Below, one piece after another: positions 1-64,000 of a stretch of 64,000 nucleotides of DNA. Source of the stretch: Methylomonas subterranea (GTDB taxonomy: Bacteria; Pseudomonadota; Gammaproteobacteria; Methylococcales; Methylomonadaceae); contig NZ_JANIBJ010000001.1 in the NCBI RefSeq assembly GCF_024505185.1, positions 62,001 through 126,000 on the forward strand, given 5' to 3'. The notes beneath the pieces were generated by a model. It was not told where the DNA came from. It did no database searches and saw only the letters and a program-made list of their open reading frames with translations. The position numbers and the translations under genes are program-made. The first letter of the stretch is position 1. Every line of letters starts with the position of its first letter.

Positions 1-2467
1 AGCGCTCGGTGTTATCGGCTATTTGTTGCTGGAAATGGGCGATTTTATCTTCGCAGGCCTGCAGTTGTTGATTTAGCGCGGCAATGTCCTTTTGCAAGCC
101 TTCCTGACGCAATAAATACACCTGATAATCCTGGCGTCGAGCGGTCAGGCGGTCGAACAAGGCATTTTCCTTGCCTTTTGCCGGTAGTTTTTCCCCCAGC
201 ATGGGCAGTTGCGCTTGCAGCTTTTCGATCAGGGCGGTTTCTTCCGCGAGGCATTTTTCATAGCGTTGGCCGATTTCATCAAATTCCGGCGGCCTGTTGT
301 CCCATTGGGTTTCCAGGTCTTGAACCGTGGCGCTCAGTTTTGTCAGCTGGGCTTGTTTGGCGCTTATGTCGGCGCTCATCTTGGCGATATTGCGTTGTAA
401 CTGGCTGTGTTGGCTGACCAGATTGCCCAGTTTGGTCAGCTCTTCGTTTTCCTGGGTGAACAGGTGTTTCTGCAGCGACAGGTTTTCTATATCCATGCCG
501 TCGCGCATAACATTCAGCCGATTGGCCAGCGCGATCCATTGAGAATGCATCTGTTGCAGGCGTTGTTGTTTGGCCGACAGTTGCGAGTCGAACTTTTGCG
601 CGGCTTTCAACTTGGCGCTGGCCATATCGATACTGGATTTAAGAGCTTGTATCTTACCGCGCTGATCCACCAGGGCTTTCTTCGCATCGGTAAAAACCGG
701 CGGTTTCAGAACATAGGGGTGGTTGGTCGATCCGCACAAATAGCAAGGCTTGCCGTCTATCAGCTTGGCCCGGTCGGCTGCCATTTTTTTGATCAGGGCT
801 TCGTTACGCAGGGCCTGTTCGAGGACTTTGATGATGTTCTCTTCACGGCTCAATTCCTGGCTCAGTTCATCCAGACGGGCTTGCAGTTCGTTGACATCGG
901 GCGGTAGATCGGTGCGTTTTTTGATGCCCAGCCAGCTCAATAACCCCCTGTCGCTCAGTTTGGCGGTGACGGTGGCCAGCGATAACATCTCTTGCAGGTC
1001 GTTGACGCGGGCTTGTTGTTCTTGCCGCAACTCTTGCAGCTCTTCCGGGCTTTTACCCTGGGCAATTTCGCGCAGGCTCGTCTGATCGGCTTCTATCCGC
1101 TGTTGTAAGTCGGTTAAATCTTCCCGGGTGGTTTGCAGCGTGGTTTTGTTTTTATTCAGAGACGCCGTGATGTTTTTGGCCCAAGTGGCCTGGGTTTTTT
1201 GTTTGCCGCCCAGTTCGCCGCGCTGCGCCCTGAGTTGGCGTAATCGGACTACGTCGGGAAAGTCGTTTATCAGGCCGGCATCCCTTTGATGAGCTTGAAA
1301 CCAGAGGTCGATTTCCGCCAACGCGGTCTGATTATCGCTTATCTGGCGTTGTATCGATTGCGCCAGTTCGCGCTGCCTGGGCAGCTCCAGTTTCAATTCG
1401 CTAAGCGATAATTTGAGGGTGTCGACGATCTGCTTCTGCTCGCTGAGCGATTTGTCGGGCACCGGCAAACCGAGCGGATTGGAATGCACCTCAAGTTGGT
1501 TTTGCAGCAGGCTCAATTCCTTTTGGTAAGCGTCCAGTGTCGCTTGGTTTTGTGCTATCAGTGCCTGCTTGCCATCCAGCAAGGCGATTTCAGCGCGAAA
1601 TTGCAGAGCGGGCTGACCGTCCGCGATCCGTTGCAAATCTTGTCGATACTGGCCGATTTTTTGGGATAAATTTCGTTGCCGCTCCAGAAGCCGTTGTTGC
1701 CTGTCCTCCAGCTCGGCAATGTTTTGCAAATCGGCGAGTTGCCGTTGGCTGTGCTTTTGCTGTTGCTTGAATTCCGCCACTTGCTGTTTGAAATCGTCAA
1801 GATCGTGAGCCGCCGCCTCCAGCGTATCCGGCGTCAATAGCGGAATACCGGCTAAATCCTGCTGTAATTGGCTTAAATTCGATTGGGCTTGCCGGAAGCG
1901 GTTTTCGGTTTGCTGTCGGTAGTCGGCATATAGATCGGTACCGCTGATTTTTTCCAGAATATCCATCCGTTCGCTGTCCAGCGCATGCAGGAAGGCGGCA
2001 AAATCGCCCTGCGGCAATACGATGGATTTGCCGAACCGGTGAAAGTCCATGCCGGTCAGTTCGGCGATGCGGTGGCGGACTTGATTGGGGGTTTCCGCCA
2101 GTAATAATTCTTCGCCGTTCAGCTTGGTCAGGGTCATCTTCGGCAACAACGCAACGGCCTGGTCCGAGGTATCACTGAGCTTCGTCCACCAGGTCGAACG
2201 GTATTTATTCTCGCCCAATGCGAATTCAACCTGAGCGAAACAGTCGCTGGTTTGCTTGGTCATCACATGCGCGGCGGGTCTGTCGAAGCGAAAGGTTTCG
2301 CCGTAAAGAGCCAGGGTGATGACATCCAGAATGCTGGATTTGCCGGATCCGTTCGGACCGGTAATGGCAAACACCCCGCTGTCGGCAATCGGACCCTGAT
2401 CGAAATAAACCCGCCCCTCGCCTTCCAGAGAATTGATGTTTTTGAAAAAAATATTAAGAATTTTCAT
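1..2467 (-). CDS. sbcC: SbcC-like exonuclease ATPase subunit (partial, N-terminal ~822 residues)
   Basis: SMC/Rad50-like ATPase subunit of the SbcCD nuclease, which cuts hairpins and processes double-strand breaks. The frame starts at ATG 2465-2467 (MKILNIFFKNINS) and runs off the left edge, so it has no stop in the window. A Walker A motif (GPNGSGKSS) lies near residue 40. The family-typical segment QGDFAAFLHALDSERMDIL follows around residue 180. A long Q/E/L-rich coiled coil comes next, with a zinc-hook CYLC at about residues 575-578 (743-745 on the DNA). The C-terminal signature and Walker B part are beyond the edge. The gene upstream is the divergent glcD, so sbcD does not directly precede it as it does in E. 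coli. It could be another Rad50-type protein, but the N-terminal segments fit SbcC well. Confidence 0.9.
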   Translation of the reverse strand, partial: MKILNIFFKNINSLEGEGRVYFDQGPIADSGVFAITGPNGSGKSSILDVITLALYGETFRFDRPAAHVMTKQTSDCFAQVEFALGENKYRSTWWTKLSDTSDQAVALLPKMTLTKLNGEELLLAETPNQVRHRIAELTGMDFHRFGKSIVLPQGDFAAFLHALDSERMDILEKISGTDLYADYRQQTENRFRQAQSNLSQLQQDLAGIPLLTPDTLEAAAHDLDDFKQQVAEFKQQQKHSQRQLADLQNIAELEDRQQRLLERQRNLSQKIGQYRQDLQRIADGQPALQFRAEIALLDGKQALIAQNQATLDAYQKELSLLQNQLEVHSNPLGLPVPDKSLSEQKQIVDTLKLSLSELKLELPRQRELAQSIQRQISDNQTALAEIDLWFQAHQRDAGLINDFPDVVRLRQLRAQRGELGGKQKTQATWAKNITASLNKNKTTLQTTREDLTDLQQRIEADQTSLREIAQGKSPEELQELRQEQQARVNDLQEMLSLATVTAKLSDRGLLSWLGIKKRTDLPPDVNELQARLDELSQELSREENIIKVLEQALRNEALIKKMAADRAKLIDGKPCYLCGSTNHPYVLKPPVFTDAKKALVDQRGKIQALKSSIDMASAKLKAAQKFDSQLSAKQQRLQQMHSQWIALANRLNVMRDGMDIENLSLQKHLFTQENEELTKLGNLVSQHSQLQRNIAKMSADISAKQAQLTKLSATVQDLETQWDNRPPEFDEIGQRYEKCLAEETALIEKLQAQLPMLGEKLPAKGKENALFDRLTARRQDYQVYLLRQEGLQKDIAALNQQLQACEDKIAHFQQQIADNTER

Positions 2468-2649
2468 AAATTTATGATTTGTCCGGTATTTATGGGGCCT
2501 GTTGTTGCGGCTGCCCAAAAATATGCTGTGCGGGTATTCAACCGTTAGCCTGCCATGATACACGATGAAATTTTGCTAAACAAAAACAAACCGCGCGGGT
2601 TTGGCGTATATTTTCCGCCCATGCCGTCCACGGGTCCGGAGTTATCCGT

Positions 2650-4143
2650 GTGTCTTTTTCAACAAGCGTTTTTCTATCGTCGACCATGCCATTATCCAGC
2701 GCCTTTATACAAAAATGCCGGGATCTGCTCGGCGACCGACAGGTGATTGCCGATACGGAATCCCTGCGAGTGTATGAATGCGACGCCTTGGCGGCTTATC
2801 GCCAGCTGCCGGAACTGGTGCTGCTGCCGGAAACCGTAGACCAAGTTCAAGCACTTTTGGCTTTGTGCCGGCGGTATCGCGTTCCGGTGGTCGCGCGCGG
2901 GGCCGGCACCGGCCTTTCCGGCGGAGCGCTGCCGGTTGCCGGTGCCGTGGTATTGGGCTTGAGTAAAATGCAGCGGATTCTGGCTATTGATCCTGAAAAC
3001 CGCCGCGCCACGCTACAGCCCGGCGTGCGCAATCTGGCCATCTCCGAAGCCGCCAGGCCATACGGATTGTATTATGCGCCGGACCCGTCCTCGCAAATCG
3101 CCTGCAGCATAGGCGGCAATGTGGCGGAAAATGCCGGTGGCGTGCACTGTTTGAAATACGGATTGACCGTGCATAATGTATTGCAAATCAAACTGGTCAC
3201 CATGGACGGCGAATTGCTGGTGCTGGGCGGCGGCGGCCTGGATACGCCGGGCTACGATTTGCTGGCCTTGGCAATAGGTTCCGAGGGCTTATTGGGCGTG
3301 GTGGTTGAAATAACCGTGCGTCTGTTGCCGCTGCAACCGCGGACGCAGGTGCTGTTGGCGGCCTTTGCATCGGTGGAACAAGCCGGTGCCGCGGTGGCGG
3401 CGATCATTGCCGACGGCTTGTTGCCGGCCGGCCTGGAATTGATGGACAAGGCAGCGATAAGCGCAACCGAAGCCTTTGCCCATGCCGGTTATCCACTGGA
3501 GGCGGCGGCGATTTTACTCTGCGAGCTGGACGGTATGCCCGAGCAGGTGGAAGCGGATAGCCGGCGGACTCGGCGTTTGTTGCAACAGCATGCCGCGACG
3601 GAGATTCGGACGGCTGTCGACGAGACGGAACGCAAGCGCTTCTGGGCCGGCCGTAAGGCCGCCTTTCCGGCGGTAGGCCGTATCGCCAGCGATTACTATT
3701 GCATGGATGGCACCATCCCGCGCGGGCAGTTGGCGCATGTGCTGCAACAAATAGGTGCCTTGGCCGAAGCCAGTGGCTTGAGCGTGGTGAACGTGTTTCA
3801 TGCCGGCGACGGCAATTTACATCCCTTGATTTTGTATGACGCCAATAGGGCGGGCGACTTTGAAAAAGTCGAAGCGTTGGGAGGGCGGATACTGGAGCTT
3901 TGCGTGGCGGTTGGTGGCGCCATTACCGGCGAGCACGGCGTGGGCCATGAAAAGCTGAATCAAATGTGCGTGCAATTTCGGGCCGCGGAATTGGCGCAGT
4001 TTCACCGGCTCAAGCAGGCCTTCGATCCATTGGGTTTGTTGAATCCCGGTAAAGCCATACCAAGCCTGCATCGGTGCGCCGAAATGGGGCGCATGCATGT
4101 ACACAGCGGCCGGCTGCCGCATCCGGACCTGGAGCGGTTTTAA
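2650..4143 (+). CDS. glcD: Glycolate dehydrogenase, FAD-binding subunit GlcD
   Basis: Flavin subunit of the membrane-associated glycolate dehydrogenase, oxidising glycolate (or D-lactate) to glyoxylate and passing electrons to the GlcF iron-sulfur subunit. It is 497 residues, the usual GlcD length. An FAD-binding PCMH domain lies at about 50-230 (VVARGAGTGLSGGALP; DPSSQIACSIGGNVAENAGG). The C-terminal FAD-oxidase domain contains HAGDGNLHPL and GEHGVGHEK. A GTG start at 2650 is preferred because GGAG lies 8 bases upstream; the next candidate, ATG 2686, has no visible ribosome site. Its stop overlaps the glcE start (TAATG). D-lactate dehydrogenase is the main alternative, but the D-E-F gene order favours glycolate. 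Confidence 0.93.
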   Translation: MSFSTSVFLSSTMPLSSAFIQKCRDLLGDRQVIADTESLRVYECDALAAYRQLPELVLLPETVDQVQALLALCRRYRVPVVARGAGTGLSGGALPVAGAVVLGLSKMQRILAIDPENRRATLQPGVRNLAISEAARPYGLYYAPDPSSQIACSIGGNVAENAGGVHCLKYGLTVHNVLQIKLVTMDGELLVLGGGGLDTPGYDLLALAIGSEGLLGVVVEITVRLLPLQPRTQVLLAAFASVEQAGAAVAAIIADGLLPAGLELMDKAAISATEAFAHAGYPLEAAAILLCELDGMPEQVEADSRRTRRLLQQHAATEIRTAVDETERKRFWAGRKAAFPAVGRIASDYYCMDGTIPRGQLAHVLQQIGALAEASGLSVVNVFHAGDGNLHPLILYDANRAGDFEKVEALGGRILELCVAVGGAITGEHGVGHEKLNQMCVQFRAAELAQFHRLKQAFDPLGLLNPGKAIPSLHRCAEMGRMHVHSGRLPHPDLERF

Positions 4144-5198
4144 TGCGTGGGACCGATAGAGAGTCGCAAATAGTGCGGCAAGTGTTGCGGGCCATTGAAA
4201 CCGGTCAAGGTTTGCGTATTGTTGGCGGTGGCAGCAAGGCATTTTACGGTGGCCATTGCACGGCCGATGTCGTGTTAAACACGGCGGAACATTCGGGAGT
4301 GATCGATTACCAGCCCAGCGAACTGGTCGTCACGCTGCGCTCGGGTAGCCGTATGGCGGAGATAAGCGAATTGCTGGCCGGGCAGCGGCAAATGCTGGGA
4401 TTCGAGCCGCCGGATTATGCCGGCCGGGCTACCCTGGGCGGCACGTTGGCCTGCGGATTTTCCGGACCGAGGAGGCCTTTCGCCGGCAGTGCCCGTGATT
4501 TCGTGCTGGGTTGTAAAATCGTCAACGGTCGCGGCGAAGTATTGAATTTCGGCGGTCGGGTAATCAAAAACGTGGCCGGCTTCGATGTGTCGCGCTTAAT
4601 GGTCGGCGCGCTGGGGACGTTGGGCGTGTTGCTGGAAGTAACCTTGCGTGTGTTGCCCGTGCCCGAAACGGAGTTGACACTGGTTTACGCACTTAACGAA
4701 GCGCGGGCCTTAAATCGCATGCAACAATTATCCGGGCAGCCCTGGCCGCTTTCGGCAATGGCTTTCGACGGGGAATTTTTGCGCATCAGACTGTCGGGCG
4801 CCGAAGCCGCCGTCGGAGCGGCGGCAGCCCAATTGGCGGGTGATATCGATCCGGACGGGGATATGTTTTGGCATGATTTACGCGAGCAACGCTTAAGTTT
4901 TTTCCAATTGCCCGGTAGCTTGTGGCGTATCGGTATGGCGCCGGCCTCCGCGCCGTTGAATTTGTCCGGGCGTGGCTTGCTGGATTGGGGCGGGGCCTTG
5001 CGCTGGTTAAACAGCGATATGCCGGCCGAGACCATACATGCCGCCGCTTCGGCGCGGGGCGGTCATGCCATATGTTATCGTGGCGAAGACAAAAGCGATT
5101 GGATGCGGCTGGATGGCGGTTTGCTCGGTTTGCAACGGAACATTCGCCAAGCATTCGATCCGTTGACGATATTTAATTCAGGCCGTTTGTTTTCCTAA
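4143..5198 (+). CDS. glcE: Glycolate dehydrogenase, FAD-binding subunit GlcE
   Basis: Second flavin-fold subunit of glycolate dehydrogenase, required with GlcD and GlcF for activity. The 351-residue frame starts at ATG 4143, inside the glcD stop codon, which implies translational coupling. A longer in-frame start at 4074 would overlap glcD by 70 bases and is rejected. A PCMH-type FAD fold is visible: GLRIVGGGSKAFYGG near residue 25, GRATLGGTLACGFSGPRRP near 98-116, and VIKNVAGFDVSRLMVGALG near 140-158. The end (RQAFDPLTIFNSGRLFS) is the typical GlcE tail. It resembles GlcD but is shorter and lacks the large C-terminal oxidase half. Confidence 0.92.
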   Translation: MRGTDRESQIVRQVLRAIETGQGLRIVGGGSKAFYGGHCTADVVLNTAEHSGVIDYQPSELVVTLRSGSRMAEISELLAGQRQMLGFEPPDYAGRATLGGTLACGFSGPRRPFAGSARDFVLGCKIVNGRGEVLNFGGRVIKNVAGFDVSRLMVGALGTLGVLLEVTLRVLPVPETELTLVYALNEARALNRMQQLSGQPWPLSAMAFDGEFLRIRLSGAEAAVGAAAAQLAGDIDPDGDMFWHDLREQRLSFFQLPGSLWRIGMAPASAPLNLSGRGLLDWGGALRWLNSDMPAETIHAAASARGGHAICYRGEDKSDWMRLDGGLLGLQRNIRQAFDPLTIFNSGRLFS

Positions 5199-5257
5199 CC
5201 ATCATGAAGTCGTTGCGTCGCCCCTGCCTATGACAGCAGCCTCCCAAGTTGCGATTG

Positions 5258-5338
5258 CTCGCCGGAAGGGACGCCGTGAATACGTCCGTGTAGGCTAGCC
5301 GGCGGCATCCTTTCCCAATATTTTACTTTCAGAGTAAA
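5258..5338 (+). repeat. Truncated copy of the dispersed ~174-bp hairpin repeat, in the glcF leader
   Basis: The stretch GACGCCGTGAATACGTCCGT, GTAGGCTAGCCGGCGGCATCC and the terminal TTACTTTCAGAGTAA match the repeat units at 46366-46700 and 53700-54228. Compared with those, the right-hand arm of the main stem is missing between GCATCC and TTCCCAAT. The element ends two bases before the glcF ATG, so it supplies the immediate translation-initiation region of that gene. Confidence 0.8.
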
Positions 5339-5340
5339 CC

Positions 5341-6546
5341 ATGCAGACCCAATTCGCCGATTTCATTAAACAAACAGCCCAAGGCCGGCGGGCCGAGGCC
5401 ATTTTGCGCCATTGCGTACACTGCGGGTTTTGCAATGCCGGTTGTCCGACCTATCAATTGCTGGGTGATGAACAGGATGGGCCGCGCGGACGGATTTATC
5501 TGATCAAACAGGTCTTGGAAGGCAACACCGCCACTCGGGCGACCCAACAGCACTTGGACCGCTGCTTGACCTGTCGGGCCTGCGAAACCGTCTGTCCGTC
5601 CGGTGTGGAATACGGCCGTTTGTTGGACATTGGCCGGGGGTTGGTCGAACAGCAGGTGTCGCGCGTCTGGCATCAGCGTCTGCTACGCTGGTTGTTGTTA
5701 TTCGCTTTGCCGGTGCCGCAGCGGTTTGCCCGTCTGCTGGCAGTCGCCAGAATATGCCGTCCGCTGTTGCCGCGACGATTTAAAAACATGCCGCCGTCGT
5801 TGCAAGCCGTTTCGCGCCGGCCGGCAAGCCGGCATTCAAGGCGCATGCTGCTCCTGGAAGGTTGCGTGCAGCCGGCATTGGCCCCGAGTATCAATGCCGC
5901 GACCGCCCGGGTGCTGGATAGGTTGGCCATCAGTCTGGTGGATACGCCCGCCGCCGAATGTTGCGGCGCGCTGGCCTATCACTTGAACGATCAGCCGGCC
6001 GGTCTGAACAGTATGCGGCGCCTGATCGATGCCTGGTGGCCCGAGGTCGAAAAGGGCGTGGAGGCCATCGTCACGACGGCAAGCGGCTGCGGCGTCACCG
6101 TTAAGGATTATGCCGAACTGTTAAAACATGATCCCTTGTACGCCGAAAAAGCGGCCCGTATTTCGGGTTTAGCCAAGGACATCGGCGAAATTCTATCGGC
6201 CGAAGAACTATCGGTATTTAAACCCGCGGCGCGGCGGATAGCTTTTCATTCGCCCTGTACTTTGCAGCACGGTCAAGCGTTAAACGGCGTGGTGGAAAAA
6301 GTATTGCTTGGCTTGGGCTTTGAACTTACGCCGGTTGCGGATGGGCATTTGTGTTGCGGATCGGCGGGCAGTTACGCCTTGCTGCAAGCGGAATTATCCG
6401 GCCGCTTGCGGGCGGCCAAGATCCAGGCATTGCAAGCCGGTCGGCCGGAACTGATTGCAACCGCCAATATCGGCTGCTGGTTGCAGTTGCGGGAAAAATC
6501 CGCTCTGCCGGTGGTGCATTGGATAGAGTTATTGGCCGAAGCCTGA
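5341..6546 (+). CDS. glcF: Glycolate dehydrogenase, iron-sulfur subunit GlcF
   Basis: Electron-transfer subunit carrying glycolate-derived electrons from GlcDE to the respiratory chain. The 401-residue protein has two N-terminal [4Fe-4S] ferredoxin motifs, C25-x2-C28-x2-C31-x3-C35 and C75-x2-C78-x2-C81-x3-C85. Two CCG-domain cysteine motifs follow (ECCGALAYH and CCGSAGSY), typical of heterodisulfide-reductase-like subunits. It lies 142 bases after glcE rather than being coupled. That gap contains a truncated dispersed repeat ending 2 bases before the ATG, and only a weak AGAG can act as ribosome site. Expression may therefore differ from a normal tight glcDEF operon. Confidence 0.93.
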   Translation: MQTQFADFIKQTAQGRRAEAILRHCVHCGFCNAGCPTYQLLGDEQDGPRGRIYLIKQVLEGNTATRATQQHLDRCLTCRACETVCPSGVEYGRLLDIGRGLVEQQVSRVWHQRLLRWLLLFALPVPQRFARLLAVARICRPLLPRRFKNMPPSLQAVSRRPASRHSRRMLLLEGCVQPALAPSINAATARVLDRLAISLVDTPAAECCGALAYHLNDQPAGLNSMRRLIDAWWPEVEKGVEAIVTTASGCGVTVKDYAELLKHDPLYAEKAARISGLAKDIGEILSAEELSVFKPAARRIAFHSPCTLQHGQALNGVVEKVLLGLGFELTPVADGHLCCGSAGSYALLQAELSGRLRAAKIQALQAGRPELIATANIGCWLQLREKSALPVVHWIELLAEA

Positions 6547-6586
6547 AGGCCGTTTCGTCAAATCCATGACAGCGTTGCCAAAAGAT

Positions 6587-6624
6587 GGCGAATGGTCGGC
6601 GCTTTAAATTGCCAACCATTCGCC
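6587..6624. terminator. Inverted repeat between convergent glcF and fimV
   Basis: GGCGAATGGT (6587-6596) pairs with ACCATTCGCC (6615-6624). After one mismatch three further pairs (GGC/GCC) extend the stem, leaving a 10-base loop. It sits between the converging ends of glcF and fimV. No clear T-run follows on either strand, so termination is inferred from position and stem strength only. Confidence 0.45.
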
Positions 6625-6639
6625 GCGGATTGCTGGAGT

Positions 6640-9360
6640 CTAGTTCAGCTCATCCAATATGGCTTGGGCGGCTTGTTTTTGTTCCGGGCTGCCTTTTGCC
6701 AATACTTCGGTGGCGATGGTTCTTGCCGCCTCGGCATCGCCCATATCGATATAGGCTTTTGCCAAATCGATCTTGGTTTCGAATTCATCCATGTCGGTTA
6801 AATCGGCAACCCCGAAATCCATGTCATCGTCCAGACTTTTGCTGGCGGGGGTTTCAAAGTCAAAATTAAAGTCAAATTCGTCCGAGCCGCTAGTTAAAGT
6901 TTCGCTGACTGGTTCAACCGGGGTCTTTTTGGGTTCTTCTTCCGCGAACTCCGGAAATTCGAAACTTTCCAGGCTGGCCAAATCCAGCTTATCTTCATCC
7001 GGCCTTGTTTTGTCGCCGGCCGCATCGGTTGCCGAATCAAGTTCAAAGTTGAAATCGAAACTTTCCAGGGTTTCGCTGGCCTTGGTTTTTTCCTCGTCGG
7101 CGCTATCGGGCTGCAGGCCGCTTAAATCAAAATCTATCGTTTCGATATCGGGCGCGGGTTCCGCAAGCTCGTCTTTGGGTTTCGATTCGCTTTCGGCTTG
7201 TTCGAACGAACCAAGGTCAAAATCCAGGCTGCCGTGATCGGGTTCCTCTGGCAGAGTCAATTGCATTTCAGCCAATTCGGAATTTATCTCGTCCATCAAT
7301 TCCATGTCCGGCAAGGCCGGGGTTTCCAGGTCGCTTAAATCGTCCGTGGTTTCAAAGTGCGCGGGTTCTCTGTCCAGCAAGTTGTTTGCCGCAATGTCGT
7401 CCGATACCGGGGCGGGCTTATGTTGAGGGACGCTGCCGCCGAACAAGGCCGATTCCGGTATGATCTCCTTGGCCATATCCGTTACCTTGCTCCAGAACGC
7501 TCTATCGGCATTCTTACCCGCGTCGGCCAGCTCTTGCGTGTATTCGGCGAAACGCTCTCTATTCTCGTTGGCGTAGAAAATTTCAAGCAGCTTCAGCTTG
7601 TAATCGTCTTTTTCCGGTTGGTCTTTTATCGCATGGCGGATTAAATCCTCGGCCTGTTGGTAACGGCCATAGGCCAGATAAACATCCGCTTCCGACATGG
7701 GATCGATATCGTTCTGATCGGTGTCGAAAGCTTCGAAATCGCTGGGGGTGAAGTCGCTGATAAACGAACTTTCGCCGACGGTACCGACATCGTAAGCGCC
7801 GGTGCTGTTGATATCCATGACCGGCACCGCCAAGCTGCTGTCGGCATCCGGCATTTTGATCTGGCTAGCGGAGGCGAACATGCTTTCGGTGTTGGTTTGG
7901 CTCTCGATTTTTCGTTTCCGCCATAACAACCACCCCAGCAAACCCATGATGCCGACGCTCAGTCCGCCGATGACCATCGAGTAACTGGGAGAAGACAGGA
8001 AGCTTTCTTCTTCAACCACAATCGGCGCCGGAGGCGGAGGTGTCGGCCTGACCGGTTTGGGCGGAGCGGGGACGGGGGCCGGTTTAATTTCGACCGGTGC
8101 TTCCGGCTGCGCGGCGGTAACCGGCGGTTCAGCCGTTGGAGCGGGAACGCTTGCTTGCTCGGGGGCAGCGGGCTCGGCTGGAGCGGGGGGAGGGGGAGGG
8201 CTTGGTTCCGCGGGTTGCGCGGGTGGAACTTGGGTGCTCTCTGCCTGCTGTTGGGCGCTATCTTGGTCTTTATGTTGTAGGGTTGCCAATTGTTGGTCCT
8301 TCAAGGCCAGCAATTGCTGCATCATGTTTAGCTGTTGTTCGAGCCGGTCGATACGGCTTTGTAAATCGAGGTCCTTGCCGTCGGCCGTTCCGCCGCCGGT
8401 TCCTTCGGTAGTCGCGTTTCCATCGCCGCCCGGTTTTACCTTGCCGCCCGCAACAGCACTGTCGGTGATCTTGGTGTCGCTGGGTGCGACGAGTTCCAAA
8501 GCCTTGGCGCCGGCTACGGTTTCAGCGGCGGGTTTGCGCGGTTTAATCTCGCCACGTTTGCCGGAGGATTGCAAAATGGCTTCGGTCTCCGGTATCTTCA
8601 ATACCATGCCTGTTTTCAGCGAGTCAATGTTGCCGTGGTTGAACGCCTCGGGATTCGCATTAAACAGGGCAGCCATCATTTGACTGGTGGGTACGCCGCG
8701 TTCGTTGCCCAGCTGATTGGCTATTCGCCACAAGGTATCGGCGGTTCGGGTCGGGCCGTATTCGCCGCTGCTTGGCGTTTGCGGCGTGATGTTTGCGGCG
8801 GTATCCCGACGAGCGCCGGTTCTGGCGGGTTTGGGCTTGCGGGTGGGAGCGACATAGTCTTCGAGCGCTTCCAGCCGATAATCGCTACCCGCCGTGCTGG
8901 GTAGCGCGGGCGCCCGATAGGCCTCGGGCGGATCGATCAAAACGGTAAACTCTCGGTATTGGCTGCCTTGCGGCCAAGTGACTTCAAGTAAAAAATCTAA
9001 GAATGGTTCGGTCAAAGGTTCCCTGGAAGTGACTTTGACGATGATGGAGCCGTCGGCCTGCACCACGGGGTTGAATTTGATCTTGGATAAAAAATAATTC
9101 CAGGGAACGCCGGCTTGATCGAATTTTTCCGGAGGCGCCAGTTTTACCGTGACGTCGGCGGGGTTTTCGCCCGCCGCCAAGCGCAGATGAATTTCGGCGT
9201 TAAGTTTCTGGTTGAGGGCGGAATGCAATTGAATGTCACCGATACCCAGCGGTTGTGCGCTCATTGGTATCAGCAACGATACAACCGCTAAAGTTTTAGT
9301 TATGTGCTTCACATTCTTGTCCTTCACTGGGATTACCTCGGCACGATCGATCAGATGCAT
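6640..9360 (-). CDS. fimV: FimV-family pilus assembly / polar hub protein
   Basis: Inner-membrane-anchored peptidoglycan-binding protein of the FimV/HubP type, which organises type IV pili and cell-pole components. In order: a signal-like segment (KTLAVVSLLIPMSAQPLG), a FimV N-terminal domain (LGIGDIQLHSALNQKLNAEI), a LysM-like region around 200-260 (TADTLWRIANQLG), a coiled coil (LEQQLNMMQQLLALKDQQL), a Pro/Ala-rich linker, one membrane helix near 460-480 followed by WRKRK, a long acidic region, and the C-terminal FimV/TPR motif (DLAKAYIDMGDAEAARTIATEVL). The start is uncertain. In-frame GTG codons at 9327 and 9312 have better ribosome sites (GAGG and AGGA) than the ATG at 9360. It follows asd, as in pseudomonads. 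Confidence 0.9.
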   Translation of the reverse strand: MHLIDRAEVIPVKDKNVKHITKTLAVVSLLIPMSAQPLGIGDIQLHSALNQKLNAEIHLRLAAGENPADVTVKLAPPEKFDQAGVPWNYFLSKIKFNPVVQADGSIIVKVTSREPLTEPFLDFLLEVTWPQGSQYREFTVLIDPPEAYRAPALPSTAGSDYRLEALEDYVAPTRKPKPARTGARRDTAANITPQTPSSGEYGPTRTADTLWRIANQLGNERGVPTSQMMAALFNANPEAFNHGNIDSLKTGMVLKIPETEAILQSSGKRGEIKPRKPAAETVAGAKALELVAPSDTKITDSAVAGGKVKPGGDGNATTEGTGGGTADGKDLDLQSRIDRLEQQLNMMQQLLALKDQQLATLQHKDQDSAQQQAESTQVPPAQPAEPSPPPPPAPAEPAAPEQASVPAPTAEPPVTAAQPEAPVEIKPAPVPAPPKPVRPTPPPPAPIVVEEESFLSSPSYSMVIGGLSVGIMGLLGWLLWRKRKIESQTNTESMFASASQIKMPDADSSLAVPVMDINSTGAYDVGTVGESSFISDFTPSDFEAFDTDQNDIDPMSEADVYLAYGRYQQAEDLIRHAIKDQPEKDDYKLKLLEIFYANENRERFAEYTQELADAGKNADRAFWSKVTDMAKEIIPESALFGGSVPQHKPAPVSDDIAANNLLDREPAHFETTDDLSDLETPALPDMELMDEINSELAEMQLTLPEEPDHGSLDFDLGSFEQAESESKPKDELAEPAPDIETIDFDLSGLQPDSADEEKTKASETLESFDFNFELDSATDAAGDKTRPDEDKLDLASLESFEFPEFAEEEPKKTPVEPVSETLTSGSDEFDFNFDFETPASKSLDDDMDFGVADLTDMDEFETKIDLAKAYIDMGDAEAARTIATEVLAKGSPEQKQAAQAILDELN

Positions 9361-9397
9361 TTTGTCCGACTCATTAAAGATGTTTGCTAATCTTAGA

Positions 9398-10420
9398 CTA
9401 GATGTAATTTTTTACCAGCACCTCGGCTATTTGCACACTGTTCAAGGCGGCGCCCTTTCTGACATTATCGCTCACCACCCACAAATCAATCCCGTTAGGG
9501 TGCGAGAGGTCCTCGCGAATTCTGCCGACGTAGACGTCGTCGTGGCCGGACGATTCGGTTACGGCGGTAGGGTAGCCGCCATTCTCGCGCTCATCCAAAA
9601 CCGTGACGCCGGGAGCGGCCGATAGCAGTTCCCGTACCCGGTCAGCGGAAATTTTTTGCTTGGTCTCGATGTGCACCGCTTCGGAATGGCCGAAGAACAC
9701 CGGCACCCGCACGGCGGTGGGATTTACCAGGATATCGGCATCGCCCATGATCTTTCGAGTTTCCCAGACCATTTTCATTTCTTCCTTGGTATAGCCGTTG
9801 TCCATGAATACATCGATTTGCGGCAAGCAGTTGAAGGCGATCTGTTTTGGATAAACCTTGGCCTCAACCGGTTTGGCATTCAGCAGGTTGGCGGTTTGGC
9901 TGGCCAGTTCTTCGATAGCTTCCTTGCCCGTGCCGGAAACCGCTTGGTAAGTCGCCACATTGATGCGGCTGATGCCGACTGCATCGTAAATGGGTTTTAA
10001 CGCCACCAGCATTTGGATGGTAGAGCAGTTCGGATTGGCGATAATGCCGCGATTTTTATAGTCCGCGACTTTTTCCGGATTAACCTCCGGCACCACTAGT
10101 GGAATGTCGTCGTCGTAACGGAATTGCGAGGTGTTATCTATCACCACGCAACCAGCCGCCGCCGCCTTGGGAGCATACTCGGCCGAAACGGAGGCGCCGG
10201 GCGAAAACAGGCCGATTTGCACCTTGGAAAAGTCGAAACCGGCCAAGTCTTGCACCACCACGGAACCACCCTTGAACGGAATCCGTTTGCCGGCCGAACG
10301 TTCGCTGGCCAACGCGTACAGCGTGCCTACCGGGAAATTGCGTTCTTCCAGGATGCTTATCATGGTTTCGCCGACCGCGCCGGTCGCGCCGACAACGGCA
10401 ACATCGTAAGTTTTGGACAT
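9398..10420 (-). CDS. asd: Aspartate-semialdehyde dehydrogenase
   Basis: Reduces aspartyl phosphate to aspartate semialdehyde, the branch point to lysine/diaminopimelate, methionine and threonine. The 340-residue protein has the N-terminal nucleotide-binding motif GATGAVGE at residues 11-18, the catalytic cysteine C132 in NPNCSTIQM, and the active-site segment GHSEAVHIET. Length is normal for the family. It lies 5 bases downstream of leuB and upstream of fimV on the same strand, the arrangement known in Pseudomonas. Co-transcription with the leu genes is likely. Confidence 0.96.
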   Translation of the reverse strand: MSKTYDVAVVGATGAVGETMISILEERNFPVGTLYALASERSAGKRIPFKGGSVVVQDLAGFDFSKVQIGLFSPGASVSAEYAPKAAAAGCVVIDNTSQFRYDDDIPLVVPEVNPEKVADYKNRGIIANPNCSTIQMLVALKPIYDAVGISRINVATYQAVSGTGKEAIEELASQTANLLNAKPVEAKVYPKQIAFNCLPQIDVFMDNGYTKEEMKMVWETRKIMGDADILVNPTAVRVPVFFGHSEAVHIETKQKISADRVRELLSAAPGVTVLDERENGGYPTAVTESSGHDDVYVGRIREDLSHPNGIDLWVVSDNVRKGAALNSVQIAEVLVKNYI

Positions 10421-10425
10421 AGCGT

Positions 10426-11505
10426 TTATCCTTTTAAAGCGTTGAGTACGGCATCGCCCATGCCCGAGGTGCTGACTTGGGTCGTGCCATCCGAATAAAT
10501 ATCCGGGGTTCTGGCGCCGGCATCCAGCGCCGTGTTGACGGCTTGTTCGATGCGTTCGGCCGCTTCCGGTTGGTTTAAGGTATAACGCAGCAGCATGGCG
10601 ACCGATAAAATGGTGGCCAGTGGGTTGGCAATGCCCTGGCCGGCAATGTCTGGCGCCGAACCGTGTATCGGTTCGTACATGCCCTTGCCGTTGGCGTCCA
10701 GCGAGGCCGAAGGTAGCATGCCGATCGATCCGGTCAACATCGCTGCAATGTCGGACAAAATATCGCCGAACATGTTAGTGGTAACGATGACGTCGAACTG
10801 CTTGGGTGCCCGCACCAGTTGCATGGCGGCATTGTCGACGTACATATGACTTAATTGCACATCCGGATAATCCTTGCCGACCTCGGTGACCACCTGTCGC
10901 CACAGTTCGGTGACTTCCAGTACATTGGCTTTATCCACCGAACACAGCTTTTTATGACGTTTTTGCGCGGTTTTAAAAGCTGAATGGGCAATGCGGCGGA
11001 TTTCCGACTCGTTGTATACCAGGGTGTTGAAGCCTTGTTGCTCGCCGTTTTCCAATAAGCGGATGCCGCGCGGTTGGCCGAAGTAAATGCCGCCGGTCAA
11101 TTCGCGGACTATCATGATATCCAGGCCGGACACCACCTCCGGTTTTAGGGTGCTGGCCCCGACCAGTTGCGGGTACAGAATCGCCGGCCGCAGATTCGAA
11201 AACAGGTTCAGTTCCGAACGAATGCTCAGCAAGCCGCGTTCGGGGCGCACCGCATGCGGTAACGCTTCCCATTTGGGACCGCCCACCGCGCCCAGCAAAA
11301 CGGCTTCGGCGTTTTTGCACAGATTCAGGGTTTGCTGCGGCAGCGGGGTGCCGAAGGCATCGTAAGCGGCACCGCCGACCAAGGCGGTTTCGAAACTAAG
11401 CCCCAGGGCCATGTCGGTATTTAAAAAGCTCAATACCTTGACGGCCTCGGCGACAATCTCGGGGCCGATCCCGTCTCCCGCCAAAACGGCGATTTTTTTT
11501 GCCAT
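10426..11505 (-). CDS. leuB: 3-isopropylmalate dehydrogenase
   Basis: NAD-dependent oxidative decarboxylation of 3-isopropylmalate to 2-ketoisocaproate, the third step of leucine synthesis. The 359-residue protein begins [19 protein letters not shown]. It carries the substrate region [22 protein letters not shown], the tyrosine-containing REL(T)GGIYFG motif, the metal-binding DNAAMQLV and NMFGDILSD, and the C-terminal nucleotide site [15 protein letters not shown]. Its start lies 15 bases after the leuD stop, in the leuC-leuD-leuB-asd run. Confidence 0.97.
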
Positions 11506-11520
11506 GCCCGTATCCGTTAC

Positions 11521-12159
11521 TTATGCGTCTTGAAACAACCAGGGCGCGCGTTTGGCGCGTTCGGTTTCATAGGCTTTGATTTTATCGGCATGCTGCAGCG
11601 ACAAGGCGATATCGTCCAAGCCGTTCAACAAGCGGTAACGGCGATTTTCATCCACGTCGAATCCGATTTGTTGGCCGGCGGGCGTGGTGATGGTTTGGCT
11701 TTGCAGGTCTATGGTCAGTTGGTAACCGTCCGCCATTTCCCTGAATAGCCGATCGACGGTTTCCGCCGGCAGCACGATGGGTAAAATGCCGTTTTTAAAA
11801 CAGTTGTTGAAAAAGATATCGGCAAAGCTAGGGGCGATAACCGCTCTGAAACCGTAATCTTCCAACGCCCATGGAGCGTGTTCGCGCGATGAGCCGCAAC
11901 CGAAGTTTTCCCGCGTCAACAGAATTTGCGCGCCGTGATATTGCGGCTGGTTCAGCACGAAATCCTTGTTCAATGGCCGGTTGGCGCAGTCCATGTCGGG
12001 CTCGCCGCGATCCAGATAACGCCATTCGTCGAACAAGTAGGGGCCGAATCCGGCGCGGCGGATGGATTTCAAAAACTGTTTCGGAATGATCGCGTCGGTA
12101 TCGACATTGGCTCTGTCCAATGGCGCCACCAGGGCGGTCAACGTGGTAAATGCTCTCAT
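11521..12159 (-). CDS. leuD: 3-isopropylmalate dehydratase, small subunit
   Basis: Small (swivel) subunit of isopropylmalate isomerase, which works with LeuC to convert 2- into 3-isopropylmalate. The 212-residue protein starts [30 protein letters not shown] and carries the signature [15 protein letters not shown], which positions substrate in the aconitase-like fold. The start codon overlaps the leuC stop by 4 bases (ATGA), so translation is coupled to its partner subunit. Confidence 0.97.
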
Positions 12160-13565
12160 GATGCGTCCTCCGCGACGTTAACAAAGTGACCGGCAATCGC
12201 GGCGGCGGCCGCCATGGCGGGGCTGACCAAATGGGTGCGTCCGCCATAACCCTGACGCCCCTCGAAATTACGGTTCGAGGTGGATGCGCAATGCTCGCCG
12301 GCTTCCAGGCGGTCGGCGTTCATGGCCAGACACATCGAACAACCCGGCTCGCGCCATTCGAAGTTGGCGGCGGTAAAAATTTTATCCAGGCCTTCCGCTT
12401 CGGCTTGCTGCTTGATCAGGCCGGAACCCGGTACGATCAGCACCTGCTTGACGGAGTCGGCTTTTTTACGGCCCTTGATGACCGCCGCCGCCGCGCGCAA
12501 GTCCTCGATGCGCGAATTGGTGCAGGAGCCGATAAAGACTTTGTCCAACTTGATGTCGGTGATTTTCTGGCCGGCTTTCAGACCCATGTATTGCAGGGCT
12601 CGCTCTATGCTTTGGCGTTTGACCGGGTCGGTTTCCCGCGCGGGATCGGGAACGCTGGCGTCGACCGGTAATACCATTTCCGGCGACGTGCCCCAGCTGA
12701 CCTGCGGTTTGATGGCGGCGGCGTCGAACTCTATGACCTTGTCGAATTTGGCGTCCGGGTCCGAATGCAGTTTTTCCCAGTAGCGTACCGCCATGTTCCA
12801 GTCGTCGCCTTTGGGGGCGTAAGGACGGTCGCGGTAAAATTCGATGGTTTTTTCGTCGCAAGCGATCAGGCCGGCGCGGGCGCCCGCTTCGATGGCCATG
12901 TTGCAGACCGTCATCCGGCCTTCCATGCTCAGCTCGCGAATGGCTTCGCCGCCGAATTCGATGGTGTAGCCGGTGCCGCCGGCGGTACCGATCTGGCCGA
13001 TGATGGCTAGCACTATGTCCTTGGCGGTGACGCCGGGGCCGGCCTTGCCGTTGACCTTGATCAGCATGTTTTTAGCTTTTTTCTGCACCAGACACTGAGT
13101 CGCCAGCGCATGCTCGACTTCCGAGGTGCCGATGCCGAAAGCCAATGCAGCCGAGGCGCCGTGAGTCGAGGTATGCGAGTCGCCGCAGACCACGGTCATG
13201 CCGGGCAGGGTGGCGCCTTGTTCCGGTCCGACCACATGTACGATACCTTGGCGGATGTCGCTCATATGGAATTCGGTGATGCCGAATTCCTTGCAGTTGC
13301 TTTCCAGGGTTTCCACCTGCAGGCGCGAAACCGGGTCGGCAATGCCTTTGGCTCTATCCGTGGTGGGGATGTTGTGGTCTGCGACCGCCAGATTGCGGGC
13401 GATGCGCCAGGGTTTGCGTCCGGATAGGCGCAAGCCTTCGAAAGCCTGCGGCGAGGTCACTTCGTGCAGCAATTGCCGGTCGATATAAATCAGGCACGAG
13501 CCGTCGTCTTCGGTATGGACGACATGGTCGTCCCAAAGTTTGTCGTATAAGGTTTTACCTGCCAT
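12156..13565 (-). CDS. leuC: 3-isopropylmalate dehydratase, large subunit
   Basis: Large, iron-sulfur subunit of isopropylmalate isomerase in leucine biosynthesis. The 469-residue protein has the aconitase-type [4Fe-4S] cysteines in [11 protein letters not shown] and [11 protein letters not shown], plus [10 protein letters not shown] near residue 130. It is the first gene of a leuC-leuD-leuB-asd run on the minus strand. No leader peptide rich in leucine codons is visible in the 91 bases upstream; that gap instead holds a palindromic repeat. leuA is not in the window. Confidence 0.97.
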
Positions 13566-13582
13566 ATTGGTTTCTCTTGGAT

Positions 13583-13648
13583 AGGGTACGCATTTATACC
13601 CATTCGGATACGCGTACCGAAAGCTTAAAGGTACGCAATGCGTACCCT
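13583..13648. repeat. Palindromic REP-like element between adk and leuC
   Basis: AGGGTACGCAT at 13583-13593 is inverted at 13638-13648 (ATGCGTACCCT). The right-hand half alone is a near-perfect palindrome (GGTACGCA-A-TGCGTACC, 13630-13646), and a third TACGCGTACC occurs between. This is the form of short extragenic palindromes. It could stop adk transcription or stabilise mRNA ends, but no function can be read directly. Confidence 0.75.
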
Positions 13649-13656
13649 ACGATGGT

Positions 13657-14394
<738 letters not shown>

Positions 14395-14543
14395 TTAACG
14401 CAAACCTTAGCGGAATGCCGTTAAATGTTGGGCTTTGGGGGTGAGGGCAATCTAATGCGGTTGAGGCAGTCATGAAGAGCTGAGATATTTGGCGGGAAGG
14501 TTTAACAGGCACTGCCGAAAAAGGGCCTATTTCCATGCGCCGA

Positions 14544-14620
14544 TGGCGTCCCGGAGACGATTCGAACGTCCGACCTGCCCCTTAGGAGGGGGCTGCTCTA
14601 TCCTGCTGAGCTACCGGGAC
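14544..14620 (-). tRNA. tRNA-Arg, anticodon CCT
   Basis: Read on the minus strand it folds into a full cloverleaf. The acceptor stem GTCCCGG/CCGGGAC is perfect, the D-stem is GCTC/GAGC, and the anticodon stem GCCCC/GGGGC encloses the loop CTCCTAA with anticodon CCT. The T-stem is GGACG/CGTCT with loop TTCGAAT. The 3' CCA is encoded after the discriminator G. The tRNA decodes AGG arginine codons. It stands alone, and no integrase gene or duplicated tRNA end was noticed beside it. Confidence 0.96.
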
Positions 14621-14650
14621 TCGGTGCAAATTTTAACACAGGGAGCTGGG

Positions 14651-15430
14651 TTAATTTTTTTGTTTTCTGATTTCCACGCGTTCCAGCGACGTGATGAAAT
14701 ACGATAATTTTGATTGGCTTTTGCTGGATAGGTTTTCAAAAAAACCGCCCACTTGGACCTTGGCTTGATTAGGGAAGCCGGGTTTAACGAAACGTACTGA
14801 AAAATCAAAGTCCATTTGGTAGTCTTCAAAATTGATTTGACAGTTTTTTATTATGTCGCCACGTTGTATGCGCGCGCGATTTACCGGCAAATCGATACCG
14901 GCACCGCCGCGCGACAAATCGAACAGATATCCGCTGACCGACATGCCGGTGCGTTCGGAGACGCCGGTGAATGCAATATCGATCGAGCTGATTTCTATGC
15001 GTGGAGAGCGCCGGCGTTGCGGGTAAAAAATTCTATCGGGCAGCGCGCTTTTGTAATACGAAATGCCGCGCGAGTGGCCCATTTCGATGTCGGACAGGTT
15101 AAAGGATAAATGTATTCCTTTGTGAAAGGTGGATAGCTTTAAGGAGCGGGTGTCCTGTAGGACGGTATTGCCTTCCTTGGGAATCAGTTCATCCAAAATG
15201 ATCAGATTCTTTTCGGTTTTTATTCCCAATATGGATGAATTATATTCCTGCGGCGCGCCGTCGATCTGTACGGTGCACAGCGGCGAGCTTTGCTCTATTT
15301 CCGATAGCAAATTGACGATTTTGTCCGGCGACGTGATGAAGTTGGGGTTTTCAAAAGGCGAGAGATCATCGGAGTCCTCGATTTCGTTATCAATCCTTTT
15401 GGTAAACAGGCCCCTGATTTTATTGAACAT
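14651..15430 (-). CDS. ycgR: Flagellar brake protein, YcgR-like (YcgR domain + PilZ)
   Basis: Probable c-di-GMP receptor that slows flagellar rotation when c-di-GMP is high. The 259-residue protein has an N-terminal YcgR-like beta domain and a C-terminal PilZ domain. Both c-di-GMP contact motifs are visible: RxxxR as RRSPR near residue 140, and DLSRGGAG (D/NxSxxG) near residue 170. It is the last gene of a minus-strand flgM-flgN-ycgR run that probably starts at the sigma28-type promoter 16301-16327, so it would be a late flagellar gene. Another PilZ function cannot be excluded, but context strongly favours the brake role. Confidence 0.85.
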   Translation of the reverse strand: MFNKIRGLFTKRIDNEIEDSDDLSPFENPNFITSPDKIVNLLSEIEQSSPLCTVQIDGAPQEYNSSILGIKTEKNLIILDELIPKEGNTVLQDTRSLKLSTFHKGIHLSFNLSDIEMGHSRGISYYKSALPDRIFYPQRRRSPRIEISSIDIAFTGVSERTGMSVSGYLFDLSRGGAGIDLPVNRARIQRGDIIKNCQINFEDYQMDFDFSVRFVKPGFPNQAKVQVGGFFENLSSKSQSKLSYFITSLERVEIRKQKN

Positions 15431-15464
15431 GCTGAAACGGTCTGGAAGGGAAGTTGGTCGCAGT

Positions 15465-15959
15465 CTACACCGAAATGAGCGTGTGTGAAAATAACTCGCT
15501 ACGCGTACTGCCGTCCGGTCCGTAAGTCGTTGCCAGTTGCGACTTGCCGCGCAGAACCTGCAGGGCTCGTTGGGCGTGACGACTCAGCATGTCTATGCTG
15601 GCGCCGTTTTTTTCGTTCAAGGCGCGGCAGTTTATGGTGAGTTGGGTGATGTTGAGCCACTGCCCATGGGCTTGGGCAATATTGAAACCGTTTGCCTTGG
15701 CTTTGGTGAGGTAGTTTTGGACACCGTCTTGGTTAAGCGGCAGTTTTTCCGTCGCCAAAACTTGGCCCAACTGTTTGGAAAATTGCTCCAGCTGGACAAC
15801 CACATCTTTCTTGTGCGTGGCGAGTGCGTTTATAGTGGTCGGATTGGATCGGGATTTCAATTGTTCGGACTCGGCGTTAAGTAGTTCGAACAACTTTTGA
15901 GCCGATTTGAGCCCGTTCGATAACAATTTTTCTGTGATGGGAAAAGTTTTTTCTATCAT
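15465..15959 (-). CDS. flgN: Flagellar export chaperone FlgN
   Basis: Small helical chaperone expected to escort the hook-filament junction proteins FlgK and FlgL to the export gate. The 164-residue sequence is all-helical with few conserved motifs (LLNAESEQLKSR; NCRALNEKNGASI), as is usual for FlgN. Assignment rests on length, helix content and position directly after flgM (4-base gap) and opposite the flagellar operons. FlgK and FlgL are encoded at 25812-28390. Confidence 0.82.
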   Translation of the reverse strand: MIEKTFPITEKLLSNGLKSAQKLFELLNAESEQLKSRSNPTTINALATHKKDVVVQLEQFSKQLGQVLATEKLPLNQDGVQNYLTKAKANGFNIAQAHGQWLNITQLTINCRALNEKNGASIDMLSRHAQRALQVLRGKSQLATTYGPDGSTRSELFSHTLISV

Positions 15960-15963
15960 GGCG

Positions 15964-16266
15964 TCATGTCGAGTTGGCTAGTTTTGTTTCCAGTTGCATC
16001 ATTTTTTCCGCAACATGGTCCGGGTCGATTTTGTAGTTACCGGCTTGTATGGCTGCTTTTATTTCGGCAACGCGGCTTTCATTGACAACGGGAGCGGAGT
16101 TGCTTGCATCCACTGCCTTTTTGATGCCATCCGCCGTGGAAATGTTGACGGTATCGACGTCGGTTGCGGGATTGCCTTGCTTGGAGGACTCAAGCGGGTT
16201 TTTGCCGACCGGTTTGGTTTGCGCGGCAACATTGGTCGTGACATTGTTGATGGATTGAATAGCCAT
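15964..16266 (-). CDS. flgM: Anti-sigma28 factor FlgM
   Basis: Inhibitor that binds FliA (sigma28) until the hook-basal body is complete and FlgM is exported. The 100-residue protein has the usual disordered, S/T/N-rich N-terminal half and the conserved C-terminal FliA-binding part (VNESRVAEIKAAIQAGNYKIDPDHVAEKMM, from about residue 61). A sigma28-type promoter lies 34 bases upstream, giving the classical FliA-FlgM feedback loop. Confidence 0.95.
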   Translation of the reverse strand: MAIQSINNVTTNVAAQTKPVGKNPLESSKQGNPATDVDTVNISTADGIKKAVDASNSAPVVNESRVAEIKAAIQAGNYKIDPDHVAEKMMQLETKLANST

Positions 16267-16300
16267 GACGGTATCTCTAGCAAAAATTGGGATATGTCTT

Positions 16301-16327
16301 TTAACGGCATCATGGCGGCATCCTTTA
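16301..16327 (-). promoter_or_regulatory. Sigma28 (FliA)-type promoter of flgM-flgN-ycgR
   Basis: On the minus strand TAAAGGAT, an 11-base spacer and GCCGTTAA match the flagellar sigma28 pattern TAAAGTTT-N11-GCCGATAA, with the exact spacer length. The site lies between the flgA stop and the flgM start, so it would transcribe flgM, flgN and the ycgR-like gene separately from flgA. Confidence 0.78.
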
Positions 16328-16333
16328 ATTTAA

Positions 16334-17029
16334 TTATTGTAAATAGACGTTTACCAAGCCAAGGTTGACGACCGTGGCTTGAATCACGCGTTGCGACGTA
16401 ACATTTTTTACACTGATTCTTTGTCCTCTTATGCCATCGGTCATGGCGACGCCCGTCGATGTGATCAATAAACCGGGTTTGCCGGATTGAATGCTGACGC
16501 GTTCGCCCCGTTTGACCAGGGTGGGTTCGCTGTAATGCGAGCGATAGAGTACGCTGCCTACCGGAATAAAGCGGGTGGCCTGTTTGTCGATGATATCGTT
16601 GGGGTCCGTCAGATATCCGGGTTGTAGCATGGAAGCATCCCTGGTTTCGATAGTGAAATGCTCCGGCCCGATTCTGTCGTTTCTGTTGAGTTGTTTTGCC
16701 AGAACCAAAACGGCTTCGAACGATTTGACCGCCACCGTGCTGTAAATTGTCCAGTTTTCGGCGCCTGGGCAGCTGATGCCAATGGTATTGCGGCCGGGTT
16801 TGACATTGCCGGACTGAGAAAATATCTGCAGGTTTTCGGTGCAGTTTGGCAACTGCAGGCGCGGGTCGATTTGGGCAGCGCTAAGTTGATATTGGCCGGC
16901 GGGGTCCAACGACGATTGCACGAAATTTTGTACGGCGTCCTGCATCGCGGGTAGCGATTGAAACGACGCAGACTCGGTCAACGGGCTTGCAAACAGCAGC
17001 AGGCAGAACGATAAGTTGATTATTTTCAT
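16334..17029 (-). CDS. flgA: Flagellar P-ring assembly chaperone FlgA
   Basis: Periplasmic chaperone for polymerisation of the FlgI P-ring around the rod. From ATG 17027-17029 the 231-residue protein has a signal peptide (KIINLSFCLLLFASPLTESA). It ends in the FlgA/SAF domain (VLAKQLNRNDRIGPEHFTIE; GERVSIQSGKPGLLITSTGV; RGQRISVKNVTSQRVIQATV). A longer TTG-start frame from 17065 would place 12 residues before the signal peptide and is not preferred. It is divergent from cheV and has its own sigma54-type site. Confidence 0.93.
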   Translation of the reverse strand: MKIINLSFCLLLFASPLTESASFQSLPAMQDAVQNFVQSSLDPAGQYQLSAAQIDPRLQLPNCTENLQIFSQSGNVKPGRNTIGISCPGAENWTIYSTVAVKSFEAVLVLAKQLNRNDRIGPEHFTIETRDASMLQPGYLTDPNDIIDKQATRFIPVGSVLYRSHYSEPTLVKRGERVSIQSGKPGLLITSTGVAMTDGIRGQRISVKNVTSQRVIQATVVNLGLVNVYLQ

Positions 17030-17064
17030 GGCGAATGTCGGTTTATTGACTCTAGGCACCTTCA

Positions 17065-17080
17065 AGCAGAAAACATACCA
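17065..17080 (-). promoter_or_regulatory. Sigma54-type promoter of flgA
   Basis: Minus strand TGGTAT-GTTTT-CTGCT has GG and GC at the -24/-12 spacing (10 bases between dinucleotides). The predicted start of transcription is about 25 bases before the flgA ATG. FleQ/sigma54 control of flgA is known in polarly flagellated gammaproteobacteria; here it is inferred from the site alone. Confidence 0.6.
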
Positions 17081-17150
17081 AAAAATTATTGGCAGTCCGC
17101 CAATCCAAAGTGGCTATAATTCTTTCAATCATTATTTTGAGGGGGTATTT

Positions 17151-18077
17151 ATGGCTGGAGTCTTAGAGGGCGTTGATCAGCGTACCAAACTGGCGGGGCA
17201 TAATCGCTTTGAGTTGCTGTTGTTCAAACTGGCAAGCCGGCAACGTTTCGGCATCAACGTGTTTAAGGTGCAGGAAGTCATTCAGTGTCCGCCATTGACC
17301 CAAATTCCCAACTCGCATTCCGTCATTTGCGGAGTGGCTCACTTACGCGGAAAAACCATACCGGTGCTGGATTTGTCAATGGCTATCGGTATGCGGCCGT
17401 TGTCCCGCGAAGAAGGGGCTTATGTCATCGTCACCGAATACAACCGTTCCATCCAGGGATTTATGGTCGGCTCGGTCGACCGCATCATCAATATAGGCTG
17501 GGAGCAGGTCAAGGCGCCGCCGACCGGCGCGGGTCGCGAAAGTTACCTGACGGCCGTCACCAATGTGGACGGCGAGCTGATCGAAGTGATCGACGTTGAA
17601 AAAGTAATGAAGGAGGTGATTGGCGGTCGGGATGAAGCGGCGGCCGAAACCATAGATGCGGAAGTGTCCGGTAAGAACGATCATGTCCTTGTGGTGGACG
17701 ATTCCTCGGTGGCGCGCAATCAAGTCAAGAGAGTATGCGAACAAATCGGCATCGAGTGCACGACGCTTAAGGACGGTCTGGAAGCCTGGGAGCATTTGAC
17801 CCAATTGGTTGCCGAAGGGGTCAGGATTCAGGATCGTTACGCCATGATTATTTCCGATGTGGAGATGCCGCGCATGGATGGCTATACCCTGGCCACCAAA
17901 ATCAAAAGCGATCCCGCCATGCGTGATATTTATCTGATATTGCATACATCGCTGAGCGGTGTCTTTAATACCGCCATGGTGCAAAAAGTGGGAGCCAACG
18001 AGTTTTTAGCCAAGTTTGACCCCGATTCCCTGTTGACGGCAATCCAAAAGCAGTTACGTACGTACCATTCCGTTTGA
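17151..18077 (+). CDS. cheV: Chemotaxis coupling protein CheV
   Basis: Hybrid adaptor that links chemoreceptors to CheA and tunes signalling through phosphorylation. The 308-residue protein has an N-terminal CheW domain (about 15-170; GINVFKVQEVIQCPPLTQIP, LRGKTIPVLDLS). A C-terminal receiver domain follows from about 182 (VLVVDDSSVARNQ), with the phosphate acceptor D236 in SDVEMPRMDG. The start at ATG 17151 follows GAGGGGG; the frame extends upstream but overlaps the flgA promoter region. In Pseudomonas cheR usually follows cheV; here a 450-base gap and then flgB follow. Confidence 0.95.
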   Translation: MAGVLEGVDQRTKLAGHNRFELLLFKLASRQRFGINVFKVQEVIQCPPLTQIPNSHSVICGVAHLRGKTIPVLDLSMAIGMRPLSREEGAYVIVTEYNRSIQGFMVGSVDRIINIGWEQVKAPPTGAGRESYLTAVTNVDGELIEVIDVEKVMKEVIGGRDEAAAETIDAEVSGKNDHVLVVDDSSVARNQVKRVCEQIGIECTTLKDGLEAWEHLTQLVAEGVRIQDRYAMIISDVEMPRMDGYTLATKIKSDPAMRDIYLILHTSLSGVFNTAMVQKVGANEFLAKFDPDSLLTAIQKQLRTYHSV

Positions 18078-18484
18078 CGCGGACACATTATTGCATTGAA
18101 TCCGATTCCCCATTGCGCGATAGGTTTGTGCCAACGGTAGAGGGCATCGCGTAACCTCTCGGCCGTGATCCTCCTTAAAATCCTAGGGCGGTCCAGTCAG
18201 GCTATTTTTCAACCCGTGAAGATTTGGTAGCAAAAATTCATGGGTTATCGATTCAGTTTTCCGGACATGGGTGAGTAGGCAAATTATGCCCGCTTGCGTA
18301 TTCCGCTCGAGTTTCCTCTGTTATATCCCCGCAACCACCAACCTTCGCTCACGGCAAGCCGCCAGAATATTGACATTCAGTTACGGCGGAAATTTTTTGC
18401 CGCTTTGTGCCGCCAGCGTATTTTTGACGCCAAAATTGCCGATCAAATTTTTTAAGCGATTGAAAAAAAGCGAAATAATTGCCA
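18078..18484. other. Non-coding gap between cheV and the flgB promoter
   Basis: About 400 bases with no convincing gene. The position is where cheR is found in related flagellar clusters, but no methyltransferase motif is seen in any frame. One inverted repeat is present (AACCCGTGAA 18211-18220 / TTCATGGGTT 18237-18246, one wobble) without a T-run. It could hold activator (FleQ-like) binding sites for the sigma54 promoter that follows; none can be defined by eye. Confidence 0.5.
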
Positions 18485-18500
18485 TGGCATGATCAATGCT
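18485..18500 (+). promoter_or_regulatory. Sigma54-type promoter of the flgB operon
   Basis: TGGCAT-GATCA-ATGCT matches the -24/-12 pattern TGGCAC-N5-TTGCA with correct GG-to-GC spacing. The ATG of flgB is 30 bases downstream of the site's end and is preceded by AGGAGG. Confidence 0.72.
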
Positions 18501-18529
18501 TTTGTTTTGTAAAACAGGAGGTGGCGAAC

Positions 18530-18922
18530 ATGGCAATCAATTTCAACAACGCGCTGGGTATTCATCCGCAGGCCCTGGCCTTGCGGGAAAAACGCAGCGA
18601 AATCCTTGCGGCCAATTTGGCCAATGTGGATACCCCGGATTACAAGGCAAGGGATCTGGATTTCAAATCCGTGCTCTCGCAGACCGTCGACAAGGCGGGT
18701 CGCATGGAGCAGACCCGGACAGGGCATCTGGCCGGGCCGCAAACCACGTTGGGAGCCGATTTGCTTTACCGAAATCCCCAGCAGGCCTCCTTGGACGGCA
18801 ACACGGTGGAAGCGCATATCGAGCAAGCCAAATATGCCGAAAACGCCTTGCAATACCAAGCCAGCTTACGTTTTATCAACGGTAAATTTTCAGGGTTGAT
18901 GTCAGCCATACGCGGAGAATAA
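18530..18922 (+). CDS. flgB: Flagellar basal-body proximal rod protein FlgB
   Basis: Proximal rod subunit joining the MS-ring to the rod. The 130-residue protein starts at ATG 18530 behind a strong AGGAGG; an in-frame ATG at 18479 lies upstream of the sigma54-type promoter and is rejected. It has the rod-protein N-terminal motif (LREKRSEILAANLANVDTPDYKARDLDF) and an amphipathic C-terminal helix (AEHA-type: AKYAENALQYQASLRFIN). It is first in an uninterrupted run through flgL. Confidence 0.96.
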   Translation: MAINFNNALGIHPQALALREKRSEILAANLANVDTPDYKARDLDFKSVLSQTVDKAGRMEQTRTGHLAGPQTTLGADLLYRNPQQASLDGNTVEAHIEQAKYAENALQYQASLRFINGKFSGLMSAIRGE

Positions 18923-18924
18923 CC

Positions 18925-19341
18925 ATGCCTTCCATGAACATTTTTAACATTGCCGGTAGCGGCATGAATGCGCAAAATCTGCGCCTGAATTTGGTTGCCA
19001 GCAATATAGCCAACGCCAACAGCATCAGCAGCAGTCTGGATGAGGTATACAAGTCCAGGCAACCGGTATTTGCCACCGAGTTGAACAACATCATGCGGAA
19101 AGATAATGCCGCCGGCGGCGTCAATGTGCTGGGGGTGGTTGAGAATCAGGCACCGCCGATTATGGAATATGCGCCCAACCATCCGATGGCGGATGAGTTG
19201 GGCTACATCTATAAACCCAATGTCAATACGGTGGAAGAAATGGCCAACATGATGTCGGCCTCGCGTTCCTACGAGAACAATGCGGAAGTCTTGAACACCG
19301 CCAAGGAACTGATCTTGCAAACTTTACGCATGGGACAGTGA
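18925..19341 (+). CDS. flgC: Flagellar basal-body rod protein FlgC
   Basis: Proximal rod subunit. The 138-residue protein has the flg-rod N-terminal motif (NIAGSGMNAQNLRLNLVASN, IANANS). The C-terminal rod motif is NVNTVEEMANMMSASRSYENNAEVLNTAKEL. Only 2 bases separate it from flgB and a GGAG precedes the ATG. Confidence 0.96.
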   Translation: MPSMNIFNIAGSGMNAQNLRLNLVASNIANANSISSSLDEVYKSRQPVFATELNNIMRKDNAAGGVNVLGVVENQAPPIMEYAPNHPMADELGYIYKPNVNTVEEMANMMSASRSYENNAEVLNTAKELILQTLRMGQ

Positions 19342-19350
19342 GGATGAGTC

Positions 19351-20025
19351 ATGAGCACTAACACAATAGACACCTTCAAAAATCTGGGTCTGGCGACCAC
19401 CGCTACCCAGACCCAACAAAAACAAACCCTGGGACAGGAACAATTTTTAAAATTGTTGACCACCCAGTTGACTCACCAAGACCCCATGAAACCGATGGAA
19501 AACGGCGAGTTTCTCGGTCAGATGGCGCAGTTCAGCACCGTGTCGGGCATTCAGGATTTACAAGCCTCATTCAAGGATTTTGCCGGCAGTATCAGCTCCA
19601 ATCAGGCATTACAGGCGGCGGGATTGGTTGGGCGCTATGTTTCCGCGCCCGGTCGGCAGGCATTGCTCTCGGCCGGAGGCACGGTGTCCGGCGACTTCGA
19701 TTTACCCAGCAGTTCAGCCAGCGTGAAAGTCAGCATACTCAATCCGCAAACCGGCGAAACCGTGCGCGAACTCAACCTGGGTTCCCAGCCGGCGGGTTCG
19801 ACACCCTTCAGTTGGGACGGCATGGACGGCAACGGGCAGTTTGCCAATCCGGGCGTTTACGACATACGGGTGCAAGCGGATATCGACGGCAAAAACACCG
19901 CATTGGCAACCAATATCAAGTCGCTGGTGAAGAGCGTCACCATGGGTAGCGGCAACAGTGCCCTGCAAATCAACCTGACGGGGCTGGACCCGGTTAAATT
20001 CAATCAGATCAAACAAATCTTATAA
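19351..20025 (+). CDS. flgD: Flagellar hook capping protein FlgD
   Basis: Scaffold cap that lets FlgE polymerise into the hook; absent from the finished structure. The 224-residue protein has the conserved N-terminal part (GQEQFLKLLTTQLTHQDPMKP; GQMAQFSTVSGIQDL) and a C-terminal Ig-like FlgD domain (FSWDGMDGNGQFANPGVYDIRV). It lies 9 bases after flgC. Confidence 0.95.
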   Translation: MSTNTIDTFKNLGLATTATQTQQKQTLGQEQFLKLLTTQLTHQDPMKPMENGEFLGQMAQFSTVSGIQDLQASFKDFAGSISSNQALQAAGLVGRYVSAPGRQALLSAGGTVSGDFDLPSSSASVKVSILNPQTGETVRELNLGSQPAGSTPFSWDGMDGNGQFANPGVYDIRVQADIDGKNTALATNIKSLVKSVTMGSGNSALQINLTGLDPVKFNQIKQIL

Positions 20026-20038
20026 GTGGGAGACAGTC

Positions 20039-21319
20039 ATGGCCTTTACAACAGCATTAAGCGGCTTGAACGCCGCATCCAATAATCTGGCGGTGACCGG
20101 TAACAATATTGCCAATGCCAATACCGTCGGCTTCAAGCGTTCGCGTTCCGAATTCGCCGACGTTTACGCCTCCAGTCTGGGCGGGGTCAGCAGTATTCAG
20201 CCCGGCGCGGGCGTGCGGGTAGCCAATGTCGCCCAGCAGTTCAATCAGGGGAATTTGGCGTTTACCGAAAACAATCTGGATCTGGCCATCAGTGGCGAGG
20301 GCTTTTTTACCCTGGCAAAAAGTCCTCAGGATATCAATAACCTATCGTATACGCGGGCGGGCGAGTTCAAACTGGATAAGGACGGTTATCTGGTGAACAA
20401 CCAGGGCGCGGCTTTGTTGGTGTATCAGCCGAATGGTACCAAAGTCTCGGACGGTTTTAGCGTCGGCGTTACCAAACCGGTACAAATCAATACATTGACC
20501 GGCCTGCCATCGGCAACCGATAGCGTAAAAATGGTGGTCAATCTGAATTCTCAGGATGAACCGCCCACGGTGGCGTTCGATACCGCCAACCCGGATACCA
20601 ATGGCAGTTATAACAGCCAAACCTCGGTGACGGTTTACGATTCGCTAGGTTCCCCGCATATTTTGACAAGCTACTTTGTCAAAACCGCCGACAACAACTG
20701 GGATGTTTATCATTTTATGAGCGACCCGGTACTGAGCGGCGCCGATCCGACCTCGGTCGTCAAGACACCGGTCGGTACCGGAACCCTGGTGTTCAACGAT
20801 GCCGGTAAATTGGTGGACGACACCGCTTCGATATTTGCCATGAGTCCGACATTCGATCCCAATAACGGCGCCGCGCCCATTGATATTTCCGCTATCAGTT
20901 ATGTAGGGTCGACCCAAGTGCAGCAGAAGTTCAGCGTCAACGAAATGTCGCAAAACGGCTTGCCGGCCGGGCGGCTGACCGGCATCGATATCGATGACGA
21001 AGGCGTGATCTTTGCCCGTTTCAGTAACGGCGGTTCGACAACGGTGGGGCAGGTGGCCTTGACGCGTTTTCCCAATGTGAATGGTTTGGCCAAGCTCGGC
21101 GATACCACCTGGGGACAGAGCGCCAATTCCGGCGAGCCGATTCGGGGCGAAGCCGGCGGTAACAATTTCGGTACCATTCAATCCGGCGCGTTGGAGGCAT
21201 CCAACGTCGATCTGGCGGCGCAACTGGTGAATTTGATCGTGGCCCAGCAACATTATCAGGCCAATGCCCAAACCATCACCACCGAAAACCAGATCATGCA
21301 GGCCATACTCAATATCTGA
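20039..21319 (+). CDS. flgE: Flagellar hook protein FlgE
   Basis: Structural subunit of the flexible hook. The 426-residue protein has the axial N-terminal motif (ALSGLNAASNNLAVTGNNIANANTVGFK split over residues 6-33). A central variable D1/D2 region follows, with the C-terminal axial motif QLVNLIVAQQHYQANAQTITTENQIMQ. Preceded by GGGAG, 13 bases after flgD. Confidence 0.95.
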   Translation: MAFTTALSGLNAASNNLAVTGNNIANANTVGFKRSRSEFADVYASSLGGVSSIQPGAGVRVANVAQQFNQGNLAFTENNLDLAISGEGFFTLAKSPQDINNLSYTRAGEFKLDKDGYLVNNQGAALLVYQPNGTKVSDGFSVGVTKPVQINTLTGLPSATDSVKMVVNLNSQDEPPTVAFDTANPDTNGSYNSQTSVTVYDSLGSPHILTSYFVKTADNNWDVYHFMSDPVLSGADPTSVVKTPVGTGTLVFNDAGKLVDDTASIFAMSPTFDPNNGAAPIDISAISYVGSTQVQQKFSVNEMSQNGLPAGRLTGIDIDDEGVIFARFSNGGSTTVGQVALTRFPNVNGLAKLGDTTWGQSANSGEPIRGEAGGNNFGTIQSGALEASNVDLAAQLVNLIVAQQHYQANAQTITTENQIMQAILNI

Positions 21320-21334
21320 TAAGGGAGAGCGATC

Positions 21335-22084
21335 ATGGACCGTAGCCTTTATATCGCCATGAACGGCGCCAAGCAGACCTTGCTTGCGCAAACCGCTAAC
21401 GCCAATAACATGGCGAATACCCAGACCGTGGGCTTCAAGCAGGATTTCGAACAGTTTCGCGCAATGCCGGCTTTCGGTCCCGGCTATCCTTCCCGAGTCT
21501 ACAGCATGACGGAACGTCCCGGCAGCGATTTGTCGTCCGGCGGCATCCAAACCACCGGGCGGGATTTGGATTTAGCCATCAACGGCGACGGCTGGTTTGC
21601 GGTGCGGGCCAAGGATGGCTCGGAAGCCTATACCCGGGCCGGCGATTTGCGCATCACCCCGCAGGGCTTGCTGGAAAACGGCGCCGGCCGGCAGTTGTTG
21701 AACGAAAATGGGCAAGCGATTGCCATACCGCCGGCGCAAAAGGTCGAAATCGGCCGCGACGGCACCATCAGCATGATTCCGCAGGGCGCCAATTCGACCA
21801 ATCTGGTGGTGCTGGAACGCATCAAATTAGTCAATCCCGGCAACCAGAATCTGGAAAAACGCGACGACGGCCTGATGCATCTGAAGCAGGCCGGCGGTCC
21901 GCCGGCAGCGGCCGACGCCAATGTCAACCTGATTCAGGGCGCGCTGGAGGGCAGTAATGTCAATGCCATGTCGGCCATGGTGGAAATGATAGAGCTGTCG
22001 CGCAATTTCGAATTGCAAACCAAGGTCATGAAAACCATCGATGACAATGCCGGGGTTTCCGCCAAATTGATGCAAATGGCATAA
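21335..22084 (+). CDS. flgF: Flagellar basal-body rod protein FlgF
   Basis: Proximal rod protein joining FlgB/FlgC to the distal FlgG rod. The 249-residue protein starts [20 protein letters not shown] and carries the rod motif [17 protein letters not shown] and the FlgE/F/G-like beta core ([18 protein letters not shown]). Its C-terminal helix is [22 protein letters not shown]. The stop codon overlaps the sigma54-type site assigned to flgG. Confidence 0.95.
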
Positions 22085-22092
22085 TTTATGCA
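22077..22092 (+). promoter_or_regulatory. Sigma54-type promoter before flgG
   Basis: TGGCAT-AATTT-ATGCA matches the -24/-12 consensus with exact spacing and overlaps the flgF stop codon. The flgG ATG is 42 bases downstream, behind AGGAGG. It would allow flgG-flgH-flgI-flgJ-flgK-flgL to be transcribed separately from flgB-F. Confidence 0.68.
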
Positions 22093-22134
22093 TTACTCCT
22101 GATAAGACAAAAAAATGTCAGTCAGGAGGTTGTC

Positions 22135-22923
22135 ATGACAGAAAGAGCATTATGGGTGGCCAAAACCGGCCTGGATGCCCAGCAAACCCGGATGGCGGTT
22201 ATTTCCAATAACCTCGCCAACGTCAATACCACCGGCTTCAAAAAATCCCGGCCCTTATTTGAAGACTTGATCTATCAAAACGTCCGCCAGGTCGGCTCGC
22301 AAACCACTCAGAACACCCAATTGCCGACTGGCTTGCAACTGGGCACCGGAGTGAGGACCGTGGCAACCGAAAAACTGCATACCCAGGGCAACATTCTGCA
22401 GACCGAAAACTCCCTGGATGTGGCAATCAACGGCCGCGGTTATATTCAAATTTTAATGCCGAACGGCGACATCAATTACACCCGCGACGGCTCGCTGAAG
22501 CTGGATGCGACCGGTCAACTGGTCACCTCCGGCGGCCTAACCGTGGAGCCCAACATCACTATTCCTCAGGACGCCATCAGCATCAGCATAGGCCGCGACG
22601 GCACCATCAACGTGGTGCAGCCGGGCAGCGCGACGCCAACCAATGCCGGACAAATCCAACTGGCCGACTTCATCAACCCGACCGGGCTGGAACCGGTCGG
22701 GGAAAATCTGTTCCGCGAATCGGTCTCCAGCGGTCCGCCGATCATCGGGAATCCGGGCGAAGACGAGTTGGGTTTTTTGCAACAGGGCGCCTTGGAAACC
22801 TCGAACGTAAACGTGGTGGAAGAACTGGTCAATATGATAGAGACCCAGCGCGCCTACGAGATGAATTCCAAGGCTATTTCCACCACGGACGAGATGCTGG
22901 CGTTCGTGACCCAACAGCTTTAA
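22135..22923 (+). CDS. flgG: Flagellar distal rod protein FlgG
   Basis: Main subunit of the distal rod, passing through the P- and L-rings. The 262-residue protein has the near-invariant start ([35 protein letters not shown]), the central [13 protein letters not shown], and the C-terminal motif [20 protein letters not shown]. The 50-base gap after flgF is the largest between flgB and flgL and contains a sigma54-type promoter. Confidence 0.97.
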
Positions 22924-22939
22924 AGGTGGGAGATCGATC

Positions 22940-23608
22940 ATGAAAGCAATTATTTTTATGGGCTTGGCCCTGGTAAGCATCACCGGCTGCGACACGCTGC
23001 CCAAAAGGGATCCGGATTTTGCGCCGGTACAACCGGCAGACCTGCGTCCGCCCGCGCAAAGAAACGGCGCCATTTATCAATCGGGTTACGACATTCGCTT
23101 GTTTGAGGACATCAAAACCCGGCGGGTGGGCGATGTCCTGACGGTGACCTTGAACGAAGCCACCAAAGCCAGAAAACTGGCCGATATGACCGCATCGAAG
23201 GATACCAACGTATCGGTCACCGCACCGACTCTGTTCGGCATAGCCAGCCAAGCTGTTTTGGGGCACGATTTGAAAACCAGTTTGGCTGCATCGTCTTCGT
23301 TCGATGGCGGCGGCATCGCCAACCAAAGCAACAGTTTGACCGGCGACATCAGTGTCACCGTGGTGGAAGTGCTGCCCAACGGCAATCTGCGGGTCAGGGG
23401 CGAAAAGCGGGTGGCCTTGAACGACGGCGACGAATATGTGCGATTATCCGGTATCGTGCGCCCCATCGACATCAGTACCGCCAACACGATTTCGTCCACC
23501 AAAATAGCCGACGCCACCATCATGTACAGAGGTGACGGCGGCATGAACGATTCCAGCAAGGTCGGCTGGTTGGCGCGGTTTTTCCTGAGCCCGATCTTTC
23601 CCTTTTAA
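22940..23608 (+). CDS. flgH: Flagellar L-ring protein FlgH
   Basis: Outer-membrane lipoprotein forming the L-ring bushing. The 222-residue protein has a lipoprotein signal with lipobox SITGC and acylated C17. Conserved family motifs are FEDIKTRRVGDVLTVTLNE and the C-terminal RVALNDGDEYVRLSGIVRP. Seventeen bases follow flgG, with a GGGAG ribosome site. Confidence 0.96.
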   Translation: MKAIIFMGLALVSITGCDTLPKRDPDFAPVQPADLRPPAQRNGAIYQSGYDIRLFEDIKTRRVGDVLTVTLNEATKARKLADMTASKDTNVSVTAPTLFGIASQAVLGHDLKTSLAASSSFDGGGIANQSNSLTGDISVTVVEVLPNGNLRVRGEKRVALNDGDEYVRLSGIVRPIDISTANTISSTKIADATIMYRGDGGMNDSSKVGWLARFFLSPIFPF

Positions 23609-23638
23609 TATTCGAAACCCACGCTTGCGGAGACGACA

Positions 23639-24739
23639 ATGAACAAAATTTTCGGTTCAATCCTATTGCTGGCACTGCTGACGTCCGGCGGCCATGCGCG
23701 GGCCGAACGTATCAAGGATTTGGCCACGGTCTCCGGCGTGCGTACCAACCAACTGGTAGGCTTCGGTCTAGTGACCGGCCTGGATAAATCAGGCGACGTA
23801 TCGTCCTTGTTCGTGCGGCAAAGCATGCGCAACATGGCCGGCAACCTGGGCATAACCTTGCCGCCCGACGCCAATCCCCGCTCCAAAAACACTGCCGTGG
23901 TCAGTATTCACGCCGAATTGCCGGCATTTGCCAAGCCAGGTCAAAAAATTGACGTTACCGTGTCTTCCATCGGCGACGCCAAAAGTTTGCGCGGCGGCTC
24001 TCTGTTGATGACGCCTCTACGCGGTGCCGATGGCAATGTCTACGCCGTGGCCCAGGGTAATTTAGTGGTGGGAGGTTTGAGCGCTTCCGGTCAGGACGGT
24101 TCGAAAATTACCGTGAACAACCCGCTGGTGGGCCGTATTGCCGCCGGAGCCACGGTAGAGCGCACGGTGCCGACGTCGTTTGAAGAAGGTACCGATGTGG
24201 TGTTCGACTTGCACGACTCGGATTTTACCACCGCCAACCGGATGGCCGATGCCATCAACAAAGCCTTGGGCGCGGATACCGCCAGGGCGGTAGACGGCAC
24301 CTCTGTCAGCGTGCGGGCGCCGTCCAATCCCAGCCAACGCGTGGGCTTCGTGTCGGTCATCGAGAACATAGAGTTGGCGCCGGACGACGCGCCCGCCAAG
24401 GTCATCGTCAATTCCAGAACCGGCACTGTGATCATCAACAGCAAGGTCAGAGTACAACCGGCCGCCGTTTCGCATGGCAGCCTGACCGTCACCATCAATG
24501 AAAATCCGCAAGTCAGTCAACCGGCGCCCTTATCCGGCGGACAAACCGCGGTGACCCCGCAGTCGGATGTATCGGTGGAAGAAGAGAACAACCATATGTT
24601 CGTATTCAACCCCGGCGTTTCCCTCGATGAAATCGTCAAGGCCGTCAATGATGTGGGCGCGGGTCCCAGCGATCTGGTGGCGATCTTGGAAGCGCTGAAA
24701 TCGGCCGGCGCCCTGCGGGCGGAATTGATAGTGATTTAG
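23639..24739 (+). CDS. flgI: Flagellar P-ring protein FlgI
   Basis: Periplasmic P-ring subunit encircling the rod in the peptidoglycan layer. The 366-residue protein has a Sec signal peptide ([20 protein letters not shown]) and conserved motifs [39 protein letters not shown] and [20 protein letters not shown]. Its chaperone FlgA is encoded at 16334-17029. Confidence 0.97.
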
Positions 24740-24774
24740 TAAGAAGGCCATAAGGTTTAAGGCAGGAGGTTCCC

Positions 24775-25803
24775 ATGTTGAACACAGATAGCGCATCCGT
24801 ATATACCGATTTCAACGGCTTGGCCAAGCTGAAGCAAGGCGCCCGCGAGCAAACCCCGGAAGCCATCAAGGAAGTGGCCAAACAGTTCGAGTCGGTATTT
24901 CTGACCATGGTGTTGAAAAGCATGCGGCAAGCCAAACTGGCCGATGGCGCCATGGACAGCAAGCAAAGCGAGTTTTACCGCGATATGTTCGATCAACAAA
25001 TGGCGCTTGAACTGTCCGGTAAACCGGGAATCGGCATGGCGGATTTGATCGCCAGACAGCTATCCCCCAAACAAAAGGATCAGGACCAGGAAGGGATGAA
25101 AGCCGGCGATTATTTGAATCGGGCCATGGGTGTGAGCGCTAAGGCCATGAATCCAAACAGCCCCGCTCCCAAGGTTGTTGACGGTTCGGCAACCGCGCAA
25201 GCCATGGAAGACTCCGGCTTGAATCGCCTACAGGAAAGTTTGGCCCGGCTGGAACAAAGCCAGCAAGCGTTGGAGGAGCAGTGGCAGAGCTTGCGCGGAC
25301 AAACCTCGGGCGGCGAAGTTGCCGTCAACAAGCAAATCTTTATGAGTCAATTATTGCCGCACGCCCGCGAGGCGGCCAACGAATTGGGCGTGGATGCCAA
25401 TGTGTTGCTGGCGCAGGCCGCGCTGGAAACCGGTTGGGGAAAATCGGTGATAAAAAACAGCCAGGGCGACAGCAGTTTTAATCTATTCAATATCAAGGCC
25501 GATAAAAGCTGGCAAGGCAGGCAGGCGCGGGTATCGACCCTGGAATACGATGGAGCGGTGGCAAGAAGGGAAATGGCCGGATTCAGATCGTATGATTCTT
25601 ACAAACAAAGTTTTGACGATTACGTCAACTTCATCAAATCGAATCCCCGCTATGGCGAGGCACTGAAAAAAGCCGGCAACCCGGCGCAATATGTACGGGA
25701 ATTGCAAAAAGCCGGTTACGCCACGGATCCGCGTTATGCGGAAAAAATCATGAGTATCTATAACAGTCAGATTGCCGGTCGTGCGATGGCTGAGGTAGGT
25801 TAG
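24775..25803 (+). CDS. flgJ: Flagellar rod cap / muramidase FlgJ (two-domain)
   Basis: Caps the growing rod and opens the peptidoglycan for it. The 342-residue protein keeps both domains of the gammaproteobacterial type. The N-terminal rod-binding part is KEVAKQFESVFLTMVLKSMR, about 40-60. A C-terminal glucosaminidase-like muramidase domain spans about 183-335 (NVLLAQAALETGWGKSVI; NLFNIKADKSWQG; GFRSYDSYKQSFDDYVNFI). The AGGAGG ribosome site is strong. Confidence 0.95.
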   Translation: MLNTDSASVYTDFNGLAKLKQGAREQTPEAIKEVAKQFESVFLTMVLKSMRQAKLADGAMDSKQSEFYRDMFDQQMALELSGKPGIGMADLIARQLSPKQKDQDQEGMKAGDYLNRAMGVSAKAMNPNSPAPKVVDGSATAQAMEDSGLNRLQESLARLEQSQQALEEQWQSLRGQTSGGEVAVNKQIFMSQLLPHAREAANELGVDANVLLAQAALETGWGKSVIKNSQGDSSFNLFNIKADKSWQGRQARVSTLEYDGAVARREMAGFRSYDSYKQSFDDYVNFIKSNPRYGEALKKAGNPAQYVRELQKAGYATDPRYAEKIMSIYNSQIAGRAMAEVG

Positions 25804-25811
25804 GAGGCTTT

Positions 25812-27464
25812 ATGGCTATCGGTATTTTAAGTTCGGCCTTATCGGGTTTGGCGGCTTTTCAACGTTCGCTGGATGTCACCAGTAACAATATTGCCAACGT
25901 CAATACGGAGGGCTATAGCCGGCAGCGGGTGGAACTGCAAACCAGTCCGGAACAATTTATCGGCCACGGCTATCTGGGCAGTGGCGTCAACGCCACTAAT
26001 GTCAAACGCAGTTATGACGAGTTCATCAATACACAGATGCGTTCCAGCGCCACGGCATTTCACGATGTCGATAGTTTTTACCAATTGTCCAGCCGCATCG
26101 ATAATCTGCTTGCCGATCAAGCGACAGGACTGTCTTCGGCGATGAAATCCTTTTTCAACAGCGTCAACGATGTCGCCAACGATCCGACCTCGCTGCCGGC
26201 GCGTCAGGTCATGTTGGCGGAAGGCGATGCGGTGGCCAAGCATTTCAATACCATGACGGCGCGCTTCGACGACATACGGCAGCAAGTCAACAGCAATCTG
26301 CAAACATCCGTGCAGGAAGTCAACAGCTTTGCCAAATCGATTGCCGATCTGAACAAACAGATCACCGATTCTATCGGCAAGACATCCGGGCAACAATTAC
26401 CGAATGCCTTGATGGATCAACGCGATTTACTGCTCGCCAAGATGGCGGAAAAACTGGATATAGCGGTGGTGCCGCAGGCGGACGGCAGTTTCAGCGTGTT
26501 CGCCGGGCAGGGCCAACCGCTGGTGCTAGGCAACACCGCTTTCGGCATGAGTTTGCAGGGATCGCCCTCAGACCCGTCGCGCATGCTGCTGATGCTGAGC
26601 GGGCAGGATATTACGCCTACCTTGAGCGGCGGGGAGATTTATGGCAACTTGCGCTTCAGGGACCAGGTTTTGGATCCGGCGCAGAATCAAATGGGTTTGC
26701 TGGCTACCGGATTGGCGATAGAATTCAATAAAATCCATCAGGGCGGTTACGATCTCAACGGCAGTACCGGAGCGGACTTTTTCAATTTGGGCTCGGCGAC
26801 CAAACTGCCGGTAATCAGCAAGGCGCAAGACGGCAATCTGGTGGTAACCGTTGACTTCGTCCTGCCCGTGGATGCGGCGAATCTGGGAGCGTCCTACCGG
26901 ATCGATGTCACCGGAGGTTCGCTGTACACGCTGACCAATTTAAGCGATAACAGCGTACATACCGATTTAAGCGATGCCGATCTGGCGGCGTTCGGTTTTG
27001 CGTTAAATTTCTCCGGCACCGGTTCGGTAAACGTGGGCGATTCGTTTCAGGTCAGTCCGTTCTTTAAAGCCGCCGGCTCGCTAAAGCTCGATCCGGCCAT
27101 CGGTAATCCGCGCCAGATTGCGGTAGCCGGCGTCCCCGACCTGCCGGGCGACAACGCCAATGCGCTGGCGCTGGCGCGCCTGGAGTCGCTGAATATGATG
27201 CTGGGCGGCAAAAATTCCTTGACCCAGGTTTACGGGCAACTGGTGGCCGATGTCGGTTCGAAAACCCGCACGGCCGGCGTGAGCCGTAGCGCGCAGGAAG
27301 TCTTGTTCAATCAGGCCACCGCCGCGCGGGAAAATTTGGCCGGAGTCAATCTGGACGAGGAAGCCGCCAATTTGATCAAATTTCAAAATTCCTATCAGGC
27401 CGCCGCGCGGGCGGTATCGGTTGCCAGTACGCTGTTCGATACCTTGATCGGCATAGTGCGTTAA
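25812..27464 (+). CDS. flgK: Hook-filament junction protein FlgK (HAP1)
   Basis: First junction protein between hook and filament. The 550-residue protein has the axial N-terminal motif (LSSALSGLAAFQRSLDVTSN; NIANVNTEGYSRQRVELQT) and the C-terminal motif GVNLDEEAANLIKFQNSYQA. The middle is a large variable beta-rich region. It lies 8 bases after flgJ behind TAGGAGG. It is exported with help from FlgN (15465-15959). Confidence 0.96.
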   Translation: MAIGILSSALSGLAAFQRSLDVTSNNIANVNTEGYSRQRVELQTSPEQFIGHGYLGSGVNATNVKRSYDEFINTQMRSSATAFHDVDSFYQLSSRIDNLLADQATGLSSAMKSFFNSVNDVANDPTSLPARQVMLAEGDAVAKHFNTMTARFDDIRQQVNSNLQTSVQEVNSFAKSIADLNKQITDSIGKTSGQQLPNALMDQRDLLLAKMAEKLDIAVVPQADGSFSVFAGQGQPLVLGNTAFGMSLQGSPSDPSRMLLMLSGQDITPTLSGGEIYGNLRFRDQVLDPAQNQMGLLATGLAIEFNKIHQGGYDLNGSTGADFFNLGSATKLPVISKAQDGNLVVTVDFVLPVDAANLGASYRIDVTGGSLYTLTNLSDNSVHTDLSDADLAAFGFALNFSGTGSVNVGDSFQVSPFFKAAGSLKLDPAIGNPRQIAVAGVPDLPGDNANALALARLESLNMMLGGKNSLTQVYGQLVADVGSKTRTAGVSRSAQEVLFNQATAARENLAGVNLDEEAANLIKFQNSYQAAARAVSVASTLFDTLIGIVR

Positions 27465-27475
27465 GGAGAGTCATC

Positions 27476-28390
27476 ATGAGAGTGTCAACCACCCAGCAAC
27501 ATCGCTTGAGCGTCAATGCCATGCTGGAGCAGCAGGCCAAGCTGACTCAAACCCAATTGAAGTTGTCGACCGGTAAAAAATACTTGACGCCATCGGAGAA
27601 TCCCGTGGCCGCCACCGGCCTGATCAATCTGCAAGAGAACATCCAGCGGCATCAACAGTATCAGGTCAATATCGATGCGGCGCGGCAGCGCCTGGAACTG
27701 CAGGAATCCAGTCTCGACAACGCCACGGATACGATACAGAGGATTCGCGAGTTGACGGTGCAGGCCCTGAACGACAGCAACAATCCGGAAAACCGCAAGC
27801 AGACAGCTCTGGAAATCGCTGCGCTGAACGAACATTTGATGGGGTTGGCCAATACCCGAAACGCCAACGGCGAATACCTTTTCTCCGGGCTGAAATCCAA
27901 CGTGCCGGCGTTCAGTGTAAGCGCGGGCGAATATGCCTACGACGGCGAGCCCGAAAGTTGGCGCCAGATCGCCATCGGTCCCGAACGCACCGTGACGGAT
28001 GCCGATCCGGGCAATCGTGTCTTCGGCGATATCGATACCTCCGGCTTTTTGGTCCCCGGCTCGATAAGCAACGTGTTTCAAGCCATTGCTCGCTTATCGC
28101 AGGACTTGCAAAACAATAGCCCGGACAGGAATTCCCTGACCGACCTGGATGAAGCCCTGAAACGCTTTGAAATTACCCGCGCATCCACCGGTGCGCGCCT
28201 GCATGCTCTGGATAGCCAGGAAAACCTGAATGCCGATTACATTTTACAGAATCAGTCCACGGCCTCGGATATGGGCGATCTCGATTATGCCGACGCCCTG
28301 AGCCGATTCGCCTTGCAGCAAACATCGCTGCAAGCCGCTCAGCAGGCCTTTACCAAGGTACAGAACTTGTCTCTGTTCAATTATCTGTAA
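27476..28390 (+). CDS. flgL: Hook-filament junction protein FlgL (HAP3)
   Basis: Second junction protein, onto which flagellin polymerises. The 304-residue protein has the flagellin-like N-terminus (MLEQQAKLTQTQLKLSTGKK; NIDAARQRLELQESSLDNA) and the flagellin-type C-terminal helix (YADALSRFALQQTSLQAAQQ). It ends the flagellar run; no flagellin or fliD gene follows within the window. Confidence 0.95.
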   Translation: MRVSTTQQHRLSVNAMLEQQAKLTQTQLKLSTGKKYLTPSENPVAATGLINLQENIQRHQQYQVNIDAARQRLELQESSLDNATDTIQRIRELTVQALNDSNNPENRKQTALEIAALNEHLMGLANTRNANGEYLFSGLKSNVPAFSVSAGEYAYDGEPESWRQIAIGPERTVTDADPGNRVFGDIDTSGFLVPGSISNVFQAIARLSQDLQNNSPDRNSLTDLDEALKRFEITRASTGARLHALDSQENLNADYILQNQSTASDMGDLDYADALSRFALQQTSLQAAQQAFTKVQNLSLFNYL

Positions 28391-28404
28391 TAAAGGGGCG
28401 CACG

Positions 28405-29076
28405 ATGGGCTTGTTGCATATTGGCGAGAAAGCGCCAGCCCTTGCGGTGTCGGAATGGCTGCAAGGCGGAGAGTTTACGCTCGACGGCTTGTTGGGAAGG
28501 GTGGTGTTGCTGGAAGTTTTTCAAGTCAATTGCCCCGGCTGTTTCATATATTCCTTGCCGCTAGCGATTGATTTGCATGAGCGTCTAGCCGACCAGGGTT
28601 TGGCCGTTTTGGGTCTGGCGACGGCTTTCGAAGACTTTGATAAAAACACCCGGCAAAATCTCGCCGCCTTGTTGCAAAGCGGGCAGTTGACGGGCGAGAC
28701 CTTCAAGGCCTTGTCGGCGCGTGGGCAATTGCCAAACGGCCGCTGGGAGCGACGAATTCCCTTTCCGGTCGGCATGGATGAGTTGATTGAAATGCGCCAG
28801 CCGATTGGCGAGCAGGACATCGACGACTACATCCGGCTGCATGTACCGCAATTCGGCCGGGAGTCTCCGGTTTTTCAGCAACAGCTCAAACAACGGGTCG
28901 GTGCCTATTTGCGGCAATTGGAATACCGGCCGGAAACCTTCAGCCGTTTTCAATTGCAGGGGACTCCTTCTCAGGTCGTGATCGACAGATGCGGCATCGT
29001 GCGTGCCTGTCGTTTCGGCCTGTTTCCGGAACTGGAAAGTCTGCTTCAGCAATTGCTATCCGAAACCGCGGCATGA
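28405..29076 (+). CDS. Thioredoxin-fold (redoxin/TlpA-like) protein
   Basis: Probable cytoplasmic thiol-disulfide or peroxiredoxin-like protein. The 223-residue sequence begins like AhpC/TSA-redoxin proteins (IGEKAPALAVSEWLQGGEFT), followed by a strand and an active-site CPGC (FQVNCPGCFIYSLP, near residues 45-58). The thioredoxin-fold cis-proline segment is GTPSQVVIDRCG near residue 195. An insert of about 90 residues lies between these parts. No signal peptide is seen. It follows flgL by 14 bases and overlaps thpR by 4 bases, so it may ride on the flagellar transcript. The substrate is not known. Confidence 0.8.
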   Translation: MGLLHIGEKAPALAVSEWLQGGEFTLDGLLGRVVLLEVFQVNCPGCFIYSLPLAIDLHERLADQGLAVLGLATAFEDFDKNTRQNLAALLQSGQLTGETFKALSARGQLPNGRWERRIPFPVGMDELIEMRQPIGEQDIDDYIRLHVPQFGRESPVFQQQLKQRVGAYLRQLEYRPETFSRFQLQGTPSQVVIDRCGIVRACRFGLFPELESLLQQLLSETAA

Positions 29077-29582
29077 AGCGGCTGTTTTTTGCCCTGTGGC
29101 CGGACGAGGAAACCCGTCGGCAATGCCATCGGCTTTCTCAAGCGTTGAGTCATGCCGGTAAGCCGGTCGCCGCCGACAATCTGCATGTGACCCTGGTGTT
29201 TTTGGGCAATATCGATCGGGCCGAGCAGGAAGCGCTCGCCCAAGCGGCGGCGAGCCTGCCGGTTCAAGCCATGGAGCTGAAGTTCGATCGCCTGTGTTTC
29301 TGGAAAAAACCGGCGGTGCTGTGTTTGGCCGCCGGTCAATGCCCCCCGCCGGTTTCGACCTTGGTCGCCGAATTATCCCTGCGGGCGGAGCGGCTCGGCA
29401 TCGGACTCGATAAACGGCCCTACCGCCCGCATGTCACCTTGGCGCGAAAAGCCAAAAATCTGCCGGATATGACATTCGAGCCGATAGTCTGGCGGGCGCG
29501 GGGTTTCGGTTTGCTGGAGTCGGTAGCCACGCCGGCCGGCGTGGAATACCGACTGATCGAGCGCTGGGGCGGAGTGGTTTAA
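29073..29582 (+). CDS. thpR: RNA 2',3'-cyclic phosphodiesterase ThpR
   Basis: 2H-phosphoesterase that opens 2',3'-cyclic phosphate RNA ends (LigT family). The 169-residue protein starts at ATG 29073, within the stop of the preceding gene (ATGA). It has both catalytic HxT motifs: NLHVTLVFLG near residue 40, and YRPHVTLARK near residue 122. A longer in-frame start at 28989 would overlap the redoxin gene by 88 bases and is rejected. Its stop codon overlaps that of the convergent mltB. Confidence 0.93.
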   Translation: MKRLFFALWPDEETRRQCHRLSQALSHAGKPVAADNLHVTLVFLGNIDRAEQEALAQAAASLPVQAMELKFDRLCFWKKPAVLCLAAGQCPPPVSTLVAELSLRAERLGIGLDKRPYRPHVTLARKAKNLPDMTFEPIVWRARGFGLLESVATPAGVEYRLIERWGGVV

Positions 29583-30568
29583 TTTTGTGCTTTTTTCTCG
29601 CGTATGGCCCGGCTGAGCTGATAAGCCGCCATGGCATAGAGGGGGCTGTGGTTATAGCGGGTAATCACATAAAAATTATGCAGGCCCAGCCATAATTCTT
29701 CGTGGTCGCTAAAGGGGTAGCTGAGTAATTTGACCTGTTCCTTGTCGGCAAGCTTGGCCGGAACTTGGATACCCAATTTGCGTAAGCGTCCTAGGGGCAT
29801 GTCCGGTTTTACGCCCTTGGTCAAAGCGCTTTTATAGCCCTGTCCCTTGGCGGACACTCGATAGGCAATCGCGCCGCCGCGTTGCCAATGGTTGGCGACG
29901 AAATAATTGGCTACGCTGGCAATGGCATCGCTGGGGTTATGCCAAATGTCGCGCTTGTTGTCGTGGTCGAAATCCCTGGCGTAGGCCCTGTAGCTGCTGG
30001 GCATGAATTGGGTCAGACCCATGGCGCCGGCATACGAACCCATGGGTTGCAGTGGATCCAGGTGTTCTTCCCGGCTCAGCAGCAAAAAATTTTCCAATTC
30101 CTTCAGAAAAAACTCGCTACGGGACGGATAGGCGAAGCCCAGCGTCGATAAGGCATCCATGACCCGGTATTTGCCGGTAAAGGCGCCGTATTTTGTCTCC
30201 ACGCCTATGATGGCAACGATGATTTCCGCCGGCACTCCGCTGTTTCGTTCAACCGCGCTCAAGGCGGCTTGGTTGTCGCGCCAGAATTGCACCCCGCCGT
30301 CTATGCGGGATTCTGTCAGAAATATTTCGCGGTATTGCTGCCAAGGCTTGCCTTCCGCCGGTTTAGCCATGGCATCCAATATGGCTTGCTGAATGTTCAC
30401 GGACTGAAACAGATGTTTAAGGTCCGCTTCGTTGAAATGATGTTGTTTGACCATTTGTCCGATAAAACGGTTTAAGGCTTCGGTTTGCGGAATTTCGGCG
30501 TTTGCCGCCTTGGCCGCAAACAGGGCTGCACAGAACAGGGCGGCGGAAAGCAGGGGCTGGGTTTTCAT
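29579..30568 (-). CDS. mltB: Lytic murein transglycosylase B
   Basis: Cleaves the MurNAc-GlcNAc bond of peptidoglycan to give 1,6-anhydro products. The 329-residue protein has a signal peptide (QPLLSAALFCAALFAAKAANA), with no lipobox at its end, so it is probably soluble periplasmic rather than lipid-anchored. It carries the catalytic glutamate E124 in GVETKYG, and the fold motif GSYAGAMGLTQFMPSSYRAY. It is the last gene of the mre-mrd cluster, 9 bases after rodA. The stop codons of mltB and thpR overlap by two bases on opposite strands (TTAA, 29579-29582). Confidence 0.94.
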   Translation of the reverse strand: MKTQPLLSAALFCAALFAAKAANAEIPQTEALNRFIGQMVKQHHFNEADLKHLFQSVNIQQAILDAMAKPAEGKPWQQYREIFLTESRIDGGVQFWRDNQAALSAVERNSGVPAEIIVAIIGVETKYGAFTGKYRVMDALSTLGFAYPSRSEFFLKELENFLLLSREEHLDPLQPMGSYAGAMGLTQFMPSSYRAYARDFDHDNKRDIWHNPSDAIASVANYFVANHWQRGGAIAYRVSAKGQGYKSALTKGVKPDMPLGRLRKLGIQVPAKLADKEQVKLLSYPFSDHEELWLGLHNFYVITRYNHSPLYAMAAYQLSRAIREKKAQN

Positions 30569-30577
30569 AAGCGGCGA

Positions 30578-31708
30578 TCAAATGGGTAAAAGTTTGCGGT
30601 GGGTGTGGATCGACATCAACATGCCGAAGCCTGCCATCAGGGTCACCAGGGAGGTGCCGCCGTAACTGACCAGGGGCAAGGGCACGCCAACTACCGGCAA
30701 AATGCCGATTACCATGCCGATGTTGACGAACACGTAAACGAAAAAGGTGAAGGCCAGACTGCCGGCCAACAAGCGGCAATAGGTATCCTGGGATTGCACG
30801 GCAATATAAAAGCAACGGCTGATGACCAAGAGATAGAGAAACAGCAGGCCCACGCAGCCGAACAAACCGAATTCTTCCGCAAACACGGCAAAAATGAAGT
30901 CGGTGGAACTCTCGGGCAGAAAATCCAGTTTGGATTGGGTGCTGCCCAGCCAGCCTTTACCATGGATGCCGCCGGAACCGATGGCGATTTTCGATTGAAT
31001 GATATGGTAACCGGTGCCCATCGGGTCGGCTTCCGGATTGATGAAGGTCAGTACCCGGTTGCGTTGATATTCGCGTAAAAAATGCCACAACACCGGCGTC
31101 ATGGCCGCCAAAGTCACGCCTATGCCTATCATGAACCACCAGGACAGGCCGGCGAAAAACAGTACCGCCGCGCCGGAGCTGGCCACCAGCAAAGAGGTGC
31201 CCAAGTCCGGCTGCTTGGCGATCAACAACACCGGAATCAGCAATAACACGGCGGCCACCAGGACATTTTTCGGCTTGGGCGGCAGCGGGTGTTCCGACAA
31301 ATACCACGCCACCATCATCGGCGCGGAGATCTTGGTGAATTCCGAGGGTTGAAAGCGAAAGAAACCCAAATCCAGCCAACGCTGCGCGCCCATGCTGATT
31401 TGCCCCATCACGGCGACAGCCAGCAACAAGAGTACGCACAGACTGAAAAAAGCCACCGAAAAGGCCTGAAAACGGCGCGGATTGACATGGGCCAGCACCA
31501 CCATCACCGCGATGGCCAGTCCGGTGCGGCTGGCATGGCGGAGCAACAGGGCTTCGTTTTGTCCGCCGGCGCTATACAGGATCACAAAACTGAGCGCGCA
31601 AATCAGGATCAGGATCAAAAACAGCGGAATATCGATGTGTAATCTTCGCAGCAGGTTGCCGAGCAGGGACGGTGCTTGAAATTGTTCGGTACGCATTTCA
31701 ATTTTCAT
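30578..31708 (-). CDS. rodA: Peptidoglycan polymerase RodA (SEDS family)
   Basis: Glycosyltransferase of the Rod complex that polymerises lipid II during side-wall elongation, paired with PBP2. The 376-residue protein has about ten membrane helices and the SEDS motifs QPDLGTSLLVASSGAAVLFF, SGGIHGKGWLGSTQSKLDFL and PESSTDFIFAVFAEEFGL. The start ATG at 31708 follows AAGGA with 8-base spacing and overlaps the mrdA end by 11 bases, showing coupling with its partner. Confidence 0.96.
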   Translation of the reverse strand: MKIEMRTEQFQAPSLLGNLLRRLHIDIPLFLILILICALSFVILYSAGGQNEALLLRHASRTGLAIAVMVVLAHVNPRRFQAFSVAFFSLCVLLLLAVAVMGQISMGAQRWLDLGFFRFQPSEFTKISAPMMVAWYLSEHPLPPKPKNVLVAAVLLLIPVLLIAKQPDLGTSLLVASSGAAVLFFAGLSWWFMIGIGVTLAAMTPVLWHFLREYQRNRVLTFINPEADPMGTGYHIIQSKIAIGSGGIHGKGWLGSTQSKLDFLPESSTDFIFAVFAEEFGLFGCVGLLFLYLLVISRCFYIAVQSQDTYCRLLAGSLAFTFFVYVFVNIGMVIGILPVVGVPLPLVSYGGTSLVTLMAGFGMLMSIHTHRKLLPI

Positions 31709-33554
31709 GCGGCTTATCCTTTTTGGGATTCAGATAGGCATCGATGATCTCACCGGCCATCGGCGCCGCGATCGAGCCGCCGTGGCCGCCGTGTTCGGCG
31801 ACGATGGCCACGGCGATTTTGGGATCGTGAACCGGCGCAAAGGCGATGAACAAGGCATGGTCGCGCATTTTAAAGTCGATGGCATCCTCGTTGTACTTTT
31901 CTTCCTGTTTGACGGTAAAAACCTGGGCCGTGCCGGTTTTACCGGCAATCTGGTAGTTGATGTTTTTGGACAGGCGGCCGGCCGTGCCCCGGTTGCCGTG
32001 TACCACGTTGGTCATGGCGAATATGATGTTATCGACATGCTGTTTTTTTAACGGGATTTTACTGTCCGGCAACAAATCCGGCGGCGTGGCGTAATCGGGC
32101 GTGATGATTTCCTGCACCAAGTGAGGGGTAATCACCTTGCCGTAATTGGCCAGGATGGCGGTGGCGCGGGCCAGTTGCAGGGGCGTCACCTGGGTGTAGC
32201 CCTGGCCGATGCCGGTGATTACGGTTTCTCCCGGATACCAGGCCCGGTTGCGATGGCTGCGTTTCCATTCCTTGGTCGGCATCAGGCCGCTGATTTCGCC
32301 GACCAGATCGATGCCGCTTTTTTCGCCGAAACCGAAGCGGTGCATGAATTCCGACATTCTGTCTATGCCCAGGGCCAAGGCAAGATCGTAAAAATAAACA
32401 TCGCAGGACTGGGTGATGGCGTCGTTCATGTCGACCATGCCGTGCCCGCCTTTTCGCCAATCCCGGTATTTGTGCTTGACGTTGGGCAGTTGGTAATAGC
32501 CCGGGCAAAACAAGCGGTGGCCGAAATCGATCACGCCGTATTCCAGCCCGGCCAGGGCGAAAAAGGGTTTGACGGTGGAACCCGGCGGATACAGTCCGCG
32601 CAGGGCGCGGTTATATAGCGGTTGATCGGGGGAATCGCGCAAGGCTTTGTATTCCGCGTTGGAGATGCCGGTCACGAACGGGTTGGGGTCGAAGCCGGGT
32701 CGGCTGGCAAAGGCCAAGACGCCGCCGGTTTTGATGTCGATGGCGACGGCGGCGCCGTTGTACTCACCCAAGGCGTCGTAGGCGATTTTTTGCAGGTCTA
32801 TGTCCAGGGTCAGATAAATATTGGAGCCGGCGATAGGCTCCACCGTGGCGACCGTATTGACGGCGCGGGCCTGGGCGTTGGTCTCGATTTCCTCGTAGCC
32901 GGCGGTGCCCAGCAATTGGGATTCGTAGGATTTTTCTATGCCGTTTTTGCCGATGATATCGGTACCGCGGTATTCGGCGGTGGGCAGGGATTTTACTTCC
33001 TGTTCGTTGATGCGGCCCACGTAGCCGACCACGTGCGCGGCCAGTTCGCCGTAGGGATAATGCCGCACCAAGCGGGCGTAGACGTCGACGCCGGGAAAAT
33101 AAGGTCGAACCACGGCAAATTTTGCCACGTCTTCATCCGACAGGTTTTGCAATAGCGGCGTAGTGACAAAGGCTTTGTTACGCTTTCTCTGTTTTTGAAA
33201 CTGTTCGATTTTTTCGTCGGGAATGGCCAGCAGTTTTTGCAGTTTCGCCAAGGTGGCGTCGAGGTCCTTGATTTGCTCGGGGATCAGTTCCAGGCTATAA
33301 GTGGGGACATTTTCCGCCAGCATGCGGCCGTGGCGGTCGTATATGATGCCGCGAGTGGGCGGCAACGGGGCAATCTTGATCCTGTTGTCCTTGGACATGG
33401 TGGCGTAATGCTCGTGCCCGACCACCTGCAGATATATCAATCGGACAATCAGGCCGGTAATCAACAGCAGAATCAGTAAAAAAGCCGCCACAATGCGGCT
33501 GAGGAAGATCCGGTTTTCCGCCAGAGAGTCCTTGATGGCAAATTGTATATCCAT
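31698..33554 (-). CDS. mrdA: Penicillin-binding protein 2 (elongation transpeptidase)
   Basis: Class B PBP that crosslinks glycan strands made by RodA. The 618-residue protein has one N-terminal membrane helix (about 18-40), a PBP dimer domain and a transpeptidase domain. The active-site serine is S326 in PPGSTVKP, a second motif is SCD, and the third motif is K539-T-G-T in AGKTGTAQ. The spacing fits PBP2. It lies 4 bases after mreD in the mreBCD-mrdA-rodA order. Confidence 0.97.
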   Translation of the reverse strand: MDIQFAIKDSLAENRIFLSRIVAAFLLILLLITGLIVRLIYLQVVGHEHYATMSKDNRIKIAPLPPTRGIIYDRHGRMLAENVPTYSLELIPEQIKDLDATLAKLQKLLAIPDEKIEQFQKQRKRNKAFVTTPLLQNLSDEDVAKFAVVRPYFPGVDVYARLVRHYPYGELAAHVVGYVGRINEQEVKSLPTAEYRGTDIIGKNGIEKSYESQLLGTAGYEEIETNAQARAVNTVATVEPIAGSNIYLTLDIDLQKIAYDALGEYNGAAVAIDIKTGGVLAFASRPGFDPNPFVTGISNAEYKALRDSPDQPLYNRALRGLYPPGSTVKPFFALAGLEYGVIDFGHRLFCPGYYQLPNVKHKYRDWRKGGHGMVDMNDAITQSCDVYFYDLALALGIDRMSEFMHRFGFGEKSGIDLVGEISGLMPTKEWKRSHRNRAWYPGETVITGIGQGYTQVTPLQLARATAILANYGKVITPHLVQEIITPDYATPPDLLPDSKIPLKKQHVDNIIFAMTNVVHGNRGTAGRLSKNINYQIAGKTGTAQVFTVKQEEKYNEDAIDFKMRDHALFIAFAPVHDPKIAVAIVAEHGGHGGSIAAPMAGEIIDAYLNPKKDKPHEN

Positions 33555-33558
33555 GGTT

Positions 33559-34047
33559 CTAGCTGATGCGCGCCAAAACCCGAATTGCCCTCAGCGCCGA
33601 AAATACCAGCGGCCACAGCAAGGCGCCGGTCAGCACCGGATACCAAAACGACAACGGCAGGCGATTGGCGGCCTGCATGCTTTCCATGCCGAAGATCAGG
33701 CTTTGGCCGCCCAGCAGACAGAAAAACACGAATACGCATTGCTGTATCAGCGGAAATTGCCGCAGCCTGCGGTGTTGCCGGATGCTGAAATAACTGTAAA
33801 GGGCATAAATCAGCGCGTATTGGCCCAGCAAGTGGCTGGTCAGTACATCGGTCAGCAAGCCGGCGGTAAACGCGGTAAATACTCCGAATCGTTCGGGCAG
33901 GGCGATGGACCAATAAATCAAAACCAGCGCTATCCAGTCTGGATTGAATTCGACCGTACCGGGAAACAGGTCCATGATCCTGAGTATCATGGCGCAAGCC
34001 AGCGTCGCGATGAAGTATAAGGGCGCGGACGGACTATGGCTTGGCAT
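33559..34047 (-). CDS. mreD: Rod shape-determining protein MreD
   Basis: Small inner-membrane component of the elongation complex that bridges MreC and MreB. The 162-residue protein has five to six hydrophobic helices and the family segment DLFPGTVEFNPDWIALVLIY. Its start overlaps the end of mreC by 14 bases. Confidence 0.93.
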   Translation of the reverse strand: MPSHSPSAPLYFIATLACAMILRIMDLFPGTVEFNPDWIALVLIYWSIALPERFGVFTAFTAGLLTDVLTSHLLGQYALIYALYSYFSIRQHRRLRQFPLIQQCVFVFFCLLGGQSLIFGMESMQAANRLPLSFWYPVLTGALLWPLVFSALRAIRVLARIS

Positions 34048-34927
34048 GCTCGGTTTCCAATTGTTCGGCCGGTGGCGGTTCTTTGTCTTTATCCAAAAAC
34101 ACCGGGTTTGTATCGCTCCAGACGATCAGGAATTCGCGACTGGTTTCCAGCTGGGCTTTGGGGGTGGCGTATATGTTGGCGAAAGACTTGTCCGGGCGGG
34201 TTTCGAATTTATCCACCACCGCCACCGGATAGCCTGCCGGAAACACGCCGCCCAAGCCCGAGGTGACCAGCAGATCGCCGGGCACGATGTCGGCGTTTTT
34301 GGCTAAAAACGGCAGTTGCAGGCGATTGGGCAGGCCGGTGCCGAAGGCGATGGTTCGCAGACCGTTTCGGTTGACCTCGACCGGAATGGCGTGGTCTGGG
34401 TCGGTAATCAGCATGACCTCCGAGCTGGAGGGCAGGGCGCGTATCACCTGGCCGACGATGCCGTTGGCATCCAGCACCGGCTGCTCCGGATGCACGCCGA
34501 ATCGCGTGCCCTTGTTGACCACCACGGTATGTTCGTAGGGCGCCAGTTTTACCGACAACAATTCGGCAATCAGCACTTGTTCGCCCAGGCGGAAGGAATT
34601 TTCCAACAATACGCGCAGCCGGATGTTTTCTTTTTCCAGAGCTTCCAGTTTTAACAGTTTGCCGGCATTGATCAACTGGGTTTCCTTCAGGCGGCGGTTT
34701 TCCTTTTGCAGCTCCAGATAGGACAGTACCGTGCCCGAGATGGATTTCAGGTTGTCTCCGGGCAGGCTGGCCAACAGTTGAAGCGGATGGGTTGCGATGG
34801 ACAGGACGGCGCGCAGCGGGTGCAGGTGTGGTGTGCGGAAATCGGTTACCAATAATGCGAGCGAGGCCAGAATCGCCACCAACAGGCGCGTGTTAAGCGA
34901 TGGGCCTTGGGCAAATAAGAGTTTTAT
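34034..34927 (-). CDS. mreC: Rod shape-determining protein MreC, apparent ATA start codon
   Basis: Bitopic scaffold of the Rod system that binds PBP2 in the periplasm. Conserved features are one N-terminal membrane helix, a coiled coil (LELQKENRRLKETQL; LEALEKENIRLRVLLENS) and the MreC beta core (NGIVGQVIRALPSSSEVMLI; DLLVTSGLGGVFPAGYPVAV). The first canonical start codon in frame, TTG at 34882, would lose the conserved N-terminus. Upstream, the frame encodes KLLFAQGPSLNTRLLVAIL, which aligns with the E. coli start KPIFSRGPSLQIRLILAVL. The codon at the initiator methionine position is ATA (34925-34927), with GAGG 7 bases before it and an in-frame stop a few codons upstream. Initiation at ATA is an inference; sequencing error or mutation remains possible. 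Confidence 0.85.
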   Translation of the reverse strand: MKLLFAQGPSLNTRLLVAILASLALLVTDFRTPHLHPLRAVLSIATHPLQLLASLPGDNLKSISGTVLSYLELQKENRRLKETQLINAGKLLKLEALEKENIRLRVLLENSFRLGEQVLIAELLSVKLAPYEHTVVVNKGTRFGVHPEQPVLDANGIVGQVIRALPSSSEVMLITDPDHAIPVEVNRNGLRTIAFGTGLPNRLQLPFLAKNADIVPGDLLVTSGLGGVFPAGYPVAVVDKFETRPDKSFANIYATPKAQLETSREFLIVWSDTNPVFLDKDKEPPPAEQLETEHAKP

Positions 34928-35088
34928 GGCACAACCTCAAGCGTGATAACAAAGCGACAAACACCGCGAAACGCGGATGTCGGTTAAAGGAGGCCAAATA
35001 TTAACACAGCGATTAGATTGCTGCGGCGGTCGCCATTTTGCGCAACGGCGGCCGCTCCCAGTCCGTCAATATCCGGCGGAGTTGAGGC

Positions 35089-36204
<1,116 letters not shown>

Positions 36205-36237
36205 TCATATTTACATTACCAATAAGGGAGCTTAATG

Positions 36238-36525
36238 ATGTCGTTGACGGCCAGTGACGTGAAAAAAATCGCCCACCTCGCCAGGTTGGGCATTCAGGAA
36301 CATCAAATCGATAGTTATGCCAGTGACTTGTCCAACATGCTGGATTTGATGACGCAAATGGGGCAATTGAATACCGATGGCGTGGCTCCCATGGCCCACC
36401 CCCTGGATCAGATGCAGCGCCTCCGAGACGATGCGGTGACCGAAACCGATCAACGCGGTCTGTTCCAGTCCATTGCCCCGCAAACCGAGGCCGGGCTTTA
36501 TTTAGTACCCAAAGTTATCGATTAA
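36238..36525 (+). CDS. gatC: Asp/Glu-tRNA amidotransferase subunit C
   Basis: Small clamp subunit that joins GatA and GatB in the transamidation of misacylated Asp-tRNA(Asn) or Glu-tRNA(Gln). The 95-residue protein has the typical [12 protein letters not shown] start and the C-terminal tail [13 protein letters not shown]. Two adjacent ATG codons occur (36235 and 36238); GGGAG at 36226-36230 is better spaced for 36238. It is followed by gatA after 8 bases. Confidence 0.95.
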
Positions 36526-36533
36526 GGATGATC

Positions 36534-37985
36534 ATGCACAATCTTACCCTGACCGAACTGGCGGCCGCGTTGCGCGGCAAGCAATTTTCCAGCACGGAAT
36601 TGACGCAAGCTTTTTTAAGCCGCATTCGCCGGCATGAAACCTTGAATGCATTTATTACGGTCTGCGAAGACAGCGCCTTGCAACAAGCGCGGGCGGCGGA
36701 TGCCTTGCTGGCGGCCGGCGCGGCCGGGCCGTTGACCGGTATTCCGCTGGCGCAGAAAGATATTTTCTGCACACTGGGTACTAAAACCAGCTGTGCTTCG
36801 AAAATGCTGGACAACTTTATCGCACCTTATAACGCCACGGTGGTTGAGAAATTCAACCGGGCCGGCGGCGTGATGTTGGGTAAATTAAACATGGACGAGT
36901 TCGCCATGGGCTCGTCCAACGAAAATAGTTTTTACGGGGTAGCGCACAATCCGTGGGATACCGGTTGCGTGCCGGGCGGCTCATCCGGCGGTTCCGCCGT
37001 TGCGGTGGCCGCCCGGCTGACGCCGGCGGCCACCGGTACCGATACCGGCGGCTCGATACGGCAACCGGCGGCATTTTGCGGCATCACCGGTTTAAAGCCT
37101 ACCTATGGTCGGGTATCGCGCTACGGCATGATTGCCTATGCCTCCAGTCTGGATCAGGGCGGCCCGATGGCGCGCAGCGCGGAAGACGCGGCACTGCTGC
37201 TGCAAGTGATGGCCGGTTTCGATCCCAAGGATTCCACCAGCGTCGACCGACCTGTGCCGGATTACAGCGCCGGCCTGAACGACAGCCTGCAAGGTTTGAA
37301 AATCGGATTGCCGAAACAGTTTTTCAGCACCGGGCTGGACGGTGAAATGGCTACGACGATTCAGACAGCGGTCGACGAATACCGCAAACTCGGCGCCGAC
37401 GTTAAAGAAGTGGACATGCCCAACCTGGAGCTAGCCATTCCAGCCTATTATGTGATCGCCTCGGCCGAATGCTCGTCCAACCTGTCGCGTTACGACGGCG
37501 TGCGATTCGGTTACCGTTGCAAGGATCCCCAAGACTTGACCGACCTCTACACCCGCTCGCGTGGCGAAGCCTTCGGTGCCGAAGTCAAACGGCGGATTTT
37601 AATGGGGACCTACGCCTTGTCCGCCGGCTACTACGATGCCTACTACTTAAAAGCTCAACAAGTGCGCCGCTTGATCAGCGACGATTTCAAACGCGCCTTG
37701 TCGGAAGTCGACGTGTTGATGGGGCCGGTTTCGCCCGGCACCGCGTTCCGCATCGGCGAAAAGACCAGCGACCCGGTGCAGATGTATCTGGAAGATATTT
37801 ACACTATCGCCATCAATCTGGCCGGCTTGCCGGCCATGTCTGTTCCGGCCGGCTTCGTCGACGGCATGCCGGTCGGCTTGCAGGTGATCGGCAGCTATTT
37901 TAGCGAAGCCAAGTTGTTGAACGTCGCGCATCGCTATCAGCAAGTCACCGATTGGCATCTGCAAGTGCCCAAGGGTTTTGAGTAA
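36534..37985 (+). CDS. gatA: Asp/Glu-tRNA amidotransferase subunit A
   Basis: Amidase that hydrolyses glutamine and channels ammonia to GatB. From ATG 36534 (AAGGA 5 bases upstream; an earlier ATG at 36528 overlaps that site) the protein is 483 residues. The amidase-signature catalytic triad K75, S150 and S174 is in place ([41 protein letters not shown]), with the family's 75- and 24-residue spacings. Unusually, gatB does not follow directly: three accessory genes lie between. Confidence 0.97.
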
Positions 37986-38033
37986 CTCCATTAATGTTCG
38001 CAAGCTAAATCGCACACATAGAGAAGCCCTTTG

Positions 38034-39200
38034 ATGTTGATACGATCTATAAAGCTGAATAATTTTTTGAGCTACGGCGACAGTGCGCCCTGTATTCCGT
38101 TAAACAGTCTCAACGTAATTATCGGTCCCAATGGTTCTGGAAAATCCAACCTCATTGAAGCTATAGAGCTCTTACGCGCCACCCCCAAAGATTTGCTTAC
38201 TCCTATCCGCGATGGTGGCGGTATTCGCGATTGGCTGTGGAAGGGTAGCAGCATCATCCCCACAGCGAGTATCGAAGCCGTATTTAGCTTGACGGACACT
38301 CCCTCAAACAACCTACGCTACACACTTGGTTTTACAGAAGTTGCTCAACGCTTTGAAATCACCGATGAGCGCCTTGAAACCGAAACCCCAAAGCCTCATA
38401 AAAACCAGCCGTATCTGTATTACGAATTTCGCAATGGTCACGGTGTGTTAAATGTAAAGGGAAGAGAACGAAGGCTGCAACATGAAGAGATCGAATTAAA
38501 CCAGTCTATTTTGTCCCAACGCAAAGATCCCGATCAATATCCTGAATTAACTCGGCTTGGTCGTTCGCTGGCAGAAATAAAGCTTTACCGGGAATGGAGT
38601 TTCGGGCGCTATACAACACCCCGCATCCCGCAAAAAGCCGATCTTCCCAATGAATGGCTGGAAGCGGATGCGCGCAATCTCGGTTTGGTACTGAATCGCT
38701 TGCGCCGTGAGCCCCAAGCCAAACAACGTCTGTTATCCGCCTTGCAAGCTCTCTACGAGGGCATCGACGATTACGATATTCAAATAGAAGGCGGCACCGT
38801 TCAGGTATTTTTTCATGAAGGCCGCTTTACCGTGCCCGCCACTCGGCTATCGGACGGCACGCTGCGCTATCTTTGCTTGCTGGCAATCCTGTGCCACCCC
38901 AATCCTCCACCCTTGGTGTGCATTGAAGAACCGGAACTAGGCTTACACCCCGACATATTGCCTACACTGGCCGATTTGTTAAAAGAAGCTTCCGAACGCT
39001 GCCAATTGATCGTGACCACGCATTCCGAGATATTGGTGGACGCTTTGTCGGATCAACCCGAGTCGGTATTGGTTGCTGAAAAAAACGAAGCCGGTTCCAC
39101 CCTGACCCGTTTAGATGCAGAACAACTAAAACCTTGGCTGGAAAAATATCGCTTAGGTCAACTCTGGACTCAAGGACAAATTGGAGGAACTCGCTGGTGA
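38034..39200 (+). CDS. AAA/ABC-type ATPase (RecF/OLD-like), candidate defence-system subunit
   Basis: Predicted P-loop ATPase of the SMC/RecF/OLD-like group. The 388-residue protein has Walker A GPNGSGKS at 31-38, an ABC-like signature LSDGTLR at 272-278, Walker B LVCIEEPELGLHP with E298/E299, and a switch histidine H330 in TTHSE. There is no long coiled coil or fused nuclease domain. The start ATG 38034 follows GAGAAG; a TTG directly before it is less likely. It overlaps the next gene (DUF4276) by 4 bases. Base composition is visibly more AT-rich than gatA. ATPase + TOPRIM-like pairs such as OLD, Gabija and PARIS act in phage defence; a similar role here is inference. Confidence 0.88.
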   Translation: MLIRSIKLNNFLSYGDSAPCIPLNSLNVIIGPNGSGKSNLIEAIELLRATPKDLLTPIRDGGGIRDWLWKGSSIIPTASIEAVFSLTDTPSNNLRYTLGFTEVAQRFEITDERLETETPKPHKNQPYLYYEFRNGHGVLNVKGRERRLQHEEIELNQSILSQRKDPDQYPELTRLGRSLAEIKLYREWSFGRYTTPRIPQKADLPNEWLEADARNLGLVLNRLRREPQAKQRLLSALQALYEGIDDYDIQIEGGTVQVFFHEGRFTVPATRLSDGTLRYLCLLAILCHPNPPPLVCIEEPELGLHPDILPTLADLLKEASERCQLIVTTHSEILVDALSDQPESVLVAEKNEAGSTLTRLDAEQLKPWLEKYRLGQLWTQGQIGGTRW

Positions 39201-39853
39201 AAATTTTCGTAGAAGGGGGCGGCGATTCTAGTCAACTGAAAGCGAATTGCCGGAAGGGATTTGCCAGCTTTCTTGAAAAAGCCGGCCTTAAAGGAAATAT
39301 GCCCAGAATTGTAGCCTGCGGAAGTCGAAAACATGCTTATGATGATTTTTGTACCGCTTTAAATAACGGTGAAGAAGCTTTGTTATTGGTGGATTCGGAA
39401 GAATCCGTCAATACGGGATTGCAAGGCACTGAAGACTATGAAACCTGGAAACCCTGGGAACATTTAGCCCAGCGCGAGGGCGATAAATGGGTTAAGCCGA
39501 TAAAAGCTACCAATAAGCAATGCCATCTGATGGTTCAGTGCATGGAAAGTTGGTTTTTGGCTGATCGCGACTCCTTGAAGTCATTTTTTGGGCAAGGCTT
39601 TAAGGAAAATCAGCTACCCGCTGCTGCTAACTCGATAGAAGCGATTGGCAAACAACAAGTTTATGAAGCGTTGGCAAAAGCAACGGCCGACTGTAAAAGC
39701 AAAGCAAAATATGGCAAAGGCGAGCATTCTTTTAAAATTTTGGAACTGATTGCCCCAAGCAAAGTTATAGAAGCTTCCCCATGGGCAAGGCGTTGGATCA
39801 ATGTGACGAAACATCTAATGGGGATTTCATTGTCTGCAGCGGATAAGCAATAA
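39197..39853 (+). CDS. DUF4276 family protein, TOPRIM-like, partner of the ATPase
   Basis: 218 residues from a GTG start at 39197, with GGAGG nine bases before it and a 4-base overlap with the ATPase stop (GTGA). The N-terminus KIFVEGGGDS puts an acidic residue (E6) after a beta strand, and a second strand ends in an acidic cluster (LLLVDSEES, D66-E68-E69). That is the E...DxD/E arrangement of TOPRIM-type metal sites, which would make this the catalytic (nuclease-like) subunit. A KxHxMVQ-like segment (KQCHLMVQCMESW) follows near 120. The gene is AT-rich compared with its neighbours, suggesting acquisition. The family has no firmly established function. Confidence 0.82.
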   Translation: MKIFVEGGGDSSQLKANCRKGFASFLEKAGLKGNMPRIVACGSRKHAYDDFCTALNNGEEALLLVDSEESVNTGLQGTEDYETWKPWEHLAQREGDKWVKPIKATNKQCHLMVQCMESWFLADRDSLKSFFGQGFKENQLPAAANSIEAIGKQQVYEALAKATADCKSKAKYGKGEHSFKILELIAPSKVIEASPWARRWINVTKHLMGISLSAADKQ

Positions 39854-39856
39854 ACC

Positions 39857-40459
39857 ATGACTAAAGTCACTCATCTATCGCAACTCGACCCCAACGGTAC
39901 CTACAGCTATGCCGATTATCTGACCTGGCAGCTCGAAGAATCGGTCGAGTTGATCAAGGGCAAGATCATGGCGATGTCGCCGGCGCCCAACCGCAAACAC
40001 CAAAGCGTCTCCGGCAACTTGTTCCTGCACTTGGGAAACTATTTCAAGCACAAACCCTGCGAAGTGTTTGCCGCGCCATTTGATGCAAAGCTTTACGACC
40101 GCCGCAAATCGCTACTCAAAAATGGCGAAGCGTTTAGTGTCGTGCAGCCCGACTTATGCGTGATTTGCGACAAGGACAAACTGACCGAACAAGGCTGCGA
40201 CGGCGCGCCGGACTGGATCATCGAAGTGCTCTCGCCCGGCAACAGTAGAAAAGAAGTGCGCCTGAAATTCGATTTATACGAAGAAAGCGGCGTGACCGAA
40301 TACTGGCTGGTGTTTCCTTACGAACAAATCGTTCAGCAATTCGTGCTCGACGACCACGGCAAATATCAGCTGCGCGCGCTGTACCCCGGCAACGAAATTG
40401 CCATTCCGCATTTATTCCCCGACTTGCAAATCGATTTAAACGACGTTTTTGCCGAATAA
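39857..40459 (+). CDS. Uma2-family (DUF820) PD-(D/E)XK nuclease-like protein
   Basis: 200-residue protein of the Uma2/DUF820 group, which has a restriction-endonuclease fold. Visible conserved acids are E31 (VELIKGKI), D99 in VQPDLCV and E123 in PDWIIEVLSPGNSRKE, consistent with a PD-(D/E)XK site. It lies 3 bases after the DUF4276 gene and 19 bases before gatB, so all three accessory genes and gatB share a transcript direction. Codon use looks more host-like than that of the preceding pair, so it may be an independent arrival. Function is not known; many such proteins are solitary. Confidence 0.83.
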   Translation: MTKVTHLSQLDPNGTYSYADYLTWQLEESVELIKGKIMAMSPAPNRKHQSVSGNLFLHLGNYFKHKPCEVFAAPFDAKLYDRRKSLLKNGEAFSVVQPDLCVICDKDKLTEQGCDGAPDWIIEVLSPGNSRKEVRLKFDLYEESGVTEYWLVFPYEQIVQQFVLDDHGKYQLRALYPGNEIAIPHLFPDLQIDLNDVFAE

Positions 40460-40478
40460 GCTATAAAGGAAACCAAGC

Positions 40479-41918
40479 ATGAACTCACAATGGGAAGCCG
40501 TCATCGGCCTGGAAATCCACACCCAACTTTCCACCAAATCCAAAATCTTTTCAGGTGCCTCGACTGCCTACGGCGCGGACCCCAATACCCAGGCCTGCGC
40601 GGTCGATCTAGGCTTGCCCGGCGTGTTGCCGGTGCTGAACAAGGATGCGGTGCGCAAGGCCGTGACTTTTGGTTTGGCGATAGACGCCGAAATCGCCCCG
40701 CACTCGGTATTTGCCCGTAAAAACTATTTTTACCCGGATCTACCGAAAGGTTACCAGATCAGCCAGTTTGAACTGCCCATCGTCGGCAACGGCCATTTGG
40801 ACATTGACGTCGACGGCGAGACCAAACGCATAGGCATCACTCGAGCGCATTTGGAAGAAGACGCCGGCAAATCCCTGCATGAAGACTTCCACGGCCTGAC
40901 CGGCATAGACCTGAACCGCGCCGGCACGCCGCTATTGGAAATCGTCTCCGAACCGGATATGCGTTCGGCCAAGGAAGCCGTGGCCTACATGCGCAAACTG
41001 CACGAATTGGTGCGCTACCTGGAAATCTGCGACGGCAACATGCAGGAAGGTTCGTTCCGCTGCGATGCCAACGTCTCGGTGCGCCCCAAGGGCCAAAAGG
41101 AATTCGGCACCCGCGCCGAAATCAAGAACATCAACTCCTTCCGCTTCGTCGAAAAAGCCATCAATCACGAAATCGAACGCCAAATCGACGTCATCGAGGG
41201 CGGCGGTAAGGTCGTGCAGGAAACCCGTTTGTACGACGCCAACAAGGATGAAACCCGCTCGATGCGCAGCAAGGAAGAAGCCAACGACTACCGCTACTTT
41301 CCCGATCCGGATTTGTTGCCGGTGGAAATCGAAGAAAGCTTGAAGGACGAAATCCGCGCCGCGCTGCCGGAATTGCCGGACGCCAAGAAGAGCCGCTTCA
41401 TCGCCCAGTACGGCATGGACGCAGAAAGCGCCGCGACTTTGACTTCGTCGCGCGAATTGGCCGATTTCTACGAAACGGTAGTCAAAGCCTTCGGCGGTGA
41501 GGCCAAGCTGGTCACCAACTGGCTGACCGGCGACGTGCTGGGCGCCTTGAATAAGGCCGGTCTGGAGATAAGCGATTGCCCGGTCGACGCGGAACGTTTG
41601 GCCGGCTTGTTGAAACGCATTGCCGACAACACCATTTCCGGCAAAACCGCCAAACAGGTGTTCGATAAACTGTGGAACGGCACCGCCACGGCAGACGAGA
41701 TCATCGAGCAGGAAGGCTTGAAGCAAATCACCGACAGCGGTGCCATCGAAGCCATCGTCGACAAAGTGATTGCCGCCAATCCCGTGCCGGTCGAGCAATA
41801 TCTGTCCGGCAAGGACAAGGCGCTGATGGCGCTGGTCGGTCAGATCATGAAGGAAACTCAGGGGAAAGCCAATCCTGGGGAAGTGAATAAGATGTTGATT
41901 GCTAAGTTGAAAGGTTGA
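40479..41918 (+). CDS. gatB: Asp/Glu-tRNA amidotransferase subunit B
   Basis: tRNA-binding kinase/transamidase subunit of GatCAB. The 479-residue protein begins [20 protein letters not shown] and has [18 protein letters not shown], the [17 protein letters not shown] motif and a C-terminal helical/YqeY-like tail ending [17 protein letters not shown]. Its ribosome site AAGGAAA lies between the Uma2 stop and the ATG. It is separated from gatA by 2.5 kb of accessory genes. Confidence 0.97.
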
Positions 41919-41930
41919 TATTCGGTTTTG

Positions 41931-42119
41931 ATGAACACTAAGCCAATAAACCAAACTCGTGATGAAGATGCGCGAAATGCGTTAGCAGCCTTGCAACGAG
42001 CAGCATTGCAAGCCAGAAGAATCGCCGCGCAAACCCGTACGGCTTTGGTGGTGGTAAAAGATGGGAAGTTGGTTAGGGAAATGGTGGATTGGGATTTTGA
42101 CGAGCCTCTTCATCGTTGA
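41931..42119 (+). CDS. Small hypothetical protein downstream of gatB
   Basis: 62 codons from ATG 41931. The predicted product is charged and alanine-rich, with a helical stretch (DARNALAALQRAALQARRIA) followed by a strand-like VVVKDGKLVREMVDWDFDE. No family is recognised. The regular helix-strand pattern and the lack of a competing ORF suggest it is real, but the ribosome site is weak (AAAGG about 15 bases upstream). It could be a small regulator or antitoxin-like protein; nothing proves this. Confidence 0.5.
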   Translation: MNTKPINQTRDEDARNALAALQRAALQARRIAAQTRTALVVVKDGKLVREMVDWDFDEPLHR

Positions 42120-42218
42120 TGGCAATTGAGCTCATCATGGCATGAGTTTTGGTCAATTATCGATATTCTATGCATTTCACAGGGTGAAGAATTGCACGTT
42201 GGGTCGGAGGTGGCTTGA

Positions 42219-42480
42219 GTTGTGTCGCTATCGCGACGGGTGTTTTAGAAGTCGGGTTTCGGCCCGACAGCCGAGGTACTTTTCTTTGCTTGTCCAAAGA
42301 AAAGTACCCAAAAGAAACGATCCCCGGATGCCACTTTTTTCCTGCGCTCCTCGGGTTTGAGCGGGGTTTTTCGAAGGGGCTTCCCAGCCCCACGAAAAAC
42401 GCGATGCATCCCTGCATCGCCCCAGCGGGCAAATCCGCTCAAACCCTCCGGTGCTCGGCGCGGCATAACGGGAGAAAACC
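42219..42480 (+). repeat. Hairpin-rich ~262-bp dispersed repeat, copy 1
   Basis: Matches 43094-43355 in inverted orientation over its whole length. Hairpins visible in this copy: GTCGGG/CCCGAC; a perfect 14-bp stem GGTACTTTTCTTTG / CAAAGAAAAGTACC with loop CTTGTC; GGGGC/GCCCC; and GCGATGCA-TCCC-TGCATCGC. Short ORFs on both strands here are by-products of the repeat. Confidence 0.88.
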
Positions 42481-42603
42481 AATCGCTGTGGTAGGCTAGG
42501 TTGAATGATAATGAAACCCAGTGATAATGGATTTGAAGCTGGGATTCGCTTTGCTCTATCCAGCCACGGGCTTAATTGCTAGTTAGATTTCTAAGGGAGT
42601 CGA

Positions 42604-42933
42604 ATGGACAAAAAGTACCAAGTATTCGTCAGTTCAACATATGTTGATTTGCTAGATGAGAGAAAGGAGGTTATTCAAGCTCTGTTGGAGCTTGATTGCA
42701 TTCCGATTGGAATGGAATTATTTCCGGCTTCTGACGATGATCAATGGTCATTTATAAAAACAGTAATAGATGATTGTGACTACTACGTTTTGATTCTCGC
42801 TGGAAGATATGGATCCTGCTCGGAATCAGGATTAGGTTACACAGAAATGGAATATAGATATGCAATAGAGTCAGGGAAGCCAGTGATTGCTTTCTTGCAT
42901 AAAGCCCGCGTAGGTCCGATTAGCGAAGCATAA
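42604..42933 (+). pseudogene. DUF4062 protein, truncated by a palindromic repeat
   Basis: 109 codons encode a DUF4062 N-terminal domain (KKYQVFVSSTYVDLLDERKE; CDYYVLILAGRYGS; GLGYTEMEYRYAIESGKPVI). Such domains normally head larger proteins, often signalling or NTPase-type. The reading frame enters a palindromic element at 42909 and its last residues (ARVGPISEA) and TAA stop are encoded by that element, so the natural C-terminus has been lost. It is AT-rich compared with its surroundings and lies between inverted copies of a longer repeat, which suggests a decayed acquired gene. Confidence 0.75.
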
Positions 42934-42940
42934 TCGGACG
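42909..42940 (+). repeat. Short REP-like palindrome, copy 1
   Basis: 32-base element CGTAGGTCCGATTAGCGAAG... with a 9-bp stem GTCCGATTA / TAATCGGAC around an 8-base loop. The same element occurs inverted at 43036-43067. It supplies the stop codon of the DUF4062 fragment. Confidence 0.85.
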
Positions 42941-43035
42941 AATGAATTGAATTAATTGAATTTCTATTTCCGAACTTGCAACGAGGAAATATTGTGGGGT
43001 TGGTGTTTATCGAACTGTTCGGAATGCTAAACATC

Positions 43036-43067
43036 CGTCCGATTACGCTTCGCTAATCGGACCTACG
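43036..43067 (-). repeat. Short REP-like palindrome, copy 2 (inverted)
   Basis: Reverse complement of 42909-42940 with one base changed in the loop. The 95 bases between the two copies are AT-rich and contain no convincing gene. Paired inverted REP elements are typical of RAYT-mobilised palindromes; no RAYT transposase gene lies in the window. Confidence 0.85.
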
Positions 43068-43093
43068 TATTTGAATGTTTTTGAATCTGCGAT

Positions 43094-43355
43094 GGTTTTT
43101 TTCCCGTTATGCCGCGCCGAGCACCGGAGGGTTTGAGCGGAATTGCCCGCAGGGGCGATGCAGGGATGCATCGCGTTTTTCGTGGGGCTGGGAAGCCCCT
43201 TCGGAAAACCCCGTTCAAACCTGAGGAGCGCAGGATCAACGCGGCATCCGGGTTGCCTTTTCTTTGGATACTTTCTTTTGGCAACGCAAAAGAAAGTATC
43301 TCGGTCGTCGGTCCGAGAACCGACTTCTAAAACATCCGTCGCGATAGCGACACAA
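43094..43355 (-). repeat. Hairpin-rich ~262-bp dispersed repeat, copy 2 (inverted)
   Basis: Inverted copy of 42219-42480. Its longest stem is GATACTTTCTTTTG / CAAAAGAAAGTATC, also 14 perfect pairs. Positions that differ from copy 1 differ on both arms, so pairing is kept. The GCGATGCA/TGCATCGC hairpin is identical in both copies. Confidence 0.88.
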
Positions 43356-43423
43356 ATACCCCCCTTTCAATTGATCATTCCGCCATAATAGCCGACAATC
43401 CCAAAAAAAGAGGACCCACCACC

Positions 43424-43783
43424 ATGAAACTAAAAAACCTTCTAATTCTGGGATTAGCCTTGATGCTGGCCGCCTGCGGCCACGGCTTCGAGGGCGAATA
43501 CACCGAACAGGTCGGCTCGTCGGTCGAATTCCTGGACGCCTTTGCCAAAGTGACCGGGACAGACGGCAAGATCATTGTGATTGGCTCGGACTACATCGAT
43601 ACCGACGGTATCCGTACCCAATACAAGGATATCTTCGTGCGCGAATCGGGCAGCGAGCGGTACTTGGTGCTAAAGAAAGATAACGACACCGAAGAGGCCT
43701 GGAAGGTTGTCGACGACGATACCCTGGTGCGGGGCGGCGGTTTGGTGTCCATCACTCTAAAACGGATCAAGAAACCGGATTAG
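43424..43783 (+). CDS. Small predicted lipoprotein of unknown function
   Basis: 119-residue protein with a lipoprotein signal (KLKNLLILGLALMLAAC, acylated C18). The mature part has beta-strand-like segments (DGKIIVIGSDYIDTDG; ERYLVLKKDNDTEEAWKVVD; GLVSITLKRIKK), suggesting a small beta-barrel or sheet domain. No family is recognised. It is preceded by AGAGGAC and lies between the repeat pair and the convergent Lon-family gene. Confidence 0.75.
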   Translation: MKLKNLLILGLALMLAACGHGFEGEYTEQVGSSVEFLDAFAKVTGTDGKIIVIGSDYIDTDGIRTQYKDIFVRESGSERYLVLKKDNDTEEAWKVVDDDTLVRGGGLVSITLKRIKKPD

Positions 43784-43844
43784 CCCTTGCATGTCATGTA
43801 ACCGGGACGGTGGCACATGACCTAACTCAGATTCCGGCGGCGAT

Positions 43845-46244
43845 TTATTTTTCGCCGTTTTCCTTGGCAATAAATTCCTTCATCAAGCCGGTGAATTTAC
43901 GCAATTGTGCGTCGATTTTGCCGTTAAACGAGTCGGCCGGGAATCGGCCGTCGGCATCCGCCGCGCCGGCATCCAGCCCGCTCAACAACGCCAAGGCGTC
44001 ATCGACGGTTTCGATGGCGTAAATATGAAACTGCCCGGCCCGGGCGGCATGTACCACGTCCCAACGCAGCATCAGGTGGGCGATGTTGCTGGCGGGGATG
44101 ACGACGCCCTGGCTGCCGGTCAGGCCGCGCTCACGGCAGATGTCGAAAAAGCCTTCGATTTTTTCGTTGACGCCGCCTATGGGTTGTACCTGCCCCAGTT
44201 GGTTGACCGAGCCTGTCATGGCCAAGTCCTGACGCAGCGGCACTTGCGCCAGCGAGGACAAAATGGCGCACAATTCCGCCAGCGAAGCGCTGTCGCCTTC
44301 GACGTGGCCGTACGACTGCTCGAACACGATGCTGGCGATCATGGAAAACGGCGTGCTGCGGGCGTAGCGGGCGGCGATAAAGTGGGACAAAATCATCACG
44401 CCCTTGGAGTGTATGGCGCCGCCCAGTTCGGTTTCGCGCTCGATGTCGACCACCTTGCCGTTACCCATGCGGGTGGTGGCGGTAATCCGCGAGGCCTGGC
44501 CGAAGGCGAATTCGCCCAGTTGCAGTACCGACAGGCCGTTGATTTGGCCGACGATGGCGCCGTCGGTGGCGATCATGACGATGCCGCGTTGAATGTTTTC
44601 GTACAAGCGGTCGCGCAGTCTGTCCAAGCGGCGGGTTTTCTGGTCTATGGCTTGTTGGACATCGCTGTTGGCGATCTGGGTATGGCCGTTTTCGCCAGCC
44701 CAATGGTCGGCTTCCGTAAGCAGGTCTTTGATGCTGCGTAAATGGATCCATAATTTTTCCGCATCGTCGGCCAAGCGGGCGCTGTGTTCGATAATGCGGG
44801 CGATGGCGGCCTTGCCGAGCGGGCGCAGTTTTTCCCGCTTGGCAATGCTGGCCAGCAGGCGGGCATACTCCAGACTGTTGTGCTCGCGATTGACGCTGCC
44901 CGCGAAATCGGCGGCAACTTTGAAGAAATCCTGAAATTCCGGGTCGTAGTAGCTCAGCAGATAATACAGCATGGGGTCGCCGAGCAGAATGATTTTGACG
45001 TTCAGCGGAATGGGCTCCGGCTCCAGCGAGGTGGTGCTGATCAGGCTTAGGGCTCTTTCCAGCGATTCGATGCGGATTTCGCCGGCTTTCAGACAGCGCT
45101 TGAGGGTTTCCCAGGCGTAGGGCTGTTGCAGCAGTTTGCGGGCGTCGATGATTAGATAGCCGCCGTTGGCTTTGTGCAACGCGCCGGGTTTGATCATGGT
45201 GAAGTCGGTCACCAGCGAGCCCATTTGCGCCTGATGGTCGATGCGGCCTATCAGGTTGCCGTGATTGGGCAGGTCCTCGCAAATCACCGGCGCCGTGCGC
45301 TTGTGGTTCAAGTCCACCATCAAATTGACTTGGTAGCGCTTGAAGGGTTGCGGCTCTTGCGGAAGTTCCATGAACGACAGGACTTTTTCGCCGTGCGGTA
45401 TGAAGTCGCGCACGTGTTCGATGATGTCTTTTTGCACGGCCTCCAGATAATCCAGGATCGGTTGCCATTTGGCGTAGCGTTGTTTCAGTTCGTCTATCGG
45501 ATGGCTGACGGCCAGCTCGGCCACTTCCCGGTTCAAGGCCTGCAGTTTGCGCTTGGTTTCCTTGCGCCACTGCGGAAATTTTTTGATCGCATCCCGCAGC
45601 CGATCCTGCAGGTCTAAAACCGTATCATGAAATTGGCGCTGGCGGTCTTTATCCAGTTTGTTGAATTGTTCCGGGGTTAACGGGTCGTCATGCTCGTCGG
45701 CCGGCAAAAAGGCATAGCCGGTGGCGGTTTCGGTGAAAATGATGTGGGCTTTTTCGGCTTCGTCCCGTAGTTGGGTAATTTCGTTGATTTCGCGCTGGCG
45801 GGAGTCGTTTTCCAATTCGCCGGCGCGGGAGCGGTATTCGTCGCCGTCGAACGCGGCCGGGATGGCCACGCTGAGTTCGTCTATCAGTTCGACCATATCC
45901 TGCTGAAACCCTCTGCCTTGTCCCGGTTCCAGGCGGATGGCCCTGGGTTTGGCCGGCTGGTTGAAATTATGCACATAACACCAATCGAACGGCACCGGCT
46001 GGCGATGGGCTTCCTGTTCGGCCAGTTGCGTGGCGGTGGTCAGTTTGCCGGTGCCATCAGGGGCCATGGCGAAAATGTTGTAACCGGGCTTTACCACTCG
46101 CAGGCCGAATTTGATCGCTTCGATGGCGCGTTCCTGGCCCAGGATGACGTCGACGTGGTCCAGTTCTTCGCTCGACTCAAAACTGAGTTGATCGAGGTCG
46201 CAGGATTTGTAAAGCCGGTCCGGAGTCAGTGCCTTGATGGTCAT
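43845..46244 (-). CDS. ATP-dependent protease, Lon family (AAA_32 + Lon_C)
   Basis: Predicted cytoplasmic Lon-like ATP-dependent protease of the shorter YcbZ/LonB-like bacterial group. The 799-residue protein starts at ATG 46242-46244 (MTIKALTPDRLY). The N-terminal ATPase-like region has a P-loop-like APDGTGKLT, in which the usual S/T after GK is L. A central helical region follows, then the S16 protease domain with Ser652 in GDSASLAE and Lys695 in GGVNEKIEGFF as catalytic dyad. A longer frame to 46361 lacks family resemblance. Substrate is unknown. It is convergent with the small lipoprotein gene. Confidence 0.93.
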   Translation of the reverse strand: MTIKALTPDRLYKSCDLDQLSFESSEELDHVDVILGQERAIEAIKFGLRVVKPGYNIFAMAPDGTGKLTTATQLAEQEAHRQPVPFDWCYVHNFNQPAKPRAIRLEPGQGRGFQQDMVELIDELSVAIPAAFDGDEYRSRAGELENDSRQREINEITQLRDEAEKAHIIFTETATGYAFLPADEHDDPLTPEQFNKLDKDRQRQFHDTVLDLQDRLRDAIKKFPQWRKETKRKLQALNREVAELAVSHPIDELKQRYAKWQPILDYLEAVQKDIIEHVRDFIPHGEKVLSFMELPQEPQPFKRYQVNLMVDLNHKRTAPVICEDLPNHGNLIGRIDHQAQMGSLVTDFTMIKPGALHKANGGYLIIDARKLLQQPYAWETLKRCLKAGEIRIESLERALSLISTTSLEPEPIPLNVKIILLGDPMLYYLLSYYDPEFQDFFKVAADFAGSVNREHNSLEYARLLASIAKREKLRPLGKAAIARIIEHSARLADDAEKLWIHLRSIKDLLTEADHWAGENGHTQIANSDVQQAIDQKTRRLDRLRDRLYENIQRGIVMIATDGAIVGQINGLSVLQLGEFAFGQASRITATTRMGNGKVVDIERETELGGAIHSKGVMILSHFIAARYARSTPFSMIASIVFEQSYGHVEGDSASLAELCAILSSLAQVPLRQDLAMTGSVNQLGQVQPIGGVNEKIEGFFDICRERGLTGSQGVVIPASNIAHLMLRWDVVHAARAGQFHIYAIETVDDALALLSGLDAGAADADGRFPADSFNGKIDAQLRKFTGLMKEFIAKENGEK

Positions 46245-46365
46245 AAATTCAGATATCCTGCTTGGTTGTATTCCGTGTGGTAGGCGACGTATCGATGAAA
46301 CGTTCGCGCGCGAGTTTTGGTTTCGCCCGCTATTGTGCAGGCTGGCGGGGATGCGAATCAAATTT

Positions 46366-46700
46366 TTACTCTGAAAGTAAAAAATCGGGCGGGTACGGTT
46401 GCTTGTTGGGCAGGCGTCGGCGGCAAGGATGCTGCCGTCGAGCCTACACGGACGTATTTACGGCGTCCTGTCCGGCGAGGAACCGTGCCCAGCTGCACTA
46501 CTTTCATCTGCCGGGGCGATGCCCAGCCTTCATGAGCGTTACTCTGAAAGTAAAATATTGGGAAGGGTGTGCTTGCTTGTCGGACAGGTATTGGCGGCAA
46601 GAATGCCGCCGGCTAGCCTGCATGGACGTATGCACGGCGTCCTGTCTGGCAAGCAATCGCACTTTGGAAGGCTGGTTTTATCGGCCGGGGTTTCATGATT
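46366..46700 (-). repeat. Two units of the dispersed ~174-bp hairpin repeat
   Basis: TTACTCTGAAAGTAA recurs at 46366-46380 and 46539-46553 (period 173). Unit 1 has outer arms GGGCAGG (46408-46414) / CCTGTCC (46467-46473) and an inner hairpin CGGCGGC/GCTGCCG. Unit 2 has a 14-base outer stem (46575-46588 / 46641-46654, two wobble pairs) and a perfect inner hairpin GGCGGC-AAGAAT-GCCGCC. Orientation is opposite to 5258-5338 and 53700-54228. The array fills most of the gap between the divergent lon and DUF2721 genes; nothing else is seen in that gap. Confidence 0.88.
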
Positions 46701-46770
46701 GTTAGGTCTATGCGGCTAAATCCGGGATAATTTGCCTCCAATAGTTTATTTATCTCAACCTTGCCATCCA

Positions 46771-47187
46771 ATGTCCACTCTGACCGATATTCCCACCGTA
46801 TCTCTGGCGATTCAACAGGCGGTTGCGCCGGTGTTTCTATTGACCGGTATCGGTTCGATACTCGGCGTGCTGACCAATCGCTTGGGAAGGGCGGTGGATC
46901 GCGGTCGGCGTCTGCATGAGACAAGCGCCGGGCGGACGCAAAACGGCGATACAGCGGAAATGCGGAGTCTGACCAAGCGTACTCGCTGGATTCGGCGGGC
47001 AATTACCTTGTGTACCCTATCCGCGTTATGCGTGTGCTTGTCTATCGCGGCCCTGTTCGTGGCGGTGCAATTGAAATTCGATCTGTCGGGCGCGGTTTCC
47101 CTATTGTTCATCGCCGCCATGCTGGCCTTGATTGCCGGGTTGTTGTGCTTTTTGCGGGAGATTGTGTTGGCGACGCGGGCGGCTTGA
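46771..47187 (+). CDS. DUF2721 family membrane protein
   Basis: 138-residue inner-membrane protein. The family segment PVFLLTGIGSILGVLTNRLG includes the first helix (about 18-35). A charged cytosolic linker (RAVDRGRRLHET) follows, then two further helices (ITLCTLSALCVCLSIAALFV; AVSLLFIAAMLALIAGLLCF). The start at ATG 46771 is preferred over 46732 because it gives the usual family N-terminus. Function unknown. Downstream is a strong terminator. Confidence 0.88.
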   Translation: MSTLTDIPTVSLAIQQAVAPVFLLTGIGSILGVLTNRLGRAVDRGRRLHETSAGRTQNGDTAEMRSLTKRTRWIRRAITLCTLSALCVCLSIAALFVAVQLKFDLSGAVSLLFIAAMLALIAGLLCFLREIVLATRAA

Positions 47188-47216
47188 GCTGGTAAGGCAG
47201 GATGAGTAGGCACAAA

Positions 47217-47249
47217 AAAACCGTCTTTCCCATTGGGAAAGACGGTTTT
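47217..47249. terminator. Bidirectional intrinsic terminator
   Basis: Perfect stem AAACCGTCTTTCCC / GGGAAAGACGGTTT with a 3-base ATT loop, with A-run on the left and T-run on the right. It is placed between the convergent DUF2721 and PEP-CTERM genes, so it can stop transcription from both sides. Confidence 0.92.
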
Positions 47250-47279
47250 AAAATACGCGCTTGTCGAACGCCGGTTTCT

Positions 47280-48164
47280 TTATAGTGACGATGCTTTTTT
47301 GTTGCGATTTAGCTTCCATCCCAGCAAACCCATGCTGAGTAACAGCAGGCTGGAAGGTTCGGGTACGCTGCTGGGTGGGGTGGTTCCACCGGCGGTACCG
47401 GTCAGGCCGGAGATCTTAAAGAAGTCGTCGCCGAAATCCAGAGAGCTGTTTGAATCCGCTACGCATGTGTAACCGTTACTGGCGTTGGCGTTGGCGCAAC
47501 TGGTGTACGCGCTGACCAGCCAATAACTGGAGGATATATTGTTTGGGTTGATGCTAACGGTTGGATTAGAAGGATGATCCAATTCTGAATAATTGCCTAT
47601 AAGCGTCCAGCCGGAGCTTAACAGTTGGGCATAGGTTTTTCCCAGAATGCTAGACAATGGGTTACCGGCACCTGTATAGGCCAATACTGAAATGTCCGCG
47701 TCGTAACCCGGGGTGCCGCCGTCCCAACCTATCGACAGCGATGTCAAGTTGACGCTTTGGGCGAAAGCGAACACGGCCGCGTCTACATCGCCGCCTGGGC
47801 CTTCGTCGTTTGCCGAGTCATTGTAACCGCCGTCATTGTCGAATGCATGGTGAGGGACGGAACCGAACGATCCGTCTTCCGCGCTTTGCACGCCGATACC
47901 GCCGCTCCACGAGCCTAATGTGGCATTTTGAAATCTTTCCGTTGAATATGCATCATTACTGTAGCAACTGGTTGTAGATGAGGTGGAATCGCAGGTGGTC
48001 GAAAATGCGCTGACGGTGACGGAGCCCGCACCTGATGAACCGGCGAACGTTCCATTTTGTCCATAATTCACTGAGTTTCCGGTAGTGAAGTTCCAGCTAA
48101 GCGTGGCGTGGGCGGGCAGGGGGGCTAGCAGAGTAGCCAGCAAGGCCAAGTTGAGCTTGTTCAT
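47280..48164 (-). CDS. PEP-CTERM domain secreted protein (exosortase substrate)
   Basis: 294-residue exported protein. It has an N-terminal signal peptide (NKLNLALLATLLAPLPAHA). The body is Gly/Ser/Asn-rich and probably beta-structured, with paired cysteines (TTCDSTSSTTSCYS; TSCANANASNGYTC). The C-terminal sorting signal is VPEPSSLLLLSMGLLGWKLN followed by RNKK, the PEP motif, helix and basic tail read by exosortase. Such proteins are linked to exopolysaccharide or floc formation. A sigma54-type promoter with an upstream dyad precedes it, and prsT is the next gene upstream on the same strand. The exosortase gene itself is not in the window. Confidence 0.92.
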   Translation of the reverse strand: MNKLNLALLATLLAPLPAHATLSWNFTTGNSVNYGQNGTFAGSSGAGSVTVSAFSTTCDSTSSTTSCYSNDAYSTERFQNATLGSWSGGIGVQSAEDGSFGSVPHHAFDNDGGYNDSANDEGPGGDVDAAVFAFAQSVNLTSLSIGWDGGTPGYDADISVLAYTGAGNPLSSILGKTYAQLLSSGWTLIGNYSELDHPSNPTVSINPNNISSSYWLVSAYTSCANANASNGYTCVADSNSSLDFGDDFFKISGLTGTAGGTTPPSSVPEPSSLLLLSMGLLGWKLNRNKKASSL

Positions 48165-48274
48165 TTGAGATCCTCGTATTGTTTGCGCTAATCTTTAAAA
48201 AATCGTTTTCTCTGCCACCATTTCGAGACGGTGGGAGATGTCCGTAAGTAAAGGGCTCGATTGAATTTTGGTTA

Positions 48275-48290
48275 AGCAAATTCAATGCCA
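48275..48290 (-). promoter_or_regulatory. Sigma54-type promoter of the PEP-CTERM gene
   Basis: Minus strand TGGCAT-TGAAT-TTGCT is a near-consensus -24/-12 site. Predicted transcription start is around 48264, leaving a ~100-base leader before the ATG at 48164. RpoN together with the PrsK/PrsR system is known to control PEP-CTERM genes in Zoogloea; applying that here is inference. Confidence 0.75.
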
Positions 48291-48331
48291 CTTTGTGTTT
48301 TTCACCGTATTGCTTCATCTTTTCTTAATCA

Positions 48332-48357
48332 TGTCGGTAGTTTCATAATACCGGACA
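48332..48357. promoter_or_regulatory. Candidate activator-binding dyad (PrsR-like UAS)
   Basis: TGTCGGTA (48332-48339) is inverted as TACCGGACA (48349-48357) with one extra base in the second arm. It lies about 42 bases upstream of the -24 element of the PEP-CTERM promoter, a usual enhancer position for NtrC-type activators. Identity of the activator is not shown by the sequence. Confidence 0.45.
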
Positions 48358-48394
48358 GTGGAAGTGTAAAAATTTCCGACAGCTTGGGTGGGTA

Positions 48395-51214
48395 CTATTG
48401 ACTCAGTTTTTCCAGTAAGGACCGGGCGTGTTCAATATCCTTGAACGGTAAATTGGACTTTACGATTTGTTGCAACTCTTGCATGGCTTCGTCCTTGCGA
48501 CCCAATTTATCCAGTGCCACGGCGATGTGATAGCGGATTTCCGGTTCGTTTGCCATGCGGGAATGGGCGTTGCGCAGATAATGCAGGCCTTGTTCCGCTT
48601 TTCCGGAATTGACCAGGATCCAGCCCAGCGTATCGTTGCTGGAAGCCTGTTCCGGCGCCAGTTGCTGGGCCTTTTCCGCATAACTCAAGGCTTTGCCGTC
48701 ACCGGTGTTGAAATAGATATAAGCCAAATTGTTTAGGAATTGCGGCTCGTTTGGGTATCGGGAGAGTAGAAATTCATAGTGTTTTTGCGCTTCCTTTAAC
48801 TTGCCTTGTTGCAATAGTTCTTCGGCCAACGCAGCTATCGGCACCAAGTCCTGGGGATTTTTTTTGGTCCACTTCGACAACAGGTCGAAAGCTTTCTGGC
48901 TTTGCCCGATTTGTTTCAGGCTTTGATAAAGTTTCATCAACAGGGCGGTATCGGGCTCAAGATCGAAGGCGGTTTGGTAGCGTTGGGCCGCCAGGTTGAA
49001 GTCTTGATCGCGCGCGGCAATGTCGCCTAGCAATCTATGTGGAAAGCCGCGTTGCGGATACTCCTTGAGCAGGTAGGCGGCTCGATTGCCCGCAAGCACG
49101 GGTTTGCCGTAATTAAGCTCCAATTCCGTCAGCGCGATTTGCGACGGGATGTGTTTTTCATCCGCCAGTACGGCTTTTTTCAAGGTTTTGACGGCATCCA
49201 CGTGATCGCCGGCTTGCATTTGATAGCGGGCAACGCTGTAAAGTTTTTTGACATTGAAATGGGCTTTATCGGCCATGCGCCGATAAACGCTCAGGGCTTT
49301 TTCACGGTTATCCGTGACCAGATAAGCTCGCGCCAATGCCTGTAACAGTTGCGGATCTTCCCTGTCGATCAATTCCGCTGCTTCGCCGATGGCGAGGGCT
49401 TCCAGGGCTCGTCCGGTTCTGATTTTTAAATCCATTTGCGCCAGCAATACCGGCATGGATTTTTGGTCGATCTTGCGGGCGGTCTCCAACCATTGATTGG
49501 CGCTGTCGTTGGCGCCGAGCGCCACATCGACCGTGGCCAACTCAATCAATAGCGCAATATTGTCGGGAAACTGTTTGTTAAGCTTAAGCAAGCGCTGCTT
49601 GGCCTGATCGACTTTCTTCTCGGCCACATCCAATTTGCTCAGATTGATATGGGCGGTGATAAAGCTCGGGTCGAGCTCGATTGCCTCTTCAAAACTGCGG
49701 CGGGCTTGTTTCAGGTTTTGGCCGGCAATTTGGGCGGTGCCCAGCAAATTCAAAAGTGTAAGATTTTTCGGCAGTCTGTCGTGCATACCCTGGGCAACCC
49801 GTAGCGCATTTTTAGCGTCGCGGTTTTCAATATAAATCGCAACCAGTGGGATGCCGGCTTGGGTGTTGGCGGGATTTTTTTGGATAGCGGCTTCCAGGTC
49901 CCGGATGGCGAGTGTTTCCTGGCCCATGGACAGGCGGTTGAGGCCGATTTCGGCATGCAGGCTGCCGTCGCCGCCCTCGCCATCGGCCGAGGCTTTTTCC
50001 AGCAAGGCATGGGCTTGATCGTGCTTGCCGACATTCATATAGGCTGTGCCAAGTAAAAACAGCAGGCGGTGGTCGCTAGGGTTGCCGGTAACGATGGGCT
50101 TCAACAGATCAATGACCGCTTCGGGCTCGTTTTTGTTCAACAGAATAGTCGCCAACAATTTGTAGGGTCCGGTCTGGCCTGGATAAGTTCTTACGTATTG
50201 ACGCAGATATTCGGCCGCCAGATCGTAGCGCTGTAGGCTGTAGTTGATCAGTCCGGACAGCATCAAGGTTTGGCTGTGTTGGGTCAGGTACTCCGGTTTG
50301 ACCGAGACAATAATATCCGCAGCGGTTTCCAGTTCCTTGACGGAAGCCTCTTTTTGGCCGTTGCGGGCCAGTGTTACGGCATGCAGATAGGCGGCCTTGG
50401 GGTCGAATGGATAGTTTTCGCGCAGATAAGTCAAATCCGCCATGGCGCGTTGATCCTGGTTCAAGTCCATCAAAATGCCCGCCCGGGCAATCCTGGCATC
50501 CTGGTAATCCGGAAGTAATTCAATGGCTTTGTCATAGTCTTTAATCGCATTTTCCAAGTCGCCCCGTACATGCTTGATGGTGCCGTTGACATACCAGATA
50601 CCGGCATTGTCGGGTTGCATGGACATGGCTTTATCGACAGCCTGAGCGGCGCCGGACAAATCGTTGCCGCGAATCAAGGCATTGGCTCGTCCGATGACGG
50701 CATCGATGCGCTCGGGATCGATCCGCGCCGCTGTGTCGTATTCGTTCAATGCTTCGCTGACCTGATTGAGCTGCAAATAAGCATGGCCGCGGAATACGTG
50801 TAAATCCGGCTGCAATGCGACGCTGAATTGACTGGGCTGGATTTCCTTCAATAACAGTGAGTATTTGATTTGATACAGATATAGTTGAGCCAATGCCTTG
50901 ACGGTTAGCGATCTGTCCGCGCCCAATTGGTTGGCCAGATTGATATGCACTTCCGCTTCGGAAAGCGACTTTTTCTGTAAGAACAATTCGCTCAGCAGAA
51001 TGTGTGCCGCCACATAATTCGGATTTTGCTGCAGCGCGTTTTTCAATTCAATGATGGCGGCATCGACATCCGGCTTTCTGACGGCGGCAAGGGCGTTTTC
51101 ATAATATTTGCCGGCCAGATTTTCATCGGCTATCACGCTGACGGGGAGATTAAGGACGGATGCCAGGATCAGGCAGGTTAATAAGCTATTTATTGGTTTC
51201 GATGAATTTGGCAT
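48395..51214 (-). CDS. prsT: PEP-CTERM system TPR-repeat protein PrsT
   Basis: Large periplasmic TPR protein associated with exosortase/exopolysaccharide systems. The 939-residue protein has a signal peptide (LLTCLILASVLNLPVSVIA, cleavage near residue 29) without a lipobox cysteine at the cleavage point. More than 15 tandem TPR motifs follow (for example AAIIELKNALQQNPNYVAAH; LNEYDTAARIDPERIDAVIG; AIKDYDKAIELLPDYQDARI; NDTLGWILVNSGKAEQGLHY). Length and repeat layout match PrsT. The gene stands upstream of the PEP-CTERM substrate on the same strand but apart from any EPS synthesis cluster in this window. A small dyad TATGCT-CAT-AGCATA (51237-51251) lies just before the start. Confidence 0.88.
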   Translation of the reverse strand: MPNSSKPINSLLTCLILASVLNLPVSVIADENLAGKYYENALAAVRKPDVDAAIIELKNALQQNPNYVAAHILLSELFLQKKSLSEAEVHINLANQLGADRSLTVKALAQLYLYQIKYSLLLKEIQPSQFSVALQPDLHVFRGHAYLQLNQVSEALNEYDTAARIDPERIDAVIGRANALIRGNDLSGAAQAVDKAMSMQPDNAGIWYVNGTIKHVRGDLENAIKDYDKAIELLPDYQDARIARAGILMDLNQDQRAMADLTYLRENYPFDPKAAYLHAVTLARNGQKEASVKELETAADIIVSVKPEYLTQHSQTLMLSGLINYSLQRYDLAAEYLRQYVRTYPGQTGPYKLLATILLNKNEPEAVIDLLKPIVTGNPSDHRLLFLLGTAYMNVGKHDQAHALLEKASADGEGGDGSLHAEIGLNRLSMGQETLAIRDLEAAIQKNPANTQAGIPLVAIYIENRDAKNALRVAQGMHDRLPKNLTLLNLLGTAQIAGQNLKQARRSFEEAIELDPSFITAHINLSKLDVAEKKVDQAKQRLLKLNKQFPDNIALLIELATVDVALGANDSANQWLETARKIDQKSMPVLLAQMDLKIRTGRALEALAIGEAAELIDREDPQLLQALARAYLVTDNREKALSVYRRMADKAHFNVKKLYSVARYQMQAGDHVDAVKTLKKAVLADEKHIPSQIALTELELNYGKPVLAGNRAAYLLKEYPQRGFPHRLLGDIAARDQDFNLAAQRYQTAFDLEPDTALLMKLYQSLKQIGQSQKAFDLLSKWTKKNPQDLVPIAALAEELLQQGKLKEAQKHYEFLLSRYPNEPQFLNNLAYIYFNTGDGKALSYAEKAQQLAPEQASSNDTLGWILVNSGKAEQGLHYLRNAHSRMANEPEIRYHIAVALDKLGRKDEAMQELQQIVKSNLPFKDIEHARSLLEKLSQ

Positions 51215-51394
51215 CTCGGCTACCGACTGAAGTGACTATGCTCATAGCATAACGGCAAAGCGCATCGAAAAATAGCTCATGAATTTAAAGCGATAACTGA
51301 TTTGCCTTTCCAAGCTTTCCCTTCATGCCTCGCCATCATGCGGTATCATTCCCGGCATTTTTGACTAACTTCGAGTTTGGATTTTTGACACAGC

Positions 51395-53635
51395 ATGGGC
51401 GTACAGGAAAATTTTGAACAACTGCCTTTAAAGGAATTCACCGAAAAAGCCTACCTGGATTATTCCATGTACGTGATTCTGGACCGGGCCTTGCCGCATA
51501 TAGGCGACGGCCTCAAACCCGTGCAGCGCCGCATCGTCTATGCGATGTCGGAGCTGGGCTTGACGGCGCTGGCCAAATACAAGAAATCGGCCCGCACCGT
51601 CGGCGACGTGCTGGGTAAATACCATCCGCACGGCGATTCGGCTTGTTATGAGGCCATGGTGTTGATGGCGCAGGATTTTTCCTACCGTTATCCGCTGATC
51701 GACGGCCAGGGTAACTGGGGTTCGCCGGACGACCCCAAATCCTTTGCGGCGATGCGTTACACCGAATCGCGCCTCACCGCCTATGCGCAAACCCTGCTTA
51801 GCGAGTTGGGCCAGGGTACGGTGGACTGGACCGACAATTTCGACGGCACCCTGAAGGAACCCAGCCTGCTGCCGGCCCGCTTGCCGAACGTGCTGTTGAA
51901 CGGCACCATGGGCATCGCGGTGGGCATGGCCACCGACATTCCGCCGCACAATCTGCGCGAAGTCGCCGCCGCCTGCCTGCAATTACTGGACGATCCGCAA
52001 ACGCCGCTGGAGGGTCTGCTCGAGCATGTGAAAGGCCCTGATTATCCCACCGAGGCGGAAATCGTCAGCCCGGCCGCCGACATTCAAAAGCTGTATTTGA
52101 CCGGCAACGGTTCGGTGAAGATGCGGGCCAAATACGAGCTGGAAGACGGCAATATCGTCATCACCGCGCTACCGCATCAGGTGTCCGGCGCCAAATTGCT
52201 GGAACAGATCGCCGCCCAGATGCTGGCGAAGAAATTGCCGATGATAGAGGACTTGCGCGACGAATCCGATCACGAGAATCCCACCCGCTTGCTGATCATC
52301 CCCAAGACCAAGCGCATCGATGTCGATGCGGTGATGTCGCATTTGTTCGCCACTACCGACCTGGAGAAAAACTACCGGGTCAATATGAACATGATAGGTT
52401 TGAACGGCAAACCTCAGGTGAAAAATCTGCGGCAAATTCTGGCGGAATGGCTCGGTTTCCGTACCGAGACCGTGCGCCGGCGTTTGCAATATCGGCTGGA
52501 CAAGGTGCTGGCGCGCCTGCATATTCTGGAAGGTTTGCTGATTGCCTATTTGAACATCGACGAAGTGATTGCCATCATTCGCGCCGAAGACCACCCGAAG
52601 CCGGTGTTGATGGAACGCTTCGGTTTAACCGATATTCAGGCCGAAGCCATTCTGGAACTGAAATTGCGTCATTTGGCCAAGCTGGAGGAAATGAAGATAC
52701 GCGGCGAGCAGGACGAACTGGAGCAGGAGCGCCAAGCCTTGGAAAAAACCCTGGGTTCCGAGCGTTTGCTGAATCGATTGATTCGCAAGGAAATCGAGCG
52801 CGACGCGGAAAAATACGGCGACGACCGCCGTTCGCCCATCGTTGCCCGCGAAGCCGCCCAGGCGCTGGACACCACCGAACTGGTCGCCAACGAACCGGTG
52901 ACCATCATTCTGTCGCAAAAGGGCTGGATCCGAGCCGCCAAGGGTTACGACATCGAGGTGGAAAGCCTTAGTTATCGGGCCGGCGACGGCTATCTGTCGG
53001 CCGCCAGGGGCCGCACCACCCAGCCGGCTTACGTGCTGGATTCCACCGGCCGGGTTTATAGCATCACTACCCACGATTTGCCGTCTGCGCGCAGCCAGGG
53101 CGAACCGTTGACCGGGCGCCTGAATCCGCCGCCAGGCAGTTTGTTTACCGACGTATTCAGCGGCCAGCCCGACGATTGGGTGTTGATGGCCAGCAACGCC
53201 GGCTATGGTTTTCGGGTGCAATTGAAAGAACTGATGACCAAGAATAAGGCCGGCAAGGCCGTGTTAAGTTTGCCGGCCGGCGCCAAAGTCCTTACGCCGA
53301 CCGCCATTCCAGGTGCCGATGATTTGCTGGCGGTGGCTACCCTGCAGGGCCGCTTGCTGATTTTTCCGGCGCGGGATTTACCGGAATTGGCCAAGGGCAA
53401 GGGCAATAAATTGATCCAGATCCCCGGCGCGGACCTCGGTTCAGGCAAGGACGCCGTGGTGGCGGTAACCGCGCTGCCGGTCGGCGGCGAGCTGAAAGTC
53501 CTGTCGGGCAAGCGCCATGTCAGCCTGAGAGGCGGGGATATCGAGCAATACAGCGGGCACAGGGCCAATCGCGGCACAGCCTTGCCGCGCGGATTTCAGA
53601 AGGTGGATGGCTTGGAGGTTGGCGGCCTAGCCTGA
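51395..53635 (+). CDS. parC: DNA topoisomerase IV subunit A
   Basis: Breakage-reunion subunit of topoisomerase IV, which decatenates daughter chromosomes. The 746-residue protein begins [20 protein letters not shown]. It has the catalytic tyrosine Y122 in [10 protein letters not shown]. The quinolone-determining region [15 protein letters not shown] has the wild-type-like S82 and E86. The C-terminal half has the pinwheel repeats of ParC. The partner parE is not in the window. It is followed by a repeat array. Confidence 0.97.
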
Positions 53636-53699
53636 TTTCGCGCGATTTTGCAGCATTGCCCGGCCAGGCGATCATGAATGCCTTTGCTTCGCCCCGGGT

Positions 53700-54228
53700 C
53701 ATGAAAGTAGTATCCCTGAGTATGTTTGCTTGCCGCCGATGCCTGTCCGACAAGCAACCCTCCCAATTTTTTACTTTCACGGTAACGTTCATGTAGGCCG
53801 GGCGATCGCCCCGGCAAATGAAAGTAGTGCGGCTGGGCACGGTTCCTCGCCGGACAGGACGCCGTAAATACGTCCGTGTAGGCTCGACGGTAGCATCCTT
53901 GCCGCCGACGCCTGTCCAACAAGCAACCGTACCCGCTCGATTTTTTACTTTCAGAGTAACGTTCATGAAGGCCGGGCGATCGCCCCGGCAAATGAAAGTA
54001 GTGCAGCTGGGCACGGTTCCTCGCCGGACAGGACGCCGTAAATACGTCCGTGTAGGCTCGACGGCAGCATCCTTGCTGCCGACGCCTGTCCAACAAGCAA
54101 CCGTACCCGCTCGATTTTTTACTTTCAGAGTAACGCTCATGAAGGCTCGGCATCGCCCCGGCAAATGAAAGTCAACGGCGTTATGTCGTTAGTATTTTGG
54201 GCGTTTGCCGCGTGACTTTCAGAGTAAC
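53700..54228 (+). repeat. Tandem array of the ~174-bp hairpin repeat (two full units plus partial ends)
   Basis: TTACTTTCAGAGTAA-type ends occur at 53771-53785, 53945-53959 and 54119-54133 (period exactly 174), with a degenerate one at 54214-54228. Each unit contains the palindrome GGGCGATCGCCC, outer arms GGACAGG / CCTGTCC (53852-53858/53911-53917 and 54026-54032/54085-54091) and an inner hairpin. In the second unit that hairpin is the perfect CGGCAGC-ATCCTT-GCTGCCG at 54062-54081. The array fills the gap between the converging parC and 54254-55303. Because 174 is divisible by three, several artificial ORFs with 58-residue repeats appear here. Confidence 0.92.
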
Positions 54229-54253
54229 CCAAAGAGTGAACCGGTCGCGTGGG

Positions 54254-55303
54254 TTAGTTTTCTTCCGCAACCTCGGCCGGCTTGCGTTTCAAATCTTTGT
54301 TGAGCCGTTGCAAACGTTTGATCATTTCTTTTTTCATTTGCTCGCGGCCTATCGAATGTTTCATGCCGCTGCCGAATCCGGCCACTTGATCGGTGGAGGT
54401 GCGGGTGGAATAAAACACCAGAGTGCCGTCTTTATAGGGCAGGCCGCCGGCGACTACATGGCTGGAGTTATAGGAATGGCCCACGTAAAATTGCCGGGAA
54501 ACAATCAAGCCGCCCGTCGCGCTGGTGGCGATGATGCGGTGGCTCAAAATGGCGGTGGGGCGGTCTTCGACATTACGATTGAGCCAGACAAATTGTTCGC
54601 TGGTGTCGGCTGGCAGTGGCGCGGGATAATTCAGCCAGACTTGCTGCAATTCCGGGAAGTAACCGGCCCAGGCTTTGCTGTTGACCGCATCGGTACGCAA
54701 TTCCGCCGCCGGATCGGCGGTGCTGTCTTCGCGGCTATAGGCGGGAATGCCGGCCAAACCATTTTTTTGATACGCGTGCAGGCGTTGCAGTAAAAATGCC
54801 CGATAGGTTTGATTGGCGGTTTTTAGCAAGGTTTTGTTGTCGGCATCGCCCATGTCCAGGCTTTTGAGTGTTTCAAATTCAGCCTTGGACAGATTAAATT
54901 CGCTACCCGGTTCCGCGTTTAAAAATGCCTTGGCTTCATCCAGCTGCTTTTCGGAAAAACCAAACTTTTTGAAGCTGGCGGCATCCGCTTTCGCCGGCAG
55001 TAAACCGGTGGCGATGATATCGCCTTCACTAGTGCTTAAATTGCCTCGTTTGATGTAGTCGACAATTTTCGGCAACGCGACCGGGATGATCATTGCCACG
55101 CCAATGGCGAGTTCTTTCTGACTGGTTTCGCCGACGTCGTAACTGACGATGTCGCCCTGTTCCAGGCGTGGGATCAAGGCTTGGCTGATGCCGAAGTTTT
55201 GCAGGGCTTGTTCGGGCGTTGGCGCTTCCCGAGCGAATGCGGCTTGACTGAATGCCGTACATGCCAGCAGAGTGAGTGGTAAAAAGTTTTTTATGCTTAA
55301 CAT
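54254..55303 (-). CDS. Secreted protein of unknown function
   Basis: 349-residue protein with a clear signal peptide (IKNFLPLTLLACTAFSQAAFA, cleavage near residue 24) and no membrane helix after a moderately hydrophobic segment (ELAIGVAMIIPVALPKIVDY, about 63-83). The C-terminal half has a strand-rich region (LVFYSTRTSTDQVAGFGSGM) and a basic helical tail (REQMKKEMIKRLQRLNKDLK). No family is recognised with certainty. It is divergent from the lipase-like lipoprotein gene, so the two may share a control region at 55304-55399. Confidence 0.8.
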   Translation of the reverse strand: MLSIKNFLPLTLLACTAFSQAAFAREAPTPEQALQNFGISQALIPRLEQGDIVSYDVGETSQKELAIGVAMIIPVALPKIVDYIKRGNLSTSEGDIIATGLLPAKADAASFKKFGFSEKQLDEAKAFLNAEPGSEFNLSKAEFETLKSLDMGDADNKTLLKTANQTYRAFLLQRLHAYQKNGLAGIPAYSREDSTADPAAELRTDAVNSKAWAGYFPELQQVWLNYPAPLPADTSEQFVWLNRNVEDRPTAILSHRIIATSATGGLIVSRQFYVGHSYNSSHVVAGGLPYKDGTLVFYSTRTSTDQVAGFGSGMKHSIGREQMKKEMIKRLQRLNKDLKRKPAEVAEEN

Positions 55304-55399
55304 AGGCTTATCCGGTCATTGTTTGAAATCGCTATAGTAGTCGCCTTTGTCTGATTTGACAGCCCTAAAACCGAATTTCCATTCTCCTGGGAGAACCTT

Positions 55400-56704
55400 A
55401 TGCACCGAAAATATCATTTGCTGGCGATGCTGTTATTGAGTGTCGGTGTCTTATCCGGCTGTGGCTTATTGGCCGTTCAAGAGCAGCATGAAAAAATTGC
55501 CCGTTACTGCCAAATCTACGGTACGGTAAAACCTGAAGTGGATGATGGCAAAAAAATCATTGTGGTACTGTTTAAAGTCACGGCGCCGGATCTTAAAAAT
55601 CCCGTGAACTGGAGCGTATTCGATCACTTTGTCAATGATGGCCACGGGAAGTGGTTCTTTTCGACTGCTCCCGGCGAATATCTGGTGGGGGCGTTCAAGG
55701 ACGTCAACGGGGATTTGGTCTACCAGCTGGATGAACCGGTTTTTGCGCCCGTTCGCGGCAAGATGATTCAATGCCGGGCGGGCGACGTCAAAACCGGTAA
55801 CGACTTGATCATACCCGAGCAAGGCCGTTCCAACGCGGCGGCGCCAGTGGATATTTCCAGTCTGCAAGTGCGCAGCACCAAGCAACAGCTGGATATTTCG
55901 CTGGGTCAGGTGACGCAGGTTGGCGCCATCGCCGCATTGGACGAACCGCGTTTCGCCGACGCGGTGGCCGAACAAAGTCTCTGGAAACCGCTGGATTTTT
56001 TGATCGAAGGCAACGCCGGCATCTATTTTCTGGAACCTTATTCCGCGCAAAAAATGCCGGTGCTGTTCGTGCATGGCATCAACGGCACGCCGCGAAATTT
56101 CGATTATCTGATTCGCCAACTCGACAGGAGCCGGTACCAGCCATGGGTGGTTTATTATCCCTCTGGCGCCTACATCGATAATGTGGCTCGCTATATCGAT
56201 CAAATGCTGCAGCAATTGCAGGTCAGGTATCAATTCGACAAAGTTGCGGTGATTGCGCACAGCATGGGCGGCTTGGTATCGCGTAGTTTTATCTTGCAGC
56301 ACTTGGAAACCGTCAACCATCTGACGATTCCACTGTTCGTATCGATTTCCACGCCCTGGAACGGCCATGCGGCGGCAAAATTAGGCGTGGATCACGCACC
56401 CACCCCCGTGTATTCCTGGGAGGATTTGGCGCCGGGCAGCCGCTTTCTGCACGATTTGTTTTATACCGGCAACGGAGAGGAGGCTTCGCGCCGTAAATTG
56501 CCGGACACGATGTCGAAACATTTGTTGTTTTCGTTCATTGAAAGCCAGGCGGGCGACGGTACCGTGAGTTTGCTCAGCGAATTACGCGCGGAAGCCCAGG
56601 ACGAAGCCGATCGCATCCATGGATTTCCGCAATCGCATATGGGCATACTCAACACTCAGGAAACGGCAAACTTGCTGAAGCGATTATTGGATAGCGTTCG
56701 TTAA
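55400..56704 (+). CDS. Lipase-like alpha/beta-hydrolase lipoprotein
   Basis: 434-residue predicted lipoprotein (signal with lipobox LSGC, C21). The N-terminal ~200 residues form a beta-rich domain. An alpha/beta-hydrolase follows: the oxyanion region VLFVHGINGTPRNFDYLIRQ near 225, the nucleophile Ser288 in VIAHSMGGLVSR, and a late His in GFPQSHMGIL near 413. This fits a PGAP1/triacylglycerol-lipase-like esterase tethered in the envelope. Substrate unknown. A GGGAGAA ribosome site precedes the ATG. Confidence 0.85.
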   Translation: MHRKYHLLAMLLLSVGVLSGCGLLAVQEQHEKIARYCQIYGTVKPEVDDGKKIIVVLFKVTAPDLKNPVNWSVFDHFVNDGHGKWFFSTAPGEYLVGAFKDVNGDLVYQLDEPVFAPVRGKMIQCRAGDVKTGNDLIIPEQGRSNAAAPVDISSLQVRSTKQQLDISLGQVTQVGAIAALDEPRFADAVAEQSLWKPLDFLIEGNAGIYFLEPYSAQKMPVLFVHGINGTPRNFDYLIRQLDRSRYQPWVVYYPSGAYIDNVARYIDQMLQQLQVRYQFDKVAVIAHSMGGLVSRSFILQHLETVNHLTIPLFVSISTPWNGHAAAKLGVDHAPTPVYSWEDLAPGSRFLHDLFYTGNGEEASRRKLPDTMSKHLLFSFIESQAGDGTVSLLSELRAEAQDEADRIHGFPQSHMGILNTQETANLLKRLLDSVR

Positions 56705-56871
56705 ACGGCGATTCAGCCGGTTTTTTCGATTGCGAACGGCGTCCATGCTTGCTGTTTGAAGGTTTCCCGGCGTATTCGCGGGCAGCCAATTGTTTATACG
56801 TAACATCGAAAATTTAACCGGAAATGGGCTATAAGTAGCAATAGTCACCCAATAAATAAAGGAGTTATTTT

Positions 56872-58290
56872 ATGACCAGGAACAAGAATAAATCCAAGCA
56901 AATGGGTTCCGGTTCGGCGGCAACGGTTGCCAGCAAAATTGAATTTAGATCGCGCGAAGAGCGCCTTGCCATCGGCAAATTACTGCGTGACAAAGTGCCG
57001 CGCTCCAGTCACGCCGCTTGGGTGGCGCCAGCTAAGCACCGCGACCCTATTGAAATCCTGGAAGAATCCAACCGGGAGCGGATTCCGGAACTGGTGCCGA
57101 TTCGTTACGGACGCATGTTGCGCAGCCCATTCACGTTTCTACGCGGTTCGGCCGGTCTGATGGCTTACGATCTTGCCGGCACGCCGAGCACCGGTTTGCG
57201 CGTGCAAGCCTGTGGCGATTGTCATTTACTCAATTTTGGTTTGTTTGCCACGCCTGAGCGCAATCTGATTTTTGATATCAACGACTTTGACGAAACCTTG
57301 CCGGCGCCCTGGGAATGGGATCTAAAACGTCTGGCGACCAGCTTTGCCGTCGCTGCCCGTGACCAGCGCTATAGTGATGACGAAGCCCAAGCTATTGCCG
57401 TGGAATGCGCTCGATCTTATCGGGAACACCTACGTGACTATTCGAAAATGAATCCCTTGGAGGTGTGGTACGACCGTTTGGATGCCGAGACACTAATCGA
57501 AATGGCGCCTGATGAGAAACTGCGGAAAAAGCGCGAGCAAATAACCGAAAAAGCCAGACAACGGGTCGGCGATCAACTCGCGCCTAAGATTGCGGTGACG
57601 GTTGGGGGCCGCCACCGCTTGCTCGACCAGCCGCCGGTACTGTTTCATATTCAGGAGGAGGATGCGGAGCGACGGATGCGCGAGGGCTTTGAGGTGTATA
57701 AAGCGTCGCTTTCCGACGAGCGCAGAGTGTTATTTGAACGCTATCGTCTGGAAGACTTTGCAGTGAAAGTGGTGGGTATCGGCAGTGTCGGCACCCGTTG
57801 CATGGTGGGATTGTTTTTCTCCGCCGAAAACCATCCCTTGTTGCTGCAGATCAAGGAAGCCGGCCCCTCGGTATTGGAGCCCTATGCCGGCAAGAGTAGC
57901 TATGACAATCATGCTCGGCGGGTGGTTATGGGGCAACGATTGATGCAGTCTTCCAGCGATATATTTTTAGGTTGGTCGAGGTCGGAGCAAGGCCGTGATT
58001 TTTTTGTGCGCCAACTGCGTGACATGAAAATGTCGGTGCCGATCGAAGGCGCCACGCTGCAACAATGTAATATCTATGCCGAACTGTGTGGCTGGACTCT
58101 GGCGCGCGCGCATGCCCGCTCGGGCGATGCCGCCACAATCAGCGGCTATCTGGGTAAATCGGATCGCTTCGACCGGGCGATTGGCGAGTTTGCCGTTGCT
58201 TACGCGGAACAGAACCAGCGTGATTACGCTGTTTTGGTGGATGCCGTCAACTCAGGGCGGGTTAAAGCGCTGATAGAGGAAGATGAATGA
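56872..58290 (+). CDS. DUF2252 family protein
   Basis: 472-residue soluble protein of the DUF2252 family, which has a kinase-like (aminoglycoside phosphotransferase-related) fold. Visible family motifs are RIPELVPIRYGRMLRSPFTF, a CGDCHLLNFG loop near residue 118 (similar to the HGDxxxxN catalytic loop of such kinases) and FDINDFDETLPAPWEWDLKR near 138-157. The enzyme's substrate is not established. A GGAG ribosome site precedes the start. The next gene (membrane protein) follows after 36 bases and is probably co-transcribed. Confidence 0.88.
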   Translation: MTRNKNKSKQMGSGSAATVASKIEFRSREERLAIGKLLRDKVPRSSHAAWVAPAKHRDPIEILEESNRERIPELVPIRYGRMLRSPFTFLRGSAGLMAYDLAGTPSTGLRVQACGDCHLLNFGLFATPERNLIFDINDFDETLPAPWEWDLKRLATSFAVAARDQRYSDDEAQAIAVECARSYREHLRDYSKMNPLEVWYDRLDAETLIEMAPDEKLRKKREQITEKARQRVGDQLAPKIAVTVGGRHRLLDQPPVLFHIQEEDAERRMREGFEVYKASLSDERRVLFERYRLEDFAVKVVGIGSVGTRCMVGLFFSAENHPLLLQIKEAGPSVLEPYAGKSSYDNHARRVVMGQRLMQSSSDIFLGWSRSEQGRDFFVRQLRDMKMSVPIEGATLQQCNIYAELCGWTLARAHARSGDAATISGYLGKSDRFDRAIGEFAVAYAEQNQRDYAVLVDAVNSGRVKALIEEDE

Positions 58291-58326
58291 TGGGCGCGGA
58301 ATGTCAGCTTTGGGTTGAGGTACAAG

Positions 58327-59517
58327 ATGACAGAGACAACAGAATCAAATCGGGCTCGGGATTTTTCTTTAGTGCAGGGAGGGCCGTTATTTCAGTTATT
58401 CGTCCGCAGCCGTTTATCGACCGATGCCTTGGGTTGGCTTAAGCGCCGAATCCTGTTCTTGATATTGCTGACTTGGCTGCCTCTGTTGATTCTTTCGCTG
58501 CTATCCGGACAAGCGACCGGCAGCGGGGTGCGGGTTTCCTTTCTGTACGATCTTGAAATGCATATGCGTTTTTTAGTGGCCTTGCCCTTGTTGTTGCAGG
58601 CGGAGTGGGTGATTCATAACAGACTGCGGCCGGTGGTCGCGCAATTTATCGAGCGAGGTATCATCACGCCGCAAAACCGCGCTCGCTTCGATGCCTGCAT
58701 TCAATCGGCGCTGCGCTGGCGGAATTCATTGTTGATAGAGATTGCGCTGGTTGTTTTAGTGTTCACGCTGGGGCATAGGTTTTTTTTCGAGCAGAATACT
58801 TTGAATACCAGCATTTGGTATGCGATTGGGGCCACAGCCGAATTGCAGTTGTCCCCGGCGGGGGTTTGGTTGGCTTACATCAGTTTGCCGGTTTATCAAT
58901 TTATTTTTTTGCGTTGGCTGTTCAGGATTTGTGTTTGGGCCTGGTTTCTCTGGGCTGTGTCTCGTCTCGATCTGTATTTGGTCTCGACACATCCGGACAA
59001 GGCCGGCGGCTTGGGCTTTCTTGGTCAAAGCGCCGTGGCCTTCATGCCTTTTTTACTGGCCCAGGGGGCTTTGCTGTCGGCGATGATAGCAGAGCGAATT
59101 TTGTACCAAGGATCTGAACTTATGGCGTTCAAACAGGAAATTGCCGCCTTTATTGTATTTTTATTGATTTTAGTCTTGGGGCCCTTGAGCGTGTTCGCGC
59201 CAAAGCTGGCGCAAGTCAAGCGCCAGGGCTTGTTAAGTTATGGCGCGCTGGCCAGTCGCTATGTCCGTGAATTCGATAACAAATGGCTTAGGGGCGGCGC
59301 CGATAGCGAGGAAAGCTTTATCGGCAGCGCAGACATCCAGTCTCTGGCGGACTTGAATAACAGTTTTGAAGTGGTAAAGAGCATGCAAATACTCCCATTC
59401 GGCAGGCAAACAGTGATCCAGCTGGCGCTGGTGGTACTTCTGCCTTTGCTGCCACTGCTTCTGACGATCATTTCGCTGGAAGAGTTGGTGAAGCGGCTGG
59501 TCAGTATTTTGTTGTGA
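58327..59517 (+). CDS. Integral membrane protein of unknown function
   Basis: 396-residue protein with about six membrane helices (RRILFLILLTWLPLLILSLL; LLIEIALVVLVFTLGHRFFF; FRICVWAWFLWAVSRLDLYL; AFMPFLLAQGALLSAMIAER; IAAFIVFLLILVLGPLSVFA; VIQLALVVLLPLLPLLLTII). A conserved-looking cytosolic stretch, HPDKAGGLGFLG, lies near 226. The start ATG 58327 has GAGG six bases upstream; a TTG at 58315 is less likely. It pairs with the DUF2252 gene. No family name can be assigned with confidence. Confidence 0.82.
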   Translation: MTETTESNRARDFSLVQGGPLFQLFVRSRLSTDALGWLKRRILFLILLTWLPLLILSLLSGQATGSGVRVSFLYDLEMHMRFLVALPLLLQAEWVIHNRLRPVVAQFIERGIITPQNRARFDACIQSALRWRNSLLIEIALVVLVFTLGHRFFFEQNTLNTSIWYAIGATAELQLSPAGVWLAYISLPVYQFIFLRWLFRICVWAWFLWAVSRLDLYLVSTHPDKAGGLGFLGQSAVAFMPFLLAQGALLSAMIAERILYQGSELMAFKQEIAAFIVFLLILVLGPLSVFAPKLAQVKRQGLLSYGALASRYVREFDNKWLRGGADSEESFIGSADIQSLADLNNSFEVVKSMQILPFGRQTVIQLALVVLLPLLPLLLTIISLEELVKRLVSILL

Positions 59518-59652
59518 TAGTGCGGGTTACATTGTTATCTGATCGAGCGGGTCGGGACACGGACGTCCACAGGTTCGCCATACCCGCCTGGAAACGGGGA
59601 GCCTGCCCGAGATGACGGTTTTTGACAGGGTTGATGCGTCATTCCAATCAGG

Positions 59653-59676
59653 ACAAGATTTGATCAAGTGTCTTGT
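59653..59676. promoter_or_regulatory. Dyad upstream of the sigma54 activator gene
   Basis: ACAAGA (59653-59658) and TCTTGT (59671-59676) are inverted around a central TTGATCAA palindrome. It lies 38 bases before the activator's ATG and could be an autoregulatory operator. Nothing identifies the binding protein. Confidence 0.4.
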
Positions 59677-59713
59677 TTGAGTGCATAAAAATTACCAATA
59701 CTTATAGGCTTCT

Positions 59714-61690
59714 ATGACATATCAGAATAAACACCTGGCCGTAAACGAATTGGAACCGCAACTGCGGTTTCAAGCCATGCTGGCTGAACTCTCAGCCGAC
59801 TTCGTGCGTGTTTCCAGTGATGAAGTTGATGATCTTGTTCAGGAAAGTCTGCGCCGGATTGCGGAAAACCTGGAATTGGACCACGTCGCCGTGGGATTGT
59901 TATCCGAGGACGGTCATGACTTTTACTCGAAGTATCAATACGCCAACCAATCTTGCGTAAAACCTTGGTTGAATTCGTCCTTGAGGTCGGAAGGACCCTA
60001 CCTCACCAAGACTCTGTTGGCCGGTCAGCCCTCTATCATGCATGACGTAGAGGAACTGCCGCCCGAAGCCACCATGGATAGAGAGGGATTTCTTCGTTAC
60101 GGCATTAAAGCACACTTGGCATTTCCCATTATCGTAGGCGGTCATTTACGCGGTGGAATCGGCTTCGCCTCCTCGCGTCCGCGGCAATGGCACGACAATG
60201 TCGTGCGCGGGCTGGGTTTGATGGCTGATGTGTTTGCCAATGCGTTGGAGCGTAAACACAATTTTCAAGCACTGCAAAGTCGGGAAGAACAAATGCGACT
60301 GGCATCCGAGGCGGCCGATGTGGGGCTTTGGGTTTGGAATATTGCATCGGATACCATCTGGGCTACCGATAGGGCTAGGAAACTCTATGGTGTGTCGCTC
60401 GACCATGTCCTGAACATGCAACGCTTTTTGGCCTGCTTGCATCCCGACGATTGCGAACGCGTCAAAAACGTGGTGGAACAGGCGTTTCGAAGCGGCGGCG
60501 ACTTTAAGGAAGAATATCGGGTGGTGCATCCCGATGGTAGCGAATATTGGATCTGTGCGACCGGCAAATGCCAATTCGGAGACTCTGGTCAACCCGAGCG
60601 CATGATGGGGGCTAGTTTAAATATCACTGAAAAGCGGCGCGTCAACGATGAACTCAGGGCTGCGCTCGAAGAAATTCAGAATTTGCAGGAGAGGATTCAG
60701 CAAGAAAATGTTTATTTGCGTGACGAAGTAGCAGAGCGCAAGGGCTCGAAAATCGTCAATGGTAGCGAAAAAATGCGGCGCATCCTGGAGCAGGTGACGC
60801 AAGTCGCCGCAACGCCGGCCTCGGTGCTGATCAGCGGAGAAACCGGCACAGGGAAAGAGTTGTTGGCGAGGGCTATTCATGAGGCAAGTCCGCGAAAAAA
60901 CCGGTCCATGATTCAAATAAACTGTGCAGCGATTCCCGCCGCATTGATCGAAAGCGAACTTTTCGGCCGCGAAAAAGGCGCGTTTACCGGTGCGCTATCC
61001 AAGCAAATCGGACGTTTCGAACTAGCCAACGGTTCGACCTTATTTCTCGATGAAGTCGGCGAATTGCCCTCGGATGCGCAAGCCAAGTTGTTGCGAGTAT
61101 TACAGGAAAAGCAATTCGAGCGCCTTGGTAATCCAAAGCCAATCAAGGTAGATGTGCGGATCATTGCCGCGACCAACCGCAACTTGTCTCAAGAAGTGGC
61201 CCAAGGCCGTTTCCGTGAAGATCTCTACTATCGATTGAATGTTTTCCCTGTCCGGATGCCGCCGTTGCGTGAGAGGCGGGAAGATATACCCAAGCTGATT
61301 GAGATTTTCGTCCAGGAATTTGCCGCTGGCATGGATAAAACGATCGAGGCGGTGGATAAAAACAGCTTGCAGACCCTGTGTCGTTATGACTGGCCCGGCA
61401 ATATTCGTGAATTACGCAATGTCATCGAACGTGCCGTCATTCTGGCCAAAGGTCCGCTGCTCAAAATTGCGTTGCCCGTCGATGGCTCCGAGCCAGTTGC
61501 GAGATACTCCACACCCAGTCTGGCTTCGCTGGAAGGCGTCGAGCGCCAGCATATTCTCCACGTCTTGGAGGCTTGTGGTTGGCGGGTGCGCGGGCAAGGT
61601 GGCGCAGCCGCCATTCTGGGGCTCAATCCCAACACTCTGGAGAGCAGGATGACGAAGCTGGGCATTCGTCGTCCGTGTTTTGGGGAGTAG
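59714..61690 (+). CDS. Sigma54-dependent transcriptional activator (GAF-PAS-AAA+-Fis)
   Basis: 658-residue enhancer-binding protein. In order: a GAF domain (about 25-185), a PAS/PAC domain (about 195-310; GDFKEEYRVVHPDGSEYWIC), a coiled-coil linker, the AAA+ domain with Walker A GETGTGKE at 375-382, the sigma54-contact loop GAFTGA at 422-427 and Walker B TLFLDEVGEL, and a C-terminal Fis-type helix-turn-helix (GGAAAILGLNPNTLESRMTK). The intact GAFTGA means it can act on RpoN promoters. Sensory ligand is unknown; there is no receiver domain. A sigma54-type site lies immediately downstream before the ABM gene, making that gene pair a likely target. Confidence 0.94.
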   Translation: MTYQNKHLAVNELEPQLRFQAMLAELSADFVRVSSDEVDDLVQESLRRIAENLELDHVAVGLLSEDGHDFYSKYQYANQSCVKPWLNSSLRSEGPYLTKTLLAGQPSIMHDVEELPPEATMDREGFLRYGIKAHLAFPIIVGGHLRGGIGFASSRPRQWHDNVVRGLGLMADVFANALERKHNFQALQSREEQMRLASEAADVGLWVWNIASDTIWATDRARKLYGVSLDHVLNMQRFLACLHPDDCERVKNVVEQAFRSGGDFKEEYRVVHPDGSEYWICATGKCQFGDSGQPERMMGASLNITEKRRVNDELRAALEEIQNLQERIQQENVYLRDEVAERKGSKIVNGSEKMRRILEQVTQVAATPASVLISGETGTGKELLARAIHEASPRKNRSMIQINCAAIPAALIESELFGREKGAFTGALSKQIGRFELANGSTLFLDEVGELPSDAQAKLLRVLQEKQFERLGNPKPIKVDVRIIAATNRNLSQEVAQGRFREDLYYRLNVFPVRMPPLRERREDIPKLIEIFVQEFAAGMDKTIEAVDKNSLQTLCRYDWPGNIRELRNVIERAVILAKGPLLKIALPVDGSEPVARYSTPSLASLEGVERQHILHVLEACGWRVRGQGGAAAILGLNPNTLESRMTKLGIRRPCFGE

Positions 61691-61818
61691 TATTATTTCG
61701 GATAAACCACGATATTTAGGGGTTTATGCTGGGATATAGTCAGGCGGTTCTTCAGTGATTTTCTTGTAAGCTATTGTTAAGTAATTAGTATTCTATCCGA
61801 TTCGATTCGACTCTAAAG

Positions 61819-61834
61819 TGGCTCATATTCTGCA
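61819..61834 (+). promoter_or_regulatory. Sigma54-type promoter directly before the ABM-domain gene
   Basis: TGGCTC-ATATT-CTGCA fits the -24/-12 consensus with exact spacing. The -12 GC is at 61832-61833, so transcription would start near 61845, one base before the ATG at 61846. An inverted repeat ATAAACC (61702-61708) / GGTTTAT (61721-61727) lies about 90 bases upstream, a possible activator site. Confidence 0.6.
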
Positions 61835-61845
61835 CTGAATAAGCC

Positions 61846-62280
61846 ATGATCGAACTACACCTCGTACTTAGGGTACCCCCCAATCAAACCCGTAACTTGA
61901 CTGCCGCTTTCCAAGCGTTGGCAAAAAGCGCGCGCATTTTGCCGGGATGTATGAAGGTCGAAGTCTATAAAAACGTGGCACAGCCTCGTTACCTTTGTTA
62001 TGAAGAAGTTTGGGAGTCGGAACCAGGGTTGCGCCGCATGATTGCATCGCATCACTTCAGTCAATTGGCTGCCTTGATGGAATTATCCAGCGAACCGCCG
62101 TCCTGCGAATTTCGCTTCATCAGCCAAACCTACGGGCTCGGTTTTGCCGAGCAAGTTAGGGGGCAATGTCTGATTGCCTCATGCGATCGGCAGTGGTTGA
62201 AACCGGTTTCCGAGCGGCTAAAAGTCTGCCCGCAGGAAGCGCATTCGTCTCGGCCGGCAATGCCGTCGACAAAAACCTGA
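61846..62280 (+). CDS. Antibiotic-biosynthesis-monooxygenase (ABM) domain protein
   Basis: 144-residue protein whose first ~95 residues form a ferredoxin-like ABM domain (MIELHLVLRVPPNQTRNLTA; CMKVEVYKNVAQPRYLCYEE; EPGLRRMIASHHFSQLAALM), as in quinol monooxygenases and some stress proteins. A C-terminal tail of about 50 residues is low in conservation. The start codon has no ribosome site, and the sigma54-type promoter would begin transcription at or next to the ATG, so a leaderless message is possible. The DUF3300 gene follows after 10 bases. Confidence 0.8.
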   Translation: MIELHLVLRVPPNQTRNLTAAFQALAKSARILPGCMKVEVYKNVAQPRYLCYEEVWESEPGLRRMIASHHFSQLAALMELSSEPPSCEFRFISQTYGLGFAEQVRGQCLIASCDRQWLKPVSERLKVCPQEAHSSRPAMPSTKT

Positions 62281-62290
62281 GAGTGGCAAG

Positions 62291-63979
62291 ATGAAAGCGA
62301 TTAACGTTGAGTCCGAGCAAATAAATACTAATTTCCATAGGCATAACGGCGTGCTGTTGCGAGCCATGTTGATAGCCTTGGCTATGTTGCCGGCGGCATG
62401 CAACAAGGAAGAGCAGCAAGCCGGCAAAGTGCAGCCGCCTAGCCAGGCGCCGGTCGTACAGAGCGAACTGCTGGCACCGGCGGCAGTCGTCGCGCCACCC
62501 GCCAAACCGTTGAGCGATCTGGAATCTCTGGTTGCGCCCATTGCGCTTTATCCGGATCCGCTGCTGGCGGAGCTATTGGTAGCGTCAACCTATCCGTTTG
62601 AAGTGGTGCGGGCGGCGAGATGGCTGGAGACCAAGCCCGATCTGGCAACGCTGAGCAGCAAGGATTGGGATGCCAGCATCATGCGACTGGCCAGCGTGCC
62701 GCAAGTGATCAAGATGATGGACGATCATCTGGACTGGACCACGCAACTGGGCGATGCCTTTCTGGCCAAGCCTGGAGAGGTCATGGCATCGATACAGGCC
62801 TTGCGCAAGCGTGCCAAGGATGCCGGATTCTTGAAAGATACGCCGGAACAGACAGTCAGCACCGATAAGGTTGCAAATAACAACGTTTCGGCGGAAAAGA
62901 TCAGCATCAAGCCCGCGAAAGCCGATACGGTTTACGTGCCGCAATATAAACCGGAGGTGGTTTATCAAGCACCGCTGGCGCAACCACCCGCAACAGTGGT
63001 TAATGTCAATGCCGCCGCACCCGCGCCGAGCTACTACCCTAGCTACTATCCGCCGACCACGACAACGACCACCGCCAGTTCCAGCAATGACAGCTGGATG
63101 AACTTTGCGACCGGCGCGGTGGTGGGTGGCTTGTTGACTTGGGGCATCATGGAATGGGCCGACGACGATGATTATTACGTCGGGCATTACTACGGCAATA
63201 CTGTTTGCCACAGTGGCAATTGTTGGCACGGCGGTGGCGGTTATTACGGAGGCGGGGGGTATTACGGCGACCGCGGTAACGTCAATTACAACAAAAATAT
63301 CAATATTTCCGGCAACGAAATCAACATAGACCGTGGCGGTAATTTTAGCCAGAATTATTTGCGGCCTTCCCAACTGCCGGCCGGTTGGCAATCCGACCCT
63401 CGGCATAGACGGGGGCAGCCTTATCCGCCCGCGGCACGGCAACGCTTGGGGCAAATACAACAGCCGGCTTTAGCCGGACAGCGGCTTGGCGCGGCGCAAA
63501 CCTTGCCGGCTTCGGCCCGAGGCTTTGCCGAGACTGGGCCGCGTACATCGGCGACTAATTTGCCCGCCGAGCGGCGGCCTTCCAGTAAGGACATTCAAAG
63601 GCAGCTGGCGCAACAACCTGCCGCCCAGACCAAGGTGGGGCAAAACAAGCCGGCAGCGACGGAAAGGAAAAGTGCCGGCGACAATGCCTTGCAAGGGTTA
63701 AATACCCCGGGACAAATATCTCAACTGCAGAGTCGACGCGGTGCCGCTAGCCTTGGCTCAGCCTCTGGAAGAGGATTGGCCAAATCAGCGCAAATCCAGT
63801 TGCCACGTGCTCGGGAGACCCTGCAAGCGGCCCGGCCGAATGCGTTTGACGCGTCGCGTAACACGCGTGCCACTCTAAGCTTTAGTCAGCGTGGTGCCGC
63901 GAGCATGCAACGCTCGGTGAATGCCGGAAATCAGCGAACCTCGGCTGGTTTTCAAGGTGGAGGCGGCAGGCGTCGATGA
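62291..63979 (+). CDS. DUF3300 domain lipoprotein
   Basis: 562-residue predicted envelope lipoprotein (lipobox LPAAC, C37, after an unusually long 25-residue hydrophilic lead). The DUF3300 domain spans about 75-225 (LESLVAPIALYPDPLLAELL; TYPFEVVRAARWLE; YVPQYKPEVVYQAP). A putative membrane-near segment (GAVVGGLLTWGIMEWADDDD) and Gly/Tyr-rich repeats follow, then a long Gln/Ala/Arg-rich low-complexity tail ending GGGGRRR. Function of DUF3300 is not established. It probably shares a transcript with the ABM gene. A nearer internal Met (VLLRAM, residue 26) could be the true start. Confidence 0.86.
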   Translation: MKAINVESEQINTNFHRHNGVLLRAMLIALAMLPAACNKEEQQAGKVQPPSQAPVVQSELLAPAAVVAPPAKPLSDLESLVAPIALYPDPLLAELLVASTYPFEVVRAARWLETKPDLATLSSKDWDASIMRLASVPQVIKMMDDHLDWTTQLGDAFLAKPGEVMASIQALRKRAKDAGFLKDTPEQTVSTDKVANNNVSAEKISIKPAKADTVYVPQYKPEVVYQAPLAQPPATVVNVNAAAPAPSYYPSYYPPTTTTTTASSSNDSWMNFATGAVVGGLLTWGIMEWADDDDYYVGHYYGNTVCHSGNCWHGGGGYYGGGGYYGDRGNVNYNKNINISGNEINIDRGGNFSQNYLRPSQLPAGWQSDPRHRRGQPYPPAARQRLGQIQQPALAGQRLGAAQTLPASARGFAETGPRTSATNLPAERRPSSKDIQRQLAQQPAAQTKVGQNKPAATERKSAGDNALQGLNTPGQISQLQSRRGAASLGSASGRGLAKSAQIQLPRARETLQAARPNAFDASRNTRATLSFSQRGAASMQRSVNAGNQRTSAGFQGGGGRRR

Positions 63980-64000
63980 TGAATCCATGCACAAGCATTT

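Follow-up and report, generated by a model that had tools for sequence, protein, structure and literature searches.

A horizontally acquired gene pair, encoding an OLD/SMC-type ABC ATPase and a DUF4276 protein with a TOPRIM-like predicted fold, is placed cleanly between gatA and an older uma2 gene in Methylomonas subterranea. The pair is probably an anti-phage module of the HEC-01 kind, in which the ATPase would restrain a TOPRIM nuclease and release it in a manner resembling PARIS, without the pair itself being PARIS. It lies in the window, by which we mean the whole stretch of 64,000 nucleotides that was analyzed (contig NZ_JANIBJ010000001.1, positions 62,001 to 126,000). Part of this is known already, HEC-01 being listed in PADLOC and OLD-ABC/TOPRIM pairs being in print; what is added here is a copy that stands alone in a gat operon and is kin to BREX-embedded ones, together with details of the ATPase tail and the metal site.

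Insertion of the Pair Into the gat Operon

All six genes from gatC to gatB lie on the plus strand (Table 1), the first being a gene that we take to be gatC from its position. Gene order, coordinates and the 4-base overlap (GTGA) between the ATPase stop and the GTG start of the DUF4276 gene, as given by an earlier sequence-only reading of this DNA, were confirmed from the sequence. A GGAGG motif precedes the GTG start by 9 bases, and no terminator-like sites were found in 37900-40600.

Table 1. Features of the gat locus (positions in the window).
Feature	Position	Strand	Basis
gatC	36235..36525	+	Context; ORF; upstream of gatA in relatives, conserved
gatA	36528..37985	+	Upstream flank of cassette; TIGR00132, 604 bits
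Left junction zone of insertion, approximate	37986..38033	+	Alignment with 6 pair-less relatives
OLD/SMC-type ABC ATPase, HEC-01A, 388 aa	38034..39200	+	PDLC04177, AAA_21, AlphaFold2, fold searches
Codons of ATPase C-terminal tail LW..G..GG.RW, conserved	39162..39197	+	Residue conservation
GGAGG, likely Shine-Dalgarno of DUF4276 gene	39183..39187	+	Within two Gly codons of ATPase tail
DUF4276 TOPRIM-like protein, HEC-01B, 218 aa, GTG start	39197..39853	+	PF14103, PDLC04201, predicted structure
Right junction, 3 bases, DUF4276 stop to Uma2 start	39854..39856	+	Sequence; similarity to 6 relatives restarts at Uma2 start
Uma2-family gene, 200 aa, older resident, outside cassette	39857..40459	+	PF05685, E 1.9e-33
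gatB	40479..41918	+	Context; NF004014, 806 bits

The same reading held that three accessory genes split gatCA from gatB; their adjacency is real, but Uma2 is an older resident of the gap and does not belong to the cassette. The first two genes had further been described as AT-richer than the flanking gat genes, which is borne out by a GC content of 0.474 for the pair against 0.581 for gatA and 0.565 for gatB, and by GC3 values of 0.49 (ATPase) and 0.42 (DUF4276) against 0.70 (gatA), 0.67 (Uma2) and 0.73 (gatB). The gatA-gatB spacing, whose comparison with related genomes had been proposed as a check, measures 2496 bases in the window and 636-644 bases in 26 pair-less relatives of the same genus. 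Of 36 same-genus relatives, 27 have Uma2 but not the pair between gatA and gatB, namely the 26 measured by their gap and a split assembly that was counted separately (G033), while seven others lack Uma2 and have gatA and gatB 18-58 bases apart (G014, G001, G032, G022, G018, G021, and G003); the remaining two of the 36 fall outside this judgement, as gatA is not near gatB in G019 and the contig ends in gatB in G010. When the window was aligned with six pair-less relatives, similarity broke off just past the gatA stop and restarted at the Uma2 start, and a GGAG-type site precedes Uma2 in those six relatives, compared with just ACC between the DUF4276 stop and Uma2 in the window. The sequence-only reading also supposed that a place in an essential operon would make deletion of the pair costly; only one of 37 genus genomes has the HEC-01 pair between gatA and gatB. 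From the gap comparison, the junction alignments and GC3, it follows that the pair is a recent, foreign and clean insertion between gatA and uma2.

These comparisons also bear on the suggestion that Uma2, which matches PADLOC PDC-S03 with 175 bits, is a third, nuclease-type part. A PARIS/Gabija-like system of three genes, in which Uma2 supplies a further nuclease, would fit three adjacent, co-directional genes with 3 bases between DUF4276 and Uma2, but Uma2 alone fills the gap in the 27 relatives, no Uma2 match was found in 50 loci around related pairs or in 29 class loci, and its GC3 is host-like. Uma2 is thus ruled out as a part of the cassette, and the three-gene reading is scarcely credible. 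Gene order alone would lump the newcomer pair with the old resident, which are here told apart.

Assignment to HEC-01

HMM searches for both proteins, suggested earlier, confirmed the two families. The ATPase matches the PADLOC model PDLC04177 (HEC-01A) with 627 bits (E 2.3e-189; residues 1-388 on 3-393 of 393) and Pfam AAA_21 (E 1.5e-44), and its partner matches PDLC04201 (HEC-01B) with 271 bits (E 1.7e-81) and PF14103 (E 8.1e-27), DUF4276 being its sole Pfam family. HEC-01A and HEC-01B are the top PADLOC matches of the two proteins, and all 11 PADLOC families matched by the DUF4276 protein are HEC-01B. Because of this strong match to a PADLOC candidate system, the kind must be regarded as already catalogued; the window pair agrees with HEC-01 in that both proteins are matched near full length and their genes lie next to each other in the order of that system. 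We take the name HEC to denote genes embedded in Hma clusters. The accessible part of a paper on HEC-05 and HEC-06 suggests that the naming refers to such embedding (PMC11411939), whereas the window pair sits in a housekeeping operon. In the portion available of a second paper, HEC-01 figures as a prediction in strains (PMC12724379), and the literature search on HEC-01, with sources accessible in part, returned no anti-phage assay of this system. Searches for literature naming DUF4276, and for literature linking gatA, gatB, operon and antiphage together, found none.

Predicted Fold and Putative Metal Site of the DUF4276 Protein

The structure model of the DUF4276 protein (pLDDT 95.7) has predicted strands at residues 2-5, 37-40, 61-66 and 109-112, and the predicted arrangement is that of TOPRIM domains, namely an alpha/beta fold with a Glu after strand 1 (E6) and a D-x-D/E motif after strand 3 (D66-x-E68). 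E6 and D66-x-E68 had been read as a TOPRIM-like pattern before any model was made, and these residues hold up: among 46 DUF4276 proteins (45 of 50 loci plus the window; L089, L120, L122, L124, and L126 were dropped as broken or short), E6, D66 and E117 are invariant and E68 is at least 90% conserved. Structure prediction against TOPRIM folds, likewise proposed at that stage, yielded a TOPRIM-like model with a conserved acidic site.

Foldseek alone gave no match to the model at E <=0.001, the top hit being OLD (6p74, E 0.17), and neither phmmer nor a profile search against solved structures (PDB) returned a meaningful relative of DUF4276. A second-look structural alignment matched the C-terminal region of OLD with Z 10.0 (167 residues, rmsd 4.0), AriB of PARIS with Z 9.1 (164 residues, 12% identity) and GajA with Z 7.5; the best 14 matches, from Z 10.0 to 4.9, are without exception chains of OLD, PARIS, Gabija or retron-Eco8, and the next match has Z 4.1. 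The predicted fold most resembles the TOPRIM domains found in OLD and in AriB of PARIS. E6 falls near AriB residue 26, as taken from the aligned ranges of the structural alignment and not from a residue table, and according to the accessible part of the AriB study the E26A mutant is inactive and has lost tRNA cleavage (PMC12409363).

The ATPase and Its Conserved C-Terminal Tail

The ATPase has a Walker A motif at residues 31-38, an LSDGTLR signature at 272-278, the Walker B residues E298/E299 and H330, all where the sequence-only reading had placed them. In an alignment of 40 ATPases (39 of 50 loci plus the window), G31, G36, K37, S273, G275 and H330 are invariant, and E298/E299 are at least 90% conserved; as the motifs of the ATPase and of its partner are conserved across 40 and 46 proteins, respectively, they are not due to chance. 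The AlphaFold2 model (pLDDT 90.4) matches the heads of SMC, Rad50, PtuA and OLD in fold searches, and AriA was not among its best 50 matches.

Conservation extends to the tail, in which W378, G384, G385, R387 and W388 are invariant, with GG.RW at the extreme C-terminus in all 40 ATPases. The GGAGG motif before the DUF4276 gene lies within the tail codons, and the first tail Gly is encoded by GGA or GGG in 34 of 40 ATPases, hence a constraint at the DNA level is real. Conservation purely for a ribosome-binding site is, however, disfavored, as the codon of the tail Arg is CGN in some ATPases and AGR in others and the tail is kept where the ATPase and DUF4276 genes do not overlap; for these reasons, the sequence comparison indicates that the tail is likely conserved for a role of the protein too. 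From residue 371 on, the ATPase is modelled at low confidence (pLDDT 47-64), and such a conserved segment of low model confidence looks like a docking tail.

The state of both genes also bears on whether the pair might be a decaying, inactive remnant of a defense module, as its solitary position, in a genome without a BrxC match to give a BREX context, could suggest. Both frames are nevertheless open and of full length, every invariant residue of both families is present, and the gene overlap and the ribosome-binding site are intact, so that decay is very unlikely.

Several ATPase paralogues of the genus end in related tails.

Recurrence and Co-Inheritance

Pairing of an ATPase with DUF4276 recurs in other genomes, as had been anticipated. 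A scan of species genomes yielded 50 DUF4276 loci in many phyla, and 48 of them have an ATPase match upstream of DUF4276, some of these paired loci having broken frames; the other two (L106 and L122) are cut off by a contig end, 42 and 24 bases from the start of the gene. In the genus, the wider DUF4276 family was found in 23 of 37 genomes, and 23 of 26 loci, counting that of the window, have an ATPase match; in the class, the family was found in 39 of 369 genomes, and 27 of the 29 loci looked at have an ATPase match. The window's own subfamily is far patchier, occurring in 5 of 369 class genomes, that of the window among them, and in one of 37 genus genomes. The distances among the ATPases and those among the DUF4276 proteins go together (Mantel r 0.79 over 38 pairs; the top of 2000 permutations was 0.33), and the pair therefore travels as a unit. 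With query protein P0002, no match at 1e-5 was obtained in 72,556 plasmid records or in 50,697 phage records.

Kinship With BREX-Embedded Pairs

Four loci (L077, L080, L089, and L082) have the pair immediately downstream of a BrxC gene and upstream of PglX; BrxF lies ahead of the pair and, where the contig is long enough, BrxH lies behind it. A 248-aa ORF in L077 and two ORFs in L082 lie between the pair and PglX. At L081, a truncated PglX and pieces of BrxH lie downstream and an upstream BrxC match is absent. A maximum-likelihood tree of 40 ATPases places that of the window in a clade with L077, L080, L081, L089, and L079 (support 97/94), as sister to these five with a support of 91/86, below the tool's star. 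Three of the five clade mates are inside BREX operons adjoining brxC and the fourth (L081) is beside BREX remnants; no BREX gene was seen at the L079 locus. From BrxF and PglXI/BrxXI, and by way of the available part of PMC12839542, these operons are inferred to be of a type 3-like BREX. In the same part of that paper, TOPRIM-linked OLD-ABC ATPases are presented as suicidal effectors that serve as a backup within BREX operons, and are likened to PARIS (PMC12839542). The window pair consists of the same two protein kinds, and its closest ATPase clade includes pairs adjoining brxC, but it stands alone between gatA and uma2, and the window genome (99.9% complete, 104 contigs) has 0 BrxC matches; BrxC matches in three genus genomes reach only 18-20 bits. 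In the text on BREX OLD-ABC effectors, as far as it is accessible, the term DUF4276 is absent (PMC12839542).

Nearness to known defense genes, also suggested earlier, holds for some relatives and not for most neighbors. BREX genes occur at 5 of 56 loci searched, whereas most of the 150 near neighbors in the 50 loci are not defense genes. That scan covered 150 of 152 chosen ORFs, ORFs longer than 900 aa being left out, and returned 132 Pfam families at 1e-5 and 35 PADLOC families at 1e-15, judged among the best 25 of each that were viewed; as it had no background control, no enrichment is drawn from it. Same-strand embedding between close neighbors was found for 12 of 41 pairs and for 51 of 253 control ORFs (Fisher p 0.22), the controls being ORFs of at least 200 aa from the same loci, of which 4 of the 45 given had one side without a neighbor; neighbor and control ORFs were chosen mechanically and some are wrong frames. 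General embedding in operons is thus not enriched, and, together with the mostly non-defense neighbors, this weakens the claim of defense islands in general.

These results lend some weight to the view that the pair is a selfish or stress-response (toxin-antitoxin-like) module, or an OLD-type cell-cycle or repair module, and not mainly anti-phage. In one relative (L084), the pair is flanked by recC and recB, together with a 143-aa ORF, and an archaeal OLD-family ATPase acts in cell cycle progression, according to the accessible part of PMC12796447. Against this stand the match to the HEC-01 models, the BREX-embedded closest ATPase clade and the patchy presence of the subfamily, and we hold a non-phage role to be unlikely.

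The position of the pair could instead point to a domesticated gat accessory, with the TOPRIM protein acting on tRNA alongside the GatCAB amidotransferase. The pair sits between gatA and uma2-gatB in a stretch in which no terminator-like site was found, AriB-type TOPRIM enzymes cut tRNA according to the part of PMC12409363 available, and a second pair lies behind gatB in a congeneric genome (G004). Like the window pair, that pair is an ATPase with a DUF4276-like partner in a gat operon; it differs in its PADLOC model (PDC-M31) and in its site after gatB, its ATPase matching PDC-M31A with 266 bits and its partner matching weakly, with 25 bits and Pfam DUF4276 below the cut-off. However, the placement between gatA and gatB is confined to one of 37 genus genomes, gat genes lie beside the pair in 0 of the 50, 29 or 25 other related loci viewed, and the pair does not have host codon composition; domestication into the gat operon is highly improbable.

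Comparison With Known Systems and Proposed Mechanism

The sequence-only reading had proposed a PARIS/Gabija-like two-gene defense module, of which the recurrent ATPase/TOPRIM-like pair, with its BREX kin, stands, and membership in PARIS or Gabija does not. PARIS resembles the pair in having separate genes for an ABC ATPase and a TOPRIM protein, but the partner here matches DUF4276, and DUF4435, presumably the family domain of AriB, was not matched. PARIS membership is rejected on the grounds that no AriB model was among the PADLOC matches and that the Pfam family is DUF4276, not DUF4435. OLD and GajA combine the same kinds of ATPase and TOPRIM domains; in OLD they form one chain, in contrast to the two overlapping genes of the window. 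Gabija consists of a fused GajA and the helicase GajB, whereas the pair encodes two chains and is followed by Uma2 and then gatB, and membership in Gabija fails for want of both a fused ATPase-TOPRIM protein and GajB. Septu (PtuAB) has the HNH partner PtuB in place of DUF4276.

In PARIS, AriA holds AriB until phage Ocr appears, as described in the accessible parts of two papers (PMC12409363, PMC12839542). Since a sensor ATPase, a small TOPRIM nuclease and overlap-coupled translation fit this scheme, we propose that the ATPase restrains the nuclease and lets it go when a phage signal arrives. An oligomer of the OLD-type ABC ATPase would keep the TOPRIM nuclease, with its putative metal site at E6, D66 and E68, inactive in a complex, probably via the conserved C-terminal tail. 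The ATPase would change in response to the phage signal, perhaps a restriction-system inhibitor, and free the nuclease, which may then cut nucleic acid, either tRNA, as AriB does, or DNA, as OLD does. Phage growth would thereby be stopped at the cost of the cell. A more far-reaching version, speculative and with a small chance of being right, has a BREX-linked backup effector turned independent, with the gat operon as a recurrent landing place for such pairs in this genus, a tRNA-cutting effector that perhaps gains from co-expression with the amidotransferase, and the tail as a clamp on the nuclease.

For the family, HEC-01, with DUF4276 as one half, is brought onto firmer ground by the TOPRIM-like model, the invariant acidic site, the strict pairing and the co-inheritance. 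Stand-alone copies such as that of M. subterranea are linked to BREX-embedded copies, and the conserved tail of the ATPase offers a ready target for mutation.

Genes adjoining gatB

Across the compared Methylomonas genomes gatA is kept adjoining gatB, in contrast to G019, where a gatA match is absent from the 11 kb around gatB (locus L032). In another of these genomes, G004, a second ATPase and DUF4276-like gene pair lies behind gatB (Table), and its ATPase matches PDC-M31A, a model of the PADLOC candidate system PDC-M31, with 266 bits, the match of the DUF4276-like partner being weak. The response-regulator gene of this locus is found at +42 past gatB in G033, whose locus (L153) is apparently a pair-free version of the G004 site. 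In G015, the P-loop ORF past gatB looks, by its motif, like a zeta-type kinase toxin; beyond it, at +1301, comes a copy of the final 32 gatB codons (97%), and by eye the 267-base repeat of the window is also present behind gatB here. In G018 (L036), part of the C-terminal end of gatB occurs a second time 781 bases past the gene, spanning residues 412-477 at 59% identity. A related pair in Desulfobotulus alkaliphilus is preceded by a 143-aa ORF. Ten Uma2-family matches, the family of the resident gene in the gatA-gatB gap, occur in the M. subterranea genome.

Features in the window and at compared loci
Feature	Location	Remark
267-base repeat, copy 1	window 42220-42486	+
DUF4062 ORF fragment	window 42604-42933	between the two repeat copies
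267-base repeat, copy 2	window 43089-43355	-
ORF, 405 aa	L194	between +/- repeat pair
ORFs, DUF3825 266 aa and 579 aa	L195	between +/- repeat pair
ORF, 271 aa	L196	between +/- repeat pair
ORFs, 487, 348 and 114 aa	L197	between +/- repeat pair
ATPase + DUF4276-like pair, G004	L031:2190-4022	starts 31 bases past gatB
P-loop ORF, gatB end copy and, by eye, the repeat, G015	L132:1900-3700 region	past gatB
Related ATPase + DUF4276 pair, D. alkaliphilus	L084:2984-12154	between recC and recB

Copies of the 267-base repeat

The two repeat copies in the window are inverted (88%) and enclose the DUF4062 fragment. Genome-wide, 35 matches to the repeat occur, and several of them form +/- pairs that enclose at least one ORF sited between housekeeping genes. 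Neighbouring genes resemble, by eye, sufB/sufC and ureC. Searches with six cargo proteins gave two matches in Pfam and none in PADLOC at 1e-5. The repeat pairs and their enclosed ORFs possibly represent a non-autonomous element that carries cargo.
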